Origin: a virus
Virus record (IMG/VR): IMGVR_UViG_3300025425_000167
Coordinates: 1-23,381 of that record
Direction: 5' to 3' (one strand)
DNA length: 23,381 bases
Part shown: positions 1-23,381 of the stretch, one piece after another
Layout: each line of letters begins with the position of its first letter
Position numbering within the stretch: the first letter of the stretch is position 1
Notes under the pieces: model-generated
What the model was told of the DNA's origin: nothing
Seen by the model: only the letters and a program-made list of their open reading frames with translations
Databases searched by the model: none
Translations under genes and position numbers: made by a program

Positions 1-975
1 GCAACAGGAACTACTACGCCGGATCTGACCTTATCATCAACAATTGTAACCCCAGGTTCAGTGGATGTTGGCAGCACCCTGGATGTCACAGGAGCAACAA
101 CTCTAGATACTACTCTAAATATTGGCGGTACAATATCAATTGATGGAGTAATTGATGACGATACATTCGCAACTGCTACAGCTTTAAACATACCAACATC
201 CGAATCAGTCAAAGCTTATGTAGATGCCTCATCTTCTTCCGGCGACAGTATGATACAAACAGTTGTGGTCACTCATGCGTTCTCGGCTGGCGATTGGGTT
301 TACCTTAACGGTGCGGTCTGGACGCTTGCCAGTAATGCCTCTGCTGCAACTGCTGAGAAGGTAGGTTACATATCTGCAATCTCAACTACTGTTAGCTTCA
401 CCCTGCAAATGGGCGGCTACATTACAACTGGGTTAAGTGGTCTTACCGCAGGGGAAGTTAGCTTTCTTGGTACTGGCGGTGCTGCAACTATAATTGAACC
501 GTCAGCCGTGGGCGAAGTCAGCATGCCACTTTTTGTCGCAACCGCTGCAACTGAAGCTGTGATGCTGCCGTATCGTGGGGAAGTAATAGCAACAGTTGCA
601 TCTACTCCATATGACGTTGGGTTTGTTGCAGGCTTTGACGCAGACGGCGTTAAGTCAAATGCAGTAGTGCAGTCATACGGTGAGCTTGTAATGGCTCGTA
701 CTGGTTCGTTTACAGGCGAGGCAGGTTATGCGGATACTGCTCCAACTGATGCCGCATTGATCTTAGACATAGAAAAAAACGGTACGACTATTTATGCAAC
801 GAAACCACAGTTTGCAACTACTGCACAAACATTAACTGCTGGTGTATTGAAAACAGACGGCACAGAAGATTTTGTATCTGGCGATAGAATTACATTTAAG
901 ATTACGCAGATTGGCTCAACGCTGCCAGGCCAGGGAATAAGATTTACTGTTCAAGGCACAACGGCTTTAATTTAG
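1..975 (+). CDS. Tail fibre-like structural protein, 5' end missing
   Basis: The frame is open from the first base of the window, so the start lies upstream and only the last 324 residues are visible. The N-terminal visible part carries a repeated Thr/Leu/Asp/Gly pattern (GSTLDVTGATTLDTTLNIGG), seen in beta-structured phage fibres. It is followed by ESVKAYVDA, a motif common near fibre trimerisation regions. A module around VVTHAFSAGDWVYLNGAVW, then ATAEKVGYISAIS, is typical of phage tail proteins. The C-terminal part (KNGTTIYATKPQFATTAQTL) looks like a beta-rich tip. It probably acts outside the virion in host binding. It ends in TAG, eight bases before the next ATG. The fibre class is clear, the exact role is not. 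Confidence 0.75.
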   Translation, partial: ATGTTTPDLTLSSTIVTPGSVDVGSTLDVTGATTLDTTLNIGGTISIDGVIDDDTFATATALNIPTSESVKAYVDASSSSGDSMIQTVVVTHAFSAGDWVYLNGAVWTLASNASAATAEKVGYISAISTTVSFTLQMGGYITTGLSGLTAGEVSFLGTGGAATIIEPSAVGEVSMPLFVATAATEAVMLPYRGEVIATVASTPYDVGFVAGFDADGVKSNAVVQSYGELVMARTGSFTGEAGYADTAPTDAALILDIEKNGTTIYATKPQFATTAQTLTAGVLKTDGTEDFVSGDRITFKITQIGSTLPGQGIRFTVQGTTALI

Positions 976-983
976 GAATCATT

Positions 984-1838
984 ATGGGTTTATTATTAGT
1001 GCCGCAATTACTTTCTGCAAGATCAGTTCCATTATATATGACTGCAACTGGCGGAACTACATCTACAGTGGGTCATTATAAGGTTCACTCGTTCACTACC
1101 GGTGCAACTTTCACAGTTACCCAATTAGGAGCAGACCCAACTTACGGCGACAATGTGGAATATTTAGTTGTTGGAGGCGGTGGTGGTGGCGGCTCTAATG
1201 TTGGTGGTGGTGGTGGCGCAGGCGGCTACAGAGCTGCTACAGGTCTAACTGTGACAGAAACAGGGTACAGTGTTGTTGTTGGCGGTGGCGGCGCAGGCGG
1301 CGCACCTGCTGTAAATGATGGCGCTACGGGCAGCGCAAGTTCTTTCAATTCCATATCTTCTGCTGGCGGTGCTGGTGGCGGAGGTAATGATACTGCTGGC
1401 GTATCCAGTGCGTTAGCTTCTGGTGGCGGTGGTGGTGCTGGTGCAACACTACGAGCTGGCGGCACAGGAGGCACTTACGGTAATGATGGTGGTGGCAACT
1501 TCAACACTATTGATTCTGCTGGTGGCGGCGGCGGCGGTTCATCTGGGGCAGGTGTTACAGCTATTGCAGACACAGGCGGTAACGGTGGAGCAGGCACAAG
1601 CTCGACAATTACAGGCTCTCTTGTAGATAGAGCTGGCGGCGGCGGTGGAGCAGGACAGAACGGAGACACAGCTGGAACTGGGTCAGCTGGGGGCGGTGCT
1701 GGTGGTGCTGCTAATGACAATGGCTTACCAGCTACCGTGAATACTGGCAGTGGCGGCGGTGGCTCAAGCGGAGGCGGTACAACAACTGGTGGCGCTGGCG
1801 GCTCCGGAATAGTAATTATTAAATATAAATTTCAGTAG
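984..1838 (+). CDS. Glycine-rich tail/adhesin protein
   Basis: This encodes 284 residues, with AGGA about six bases before the ATG. The first 60 residues are ordinary sequence (VGHYKVHSFTTGATFTV then VEYLVVGGGGGGG). The remainder is dominated by runs of Gly with Ala, Ser, Thr and Asn, ending in GGAGGSGIVIIKYKFQ. This is the classic layout of the glycine-rich domain found in phage receptor-binding tips, where Gly-rich polyglycine II helices pack as a receptor-binding platform. The ending GIVIIKY is typical of the family. It sits directly after the fibre gene and before a second glycine-rich gene, so both are probably parts of one host-recognition device. Confidence 0.7.
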   Translation: MGLLLVPQLLSARSVPLYMTATGGTTSTVGHYKVHSFTTGATFTVTQLGADPTYGDNVEYLVVGGGGGGGSNVGGGGGAGGYRAATGLTVTETGYSVVVGGGGAGGAPAVNDGATGSASSFNSISSAGGAGGGGNDTAGVSSALASGGGGGAGATLRAGGTGGTYGNDGGGNFNTIDSAGGGGGGSSGAGVTAIADTGGNGGAGTSSTITGSLVDRAGGGGGAGQNGDTAGTGSAGGGAGGAANDNGLPATVNTGSGGGGSSGGGTTTGGAGGSGIVIIKYKFQ

Positions 1839-1847
1839 GAGATTAAA

Positions 1848-2462
1848 TTGGCAAATTCAGCATTTACAAATTCAATCGGAGCTGGCTCAGGCATACCCAC
1901 TTCTATGCAAACATTCGGAGCCAGCGGAACTTGGACAAAACCATCCGGAATTAATACTGTTATTACATTTGTGGTTGGCGGTGGTGGCGGTGGCGGCGGT
2001 GGGACGGGATCTGGCACTAGCGGCGGCGGCGGCGGCGGAGGTGGATATTCATCTTCAATCATTAATGTATCGGCTATAGCTTCTGAAACTATAACCATCG
2101 GAGCCTCCGGAGCTGCTGGAGCAGGAAGTACAACTGGTTCCGCAGGTGGCACAAGCAGTTTTGGTTCACATAATTCTTGCACAGGCGGCGGTGGTGGTAG
2201 CAACGGTGGGGCAGCGGCATCCCAAGGCGGAACTGGCGGAGTTGGATCAAGCGGTGACGACAATAGAAACGGCAGCGGTGGCGGTGGTGGTGGTCGTTCA
2301 GGTGGTTCAGGCGGAGATGCATACTTTGGTTGCGGCGGTAGATCTGGCGGTACGGCAACAGGGGTCGATGGAACATCCGGAGGAGGCGGTTCAGGCGGTG
2401 GAACAAGTAATGCCGGTGGAGCGGGTGGTGCTGGTACAATAGTAGTTTGGGAGTTTACATAA
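1848..2462 (+). CDS. Second glycine-rich tail/adhesin protein
   Basis: I call a TTG start because AGGAG lies six bases upstream and the protein then begins (M)ANSAFTNSIGAGSG. Residues 20-35 (MQTFGASGTWTKPSGI) followed by TVITFVVGGGGGGGGG are typical of glycine-rich phage tail proteins, and the ending GGAGTIVVWEF parallels the ending of its neighbour. It has 204 residues, shorter than the 284-residue gene before it. The starting residues ANSAFT recur in the broken ORF at 2812, which hints at a shared attachment segment. Its TAA overlaps the next ATG (TAATG), so translation is probably coupled. Confidence 0.7.
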   Translation: MANSAFTNSIGAGSGIPTSMQTFGASGTWTKPSGINTVITFVVGGGGGGGGGTGSGTSGGGGGGGGYSSSIINVSAIASETITIGASGAAGAGSTTGSAGGTSSFGSHNSCTGGGGGSNGGAAASQGGTGGVGSSGDDNRNGSGGGGGGRSGGSGGDAYFGCGGRSGGTATGVDGTSGGGGSGGGTSNAGGAGGAGTIVVWEFT

Positions 2463-2812
2463 TGTTTTATTTAATATTCGATGGTCGAGTTGTCGACAAG
2501 TCAGCAAGGATATTCCCAGTCGCTACAACTATGGCGTGGCTTGAAGATGCAGATGATTCAATACGCGCATATGAAGCCGGAGTTATCAATGGTGTAATAG
2601 TTAAGGATGTTTCAGACGCAGAATTTGAAGCACAGGCTCCAGTTCGCGAGGCCCTGGCAAGACAGCAAGCATTTAACAACAACCCAGAGCTGCCTAGTGT
2701 TTCTGACAAGATTGACGCATTGTTTCAATTCGTCAAAACATCAGACAAAACACAAGTTGAAGAGATTGACGCGAAGATTGTCAGGCTCAAGCTAAAACAT
2801 GGAGTAACCTAA
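2462..2812 (+). CDS. Small helical protein after the tail genes, possible fibre chaperone
   Basis: It encodes 116 residues starting MFYLIFDGRVVDKSARIF. The ATG overlaps the TAA of the preceding gene, and GGGAG lies nine bases upstream; an in-frame TTG at 2447 is less likely. The N-terminal half is mixed alpha/beta and acidic. The C-terminal half is strongly helical (VREALARQQAF, DKIDALFQFVKTSDKTQVEEIDAKIVRLK). A small protein with a helical tail right after tail adhesin genes resembles fibre assembly chaperones, but I recognise no family and the role is inferred from position only. Confidence 0.6.
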   Translation: MFYLIFDGRVVDKSARIFPVATTMAWLEDADDSIRAYEAGVINGVIVKDVSDAEFEAQAPVREALARQQAFNNNPELPSVSDKIDALFQFVKTSDKTQVEEIDAKIVRLKLKHGVT

Positions 2813-3060
2813 TGGCCAATAGTGCATTCACTTTATTAAACAGCGCGGCTAGTACCCCCAGTACTCTAACGACTGATATCGCACAAGCGCATTCCTTCGT
2901 GGTAGGCAACTGGATATATTTAAACCCAGCAACATAGGAAAAAGCTGGATATTCAAAAAAGCGCGCTGTCGGCACTGCATATGGCGAAGTTGGAATGGAA
3001 AAGAAAGCTAGTCGTGACGAGTCCAAACCCAAGCCCAAGGCCAAGGCCAAAAAGAAGTAA
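2812..3060 (+). pseudogene. Fibre-like ORF interrupted by an in-frame TAG
   Basis: The ATG overlaps the upstream TAA (TAATG). The reading gives 41 residues starting MANSAFTLLNSAAS and ending WIYLNPAT, then TAG at 2935-2937. The same frame then stays open for 40 codons, with EKAGYSKKRAVGTAYGEVG and a Lys-rich tail, to TAA at 3058. The part around the stop (HSFVVGNWIYLN, then AT-stop-EKAGY) matches the fibre at window start (HAFSAGDWVYLN, then ATAEKVGY), so the stop replaces a sense codon of a known module. The start resembles the glycine-rich gene at 1848. It could be a decayed fibre cassette, a 41-residue real peptide, or an amber-readthrough gene. Confidence 0.5.
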
Positions 3061-3083
3061 TTAATTTTTAAAAGGAGTTAAAA

Positions 3084-4112
3084 ATGTCAATTTTAAACAT
3101 ATCATACCCAGTGACCGGACTAGCTGATGCAGTTCCTAGCTTGTTATATATAAACACAAACGATTTACTTGCAACAGTTCTTGTTGCTGGTTACTTAGAT
3201 ACAGCCAAGGCACTTTATGGAAATATTTTTTCTGATAAACAAATGGCCATAGTGTACACAAGCGATTTTAAATCATCAATCCTACAAGTTAGTGTAAGCG
3301 CAGACGGCGTAAACGCTTCTCTGCAATCCGCTGCTGCATCTAGCCCAGTAGCATTGCCTACAGTTGCCAACCAAATTGTTTACGCTACAGATACCGTTGG
3401 CGCATTAGCTGGTGCTGGTGCAAACATTGTTAACACTGGTAGCTTTATAAATACTGGCGCAATCACAGCTACCACTAGTTTAACTGCCACTGCTGGAGTG
3501 GTTACATCTGGTGCGGTTGCAGGTGGTTTTGCTGGTAAACTTACAGCATTTTCTACAACTGCTGCAAAAGGTAGCATAAGTTTACTTGCTGCCAACAACA
3601 CTGGCGATTTTGACTTAGACATCACTAATGCTGATATTTTGCAAAACCAAGTAATGACAGTTCCTAATGTAGGTTCAACTGGTTCTTTCTTAACTTCAAG
3701 TTTAGTTCTAAGTGAACCTGGCGCTAACATCATTGTGAAGAATATTACTGTTGGCCAAGCTGCATTAGCTACTGCTGGTGAAGTTATTATTCAGGCATCT
3801 GCTGGTACAGACCAATATAAGATCCTAGAAGTAATGGTTAACTCTGGCGGCACAGATTTCTCAGGTGGCGGCGGCGATAGACTTGGCCAGGTTACTGACG
3901 GCACAACTGTGTATTCGGTAGTTCCTGCCGCAAGCATGCAAACCTTAGTAAACTCAAGATGGGGCGATACAGCTACACCTTTCCCTGCATCTGCGGCTAT
4001 GAATGTTAGCACAGCAGCAGCAGCAGACGTTGTGTTCAGCTACTCTGGTGGTGCAACTGACTACACCGCTGGGTCTTTGGTTGTTACAGTAACATTAGAA
4101 AAGGTAGCTTAA
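3084..4112 (+). CDS. Structural/tail protein, beta-rich, 342 residues
   Basis: There is a strong AAAGGAG six bases before the ATG. The protein is low in charge and rich in Ala, Gly, Ser, Thr and Val, the composition of phage virion beta-structures. Residues about 110-215 hold a fibre-like repeat region (NTGSFINTGAITATTSLTAT, then KGSISLLAANNTGDFDLDIT and QVMTVPNVGSTGSFL). This resembles the conserved segment of many phage fibre or minor tail proteins in which a value array is followed by a 'vanish to normal' beta module. The C-terminal 120 residues (RLGQVTDGTTVYSVVPA, ending SLVVTVTLEKVA) look like a compact beta domain. The exact virion role is not resolved. Confidence 0.65.
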   Translation: MSILNISYPVTGLADAVPSLLYINTNDLLATVLVAGYLDTAKALYGNIFSDKQMAIVYTSDFKSSILQVSVSADGVNASLQSAAASSPVALPTVANQIVYATDTVGALAGAGANIVNTGSFINTGAITATTSLTATAGVVTSGAVAGGFAGKLTAFSTTAAKGSISLLAANNTGDFDLDITNADILQNQVMTVPNVGSTGSFLTSSLVLSEPGANIIVKNITVGQAALATAGEVIIQASAGTDQYKILEVMVNSGGTDFSGGGGDRLGQVTDGTTVYSVVPAASMQTLVNSRWGDTATPFPASAAMNVSTAAAADVVFSYSGGATDYTAGSLVVTVTLEKVA

Positions 4113-4166
4113 CGCTATCCGATAAAGCTATACTTATGTTTAATATATAGGTTGAAGGAACAGGCC

Positions 4167-4337
4167 ATGAGCGAACAAGAAGTTGTAGAGCTGACAGAGC
4201 TAGAGCAAGCGGAGTTACGAGTCCAGCAGTTAGAAACTGAGTCAAATCGTACCGCTGGCGAGCATAACATAATCCTCGGCAGGTTGCTCGAAGCTCGCGA
4301 CAAATTGCTACTCCTTGGAAAAGCTAATCTTGGCTAG
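4167..4337 (+). CDS. Small coiled-coil protein upstream of endolysin
   Basis: It encodes 56 residues from the ATG at 4167. AAGGA lies eight bases upstream; a TTG at 4152 would add five residues but lacks that signal. The sequence is almost one long amphipathic helix rich in Glu and Leu (VVELTELEQAELRVQQLETE), followed by a second helix, LGRLLEARDKLLLLG. There is no membrane segment, so it is not an obvious holin. Its last eight bases overlap the endolysin start, so the two are probably translated together. The function is unknown. Confidence 0.6.
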   Translation: MSEQEVVELTELEQAELRVQQLETESNRTAGEHNIILGRLLEARDKLLLLGKANLG

Positions 4338-4839
4338 TTTCTTAGATGCAGTAGAGCTGACACTGGAGAATGAGGGGGGGTATGTAAACCACCCCTCTGA
4401 CCCTGGTGGCGCAACTAATTTTGGCATTAGTTTAAGGTTCTTAAAGACTATAAATCCAGAGGCCACAGAGGATACCATTAAGGATCTAACGCTCTTAGAG
4501 GCTGGTAAGATTTACATCGAACATTTCTGGGTCGCTAACAGATATTGCAAGATTGAATCCCAAGAGGTGGCAAATAAGGTTTTCGACATGTGTGTCAATA
4601 TGGGGCAGCTCAGAGCTAACAAGTGTCTACAGAGCGCTGTTAGGGCTGCTAGTGGTGCAGAGCTAGAACTGGACGGCATCATAGGTAGAAACACACTAAG
4701 AGAAGTTAACGAAGCTAGCTCATGTGCTCTACTTGCGGCATTAAAGGTAGAAGGTGCTTGGCGATATGTTGCCCTTGTCAATGCAGACATTAGTCGGAAG
4801 GTGTTTTTGCGCGGCTGGTTAAATCGGGTATACAAATAA
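4330..4839 (+). CDS. Endolysin, GH108-type N-acetylmuramidase
   Basis: It is predicted to cleave the peptidoglycan glycan chain at lysis. I choose the TTG at 4330 (MASFLDAVELTLENEGGYVN, 169 residues) because it aligns with the usual family start and GGA lies ten bases upstream; TTG 4315 is possible. The motif ENEGGYVN (Glu15 likely catalytic) followed by HPSDPGGATNFGIS is diagnostic of glycoside hydrolase family 108. The C-terminal half (VFDMCVNMGQLRANKCLQ, then LELDGIIGRNTLREVN) matches the peptidoglycan-binding domain paired with it. No signal peptide is seen, so a holin or other release route is expected. Confidence 0.88.
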   Translation: MASFLDAVELTLENEGGYVNHPSDPGGATNFGISLRFLKTINPEATEDTIKDLTLLEAGKIYIEHFWVANRYCKIESQEVANKVFDMCVNMGQLRANKCLQSAVRAASGAELELDGIIGRNTLREVNEASSCALLAALKVEGAWRYVALVNADISRKVFLRGWLNRVYK

Positions 4840-4918
4840 ATCTATTGAATAAATCAAATTAAGTTTGGCTTTTATTTTGTATATGTATTATGTTTAAGTA
4901 GATACATGGAGGTATCAA

Positions 4919-5092
4919 ATGCGAGTCGACCTCCCTGACCGTATTACTATTTTGATTGGTCTGTTTATGATTGTGGTTGCGGCTACTGTTTCGGGTCACA
5001 GGTACAGTCAGTCTCAAAGGATTGAGTCACAGGCCAATTCTTATCATTCCGTAGATTACGATTTAGAAGTAGAGCAAATGCTCAACATTTAA
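4919..5092 (+). CDS. Small single-pass membrane protein, holin candidate
   Basis: It encodes 57 residues with GGAGG six bases before the ATG. A short charged start (MRVDLPDR) leads into one hydrophobic segment at residues 9-25 (ITILIGLFMIVVAATVS), then a polar tail with RYSQSQRIESQ and an acidic end (DYDLEVEQMLNI). Its position just after the endolysin and before a strand switch fits a lysis-accessory role such as holin or spanin component, but one membrane segment and no family match make this a guess. It is the last plus-strand gene before the minus-strand early operon. Confidence 0.6.
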   Translation: MRVDLPDRITILIGLFMIVVAATVSGHRYSQSQRIESQANSYHSVDYDLEVEQMLNI

Positions 5093-5097
5093 TAGTA

Positions 5098-5125
5098 ACC
5101 CACGATAAGGGTGATTACCGTGGGT
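5098..5125 (+). other. Hairpin between convergent transcription units
   Basis: ACCCACG (5098-5104) can pair with CGTGGGT (5119-5125), leaving a 14-base loop. An alternative GGGT-ATAA-ACCC pairing lies just downstream at 5122-5133. The hairpin sits between the end of the plus-strand lysis genes and the end of the minus-strand operon, where a bidirectional terminator is expected. It is not followed by a T-run on either strand, so terminator function is uncertain. Confidence 0.35.
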
Positions 5126-5180
5126 ATAAACCCATGCTTAATATTAATCTTTTTAAAGCATTGATACGTAATATTACATG

Positions 5181-5399
5181 TTATGTACTACAGTCGTTTC
5201 TTGTGTTCCATGCCTGCGTCATCAATTCGCATACTTTCGGCGGCGACTTAAAGCGTGTAGCCCACCTCATCGTGATCCCACAGTCTTCGCCGGAGCATCT
5301 TATTTCAAAAAAACACTCTTTGGTATCAGATTCAACACCGAATCCAAACCATATATGAGGGCTGCCGCAGTACGCACACGGTTTGAGCTCTTCAGTCAT
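5181..5399 (-). CDS. Lar-like restriction alleviation zinc protein
   Basis: It encodes 72 residues starting MTEELKPCAYCGSPHIWF. It has two Cys pairs (CAYC, and CSGEDC near residue 35-40) and an ending of the type MTQAWNTRND. This three-part pattern (ELKPCPxCG, middle Cys pair, then AWNxR) defines the Lar family of phage/prophage proteins, which lessens host type I restriction in the characterised case. GGAG lies eight bases upstream, inside the end of the XRE gene, with an eight-base overlap. It is the last gene of the minus-strand operon. The activity is inferred from the family only. Confidence 0.72.
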   Translation of the reverse strand: MTEELKPCAYCGSPHIWFGFGVESDTKECFFEIRCSGEDCGITMRWATRFKSPPKVCELMTQAWNTRNDCST

Positions 5400-5757
5400 C
5401 TATCTTGCTCCATTTATCCGAATATAAAACTCCAAAGTCACTATCCTTATATTCTTCCGGTGTCAACGCTTCTTCTGAAACTAGAGTAGAGACACGCAGG
5501 AAATCTGGGTAGTCTGCAAACCTAACTACAAGAGCTATATCCAACTTAAATGCAATTGCTAGTAATGTGTTCAATGTAACGCTGCCGTAACCAGGGTTTT
5601 CATATCTAGACACGACACTCTGCGTAGTCCCAAGTTTTTTTGCAAATTCTTTTTGAGACATACCGCCCCGTAGCGCTCTCACTTGTGAGGCCAGAAAGCC
5701 TCGCGTATGCGTGTCAACATATGACTGGCGGAAGTCTTTGTTTGCAAATTGCTTCAT
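5392..5757 (-). CDS. XRE-family helix-turn-helix regulator
   Basis: The central part, residues about 20-75, is a clear helix-turn-helix: SQVRALRGGMSQKEFAKKLG, then TTQSVVSRYENPGYGSVTLN and TLLAIAFKLDIALVVRF. This is the pattern of small phage and antitoxin-type XRE proteins. I choose ATG 5757 (MKQFANKDFRQSYVD) because relatives start this way and GAGGG lies upstream; an ATG at 5784 overlaps the previous stop as ATGA and would add nine residues. The C-terminal acidic tail (DSDFGVLYSDKWSKIDD) is unusual. It lies deep inside the operon rather than next to a promoter, so it may control a distant site. No toxin partner is apparent beside it. Confidence 0.8.
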   Translation of the reverse strand: MKQFANKDFRQSYVDTHTRGFLASQVRALRGGMSQKEFAKKLGTTQSVVSRYENPGYGSVTLNTLLAIAFKLDIALVVRFADYPDFLRVSTLVSEEALTPEEYKDSDFGVLYSDKWSKIDD

Positions 5758-5780
5758 TAAGTATTTAACCCTCTTGAGAA

Positions 5781-5948
5781 TCATTCTCTTTCATTCCACT
5801 CCTCAATTGCATCCTTCAAGTGCACGTAAGAATTCAGCTCTATCCCACAGTCAAAACATGAAATGAGTGACCATCTTTCTGACTTGTCTTCATATCCTCC
5901 CACAAACTCAGAGTGACACTTGGGACACGGCTTTAATTCTTCAGTCAT
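5781..5948 (-). CDS. Lar-like small zinc protein
   Basis: It encodes 55 residues: MTEELKPCPKCHSEFVGG, then ISCFDCGIELNS, ending KDAIEEWNERE. Two CxxC pairs and the EAxxxWN ending give the Lar pattern, like the gene at 5181. Its TGA overlaps the ATG at 5784 as ATGA, and its own ATG overlaps the stop of the next gene upstream in the same way. A second antirestriction-type protein in one operon suggests variants against different restriction systems, or zinc-ribbon proteins with another role. Confidence 0.65.
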   Translation of the reverse strand: MTEELKPCPKCHSEFVGGYEDKSERWSLISCFDCGIELNSYVHLKDAIEEWNERE

Positions 5949-6070
5949 TTCATGCTCGCTCTAGCAAAGGAACATACTATAAATGCAACAATAGAAGCCC
6001 AGTGAAATTCCGTGTAGCCAATTACAAACGCTTGAGCAATTAAGCTCCACACCATTATCTCACTTAACAT
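5945..6070 (-). CDS. Tiny membrane protein, 41 residues
   Basis: It reads MLSEIMVWSLIAQAFVIGYT, then EFHWASIVAFIVCSFARASMK. Two short hydrophobic stretches (residues 5-19 and 24-35) are separated by a polar turn, compatible with a hairpin in the membrane. It starts inside the last codons of the gene upstream (seven-base overlap) and its stop overlaps the next ATG as ATGA, so it fits a translationally coupled chain. No family is recognised. Confidence 0.5.
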   Translation of the reverse strand: MLSEIMVWSLIAQAFVIGYTEFHWASIVAFIVCSFARASMK

Positions 6071-6222
6071 GCTCTTTCATTCCACACTTCGATTGCCTCG
6101 TCGCAGTTTGGCAGCATGTCATTGACTGTGTTAGCCCAGCACTGCGTCATGTCTCTAGTTATCTTAACTATCATTGCGTGGTCTTTTTCTGAACCGTTAG
6201 GATCTTTTGTATCATCACTCAT
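6064..6222 (-). CDS. Small protein with a Lar-type C-terminus
   Basis: It encodes 52 residues starting MSDDTKDPNGSEKD and ending LPNCDEAIEVWNERAC. It lacks the N-terminal Cys pairs of Lar proteins but has their final helix (EAIEVWNER), and the underlying DNA nearly matches the end of the Lar-like gene at 5781. It therefore looks like a rearranged or rebuilt relative. It overlaps both neighbours by a few bases. The function is unknown. Confidence 0.5.
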   Translation of the reverse strand: MSDDTKDPNGSEKDHAMIVKITRDMTQCWANTVNDMLPNCDEAIEVWNERAC

Positions 6223-6544
6223 TTTCTTCATCCTTTATCCATTCAACTATTTCCTGGCAGTGCGCAGTGAAAATCTTGAACTCCTCATGATTAAATGTAT
6301 GCTCATCATTTATATCAACAAACTTATCAGAATCATAAGATGTGAATATGTGGCCACCAGCTGTCTCAATATCAAAAGCAGGAAATTCTTTTTTAACACA
6401 ATCGTCTATAAGCTCAACCACAGCGGCATGGGTAAATCCTTTGGAGATGCTTTTTGTATTGCTATTTACACCGTGCAAATCAAAAGCTTTAGCGTTCAAG
6501 ATGTTTACTATGTAGTCAGCCTGTTCTTTATCTAATTTTTTCAT
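6215..6544 (-). CDS. Hypothetical acidic protein, 109 residues
   Basis: The protein starts MKKLDKEQADYIVNILNA, with GAGGG about nine bases before the ATG. The ATG overlaps the previous TGA as ATGA. It is acidic, with mixed helix and strand (AVVELIDDCVKKEFPAFDIE; HNEEFKIFTAHCQEIVEWI-like end) and no membrane segment or metal-binding cluster. I recognise no domain. It is one of the longer members of the small-gene chain downstream of the recombination genes, so an early accessory role is likely. Confidence 0.6.
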   Translation of the reverse strand: MKKLDKEQADYIVNILNAKAFDLHGVNSNTKSISKGFTHAAVVELIDDCVKKEFPAFDIETAGGHIFTSYDSDKFVDINDEHTFNHEEFKIFTAHCQEIVEWIKDEENE

Positions 6545-6690
6545 TTCATACCCTCAATTAATTTAACCATAGCATTGCATGCCCCACCAAAAAACATGCA
6601 CTTGTATGCCAGGTCTACTGCTAAATCTAAATCAGTGCAAGGAGGATTGTAAAACTTTTTTAATTCTTCCCAGAACTTAGGGTCAGTCAT
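6541..6690 (-). CDS. Hypothetical protein, 49 residues
   Basis: It encodes MTDPKFWEELKKFYNPPC, then TDLDLAVDLAYKCMFFGGAC and a short helical end. It is open from ATG 6690 to a TGA that overlaps the next start as ATGA. It has three Cys residues (one in NPPC, one in YKC, one in GGAC) but no obvious zinc pattern. The upstream ribosome-binding site is weak (GAAG). No family is recognised; the evidence is the coupled overlap and natural-looking composition. Confidence 0.5.
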   Translation of the reverse strand: MTDPKFWEELKKFYNPPCTDLDLAVDLAYKCMFFGGACNAMVKLIEGMK

Positions 6691-6698
6691 GTAATTCT

Positions 6699-6875
6699 TC
6701 AGTCATCTGCCAATTCCTCATGTCTTTTCTTATGCCAAGCCCAGTACTCAGGTGACACCTTGTATTCACGCCTAGCTTCAGCCTCTATACTATCAACGTA
6801 GCCTTGACAGTGTGGGCATAGATCTTCTACTTGTTGTTCACCCTCATCCCAACATTCGTTAGTGCATTCACTCAC
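6699..6875 (-). CDS. Small zinc-ribbon-like protein with GTG start
   Basis: The GTG at 6875 is supported by a strong GGAGG seven bases upstream. The 58-residue product begins MSECTNECWDEGEQQVED and contains LCPHCQGYVDSIEAE, so it has CxxxC and CxxC pairs that could hold a metal. It ends with a basic/acidic helix (YWAWHKKRHEELADD). No named family fits. It lies within the minus-strand chain of small genes. Confidence 0.55.
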   Translation of the reverse strand: MSECTNECWDEGEQQVEDLCPHCQGYVDSIEAEARREYKVSPEYWAWHKKRHEELADD

Positions 6876-6879
6876 CCCA

Positions 6880-6951
6880 TCACCTCCACAGTATCACCGC
6901 ACCCAACACAACAACCACAAACACATAACAACAACATAAATATATACTCAT
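6880..6951 (-). CDS. Very small membrane peptide, 23 residues
   Basis: This is a short ORF with a good signal: GGAGG eight bases before the ATG, which starts just after the stop of the gene at 6955. It gives MSIYLCCCYVFVVVVLGAVI and a short LWR end, almost wholly one membrane segment. Its stop TGA is embedded in the GGAGGTGA that serves the next gene, a tidy coupling. It could be a real small membrane peptide or just spacer. Confidence 0.35.
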   Translation of the reverse strand: MSIYLCCCYVFVVVVLGAVILWR

Positions 6952-6954
6952 TCT

Positions 6955-7182
6955 TTAATCCTCCGAACCTAGTATAGACTGCCACATTACATGACTCATA
7001 TACTCATTAATCTTTCGTTCTTGATGTGCCAGAGGTAACGGCTTGGCCTTTATAACAGGGAAGTGCTCTGTCTCATAAGCATCCTCCCCATTGTAGCTAA
7101 ACACATAATCGCTTTGCATCCGCACGCCGTCAATAGTTCTAAAGCCAGGAGAGTATGGACGACCACCGTATTTTTTTATCAT
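6955..7182 (-). CDS. Hypothetical protein, 75 residues
   Basis: The start MIKKYGGRPYSPGFRTIDGV overlaps the stop of a tiny upstream ORF as ATGA. The protein is basic near the start, with an aromatic middle (SDYVFSYNGEDAYETEHFP) and a helical end (ERKINEYMSHVMWQSILG). There are no Cys pairs or membrane segments. I do not recognise the family. It is placed in the middle of the minus-strand small-gene chain and is probably expressed early with it. Confidence 0.55.
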   Translation of the reverse strand: MIKKYGGRPYSPGFRTIDGVRMQSDYVFSYNGEDAYETEHFPVIKAKPLPLAHQERKINEYMSHVMWQSILGSED

Positions 7183-7247
7183 TCTTTAACTCTCGCTAAT
7201 GCATAGCCACTGATGAACGCTTGTAGTTTACCCTTCAAACTCTTCAA
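7179..7247 (-). CDS. Possible 22-residue coupled ORF
   Basis: A TTG overlaps the TGA of the gene upstream (TTGA), and the ORF ends in a TGA overlapping the ATG at 7182. It reads MKSLKGKLQAFISGYALARV with a KE end, a basic helix with a hydrophobic face. Double-sided coupling is suggestive, but TTG use, a weak ribosome-binding site and the short length leave it uncertain. If not translated, 7183-7243 is simply spacer. Confidence 0.28.
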   Translation of the reverse strand: MKSLKGKLQAFISGYALARVKE

Positions 7248-7516
7248 TCATTTAATTCTTCTGTTAAGCCCCACTTCCTCAGTGTGGCTGCCCTCATTGT
7301 CTCAGTTACAACCTTCAATGCCACGTCTAAACTCTCCCGCTTTTCCACCACCAATTCGGCGCATGCGGCCCCAGTAACAGCAAGCACTCCGGCAAACAAA
7401 AGCCGTGACTTCGCCCTCTCGCTGCGTTCATCCAGGTGCGTGATTAAATTTTTAAGCTCTTGATAAAATACCTCACCGAGATGCGCAATATTTTCTCTTA
7501 CTTCACTCTCTGTCAT
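7244..7516 (-). CDS. Helical hypothetical protein, 90 residues
   Basis: The ATG at 7516 (MTESEVRENIAHLGEVFYQE) has AGGAGG seven bases upstream; a GTG one codon earlier is too close. The protein is mostly helical: LKNLITHLDERSERAKSR, then LLFAGVLAVTGAACAELVV and a charged amphipathic end. The Ala/Val-rich stretch at residues about 39-56 is somewhat hydrophobic but contains Glu soon after, so a membrane segment is doubtful. It overlaps the zinc-finger ORF upstream by 14 bases. No family is recognised. Confidence 0.55.
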   Translation of the reverse strand: MTESEVRENIAHLGEVFYQELKNLITHLDERSERAKSRLLFAGVLAVTGAACAELVVEKRESLDVALKVVTETMRAATLRKWGLTEELND

Positions 7517-7637
7517 CACTTACCCTCCTGGTGGCCATTTGCTCGTCTAAAATAGCACTGCATTTTGAACATAATCCATAATCAATAACTTTCACACCAC
7601 ATCTGTGACATGTCCGCTCCTTAACCCATTTATTCAT
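7503..7637 (-). CDS. Small zinc-finger protein, 44 residues
   Basis: It reads MNKWVKERTCHRCGVKVID, then YGLCSKCSAILDEQMATRR. Two CxxC pairs 10 residues apart (CHRC and CSKC) form a compact zinc-ribbon. The ATG overlaps the end of the DUF1737-like gene, and the 3' end overlaps the next gene, whose AGGAGG it contains. The role is unknown; such ribbons bind DNA, RNA or protein. Confidence 0.55.
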   Translation of the reverse strand: MNKWVKERTCHRCGVKVIDYGLCSKCSAILDEQMATRRVSDDRE

Positions 7638-7812
7638 ACTTAACCATTGCTTGCGTCCAATCCCATTGTAGCTCGTCACTGGGTTCAGAAACCCAGTACA
7701 CAGAATGCACGCCGCCGATAGGCTGCCAACCCCAGTCCTTTATATTTTCAAGAACCAGCTCTTGCAACCCTCTTTCAGTCTCAGAGGTTACAATTAAATA
7801 ATCAGTTATCAT
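7630..7812 (-). CDS. DUF1737-like protein, 60 residues
   Basis: ATG 7812 has GGAGGTG five bases upstream, inside the end of the gene before; a longer frame start at 7872 lacks this. The product starts MITDYLIVTSETERGLQELV. The core, ENIKDWGWQPIGGVHSVYWV followed by WTQAMVKYE, matches the short DUF1737 domain: a strand, a helix, a GW-x-P-x-GG turn, then a closing QAMVK. The function of that family is not established. Confidence 0.62.
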   Translation of the reverse strand: MITDYLIVTSETERGLQELVLENIKDWGWQPIGGVHSVYWVSEPSDELQWDWTQAMVKYE

Positions 7813-8072
7813 TAATGCACCTCCGTTGCCTCTAAGAATGGCGTAAATCGTTCGTCTACTTCTAGCATGCAAGATAGCAATGAGAGCGGAAAAAACTTGC
7901 TGGTGCCACGTTTGCCAAAATCCAAGGCAATGGCCGTATGGTTATGGTACTTACTTGTCTGCCACCTAACCCACCTCAAACAATCCTCGACGGTGGTTTT
8001 AATTACTGCCGCCCCATCACCAGCTAACACATGGCCACGCTCTGACATGTCAGCGTAGATATAATCTTCCAT
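7812..8072 (-). CDS. Hypothetical protein, 86 residues
   Basis: The sequence starts MEDYIYADMSERGHVLAGDG and ends LEATEVH. Its 3' end carries the ribosome-binding site of the next gene. The middle (VEDCLRWVRWQTSKYHNHTA) is aromatic and basic, and the last third is moderately hydrophobic (SKFFPLSLLSCMLEVDERF). No domain, metal-binding set or membrane helix was identified. It is one of the accessory genes following the DNA-binding gene at 8098. Confidence 0.55.
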   Translation of the reverse strand: MEDYIYADMSERGHVLAGDGAAVIKTTVEDCLRWVRWQTSKYHNHTAIALDFGKRGTSKFFPLSLLSCMLEVDERFTPFLEATEVH

Positions 8073-8097
8073 AACCTGAATCCCTTAATTACTTTAT

Positions 8098-8430
8098 TTA
8101 CAAAATGCTAGCACTAGTCTCCGGCTTGGGACAATAGCTTTTTACCATTTCTGCAACTGATTCCGCGTCCCCTGCTTTGTCGGTAGAGTTGCTAAAAGCA
8201 CTGCGGAACATAGCCTTGAGCCTAATGTTGGCCTCAATCAGTGAGTCAATCTCAGCGTTGGTTGAGGCGTTTTTCAGCAATAACGCAGACTTCCATAATC
8301 GCAGGTGCCTGCAAATTGTAGACTCACTACCTCTGTCCCCCAGCAAACTACGCACTGTTAATATGCTGGGCATTTGCCCCTCCGCTGCAATTATGTCAGC
8401 GGCGGCAAACACATCATCTTTTCTTGTCAT
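8098..8430 (-). CDS. KfrA N-terminal-like DNA-binding protein
   Basis: The 110-residue protein starts MTRKDDVFAAADIIAAEGQM, then PSILTVRSLLGDRGSESTIC and RHLRLWKSALL. This is the helix-turn-helix of the KfrA N-terminal domain family, found in plasmid DNA-binding proteins and mobile elements (VFxAADxLxAEGxxPTxxxVR then GxGSxxTIxxHLRxWK). The long coiled-coil tail of plasmid KfrA is absent; only about 60 residues follow. It lies directly after SSB in the operon, so it may be a small regulator or DNA-organising protein. Confidence 0.75.
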   Translation of the reverse strand: MTRKDDVFAAADIIAAEGQMPSILTVRSLLGDRGSESTICRHLRLWKSALLLKNASTNAEIDSLIEANIRLKAMFRSAFSNSTDKAGDAESVAEMVKSYCPKPETSASIL

Positions 8431-8455
8431 GTGTATCCTTGGTTAGTCGAGCAAC

Positions 8456-8848
8456 TTAGAAAGGTATAGAATCATCAAATGGTACGTCTAACTGAGGTTC
8501 AGCCTTAGCCTCTGGCCTTTTTGCGCTGTCTAGCATTTGCATGTTAGCCGCGATAATGTCAGTGCTGTACTTTTCTGTACCATCTTTGTCTGTCCATTTG
8601 TTGGTGCGCAGAGAGCCTTCTACATAGACCTTAGAGCCTTTCTTTAGATACCTGCCAGCAATCTCAGCAAGCTTGCCAAAGAACACCACACGGTGCCACT
8701 CAGTGCGCTCTTGCTTCTCATTGGTGCGCTTGTCTGTCCAGCTTTCAGATGTTGCAACGCTTATGTTTACGATAGAACCTTCGTTGCGCAAGTCTGGGTC
8801 ATTACCTAGGTTGCCAATTATTATCACTTTGTTTACACCCTTACTCAT
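8456..8848 (-). CDS. ssb: Single-stranded DNA-binding protein
   Basis: It coats single-stranded DNA in replication and recombination. The 130 residues begin [20 protein letters not shown]. The OB-fold motifs are plain: [19 protein letters not shown]-like strand, [20 protein letters not shown], and [20 protein letters not shown]. The end, PFDDSIPF, is the acidic tip that recruits partner proteins in bacterial SSBs. It is shorter than E. coli SSB (178) because the linker is short. GGAG lies about eight bases before the ATG. It sits beside Erf, its usual phage partner. Confidence 0.95.
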
Positions 8849-8862
8849 ATACTATCTCCTTG

Positions 8863-9498
8863 TTAAAGTTTCGCTGCTAAATCATCGGCCTTTTTGTACT
8901 TGTTTATCGAACGTGTCAGGGCTATCGCTTGTTCTTCTGTCAAGCCATCCAGGGTTTCAACATTGAAATGTTCTAACCAACCTGGGATCTTACTCTGCAT
9001 CCCTTTCGCATGAATTAAGTTTTGCACTGCCTCAACCTGTGTTGTTGTTGGTTCTAGTGGTTCATCAGGCTCTATTTTTTCGTCGTCTAGTTCGTCAGTT
9101 TGAGATATTCCTAATATTGATGAATATGAATATCTGCGACAATAAGTGAGTACCAATCCTGCGACTTGCGCAATAAGCAGCCCTTTCATTGGAGTGACTC
9201 GCATAGCTAAAGTAGACACTACGCTTTGGCCAGATGAGTGCATAAGTTTTGTGTGAACATTGACAGCGTCATAATCTACATCGCCGTTTCCTTTCAAAGG
9301 ATTACCGCACGACTGGGTTACTGACAGCTCATACTTAACCAGGAGTGGCCTGGATATCTTTAAAATGCTTGTAAGTTCTGCGTAGTTATAGCCGTAACCT
9401 TTTTTAGCTTTAAATACGTCAACAATCTCACCCTGAAATTTTGAAAGGGCTAATGCTAATTTTCCTATCTCTTCTTTTGACTTGCTGTGAATCTTCAT
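8863..9498 (-). CDS. erf: Erf-family single-strand annealing recombinase
   Basis: This is predicted to anneal complementary single strands and replace host RecA in phage recombination and genome circularisation. The 211-residue protein has the Erf core in residues about 20-140: FKAKKGYGYNYAELTSILKI, then VNVHTKLMHSSGQSVVSTL, and AGLVLTYCRRYSYSSILGIS. The C-terminal region is acidic then helical (LDDEKIEPDEPLEPTT) and may bind partners. The ATG overlaps the TAA of the YqaJ gene (TAATG), and SSB follows. Exonuclease, annealase and SSB together form a phage recombination module. Confidence 0.92.
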   Translation of the reverse strand: MKIHSKSKEEIGKLALALSKFQGEIVDVFKAKKGYGYNYAELTSILKISRPLLVKYELSVTQSCGNPLKGNGDVDYDAVNVHTKLMHSSGQSVVSTLAMRVTPMKGLLIAQVAGLVLTYCRRYSYSSILGISQTDELDDEKIEPDEPLEPTTTQVEAVQNLIHAKGMQSKIPGWLEHFNVETLDGLTEEQAIALTRSINKYKKADDLAAKL

Positions 9499-10427
9499 TA
9501 TGAGTCCCCTTTACCTTTCATTGTTACACTAAAATTTCTACCTGCTGCACCAATCTTTATATACTTGGCTGCCAGCTCTGGGTTTTCTTCTGTAAACCTG
9601 GCCTTGTCAAAAAGACGTGAACCCTTTTTAAACTTCCACCTAATTAGGGACTCGCCGGACGTAGTTAGCAGTAACTCGCTGTCTTTCATGTAGGCGCAAA
9701 TGGAGTCGCGTACTAATTCCATCTTGTCCTCGCTCGCTTTAATGCTGGCCTTAAGTTGTGCATATTGTTTGACTAGTTCTTCTTGCTCTACGCTTGCGTA
9801 TGAGGCTGTTGTCGCAGGGACACTAAACAGCGTGTCTATATCTTTTTCTGTAGTCGGTTCTGGTTGCACATCGGCCACTATATGGTTGTTCCAGAAGGCT
9901 TGTTCTTTGGCAATCAGCTTTACTTCTAGATCCACATTGCGCTCGTATGTGTACACTCGCATTTGCCTTTTCATTACAAACACGACCGCTATATAGGCTC
10001 TGTCAAAATTACCCACCGCGCAGTAGTGCGCTACCTGTAGTAAATATTCACGAGGGATATCGTCAGAACCTTCGCCCCACTCTGTATCGCGCAACGCAGT
10101 TTTGCATTCTAATATTGCGTTCTCGCCGTCAATCTCGAAATCTAGGTTGCCAGACATCCATTTATGCTCTGGATGCACTATCATTGTGTTGCTTTTCGGC
10201 TTAAGTTTTTTGCCAGTTTCAGCTACGAACCAATCCGCTACACCGTCTTCCATGTAGTTGCCGAATTTGATGTGATCGAGGTGGGATATGTCTTCGGCCT
10301 CCATGCGGTTTGTCTTCTCTAGCCAGATTTGCACAGGGGTACGCCACTTAGACATTCCACATATACCGCTAGCATCACTGCCAGTTATGTAGTTTTTTCT
10401 TTGCTCTAGTTGTTCCGTAGTTAACAT
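9498..10427 (-). CDS. YqaJ-like viral exonuclease
   Basis: It is predicted to digest one strand of DNA ends for the Erf annealase. The start is ATG 10427 (MLTTEQLEQRKNYITGSDAS, 309 residues), since the longer frame to 10505 would cross the promoter. Key motifs of the PD-(D/E)XK YqaJ fold are visible: GSDASGICG near the start, HIKFGNYMEDGVADWF (Glu60), GNLDFEIDGENAILECKTA (Asp96, Glu107, Lys109) and LLQVAHY (Gln131). The C-terminal third is helical. It is the first gene of the minus-strand operon, about 40 bases downstream of a good promoter. Confidence 0.9.
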   Translation of the reverse strand: MLTTEQLEQRKNYITGSDASGICGMSKWRTPVQIWLEKTNRMEAEDISHLDHIKFGNYMEDGVADWFVAETGKKLKPKSNTMIVHPEHKWMSGNLDFEIDGENAILECKTALRDTEWGEGSDDIPREYLLQVAHYCAVGNFDRAYIAVVFVMKRQMRVYTYERNVDLEVKLIAKEQAFWNNHIVADVQPEPTTEKDIDTLFSVPATTASYASVEQEELVKQYAQLKASIKASEDKMELVRDSICAYMKDSELLLTTSGESLIRWKFKKGSRLFDKARFTEENPELAAKYIKIGAAGRNFSVTMKGKGDS

Positions 10428-10464
10428 TCTCTCTATCCTATTGTAATGTGATTCAATGGATGCT

Positions 10465-10493
10465 ATTGTAACATAATAAATTACACAAGACAA
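10465..10493 (-). promoter_or_regulatory. Promoter of the minus-strand recombination operon
   Basis: On the minus strand, TTGTCT (10493-10488) and TACAAT (10470-10465) are separated by exactly 17 bases and lie about 40 bases before the YqaJ start. Both boxes match sigma-70 well. A second TACAAT lies downstream at 10445-10440, so TTACAATAG occurs twice 25 bases apart, which may mark a regulator site or a second promoter. Confidence 0.6.
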
Positions 10494-10498
10494 CAGGG

Positions 10499-10527
10499 TT
10501 GACAATAAAATGGCTAAATACTACATA
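10499..10527 (+). promoter_or_regulatory. Possible plus-strand promoter of the replication block
   Basis: TTGACA (10499-10504) and TACATA (10522-10527) are 17 bases apart on the plus strand. The -10 would lie inside the first codons of the gene starting at 10510, so this promoter would serve either a shorter version of it or only the genes from 10700 onward. Its -35 lies just beyond the -35 of the opposite promoter, so the two starts would be back to back. Confidence 0.35.
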
Positions 10528-10698
10528 GGTGACAAAGCAGAGAATGACGGCAAGCTGGTTGTGCTTCATGTTCGCATACCTGACTTGTATCTGAAGCTCA
10601 TTGATCGAGATGCAGCTAAGGGACAAGAGGGTGTCAGAAGCCGAGTTGTCAGGGATATTTTCAGGAAGCACTACAGTAAAGAAAAAGGGAGCAGTTAA
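10510..10698 (+). CDS. Ribbon-helix-helix-like small regulator
   Basis: It encodes 62 residues starting MAKYYIGDKAENDGKLVVLH. The stretch KLVVLHVRIPDLYLKLIDRD, then GVRSRVVRDIFRKHY, gives a strand, a helix and a second helix, the arrangement of Arc/CopG-type DNA-binding dimers. It is the first plus-strand gene at the divergent control region, the place of an early repressor in many phages, though no operator pair was identified. AGGG lies eleven bases before the ATG, a weak signal, so the start may be further in. Confidence 0.6.
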   Translation: MAKYYIGDKAENDGKLVVLHVRIPDLYLKLIDRDAAKGQEGVRSRVVRDIFRKHYSKEKGSS

Positions 10699-10699
10699 G

Positions 10700-10990
10700 A
10701 TGAATCAAGAGGATTTTGTTGTAGTCAGCACTCGCATGACAAAGGACATTATGGAGCGCGTACAGCTAGTGTTTGACATGGGTTGCAAGGAGCATGGAGT
10801 GACCGAAACTAAAGCAATATTTGCAGGGTCATTAGGCATGGCCGTAGGATCTATGTTGTCAACATTGGCACTAGACTTGGACGACTTACACCACCGCGCG
10901 GCTTTACTTGAATCTTTTGAAAAACTTTACAAAGGTACGATCAAAGAGCATACGCGCGAATATGGAACTAGAATAGAGATAATGCAATGA
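10700..10990 (+). CDS. Hypothetical protein, 96 residues
   Basis: ATG 10700 has GGGAG about eight bases upstream and starts MNQEDFVVVSTRMTKDIMER; a longer frame from 10601 overlaps the previous gene and is not needed. The protein has strand-then-helix at the start (VVVSTRMTKDIMERVQLVFD), again compatible with a ribbon-helix-helix fold, a small-residue helical middle (AIFAGSLGMAVGSMLSTLAL) and a charged end. No family is certain. It ends in an ATGA overlap with the next gene. Confidence 0.6.
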   Translation: MNQEDFVVVSTRMTKDIMERVQLVFDMGCKEHGVTETKAIFAGSLGMAVGSMLSTLALDLDDLHHRAALLESFEKLYKGTIKEHTREYGTRIEIMQ

Positions 10991-11355
10991 ACGAAAATGA
11001 CGTAGAGAATCGACCATTGCTTTATATATTAAGCGACACTTTCGAGCCAATACCTCTTGTGAAGGGGGATGAAAGCACTATAAGGTGGGGGAAATTCATG
11101 GAAAGCGCACAAAGAAGGGCTGCAAGAACTGTATTGAGGGAATCGCCAGAGCTGTTTGTATCCACGGCATTCATGGGCTGCGACCACAGTTTTGGCGTGT
11201 CTGGGCCACCTAAATTATGGGAAACTATGGTTTTTGACGATGAAGGCGCAATGGACGGCTACACTCGAAGGTATACAACTCATGAGCAGGCTATGAGTGG
11301 ACATACAATGGTAGTGGGTAAAGTGTTGGCAGATAATCCGCTGTTGAAGCATTAG
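10987..11355 (+). CDS. Conserved phage protein of unknown function, 122 residues
   Basis: It starts MNENDVENRPLLYILSDTFE by an ATGA overlap. Residues about 55-110 read ELFVSTAFMGCDHSFGVSGP, PKLWETMVFDDEGAMDGYTR, RYTTHEQAMSGHTMVVGKV. This pattern (VSTxFLGxDH-F, PxLxETMVF, YxTxEEAxxGH) is one I know from many phage and prophage hypothetical proteins, with no settled function. The two His and Asp positions in it could bind metal, which is only a suggestion. It closes the three-gene early cluster. Confidence 0.68.
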   Translation: MNENDVENRPLLYILSDTFEPIPLVKGDESTIRWGKFMESAQRRAARTVLRESPELFVSTAFMGCDHSFGVSGPPKLWETMVFDDEGAMDGYTRRYTTHEQAMSGHTMVVGKVLADNPLLKH

Positions 11356-11373
11356 CAACGTAGCAAATTAGGC

Positions 11374-11408
11374 GCGGTGGCTAAACACGGAAATGAAAAA
11401 ACCACCGC
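11374..11408 (+). other. Inverted repeat in the 3' non-coding region
   Basis: GCGGTGG (11374-11380) can pair with CCACCGC (11402-11408) with a 21-base A-rich loop. It follows the early gene at 10987 and precedes the ribosome-binding site at 11438. With no T-run after it, it is not a standard terminator; it could be an mRNA end structure or a protein site. Confidence 0.35.
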
Positions 11409-11542
11409 TTGGACAATCTCAAATCACAAATACTAATAGGACAAATTAGCATGGAACAACTTAAGTATCGCAGAAATTTATTTTTAGTTCAAGCATTGAT
11501 CTAAATGATGGGTATGTGTATCGTAGAGAGGAATTAAACGCT

Positions 11543-11578
11543 GTAAGCGGCTGCATCTTAACCGGAGTTGCCGCTTAC
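11543..11578 (+). repeat. Perfect 9-bp inverted repeat
   Basis: GTAAGCGGC (11543-11551) and GCCGCTTAC (11570-11578) form a perfect nine-pair stem with an 18-base loop. It lies within the -1 frame of the split gene. It is about 55 bases past the shift site, too far for a classic frameshift stimulator, and it is followed by a second hairpin and T-run at 11588. Confidence 0.5.
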
Positions 11579-11587
11579 ATCAAACCA

Positions 11588-11613
11588 GGTGGTGAGAACC
11601 GCCCGCTTTTTTT
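11588..11613 (+). terminator. Likely intrinsic terminator
   Basis: GGTGGT pairs with ACCGCC (one G-U pair) across a GAGA tetraloop, followed by CGC and seven T residues (11607-11613). This would end transcription of the early cluster or attenuate it just before the replication genes, since the next gene starts at 11623. The three-base gap before the T-run makes it moderate. Confidence 0.5.
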
Positions 11614-11622
11614 AGGACTAAA

Positions 11623-12021
11623 ATGAACCAACCCTTTTTTGAGAACAAGATTAAGAACATAAACGAACCAAACATAGGAAGGGAACATAAACAAACCCAA
11701 CAGAAGGTCGGGAACGTAAACAAACCAAAATTAGGAAAGGAACGTAAGCAAATGATAACATTATATAGATCCAAGTCAACAGCTTGTGAAAGATATTTAT
11801 TTGATCGTATGATATGTGAAGAATTTAAGAAAATGCAGACGCATCCATGCGCTGCCTACAAGCGAAACATCGGAGCAACCACACTCCTAGCTTCATGTCG
11901 AATAACCCTGTTGCCAACCAAGCTAAAGGAATTAATATGCACGCCAACCCCAATCAAGGAATTAACCTGCCGCAAACCAACCCCAGCAAAGGAATCAATA
12001 TGCACGCCAATACTAACATAA
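11623..12021 (+). CDS. Hypothetical protein overlapping the replication initiator
   Basis: ATG 11623 has AGGA five bases upstream and overlaps the preceding TGA as ATGA. The first 45 residues are basic and repetitive (NINEPNIGREHKQTQQK, NVNKPKLGKERKQ) because they are encoded by a tandem DNA repeat. A plausible folded stretch follows (MITLYRSKSTACERYLFDRM, ICEEFKKMQTHPCAAYK). The last third overlaps the initiator in another frame and looks unnatural. A start at ATG 11752 is also possible. It may be a real small protein, a leader, or merely the frame through an origin region. Confidence 0.45.
   Translation: MNQPFFENKIKNINEPNIGREHKQTQQKVGNVNKPKLGKERKQMITLYRSKSTACERYLFDRMICEEFKKMQTHPCAAYKRNIGATTLLASCRITLLPTKLKELICTPTPIKELTCRKPTPAKESICTPILT
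11655..11754 (+). repeat. Tandem 28-29 bp repeat cluster 1 (iteron-like)
   Basis: Four head-to-tail copies begin at 11655, 11683, 11712 and 11740 (the last partial). Each starts GAAC(A/G)TAA(A/G)C, followed in the first and third by (G/A)AACCAAA and TAGGAA. Periods are 28, 29 and 28 bases, close to whole helical turns. They lie just upstream of the initiator gene and helicase gene, where phages carry origin iterons. Confidence 0.6.
11916..12008 (+). repeat. Tandem 30-33 bp repeat cluster 2 (iteron-like)
   Basis: Three direct copies occupy 11916-11945, 11946-11978 and 11979-12008. They share AACC, then AAGGAAT(T/C)AA, then TG at a fixed place; copies 1 and 3 end in ATATGCACGCC. Copy 2 has a three-base insert, which preserves the frame, and the encoded peptide repeats as KGINMHAN, QGINLPQTN, KGINMHAN. 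The cluster lies at the start of the initiator gene, like the iterons inside lambda O. Confidence 0.6.
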
Positions 12022-12623
12022 ATCACAGCCAGGTCAATAGCTACCAACATAAAAATTCATCAAAAGTATATTCTATTGAAGAAAAAATCCGCTGGAACAA
12101 AATAAAAGCACCGCATTACGCCTGGGCTGAGTGCGTATCCCTAAAGCATAAATGCTCACTAAATGAAAAACATTTCTTAAAAACAATAGTTAGATGTTCG
12201 AATAGCAAAGGGGTAAGTAACATCGGAGTGCAAGCCCAAACTTATCAATTCAACTTAACAACTAACGGGAAGCAGGTAAAGCAACGCACAATAGAGAGAT
12301 ACATAGCCAAGTTTAGAAAACTGAAGGTTATTAAGAAGTACGATAGTAGAAAGTTCCGCAAATCCCACGCCACAAGGCTTGTGTTCAAAGCGACCGACAA
12401 AGTGTCGGTACTAATATACTCACCAAAGAGTATAGTTAGGCGAGGTGGGGTAGTAAGTTCTATAAATTCTACTCTAAACGCCCCTCCTCCGCTTGTAGCG
12501 GTCGGGGCTGAGGAGCCAGAACAGAGCAAGGAGGAGCAAATACGAGAATCGAAAGAAAAAATAAAGAAAATGAGACAATATTTTAGAAAAAACAACATAG
12601 GAGCAAGTAGTGGAACTAGCTAA
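11937..12623 (+). CDS. Replication initiation protein, O-like (winged helix)
   Basis: It lies directly before the DnaB helicase gene and overlaps it, the place of lambda O or P22 gene 18. A winged-helix region spans AECVSLKHKCSLNEKHFLKT, then KQRTIERYIAKFRKLKVIKK, where TIERYIAKFRKLKVI is the recognition helix and turn pattern. The C-terminal third is highly charged (EEQIRESKEKIKKMRQYF) and may contact the helicase. I use ATG 11937 since AAAGGA lies six bases upstream; ATG 12000 has the same signal, and ATG 11895 or 11847 are longer but lack one. The protein is basic, as an origin binder should be. DNA repeats at its start are the likely target. Confidence 0.65.
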   Translation: MHANPNQGINLPQTNPSKGINMHANTNINHSQVNSYQHKNSSKVYSIEEKIRWNKIKAPHYAWAECVSLKHKCSLNEKHFLKTIVRCSNSKGVSNIGVQAQTYQFNLTTNGKQVKQRTIERYIAKFRKLKVIKKYDSRKFRKSHATRLVFKATDKVSVLIYSPKSIVRRGGVVSSINSTLNAPPPLVAVGAEEPEQSKEEQIRESKEKIKKMRQYFRKNNIGASSGTS

Positions 12624-13905
12624 AGTAAACGCGGAATTTTTAGAGGAAACGGTTTTGGGGTGCATTTTAAAAGACCCATGTCAATACGAAGTGGTTTGTG
12701 AGCATATAGACGCTCAGGACTTTAACGTGCAATTGAATCGAAAGATTTTTGAAGCAATGACGCTTCTACGTAATGATGATAGACCGATTGACACGTTTAC
12801 AGTTGAGGAAGTACTCCGACTTAAAGGCCATACGGGTGATATATTTACTCTCTGCGTAGACATGCAACGCAGCGTACCCCACGCAAACCATGCTAGCGAC
12901 TATGCTAATAGTCTAAAGAACGTCACCCATGGAAGGGAATTTGATGGATATATGGAAAATTGGCGCACAATGGCGGACAAGGGCGAACCCGTCGGAAAAG
13001 TGCTAGCTATGATTGATAATGATGTGCAAAAACTATCGGGTGCCACAGTTGACGAAGGGGTGATGATTGGCGAAGGGCTACAAATATTCTTCGATGATTA
13101 TGAAGACATCCTTGAAGGTGGTGGCCCACTTCGAGTGGACACGGGGTTTAAAGACTTGGATTTTATACTGCAAGGTATGCGCCCTGGTAATTTAGTTGTG
13201 ATCGGCGGTCGCCCCAGCATGGGCAAAACCACGTTCGTACTAAATGTTGTACGCAACATCATGTTAGCGCAAGACTTCCCGATTTTATTTTTTAGCCTGG
13301 AAATGAGCCAAGACCAAATCATTCAATCACTTTTAGCCTGTACTGCTGGTGTTCCACTACAACATTTGCGTGAGTGTCCGATCCCACAGGCAACACTTGA
13401 TAAAGCCCTTACAGCCACTCAAACACTTTGCAACAGTAAACTAAAGATAATATCTAAAATAAACCCCACCCTTGCAAACATAAAAGCGCAAGCAAGAAAG
13501 TTTAAACGAAAGTATCCCGATTGTGGTTTAATAGTGATTGATTATTTAAGCTTTATAAAAAGCCCTGGTGCTGAAAATAACGTCTTAGAGATAGGTGCTA
13601 TCACAAGAGACTTAAAGTTACTTGCCGGTGAGCTTGAATTGCCGCTAATATTACTTTCACAACTTAGCCGTGACTGTGAGAAGGGTGTAGCACGTCAACC
13701 TCAACTTAGCGACTTCAGAGGCTCGGGCAGTATTGAACAAGACGCAGATATTGCAATGTTTGTGTATCGCGACAAAGCGGCTAACGACAACGCAGCAAAA
13801 ATAATCGTTGGTAAAAACAGATTCGGCAAATGCGCAGAAATAAGCCTCATATTTGACGGAAGCACCGCAAGGTTTAAAAGCGTGGGTTATAACAACCAGG
13901 AATAA
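12610..13905 (+). CDS. dnaB: Replicative DNA helicase, DnaB-like
   Basis: It unwinds DNA at the replication fork as a hexamer. The 431-residue protein starts at GTG with AGGAG six bases upstream. An N-terminal helical domain (residues 1-110, starting with the typical EETVLGCILKDP) is followed by the RecA-like motor: Walker A GGRPSMGKTT (199-208), FFSLEMSQDQ, Walker B LIVIDYLSFI (Asp311), ILLSQLSRDCE, and LSDFRGSGSIEQDADIAMFV. The length is close to the usual 430-470. It overlaps the initiator by 14 bases, so both are probably made together. All motor motifs appear intact. Confidence 0.95.
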   Translation: MELAKVNAEFLEETVLGCILKDPCQYEVVCEHIDAQDFNVQLNRKIFEAMTLLRNDDRPIDTFTVEEVLRLKGHTGDIFTLCVDMQRSVPHANHASDYANSLKNVTHGREFDGYMENWRTMADKGEPVGKVLAMIDNDVQKLSGATVDEGVMIGEGLQIFFDDYEDILEGGGPLRVDTGFKDLDFILQGMRPGNLVVIGGRPSMGKTTFVLNVVRNIMLAQDFPILFFSLEMSQDQIIQSLLACTAGVPLQHLRECPIPQATLDKALTATQTLCNSKLKIISKINPTLANIKAQARKFKRKYPDCGLIVIDYLSFIKSPGAENNVLEIGAITRDLKLLAGELELPLILLSQLSRDCEKGVARQPQLSDFRGSGSIEQDADIAMFVYRDKAANDNAAKIIVGKNRFGKCAEISLIFDGSTARFKSVGYNNQE

Positions 13906-13920
13906 AAAGGAGTGCCAAGG

Positions 13921-14295
13921 ATGGCCACTATTGTATACAAGGAAGTACACGAGCAGCGATTGTTTGTGAAGTGGTTTTATTTGGAGTATCCCAATGAGAA
14001 AATAGCCGCGTTTTGTAACGGTGGCAAGAGAACCGCGCTACAGACAAAACTATTGATTTATGAAGGGTTGCTTCCTGGTATTTGCGATCTTATAATTTTA
14101 ACTCCCAAATACCCGTATCATTCTCTTTTTTTGGAGATGAAACGAACCAAAGGAGGGGTTATATCTAAGGAACAAAAAGATATGATCTTGCATTTAAAGT
14201 CAAAACACTACAAGGCAGAAGTATCCAAAGGATGGGAAGTGGCCAGAGATATAACTTTAGAATATATGTCGTTGCCTGATTGGAGGTATGAATGA
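13921..14295 (+). CDS. VRR-NUC domain nuclease
   Basis: A 124-residue single-domain protein with AGGAG eight bases before the ATG at 13921. The VRR-NUC core is seen in EHEQRLFVKWFYLEYPNEK-like start, then GGKRTALQTKLLIYEGLLPG, ICDLIILTPKYPYHSLFLEM and KRTKGGVISKEQKDMILHL, with SKGWEVARDITLEY at the end. The likely catalytic set is CDL (Asp), FLEMK (Glu and Lys), and the Gln in EQ, in PD-(D/E)XK order. Such stand-alone phage proteins probably act on branched or flap DNA. It follows the helicase. The C-terminal half has a diverged partial copy at 14551. Confidence 0.88.
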   Translation: MATIVYKEVHEQRLFVKWFYLEYPNEKIAAFCNGGKRTALQTKLLIYEGLLPGICDLIILTPKYPYHSLFLEMKRTKGGVISKEQKDMILHLKSKHYKAEVSKGWEVARDITLEYMSLPDWRYE

Positions 14296-14420
14296 GCGGT
14301 TCTATATGCGAACACTGCACCAAAGAGTTCAAGCCTAATCACGCGTCAACGCACTGCATTTAAGGTCTGGGACTCAACGCCAGAACATGCAGGATATGTA
14401 CAAAAGGTTGGGGTGAATAG
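14292..14420 (+). pseudogene. Broken small zinc-ribbon ORF
   Basis: The ATG overlaps the VRR-NUC TGA. It gives MSGSICEHCTKEFKPNHAST with HCI, then TAA at 14361. The same frame continues GLGLNARTCRICTKGWGE to TAG 14418. Joined, the pieces have CEHC, HC and CRIC, a plausible zinc domain like that of small phage HNH-type enzymes. The TAA splits it in two, so it is either decayed or uses only the first 23 residues. Confidence 0.4.
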
Positions 14421-14550
14421 TCACTATGCAAAGCTTAATGAAGCGCAGGTCAAACAAATAAGAAAAAAACTTTCAAAAGGTGCGCTGCTAAGGGATATAA
14501 TGGAAGAATATAAAAAATTTCAAATCTTGGAAATATTTAAGCTGGCATAA
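14413..14550 (+). pseudogene. Truncated helix-turn-helix (homing endonuclease-type) fragment
   Basis: From GTG 14413 the frame gives MNSHYAKLNEAQVKQIRKK, LSKGALLRDIMEEYKKFQ and a short end. The LNEAQVKQIRKKLSKGALLRDI pattern is the first half of the helix-turn-helix that phage HNH homing endonucleases carry at their C-terminus. The usual recognition half is missing. In the +1 frame, after an A6 run at 14512, the reading NFKSWKYL matches the normal end of that domain. So a deletion and frame change appear to have broken the gene. Confidence 0.45.
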
Positions 14551-14697
14551 AAACGTACAAAGGGTGGTATAGTCTCAGAGGAGCAGGAGAGCGTCATAGC
14601 GCATCTTAACAGCCGTGGCTACCTTGCTGTAGTCTGTAAGGGCTGGCAGGCGGCTATGGACGTTGTATTAGCCTACATGGAGGGTGAAGAGTGGTAA
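14551..14697 (+). pseudogene. C-terminal remnant of a second VRR-NUC protein
   Basis: There is no start codon; directly after TAA 14548 the frame reads KRTKGGIVSEEQESVIAHLN, SRGYLAVVCKGWQAAMDVVL and AYMEGEEW. Aligned with the intact VRR-NUC at 13921 (KRTKGGVISKEQKDMILHLK onward), 25 of about 48 residues agree. The N-terminal half with Asp and Glu of the active site is absent, so it cannot be a working nuclease. Its final bases contain GGAGGG, which serves the next gene, and so have been kept. Confidence 0.72.
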
Positions 14698-14900
14698 CTG
14701 AGATATTAGAGATAAAAGGACTGCTTTTAATAGCAAAAGACCATGAGTTAACAAAAACACAAAAGCGCACGCTTACACGTAGAGGTTTTTTAGCTGGATT
14801 GACTGGAGTTTTTATTGATTCAGTGCAAAGAGAGGTACAAGAAGACCTAATATTGTTGGAAACTGTAGCAACTATACCATTATCAGAAGTAGCCCCGTAA
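14691..14900 (+). CDS. Hypothetical protein, 69 residues
   Basis: The GTG at 14691 has GGAGGG six bases upstream, within the VRR-NUC remnant. The protein starts MVTEILEIKGLLLIAKDHEL and then has the basic stretch TKTQKRTLTRRGFLAGLTGV. It ends with an acidic helix (SVQREVQEDLILLETVATIP). The stop overlaps the next ATG (TAATG). TRRGFLAG looks like a twin-arginine signal, but it is internal and the hydrophobic run after it is short, so I do not take it as export. No family is recognised. Confidence 0.55.
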   Translation: MVTEILEIKGLLLIAKDHELTKTQKRTLTRRGFLAGLTGVFIDSVQREVQEDLILLETVATIPLSEVAP

Positions 14901-15085
14901 TGTCTCAGCTACATGACTGCACGCAATGCGGTGGCGAAGCCGTGTATATACACGTAGCAGCTTGCGGCATTGAACCGCCTGAGCACATAATAATCTGCAA
15001 AAACTGTAGAAAAGAAACTCAAATTTATGAGTATTCTACCGAAGCAGTGAAAGAGTGGAACAAAAAACCACCGCGCGAAAGATAA
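14900..15085 (+). CDS. Lar-like zinc protein, 61 residues
   Basis: It begins MSQLHDCTQCGGEAVYIHVA, has a second pair at ICKNCRKETQIY and ends EAVKEWNKKPPRER. The N-terminal CxxCGG, the central CxxC and the EAxxxWN ending follow the Lar plan, as in the minus-strand genes at 5181 and 5781. It is coupled to the gene before by TAATG and ends directly against a convergent minus-strand gene (no bases between). The antirestriction role is inferred from family only. Confidence 0.65.
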   Translation: MSQLHDCTQCGGEAVYIHVAACGIEPPEHIIICKNCRKETQIYEYSTEAVKEWNKKPPRER

Positions 15086-15184
15086 TTAGCGTATCTTTTT
15101 TATAACTGACAACTCTACAAAAGCACTCGCTACCACACCTGCAACAAAGCCAGACAACAAAGACACGAAAAGCATAACTAACAT
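15086..15184 (-). CDS. Tiny membrane protein, 32 residues
   Basis: AAGAAGGA lies seven bases before the ATG. The product MLVMLFVSLLSGFVAGVVAS, followed by AFVELSVIKKIR, is one membrane helix with small residues and a basic end. It closes a minus-strand chain that meets the plus-strand genes end to end. Ribosome-binding site quality supports translation. The function is unknown. Confidence 0.5.
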   Translation of the reverse strand: MLVMLFVSLLSGFVAGVVASAFVELSVIKKIR

Positions 15185-15198
15185 AAAAAAATCCTTCT

Positions 15199-15243
15199 TT
15201 AATCAAATAATCGAGACGCGTAACCTAAAAACGCTCCAGTCAC
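15199..15243 (-). CDS. Possible 14-residue peptide with strong ribosome-binding site
   Basis: AGGAGG stands about eight bases before GTG 15243. The peptide would be MTGAFLGYASRLFD and stops at TAA 15199. It is very short, but the signal is the best in its neighbourhood and lies in the 3' end of the gene at 15244. It may be a leader or a chance ORF. Confidence 0.2.
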   Translation of the reverse strand: MTGAFLGYASRLFD

Positions 15244-15333
15244 CTATTCTTCCTCCTGGGGGATGCTATCATATACCCCCCAAAGCTCGTTGTACTCTTC
15301 TTCGTCCATCAAAGCCATGTGATTTTCTAACAT
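15244..15333 (-). CDS. Acidic mini-protein, 29 residues
   Basis: The ATG overlaps the TAA of the gene upstream (TAATG). It reads MLENHMALMDEEEYNELWGV and ends YDSIPQEEE. It is strongly acidic and likely helical, without any known family. Coupling and composition suggest a real gene, though short. Confidence 0.4.
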   Translation of the reverse strand: MLENHMALMDEEEYNELWGVYDSIPQEEE

Positions 15334-15500
15334 TATTTGTCAAACTCTGAAGCTGCAATTTTAATTACACCATCCTCAAAACGCACGTCCGCAATGCTGG
15401 ACATGCTCTCTAACCCTTCGATTTGCACTTTTACCTTACTGTCAGCACCGTTTTCTATAGCCTGCGCTTGCAGTGCCGTTATTAATTCTGCTAGCCCCAT
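15333..15500 (-). CDS. Hypothetical protein, 55 residues
   Basis: It begins MGLAELITALQAQAIENGAD and continues SKVKVQIEGLESMSSIADV, then RFEDGVIKIAASEFDK. Helix first, then strands, with no metal site or membrane part. Its ATG overlaps the previous TAA and its TAA overlaps the next ATG, both as TAATG. No family is recognised. Confidence 0.5.
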   Translation of the reverse strand: MGLAELITALQAQAIENGADSKVKVQIEGLESMSSIADVRFEDGVIKIAASEFDK

Positions 15501-15658
15501 TATTTAAGCTCCCCAATTTTTGATACGTTTAATAATTCATTTGTGATGTTAAGCATACTATCCGTTAAAGCTTCGATGTGCTTTAAGTTTTTAGAAACTT
15601 GATCCCCAATCATTTGTACATAGCAATCAAGCTCTGATATTTTTTCTTCAAGTGTCAT
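15500..15658 (-). CDS. Small coiled-coil protein, 52 residues
   Basis: It reads MTLEEKISELDCYVQMIGDQ, then VSKNLKHIEALTDSMLNITN and ELLNVSKIGELK, an almost continuous amphipathic helix. Upstream lies a leader AAAAACACGGGAAAATAAA that resembles the leaders before genes at 16022 and 16497. The stop overlaps the next start (TAATG). The function is unknown. Confidence 0.5.
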   Translation of the reverse strand: MTLEEKISELDCYVQMIGDQVSKNLKHIEALTDSMLNITNELLNVSKIGELK

Positions 15659-15686
15659 TTTATTTTCCCGTGTTTTTATATTTTAA

Positions 15687-15848
15687 TTAAACGCTTTCTT
15701 CGAAAAGCTCCCCATCTTCATCAACACACAAACCAATGTTGTTTGCTATACCGTTGTATAACTTAAACTTGCCTTCTCGCGTGATGCTAAGCAACATGTA
15801 ATCTCCATAACTCAAATCAATCTCGTGATTATGCTCATCTACATTCAT
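15687..15848 (-). CDS. Hypothetical acidic protein, 53 residues
   Basis: ATG 15848 overlaps the TGA of the preceding ORF. The product MNVDEHNHEIDLSYGDYMLL, then SITREGKFKLYNGIANNIGL, then CVDEDGELFEESV has alternating strand-like segments and is acidic. No domain is recognised. A 28-base AT-rich gap separates it from the leader of the next gene. Confidence 0.5.
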   Translation of the reverse strand: MNVDEHNHEIDLSYGDYMLLSITREGKFKLYNGIANNIGLCVDEDGELFEESV

Positions 15849-15931
15849 ATAAAACCTGGCGAGGCCATGTTTATTCTTTCTTGCAAAAGCTCCGATGCTG
15901 CCGGCTCTGGATCGCTTAGCATTTCACCCAT
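15845..15931 (-). CDS. Mini-protein, 28 residues
   Basis: It reads MGEMLSDPEPAASELLQERI and ends NMASPGFI. Its ATG overlaps the end of the previous ORF by eight bases and its TGA overlaps the next ATG. No clear ribosome-binding site of its own, so it depends on coupling. SDPEPAASELLQERINMA resembles the short N-terminal part of phage 'DUF'-type small proteins but no firm match is claimed. Confidence 0.4.
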   Translation of the reverse strand: MGEMLSDPEPAASELLQERINMASPGFI

Positions 15932-16022
15932 TGCTCTGTGATGAATCTAATTGTTTAAGCATTATCGTGTATGTCTTCAAAATAATGTCGTATGATATTC
16001 TCATTTCGTCGTCAATCGTCAT
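15924..16022 (-). CDS. Mini-protein, 32 residues, with shared leader
   Basis: It reads MTIDDEMRISYDIILKTYTI and ends MLKQLDSSQSNG. The leader before it, AACAACGGGAACAAACAGA, is nearly identical to that of the gene at 16497. It is the first gene of the chain running down to 15086. No family is recognised. Confidence 0.45.
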   Translation of the reverse strand: MTIDDEMRISYDIILKTYTIMLKQLDSSQSNG

Positions 16023-16055
16023 TCTGTTTGTTCCCGTTGTTTATGTTTAATCAAG

Positions 16056-16070
16056 CTGCCTGTACGGCAG
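16056..16070 (-). other. Small hairpin between minus-strand genes
   Basis: CTGCC and GGCAG form a five-pair stem with a five-base loop in the gap between the genes at 16083 and 15924. No T-run follows in the direction of transcription. It might limit readthrough or protect mRNA; evidence is slight. Confidence 0.25.
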
Positions 16071-16082
16071 TAAATAACACCA

Positions 16083-16226
16083 TCAGTCAGTTATACACCA
16101 CTCCCCACTTGGCCATTCGAACATTTCAAGACCTTCCAAAACATCTTTTTCGCTCTCGCCTTCTCTGTAAAAACATTCTTCTACTACTCCGCCACTATTC
16201 ACTAACTTACACAAGTATGTACCCAT
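16083..16226 (-). CDS. Hypothetical protein, 47 residues
   Basis: ATG 16226 has GAGGGG eight bases upstream; a longer frame from 16304 would run into the neighbour. The product MGTYLCKLVNSGGVVEECFY, then REGESEKDVLEGLEMFEWPS and GEWCITD is acidic with three Cys. The arrangement strand, strand, helix, strand (VVEECFYREGESEKDVLEGL then EWCI) resembles small DUF1508-like folds only loosely. Function unknown. Confidence 0.5.
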   Translation of the reverse strand: MGTYLCKLVNSGGVVEECFYREGESEKDVLEGLEMFEWPSGEWCITD

Positions 16227-16242
16227 ATCTAACACCCCTCTT

Positions 16243-16497
16243 TTAAAATTCCCATTTCGTATCGGCTGCAATTCGCGGAAGCTTAAAGCCCAGTCGCGCT
16301 GCATCTTGTCTTGTAAAGTATGAACCCCACATATCTGGACTATTAGCTAGAGCTTCAAACGCAGCTCGTACTAGAGCGCGAGTGCAATAATCATCATCAA
16401 CACACGCCATAGAGCCGTCATGCTCCCATCGTGTAAAGCCGTTCCCGAAACGCTCGACTACTGAGTAGCCTTCAAAATCTTTTAATTTTTTTCTCAT
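16243..16497 (-). CDS. Hypothetical protein, 84 residues, DUF551/phage ABA-like
   Basis: It starts MRKKLKDFEGYSVVERFGNG and contains DDDYCTRALVRAAFEALANS, then PDMWGSYFTRQDAARLGF. The 'RALVRAAFEAL' helix is of the kind seen in small phage proteins (often next to ArdA), but I cannot name the family with confidence. Promoter 16532-16560 and the leader ACAACGGGACAAACAGA stand just upstream, so it begins its own transcript. Confidence 0.5.
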   Translation of the reverse strand: MRKKLKDFEGYSVVERFGNGFTRWEHDGSMACVDDDYCTRALVRAAFEALANSPDMWGSYFTRQDAARLGFKLPRIAADTKWEF

Positions 16498-16531
16498 TCT
16501 GTTTGTCCCGTTGTTTGTCTCTAGTTAAGCT

Positions 16532-16560
16532 ATTGTGTCACAAGCGATTACATATGTCAA
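16532..16560 (-). promoter_or_regulatory. Promoter for the gene at 16497
   Basis: On the minus strand TTGACA (16560-16555) and CACAAT (16537-16532) are separated by 17 bases. The gene start lies 35 bases past the -10. The same -10 and a near-identical -35 precede ArdA. The -35 box is a perfect sigma-70 match. Confidence 0.65.
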
Positions 16561-16563
16561 CTG

Positions 16564-17067
16564 TTATTCGTGACTAAAAACATGGCACTCGTTGCCAACA
16601 TCTACAGAATAATAATCATTTATAAATAAATCGCGTGTAAACATTTCGTAGTCAAAGTACATACTAAATATTTTAGGAGTGTCTTTTGTCATGTAAATAT
16701 CCTCCACTAAAGCCGTTGCAAAATCTTCCTCGCTGTCATAAGACCCGTGGTAGCAATCCATGGCACTCTCGGCATCTTCTACATTGCCGCAAAAATGCCC
16801 TAGCAGCTCCAATCCTAAGTCACCATGCTCTTTTATAAATTCGGCGCGATTGCATAGATCTTTGATGTCGGCATAATCATCCCCACCTATGTTTTCGCGG
16901 TCGTGTATTTCCCATTCTTCAGCATCGGCTTGCGGTGAGCTTTTTAGAATACCTTGTATTTCGTCCATGACTTGCTCAAAGTCGTGAATCTCTATCCATT
17001 TCCCGTGATGCCGTCCATCGTTATAGGAAGCTAGGCATGATACATAAATTGAAGGTTGATTAGGCAT
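16564..17067 (-). CDS. ardA: Antirestriction protein ArdA
   Basis: ArdA is a DNA-mimicking protein that blocks type I restriction enzymes. The protein has 167 residues from ATG 17067 (MPNQPSIYVSCLASYNDGRH), close to the usual 165-170. The family landmarks are present: IYVSCLASYNDGRHHGKWIE, AEEWEIHDRENIGGDDYADI (the acidic EEWAIHD core), LCNRAEFIKEHGDLGLELLG, and the ending FDYEMFTRDLFINDYYSVDV then NECHVF. Acidic residues are abundant, as needed for phosphate mimicry. A longer frame from 17178 crosses the promoter at 17101-17129 and is rejected. It has its own promoter, so it can be made on entry. Confidence 0.92.
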   Translation of the reverse strand: MPNQPSIYVSCLASYNDGRHHGKWIEIHDFEQVMDEIQGILKSSPQADAEEWEIHDRENIGGDDYADIKDLCNRAEFIKEHGDLGLELLGHFCGNVEDAESAMDCYHGSYDSEEDFATALVEDIYMTKDTPKIFSMYFDYEMFTRDLFINDYYSVDVGNECHVFSHE

Positions 17068-17100
17068 TTCGTTGTTTCCGCGTTGTTTCTCAATTGAGCC

Positions 17101-17129
17101 ATTGTGCCACAGCCGAATCGCTAAGTCAA
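17101..17129 (-). promoter_or_regulatory. Promoter of ardA
   Basis: On the minus strand TTGACT (17129-17124) and CACAAT (17106-17101) are 17 bases apart, about 34 bases before the ATG. The following leader (GGCTCAATTGAGAAACAACG) resembles that of the 16497 gene. Early constitutive expression fits an antirestriction gene. Confidence 0.65.
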
Positions 17130-17155
17130 CAGCCTGTGGTGAATAGTCATGATAT

Positions 17156-17183
17156 TTGACAAAATGACATAACGACATACAGT
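17156..17183 (+). promoter_or_regulatory. Possible plus-strand promoter of packaging genes
   Basis: TTGACA (17156-17161) and TACAGT (17178-17183) are 16 bases apart, 24 bases before the start of the packaging gene cluster at 17207. A second -10-like TATATA lies at 17189. It faces away from the ardA promoter. The -10 is imperfect, and late genes often need phage factors. Confidence 0.4.
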
Positions 17184-17206
17184 TACTCTATATACAGGAG
17201 AGACAT

Positions 17207-17689
17207 ATGTTGAAGAATTGCCCAGTTTGTCAAGGAACTAAGAAGACGCGCCAATTAGGTATGATGTCAGCCGACTGTGTGGTGTGTGACGCAACCGGTA
17301 AAGTAGACAGCGCGAAAGTTATAGAACTTGCATCCGCTGCGAATCCGATTACGCACGAAAGCTTGCCCGAGAATTTCTATAAGATACATAAAGATGCTGA
17401 AAAAGTCAGGCTAAAATCAGCAAACTTTGGCTACATGAATAAGACTAAAGCGCCGGACGGTAGTGAAGAGAAGCTTAGCGATATTGGCAAGTCAAAGAAA
17501 AGTCCGCTACCGCCCCCTGAAGATGTGCTTGTAGAGCTGCGTAAAGAAATTAAGCCTCGTGACGCTGAGTCTATGACTACACAGAGTGTGGAGCTATCGC
17601 CTGCGATGAAAGCTCAGCTAAAATCCTTGGAGCCTAAACAGGAGTCAAAGAAAAATGGAAAAGGAAAAAAAGTCGCTGCCAAAGGCTAA
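17207..17689 (+). CDS. Zinc-ribbon protein upstream of terminase
   Basis: AGGAG lies six bases before the ATG. The N-terminus is MLKNCPVCQGTKKTRQLGMM, then SADCVVCDATGK: two CxxCxGTG-like knuckles (CPVCQGTK and CVVCDATGK) 14 residues apart, as in DnaJ-type zinc fingers. The rest is charged, disordered-looking and Lys-rich at the end (ESKKNGKGKKVAAKG). It overlaps the terminase small-subunit gene by 35 bases. Its place at the head of the packaging genes suggests a helper in packaging or expression; no family is claimed. Confidence 0.65.
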   Translation: MLKNCPVCQGTKKTRQLGMMSADCVVCDATGKVDSAKVIELASAANPITHESLPENFYKIHKDAEKVRLKSANFGYMNKTKAPDGSEEKLSDIGKSKKSPLPPPEDVLVELRKEIKPRDAESMTTQSVELSPAMKAQLKSLEPKQESKKNGKGKKVAAKG

Positions 17690-18119
17690 GAATAAGGGCG
17701 GAAGGCCAACGCTTTACACTGAAGCTTTAGCAAAACGCATTTGCAATTTAATTGCTACTACTCCTCGCGGTTTAAAATCGTTATGCGAGTCTAACGCTTG
17801 GATGCCCGATCATCAAACTGTAAAAAATTGGCGAGCTTTGAACCCTGGGTTCTTCGCCCTCTATTTGCAAGCTAAAGAGTCACAAGCACACGCTGTTGCC
17901 GATAAGCTTTGGCAGGAAGCTGACCAACTGCCAGCGGATACCGCGGAAGTGAATCGCTTTAACGCTGTTTTTCGCTTTCATCAGTGGCACTTATCGAAGC
18001 TTGCGCCCAAAAACTTTGGTGATAAAAAAGAAGACACACAAAGCGCAACAGTTGAACAAGTCGCAACTATCGCAAACGCATTACTTGAACTAAATAAAAA
18101 ACATGCCAGGGATTACTAA
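17655..18119 (+). CDS. terS: Terminase small subunit
   Basis: This DNA-recognition subunit is predicted to select the packaging site. The 154-residue protein has a basic start, MEKEKKSLPKAKNKGGRPTL, then the helix-turn-helix: YTEALAKRICNLIATTPRGL, KSLCESNAWMPDHQTVKNWR. Residues after ALNPGFFALYLQAKESQAHA match the terminase small subunit-like family (GRPxxYTxxxAxxIcxxIaxG then MPxxxTVxxWL). AGGAG lies ten bases before the ATG. It is directly followed by and overlaps the large subunit by 17 bases, the normal order. Confidence 0.85.
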   Translation: MEKEKKSLPKAKNKGGRPTLYTEALAKRICNLIATTPRGLKSLCESNAWMPDHQTVKNWRALNPGFFALYLQAKESQAHAVADKLWQEADQLPADTAEVNRFNAVFRFHQWHLSKLAPKNFGDKKEDTQSATVEQVATIANALLELNKKHARDY

Positions 18120-19650
18120 TTCGCTGATAAATCCAGACGAAGTACGCGCCGAAATATGGGGATCATTCATCAAGTTTTGCCAAATCTTTTTCCCACTTGT
18201 GACGGGTCGTGAGTTTGCGATAAGCAATCCCGCCTGCAGAGAGTCACACTTCATCACAATTGCAAAAGAGCTGACGCTAACAAAACGCCTGCAAGTACCA
18301 AGCCTTTTGATCAATGTTCCACCTGGCTCCGGCAAGTCTACACTGTTAGCCTTGTGGGTCGCGTGGACAATGTCCGAGTTTCCTAACAGCCAATACCTGT
18401 ACATTTCTTACGGCCACGAACTCGCAGCTAAACACACTGAATTTATCAGGAGAGTTATCAGTTGCCCTTATTACGCTGCGTTATTCGGCATCACTATTAG
18501 ATACGACATGAAAGCCAAAGACCATTTTGTAAATAATTTTGGAGGCAGTGTTAAAGCGTTTGGCTCCAGTGGCCCAATCACTGGTCAAGATGCTGGCTTG
18601 CCGAATTGCGATCACTTCACTGGAGCAATCATAATGGACGATTTGCACAAGCCTGACGAAGCGCACAGCGACACTATTAGATCGGGTGTGATACAAAACT
18701 ACAGAGAAACTATTTTACAACGACCGCGCGCGCCTAATGTGCCAATGGTCTTCATCGGGCAACGCCTACACGAAGATGATATATGTGCGTACATGTTGGG
18801 GGGTGATGATGAACGCACCTACAAGGCTGTAGTGCTGCAATCACTAGACGCGGTGGGTAACGCTTTATACCCTGAGGTGAACCCCAAGTCACAATTAATG
18901 CTGAAAAAAACAAAGAATCCTTATGTGTTCTCAAGCCAGTATCAACAAGAGCCTGTGCCCGCTGGTGGCGCGCTCTACAAAGAAAAAGACTTTGTCATAC
19001 TCTATGAAGACCCTACTTTTATATGCACATTCATAACAGCTGACACTGCCGAGACTTCTAAAAGCTATAACGATGCGACCGTGTTTAGCTTTTGGGGTTT
19101 GTACAAAATCAGCGACACATACGAAATAGAAGAATACGCGCTGCACTGGATAGACTGTAACGAAATAAGAGTCGAGCCAAAAGAACTTGAGTCCGAGTTT
19201 CAATCTTTCTATAGTCAGTGCATGTTACATCCAGTTAAACCGCGCGTAGCGGTCATTGAAAAGAAATCTACAGGCGTTACATTGTGTAGTGTTTTGTCAG
19301 AAATGCGAGGTCTTGAAGTGCGTGACGTGAAGCGTACAAAAGCATCAGGCTCTAAAGCTGATCGCTATCTTGAAATGCAGCCTATAATAGCTAGTAAGTT
19401 AATCTCATTTTCATACGCAGCGAGGCATATAGGCATGTGCGTTAGTCACATGATGAAAATCACTGCGAATAACAGCCATCGCTTTGATGATATTGCAGAT
19501 ACGGCTTATGATGCAGTTAAGATAGCTCTAATTGACAAAACGCTACATGTTAGAGATCACGCAAATGAGGCACACAGAAACACAGCTAAATTGCATGCTC
19601 AAGTCTTTAGCGCAAGAATGAATGCTCTAAGGAATGCAAGAGGCTATTAA
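18103..19650 (+). CDS. terL: Terminase large subunit
   Basis: The ATP-driven motor and nuclease that loads DNA into the head. The 515 residues show Walker A PPGSGKST (73-80), Walker B AIIMDD (Asp179/180), a coupling LHEDD motif (222-226), and the RNase H-type nuclease: FITADTAETSKSYNDATVFS (Asp314), VAVIEKKSTGVTL (Glu386), FDDIADTAYDAVKIAL (Asp462/466). This is the TIGR01630-like phage terminase C-terminal plan. No good ribosome-binding site stands before ATG 18103, so coupling to the small subunit is likely. All catalytic residues appear intact. Confidence 0.95.
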   Translation: MPGITNSLINPDEVRAEIWGSFIKFCQIFFPLVTGREFAISNPACRESHFITIAKELTLTKRLQVPSLLINVPPGSGKSTLLALWVAWTMSEFPNSQYLYISYGHELAAKHTEFIRRVISCPYYAALFGITIRYDMKAKDHFVNNFGGSVKAFGSSGPITGQDAGLPNCDHFTGAIIMDDLHKPDEAHSDTIRSGVIQNYRETILQRPRAPNVPMVFIGQRLHEDDICAYMLGGDDERTYKAVVLQSLDAVGNALYPEVNPKSQLMLKKTKNPYVFSSQYQQEPVPAGGALYKEKDFVILYEDPTFICTFITADTAETSKSYNDATVFSFWGLYKISDTYEIEEYALHWIDCNEIRVEPKELESEFQSFYSQCMLHPVKPRVAVIEKKSTGVTLCSVLSEMRGLEVRDVKRTKASGSKADRYLEMQPIIASKLISFSYAARHIGMCVSHMMKITANNSHRFDDIADTAYDAVKIALIDKTLHVRDHANEAHRNTAKLHAQVFSARMNALRNARGY

Positions 19651-19664
19651 TAAAGGATGATTTA

Positions 19665-21809
19665 ATGTCGTATAAACTGGGGCGAAACAACGCCGAGAAA
19701 CTAATAAAATTAAAAAAGTGTGTAGAAGGATGGCAACAATATTGGCAGTCAAACAATCAGCGTTTTTGGGACTTCACTAAATTCGTTTGTGCCACAAACT
19801 TAACGTCAAAAGAGCGTGCAGCACTACAAGCAATTGGTAAACCGCAATTGCAATTCAACATTATGGAGGCGATGGCATCACGCTTATGTGGCGAGTTTGC
19901 CAAGCACTCTCCGTCATTTGACGTGCGTGCAATGGACGGGGTGCCAGCGTGGATTTTAACACCCGAGTTTACAGAAACACTACAAGTGATTGAAGGATAT
20001 TTGCTTGGAATGTTCGCGGATAGTAGTTCCGATTCTTTGAAGTATAAGTTTTATAAAGACCTGTTAATTGGCGGCTTCTCTGTTGGTGAAGTAATCACAC
20101 GTTACATAAATCCGCGCAGCTTCGAACAAGTGATTGAATGTGAAAGGGTGTTTGATCCCACGCTAACGGTTTTCGATCCAGTAGCTAGACTTTCGCACAA
20201 GGGAGACGGTCAGTACTGCGGTAAGCTTGTGCCCATGACGTGTGAAGACTTTGAAAACGAGTTTAACATGGACGCTGGCGACTGCATGGCAACGGGTACG
20301 ACTACACCACTTGAGGGCTTTAGCTGGTCTTATCTAAATCAAAAAGAAGACATGATAATGGTTGCGTCGCTTTTTGTTAAGCAAACTAAAAAGGTTGAAA
20401 TAGTAAAGCTTACTAACGGCCATACTGTGCCGATTGATCAATATCAAAAGCTAATTGAATTGTGGGATGAAGAACAAATAATGGCTGTGCCTCCGAAAAT
20501 ACTACAGTCACGCAAAACAGAACTAGAAACACTCGAACGCTACAAATTTTGTGGTGAAAAGATTCTATCTAAAGACGACACGAATTTTACAAAGTTTCCG
20601 TTAGTCTTTATTGATGGCAATTCCGCCCTCATAAAGGGCGACGATTCACAGATGGGTACGGGTGAGTCTGTAGGTTCCGGCGGTGGTTCAGATAATAGTC
20701 AGACAGTGCAAATGACACGGCCATATTTAATGCACGCTAAAGACATGCAACAGCTTATGAATTTTGCTGGGCAATCGCTAGCTGGTGAGATGGAAAACAT
20801 TGTACAGCATCAATACATAGTACCCATTGAAGCAATACCATATGACTATCAAGAAGCTTACACAAATCCTCAGCTTGCAAGTACGCTTGTATACAACCAG
20901 ATTTTAGACAAAGAATCTAACATACAGCTTAATGCGCCACAGATTCTTGAACGCAGACAGATACCGTCAGTATTAGAAAGCACTTTCAACGGTGCAGCTA
21001 CGCACATGCAAAACATCTTAGGTAACTACGACTCAACGCTAGGAACTAACGACAAGCAAATATCTGGCGTGGCTATACAACAAGGCGCAATGCAATCCAA
21101 CGCAGCGGCTCTACCTTACTTGGTGGGCTTCAACAACGGTCTAAACCGGATGGCAGACATAATCGTAGACTTAATCCCGAAGTACTACAACACTCCAAGA
21201 ACACTACCCATCATCAAGAAGGACGGCAAGCGTTCATATCAAGTGATCAACAAGAAAGAAGACCAACAAAGTGTCTTCATGGATTATGACCCCAACAACT
21301 TGCTAGTTAAAGTAGAGATGGGTGTATCTGCCGCAGTTCAAAAACAGGTAGCACTTGATCAGATAATAAGACTGACCGCAGCAAGTGAGGACTTTGCCAC
21401 TTTCATAAACAATTTCGGCTTAGAGACAATCTTGGACAACTTGGACATCCGCGGCATCGATCATCTTAAAGAGCAGGCAGCCAAGTACATGCAAGGTAAA
21501 CAAGAGCAAGCAGAAGCGCAAGCAGAACAACCCAACGAGATAGAAATACTAGCCGAAACTGAAATAGCTAAAACTGAAATGGAGACAGAACAACGTCGAG
21601 AAGCTGCACAATTAGTCGCTGCAAACAAAGCTGCCGAGCTAGCTATTAAAGAGCAAGAAAACGATATGAAATTCATTGAATTACTTGCTAAGATAGAGAG
21701 CGATGAAGTTAAAGCAGCTCTGGCAAGGGAACGCGAGGACGCAGAACAAGCGCGAACCGCAGTAGAGCTAACTATGGGAATGATTGAAAGTATAGGGAAG
21801 ACTAGATGA
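19665..21809 (+). CDS. Portal protein, P22-type
   Basis: It forms the ring through which DNA passes. The 714-residue length is that of P22 gp1 (725). Features: the N-terminal WQQYWQSNNQRFWDFTKFVC with KERAALQAIGKPQLQFNIME, a middle with FDPTLTVFDPVARLSHKGDG, QYCGKLVPMTCEDFENEF, and the crown-region TNDKQISGVAIQQGAMQSNA (the GVAIQQRxxQG motif of P22-like portals) followed by QVINKKEDQQSVFMDYDPNN. The last 120 residues are an extended Glu/Lys/Ala coiled coil, corresponding to the barrel. AAGGATG lies five bases before the ATG. It supports a podovirus-type head. Confidence 0.9.
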   Translation: MSYKLGRNNAEKLIKLKKCVEGWQQYWQSNNQRFWDFTKFVCATNLTSKERAALQAIGKPQLQFNIMEAMASRLCGEFAKHSPSFDVRAMDGVPAWILTPEFTETLQVIEGYLLGMFADSSSDSLKYKFYKDLLIGGFSVGEVITRYINPRSFEQVIECERVFDPTLTVFDPVARLSHKGDGQYCGKLVPMTCEDFENEFNMDAGDCMATGTTTPLEGFSWSYLNQKEDMIMVASLFVKQTKKVEIVKLTNGHTVPIDQYQKLIELWDEEQIMAVPPKILQSRKTELETLERYKFCGEKILSKDDTNFTKFPLVFIDGNSALIKGDDSQMGTGESVGSGGGSDNSQTVQMTRPYLMHAKDMQQLMNFAGQSLAGEMENIVQHQYIVPIEAIPYDYQEAYTNPQLASTLVYNQILDKESNIQLNAPQILERRQIPSVLESTFNGAATHMQNILGNYDSTLGTNDKQISGVAIQQGAMQSNAAALPYLVGFNNGLNRMADIIVDLIPKYYNTPRTLPIIKKDGKRSYQVINKKEDQQSVFMDYDPNNLLVKVEMGVSAAVQKQVALDQIIRLTAASEDFATFINNFGLETILDNLDIRGIDHLKEQAAKYMQGKQEQAEAQAEQPNEIEILAETEIAKTEMETEQRREAAQLVAANKAAELAIKEQENDMKFIELLAKIESDEVKAALAREREDAEQARTAVELTMGMIESIGKTR

Positions 21810-21976
21810 TAAATTCAAAAGAAACACAAAGGTTTTTTTCACAGACTAAGTTTGAGATAGATAAGATAGAAAAGAAGATGTCTAGCATGGCTTGCAAGCT
21901 TCAAGAACTAGAGCTTGAGTGCAACCAAAAGCATGAGCTTGCTGGTTACTTGTCAAAGCAACTTGAGGGCGTTTAA
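21806..21976 (+). CDS. Small coiled-coil protein, 56 residues
   Basis: The ATG overlaps the portal TGA (ATGA). It reads MINSKETQRFFSQTKFEIDK, IEKKMSSMACKLQELELECN, QKHELAGYLSKQLEGV, nearly one coiled coil. Its TAA overlaps the following ATG (TAATG). Its position between portal and the scaffold-like gene suggests a role in head assembly. No family is recognised. Confidence 0.55.
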   Translation: MINSKETQRFFSQTKFEIDKIEKKMSSMACKLQELELECNQKHELAGYLSKQLEGV

Positions 21977-22332
21977 TGTTTTTTAGCAGACATAGAGAGG
22001 CTATAACTCAATTACAAACAGAGATGCATGTTTTGAAAGTCGCACATCTAAACTTACTGAGCGACATGGAGAAACTACGCAGGGAGACAAAGCCATCTGT
22101 AGTATTTTCAATGCTTTATCCGCAAATTGAACACATGGAAAATGAGATATCAAAGATAAGGGAGGATATAAAAGTGCCGTTAATCAAGGGCTTAAAAGCC
22201 AAGACAAGTGCAGGGAAAAAGGCTAACATCAAAAAAGAAATCAAAGCAGGTAAGCCACAAGACCAAGCAGTGGCAATTGCAATGTCTGTCGCAGGCGAAG
22301 GCAAAAAGAAAAAGGCGACCAAGAAGAAGTAA
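21976..22332 (+). CDS. Coiled-coil protein fused to a DUF6496-like tail
   Basis: The long form has 118 residues. Residues 1-65 are helical (MFFSRHREAITQLQTEMHVL; VVFSMLYPQIEHMENEISKI). From residue 67 the sequence PLIKGLKAKTSAGKKANIKK, EIKAGKPQDQAVAIAMSVAG, then a Lys-rich end, matches a short phage family otherwise found alone (KxIxxEMxAGKPQxQAVAIA). It follows the portal and another coiled-coil gene by overlap. A strong ribosome-binding site inside it starts the short form at 22174. The tail is highly basic and could touch DNA. Confidence 0.65.
   Translation: MFFSRHREAITQLQTEMHVLKVAHLNLLSDMEKLRRETKPSVVFSMLYPQIEHMENEISKIREDIKVPLIKGLKAKTSAGKKANIKKEIKAGKPQDQAVAIAMSVAGEGKKKKATKKK
22174..22332 (+). 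CDS. Internal in-frame start: stand-alone DUF6496-like protein
   Basis: GTG 22174 is preceded by GGAGG (22161-22165) at eight bases, and lies in frame within the gene at 21976. The resulting 52-residue protein begins MPLIKGLKAKTSAGKKANIK, which is exactly how single-domain relatives begin, and is very basic. So two proteins with a shared C-terminus are likely. See the finding below. Confidence 0.5.
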   Translation: MPLIKGLKAKTSAGKKANIKKEIKAGKPQDQAVAIAMSVAGEGKKKKATKKK

Positions 22333-22360
22333 TCAATAACCAGCTACACAAGGATCGTGT

Positions 22361-22564
22361 ATGAAGATATCAGAGTTAACGCATAACTTAACCTCGGCAC
22401 TTAAGCTCCATGGCGATTTAGAATGTTACATTGATCTAGGTGATGAAGATGAAGCCATATACTCGTTAGAGGGTGTAGGGTGTGTACTTGAAGACGATAT
22501 GAATGAATCTGGATTTATGCTATTAGGATATGGCGTAAAGCCAGCGTTAACACTGGTTACATAG
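22361..22564 (+). CDS. Hypothetical acidic protein, 67 residues
   Basis: AAGGA lies eight bases before the ATG. It starts MKISELTHNLTSALKLHGDL and continues ECYIDLGDEDEAIYSLEGVG, CVLEDDMNESGFMLLGYGVK. The plan (helix then ECYIDLGDEDEAIYSL strand-turn) is like small phage proteins that regulate or bind partners, with no firm family. It is the last gene before the non-coding island of regulatory repeats. Confidence 0.6.
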   Translation: MKISELTHNLTSALKLHGDLECYIDLGDEDEAIYSLEGVGCVLEDDMNESGFMLLGYGVKPALTLVT

Positions 22565-22611
22565 TTTATGCGCGGCAATGATGCCCTTGAGTCGCGCACC
22601 CTTAACAGGCG

Positions 22612-22627
22612 TGTTCCACATGGAACA
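22612..22627 (+). promoter_or_regulatory. parS-like 16-bp dyad, copy 1
   Basis: TGTTCCACATGGAACA, with dyad arms extending one pair further to GTGTTCCA and TGGAACAC. Bacterial chromosomal parS sites (ParB targets) read TGTTTCACGTGAAACA or, in pseudomonads, close to TGTTCCACGTGGAACA. The site differs from the latter at one central base. An identical 16-mer lies 77 bases on. Confidence 0.6.
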
Positions 22628-22632
22628 CCCTC

Positions 22633-22672
22633 TGTGAAGTGTTAGTTCACATATGTGAAATCTAAATTCACA
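22633..22672 (+). promoter_or_regulatory. Two operator-like dyads, 21 bp apart
   Basis: TGTGAA-N7-TTCACA occurs at 22633-22651 and again at 22654-22672, centres 21 bases apart (two helical turns). The inner halves also form the perfect palindrome TTCACATATGTGAA (22646-22659). This is the geometry of tandem dimer-binding sites. The island lies between the two parS-like sites and 50-100 bases before a promoter. Confidence 0.6.
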
Positions 22673-22688
22673 TCCCCACTTAAGGCTT

Positions 22689-22704
22689 TGTTCCACATGG
22701 AACA
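22689..22704 (+). promoter_or_regulatory. parS-like 16-bp dyad, copy 2
   Basis: This is the same TGTTCCACATGGAACA as at 22612, exact over all 16 bases, with different flanks (TT on the left, TT on the right). Its repetition with no coding explanation implies selection for binding of a protein. It lies 21 bases upstream of the -35 of the promoter at 22725. Confidence 0.6.
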
Positions 22705-22724
22705 TTACTACCGTTTTCTAAAAT

Positions 22725-22753
22725 TCGGCAACAAATCGGTAACAGTCTATAAT
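22725..22753 (+). promoter_or_regulatory. Promoter of the gene at 22782
   Basis: TCGGCA and a perfect TATAAT are separated by 17 bases, and the -10 is 28 bases before the ATG. The repeat TCGGCAAC/TCGGTAAC lies across it. The upstream dyads could regulate it. Confidence 0.6.
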
Positions 22754-22781
22754 GTAAGCAACGGCACTAAAAGGAATTTAC

Positions 22782-22964
22782 ATGTTTGAATTTATAAAGA
22801 AAAATGCCACAGCAACACAATGGGTTTTAATCTTTACCTGCTTCATCGGCGGAACGCTAGCGGTGATTCTTTCTAGAAAGCAAAACACACCAATTGAACA
22901 GGCCGCCGAAGCGGTACTAAGGACTCAAGGCATTGATATAGATTTTAGCGCATGGGATAACTAG
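22782..22964 (+). CDS. Small membrane protein, 60 residues
   Basis: AAAGGA lies six bases before the ATG. The basic MFEFIKKNATATQWVLIFTC leads into one membrane segment at residues about 13-30 (WVLIFTCFIGGTLAVIL), then SRKQNTPIEQAAEAVLRTQG and an acidic end (IDIDFSAWDN). The 'EQAAEAVLRTQGIDIDFS' ending is typical of a family of small phage inner-membrane proteins that lie beside structural genes. It has its own promoter and parS-like/operator island. Confidence 0.65.
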   Translation: MFEFIKKNATATQWVLIFTCFIGGTLAVILSRKQNTPIEQAAEAVLRTQGIDIDFSAWDN

Positions 22965-22990
22965 AGCGCACACTCTGACGGGGGTGCAAT

Positions 22991-23305
22991 ATGACACGAC
23001 AAGTAAGGCTAAGGATAATCTTTTGGGGTTCGCTGATTGTAGGAGTGGGCTTATGTATCGGAGGCATTTTCTTGCCAGCTCTCTTAGTTCCAGGCGGTGC
23101 ATGCCTCGCCGGCGCGCTAGCAATGTATCAATCTGCCTACAACAAACCAAACGCAACAAACGCAAACGCCACACCAACTTTCACAATCAATATCCAAAAC
23201 AACGGCGCAATGCTCTTTCTATACGGCTCTAAAAAGCCAGCACTACAGTTACACGCCGATAACCGACCCAAACCCAAAACCAAACTACGCCTAACGGCCA
23301 GTTAA
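22991..23305 (+). CDS. Small two-segment membrane protein, 104 residues
   Basis: GGGGG stands seven bases before the ATG. The N-terminal part, MTRQVRLRIIFWGSLIVGVG, then LCIGGIFLPALLVPGGACLA, gives two hydrophobic segments (about residues 9-26 and 28-45) in a hairpin. The polar rest (NKPNATNANATPTFTINIQN) is Asn/Thr-rich and ends in a basic tail. It is probably co-transcribed with the gene at 22782. Holin-like topology is possible, but it is not near the endolysin in this window. Confidence 0.6.
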   Translation: MTRQVRLRIIFWGSLIVGVGLCIGGIFLPALLVPGGACLAGALAMYQSAYNKPNATNANATPTFTINIQNNGAMLFLYGSKKPALQLHADNRPKPKTKLRLTAS

Positions 23306-23337
23306 CATGTATGCCCTATAGACACATCAATCTAACA

Positions 23338-23364
23338 TGTCGACAAAGCTACTTAACGTCGACA
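23338..23364 (+). repeat. Perfect 7-bp inverted repeat near the window end
   Basis: TGTCGAC (23338-23344) and GTCGACA (23358-23364) pair perfectly with a 13-base loop. An ATG at 23337 opens a 14-codon ORF (MSTKLLNVDRLIKY) to the last base of the window, with no ribosome-binding site. The stretch 23306-23381 otherwise holds nothing I recognise. Confidence 0.4.
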
Positions 23365-23381
23365 GGTTGATCAAGTATTAG

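Follow-up and report, generated by a model that had tools for sequence, protein, structure and literature searches.

Introduction

In lambdoid phages, the origin of replication consists of iterons and an AT-rich tract, located in the middle of gene O (PMC7466680). The iterons of phages P22 and L are located in gene 18, beside the DnaB-type gene 12, with four repeats of about 20 bp in P22 and six copies of an 11-bp repeat in phage L (PMC8022706). Phage SPP1 has two origins, oriL and oriR, each made up of direct repeats and an AT-rich unwinding element, with oriL located in the initiator gene (PMC6316719). In P22, the leftward gene erf is followed by c1, orf48, gene 18 with the origin and the DnaB-like gene 12, and the annotated rep_origin comprises positions 32840-32984 of NC_002371.

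In iteron plasmids, the iterons are located upstream of the initiator gene. At the origin of Vibrio cholerae chromosome 2, RctB uses two types of site, 12-mers and 39-mers, one of which promotes and the other limits replication (PMC5395669). Precedents exist for iterons next to a gene for DnaB, and even for two types of site.

Results

Gene order around the repeats

The DNA analysed, here called the window, is a virus record of 23,381 bases in which end repeats were not found; the record is probably a fragment. The genes for ssb, an Erf-type annealing protein (erf) and a RecE-like exonuclease (recE) are oriented leftward and are followed by small genes, the presumed initiator gene and the gene for DnaB. 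An earlier, sequence-only reading of the same DNA had placed DnaB directly downstream of the initiator, and the profile match of the helicase confirms this (Table 1). The start of dnaB overlaps the end of the presumed initiator gene.

Phages related to the window by their terminase (45-69% identity) were considered as a comparison set and set aside: they carry different replication modules, none has the initiator of the window, and only one of them (L131) contains a DnaB match (28%). A small gene just upstream of the candidate origin region (10987-11355) is 38-44% identical to genes in the terminase-related phages L102, L103, L104 and L109, where its orientation is the opposite one. Elsewhere in the window, two adjacent glycine-rich proteins of similar composition (984-2462) are probably tail-tip or fibre proteins, and a leftward gene (5392-5784) resembles, by eye only, a helix-turn-helix regulator or antitoxin (QKEFAKKLGTTQSVVSRYENPGYGSVTLNTL).

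Table 1. Coordinates of features in and around the candidate origin region (window numbering)
Feature	Position	Strand	Details
Perfect 10-bp inverted repeat	11542..11579		TGTAAGCGGC / GCCGCTTACA, 18-nt gap; candidate hairpin or operator
Terminator-like hairpin	11588..11610	+	GGTGGT-GAGA-ACCGCC, then CGCTTTTTTT; just before cluster 1
132-codon open frame, uncertain gene	11623..12021	+	Ribosome site AGGACTAAAATG; spans both clusters
Cluster 1	11655..11752	+	Copies 11655-11682, 11683-11711, 11712-11739, truncated 11740-11752
AT-rich stretch	11741..11820		72-74% AT (windows of 60-80 bp); follows cluster 1 immediately
Presumed initiator gene	11895..12623	+	Start 11895, 11937 or 12000
Cluster 2	11913..12005	+	Copies 11913-11942, 11943-11975, 11976-12005
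Two ribosome-site/start pairs inside cluster 2	11926..12002	+	AAGGAATTAATATG (start 11937), AAGGAATCAATATG (start 12000)
A-rich tract, candidate unwinding element	12006..12095	+	47-50% A; after cluster 2
DnaB-family replicative helicase	12610..13905	+	PF03796, E 5e-75
VRR-NUC nuclease, Holliday-junction-resolvase-like	13912..14295	+	Follows the DnaB gene

Two repeat clusters, not detectably related

Cluster 1 has the core GAACRTAARCRAA and a spacing of 28/29/28 bp, which corresponds to about 2.7 helical turns and is not a multiple of three. The sequence-only reading had counted four copies of 28-29 bp here; the array is present, with three full copies and a fourth of which only about the first 13 bases are kept. 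Cluster 2, with RCCAACCNNNNNMAAGGAATYAAYMTGC as its approximate unit, has a spacing of 30/33 bp, that is about three helical turns and multiples of three. The three copies of 30-33 bp previously described for it at 11916-12008 are there, with their starts shifted to 11913, 11943 and 11976. The Tandem Repeats Finder (TRF) reports cluster 1 at 11655-11752 with period 28 and score 110, and cluster 2 at 11913-12010 with period 30 and score 76; no other tandem array of the window scores as high as either. Dinucleotide shuffling of the 1.1-kb region never reaches a score of 76 in 1000 trials (the best scores 58), and when the complete window is shuffled 100 times, the best array scores 59. Both repeat clusters are real, beyond chance.

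The two clusters had been thought to be possibly related through an AACC followed in register by GGAA. The register differs: 7 bases separate the two motifs in the first and third full copies of cluster 1, the middle copy lacking GGAA, and 8 bases separate them in all three cluster-2 copies. A relationship is likewise unsupported by alignment, since 25% of shuffles (31% when units are shuffled) equal the best local alignment between the clusters. Scored with a weight matrix built on the core of cluster 1, the four copies of this cluster reach 22-28 bits, and the next best site, at 11 bits, is at background level; the matrix has no match in cluster 2. In viral contigs, the cluster-1 pattern was found only in one contig nearly identical to the window. 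No inverted repeat was detected within the repeats of the window.

Sequence around the clusters

An AT-rich element, expected between the clusters if they belong to an origin, is present there and adjoins cluster 1. The tract following cluster 2 is A-rich on the coding strand and belongs to the top 1-2% of the window by A content. Ranked by AT content among window positions, the flank of cluster 1 is only in the top 0.4-3% and that of cluster 2 only in the top 1-11%, depending on the exact placement of the frame. Within the A-rich tract, the sequences TACTAACATAAA and TACCAACATAAA, located 31 bp apart (12011-12053), continue the rhythm of about 30 bp seen in cluster 2.

Upstream of cluster 1, the inverted repeat and the terminator-like hairpin with its T-run (11542-11610) are a possible operator or attenuator; terminator-like sites are not enriched overall, with 3 found versus 2.1 expected. 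The sequence between 11 and 13 kb contains no DnaA box with zero or one mismatch, and neither a match to Rfam nor a stable RNA leader was found, the folding energy being no better than that of shuffles (z -0.66). A change of GC skew near 11.7-12.0 kb had been put forward as a sign of the origin. The skew minimum is instead at 10438, where leftward and rightward genes diverge, and GC skew was discarded as origin evidence: the minimum tracks the switch in gene direction and the record is a fragment. By the criterion that had been put forward, this result speaks against the origin, but the skew test carries little weight because the skew of the fragment follows gene direction.

The gene preceding dnaB

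The gene before dnaB has up to 258 codons and ends at 12623. Two of its possible starts, 11937 and 12000, have a good ribosome site (AAGGA-N6-ATG) and both are located within cluster 2, the middle copy of which has CTG in the start position; the ATGs further upstream, 11847 and 11895, lack a good ribosome site. Whether cluster 2 lies inside the initiator gene, as had been proposed, is decided by which start is the true one. In the longest gene reading the cluster occupies 8-21% of the gene; otherwise it overlaps the start. Because the starts with good ribosome sites sit in its repeats, cluster 2 probably spans the true start or comes before it, and is not plainly inside the gene. Cluster 1 is upstream of the gene.

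Searches of viral contigs, GTDB genomes, phages, plasmids and PDB sequences for homologues of the presumed initiator found only one near-identical copy, as did a search of every open frame in about 170 retrieved loci. The contig carrying this copy is 99.8% identical to the window, has both clusters unchanged and is the sole contig that keeps the initiator; being so similar, it has no power to show whether the repeats persist with the initiator in relatives. The protein matches no family in Pfam, PHROGs or NCBIfam, it has no O-like or HTH_36 match, and 14 of 20 initiator groups, compared by profile, gave a negative result. A Rep-family initiator, as in iteron plasmids, was not recognised by Pfam, NCBIfam or plasmid matches. 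The Cdc6_C winged helix appears at E 0.08, below the cut-off. The models predicted from the single sequence are too poor to be used (mean pLDDT 40 and 37); in these low-confidence models, helices and two strands follow each other in an order compatible with a winged helix. The carboxy-terminus is a basic coil. The amino-terminus is Asn/Gln-rich and unstructured. The protein is presumed to be an initiator from its position and the weak winged-helix signal; as a recognisable homologue was not found, the label is taken from position.

The 132-codon open frame that runs through both clusters is longer than expected by chance (p = 0.0013, shuffles) and overlaps the start of the presumed initiator gene. 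Its codon bias is weak, no better than that of the initiator frame in the overlap, and it has no family match. It could be a small gene translationally coupled to the initiator.

Tandem arrays in other DnaB loci

Via alignment of seven DnaBs, 80 further DnaB-encoding viral contigs were gathered, and 88 loci, including some near-identical pairs, were scanned for arrays with a period of 15-60 and at least 2.5 copies. Array density in the 1 kb before DnaB is 0.14 and 0.13 per 500 bp (two bins, 88 loci), whereas the remaining bins, up to 5-6 kb from DnaB, have 0-0.026 per 500 bp. Among the 79 loci whose sequence extends 1.5 kb or more upstream of DnaB, 25 have a tandem array there. This number is a lower bound, because the tandem-repeat finder misses the origin repeats of lambda and D3 and catches those of P22 only as weak, short arrays below threshold. 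At the main threshold, not one of the 25 array-bearing loci carries a pair of arrays, a count that is perhaps a lower bound for the same reason, and a weak second array appears at a looser threshold only in L040 and L069; the view that two different sets are unusual is upheld.

Ten array-bearing genes were sampled, and all of them match PHROG families of replication initiation proteins, O-like or DnaD-like loaders. Where an initiator gene is recognised (26 array-bearing loci), the array is located inside it in 24, and in the remaining two it is 358 and 436 bp upstream. Survey arrays are generally near mid-gene, starting at 29-50% of the gene. The AT content rises on the DnaB side of the arrays, by a mean of +0.10 compared with +0.005 before them (n = 24, Wilcoxon p = 6e-5). 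This asymmetry is shared by both clusters of the window. On average, the tract after the arrays is A-rich on the coding strand, like that of cluster 2. Many arrays are followed by A-rich runs with the short direct repeats CAGAGACTAC, ACAAAAGACAA, ATTACTACTACT and TATAAAGAAA (loci L019-L098 and L004-L011, 0-1 kb upstream of dnaB). As they recur in several phages, these short repeats are possible common signals for unwinding or loading.

Discussion

The layout of the window resembles that of P22: a presumed initiator gene with direct repeats is followed by a gene for a DnaB-type helicase, leftward recombination genes including erf are on the other side, and an A-rich tract adjoins the repeats. 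However, P22 has a single set of repeats of about 20 bp in the middle of the gene (43-61%) and a recognisably O-like initiator, whereas the window has two unrelated sets of 28-33 bp, located at or before the 5' end of a gene whose product matches no family. With lambda it shares direct repeats that adjoin an AT-rich tract and are located in the gene immediately preceding the one for helicase loading. The lambda iterons differ in being 18 bp long and in the middle of O (39-48%), the partner gene encodes the loader P in lambda and DnaB in the window, and the window repeats are without a detected inverted repeat. In sum of features, the window has at least three direct repeats beyond chance beside a helicase gene, an AT-rich tract of moderate strength on the helicase-gene side of them and DnaB immediately downstream, but its repeats are not centrally placed in the coding sequence of the presumed initiator.

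SPP1, with gp38, likewise has two repeat regions and an AT-rich element beside each of them. There, the regions are about 13 kb apart, similarly organised and bound by one protein, while the clusters of the window are about 160 bp apart and unrelated in sequence, so that a binding sequence common to both, as in SPP1, is not apparent. The origin of V. cholerae chromosome 2 offers a precedent for one initiator with two types of site. Unlike this origin and those of iteron plasmids, the window yielded no Rep-type domain and no DnaA boxes near the repeats, and the phage has its own DnaB.

The region at about 11.65-12.1 kb is probably an origin of theta replication, with the gene before dnaB encoding its origin-binding initiator. 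The main evidence is the positional survey of DnaB loci. The sequence-only reading had proposed an origin from the position of the repeats, and this proposal is strengthened by the survey, by the AT-rich tract after each array and by the layouts of P22 and lambda. Judged by these comparisons, the region most probably acts as a lambda/P22-like origin and would be a modest structural variant, double and 5'-shifted in its layout. It is not a lambda/P22-type origin proper, because the repeats are not mid-gene and the initiator has no O-like family match.

In the mechanism that we propose, the small basic protein encoded before DnaB would bind the direct repeats as iterons, open the adjacent A-rich tract and deliver the phage's own DnaB, as is thought for gp18 and gp12 of P22. 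Cluster 2, with its three-turn spacing and its strand-asymmetric A-rich tract on the helicase-gene side, is more likely to be the core origin, and cluster 1 a second, regulatory or accessory set of binding sites. As the candidate start codons of the initiator lie within cluster 2, a protein bound to this cluster could at the same time restrict how much initiator is made.

The roles of the two clusters might be distributed differently. Cluster 1 could on its own be the origin, its iterons preceding the initiator gene as they do in iteron plasmids, with unwinding at 11741-11820, cluster 2 then being a duplicated translation start and amino-terminal peptide repeat with no replication role. Cluster 1 is the stronger array and its flank ranks higher by AT content; its 28/29-bp spacing breaks the reading frame, which suggests that it is kept as DNA and not as peptide. 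The spacing of cluster 2, a multiple of three, lets it be read as ANQAKGINMH / ANPNQGINLPQ / TNPSKGINMH, with a ribosome site in each unit. However, the differences among the cluster-2 copies fall on codon positions 1, 2 and 3 in numbers of 4, 2 and 4, so no constraint on a peptide is visible, and the location of cluster 2, about 600-700 bp before DnaB and with an A-rich flank, fits the survey well; we consider this division of roles unlikely. Somewhat more doubtful still is a bipartite origin with an initiator of a new family, in which two unrelated iteron sets would flank the melting region and one of them would also serve as the repeated ribosome-binding and start site of the initiator gene itself. 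If it were true, filling of the origin would shut off initiator synthesis.

One or both clusters might alternatively be operators for an early-operon regulator or for the product of the frame starting at 11623, and not replication sites. Repeated operators are frequent in early phage regions, the terminator-like hairpin and the inverted repeat are immediately upstream, and the unrelated sequences look as if different proteins read each cluster. Among the 88 DnaB loci, however, such arrays concentrate in the initiator region before DnaB and are nearly absent elsewhere, which leaves this explanation with a slim chance. That the clusters are tandem duplications without function, in an A-rich stretch of low complexity that evolves fast, would agree with the Asn/Gln-rich, unstructured amino-terminus and the A-rich strand, and a diverged relative to show conservation was not found. 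It is nonetheless highly improbable, given that two unrelated arrays, both scoring above all shuffles, are located within 350 bp where other phages concentrate such arrays.

The survey of DnaB loci provides a simple rule for locating origins in unannotated phage contigs: arrays with a period of 15-60 are concentrated in the 1 kb before the phage dnaB and are nearly absent from the rest of the surrounding several kb. If confirmed, the window would contribute a new origin-binding protein from an uncultured phage, and it would show that iterons need not be located in the middle of the gene.
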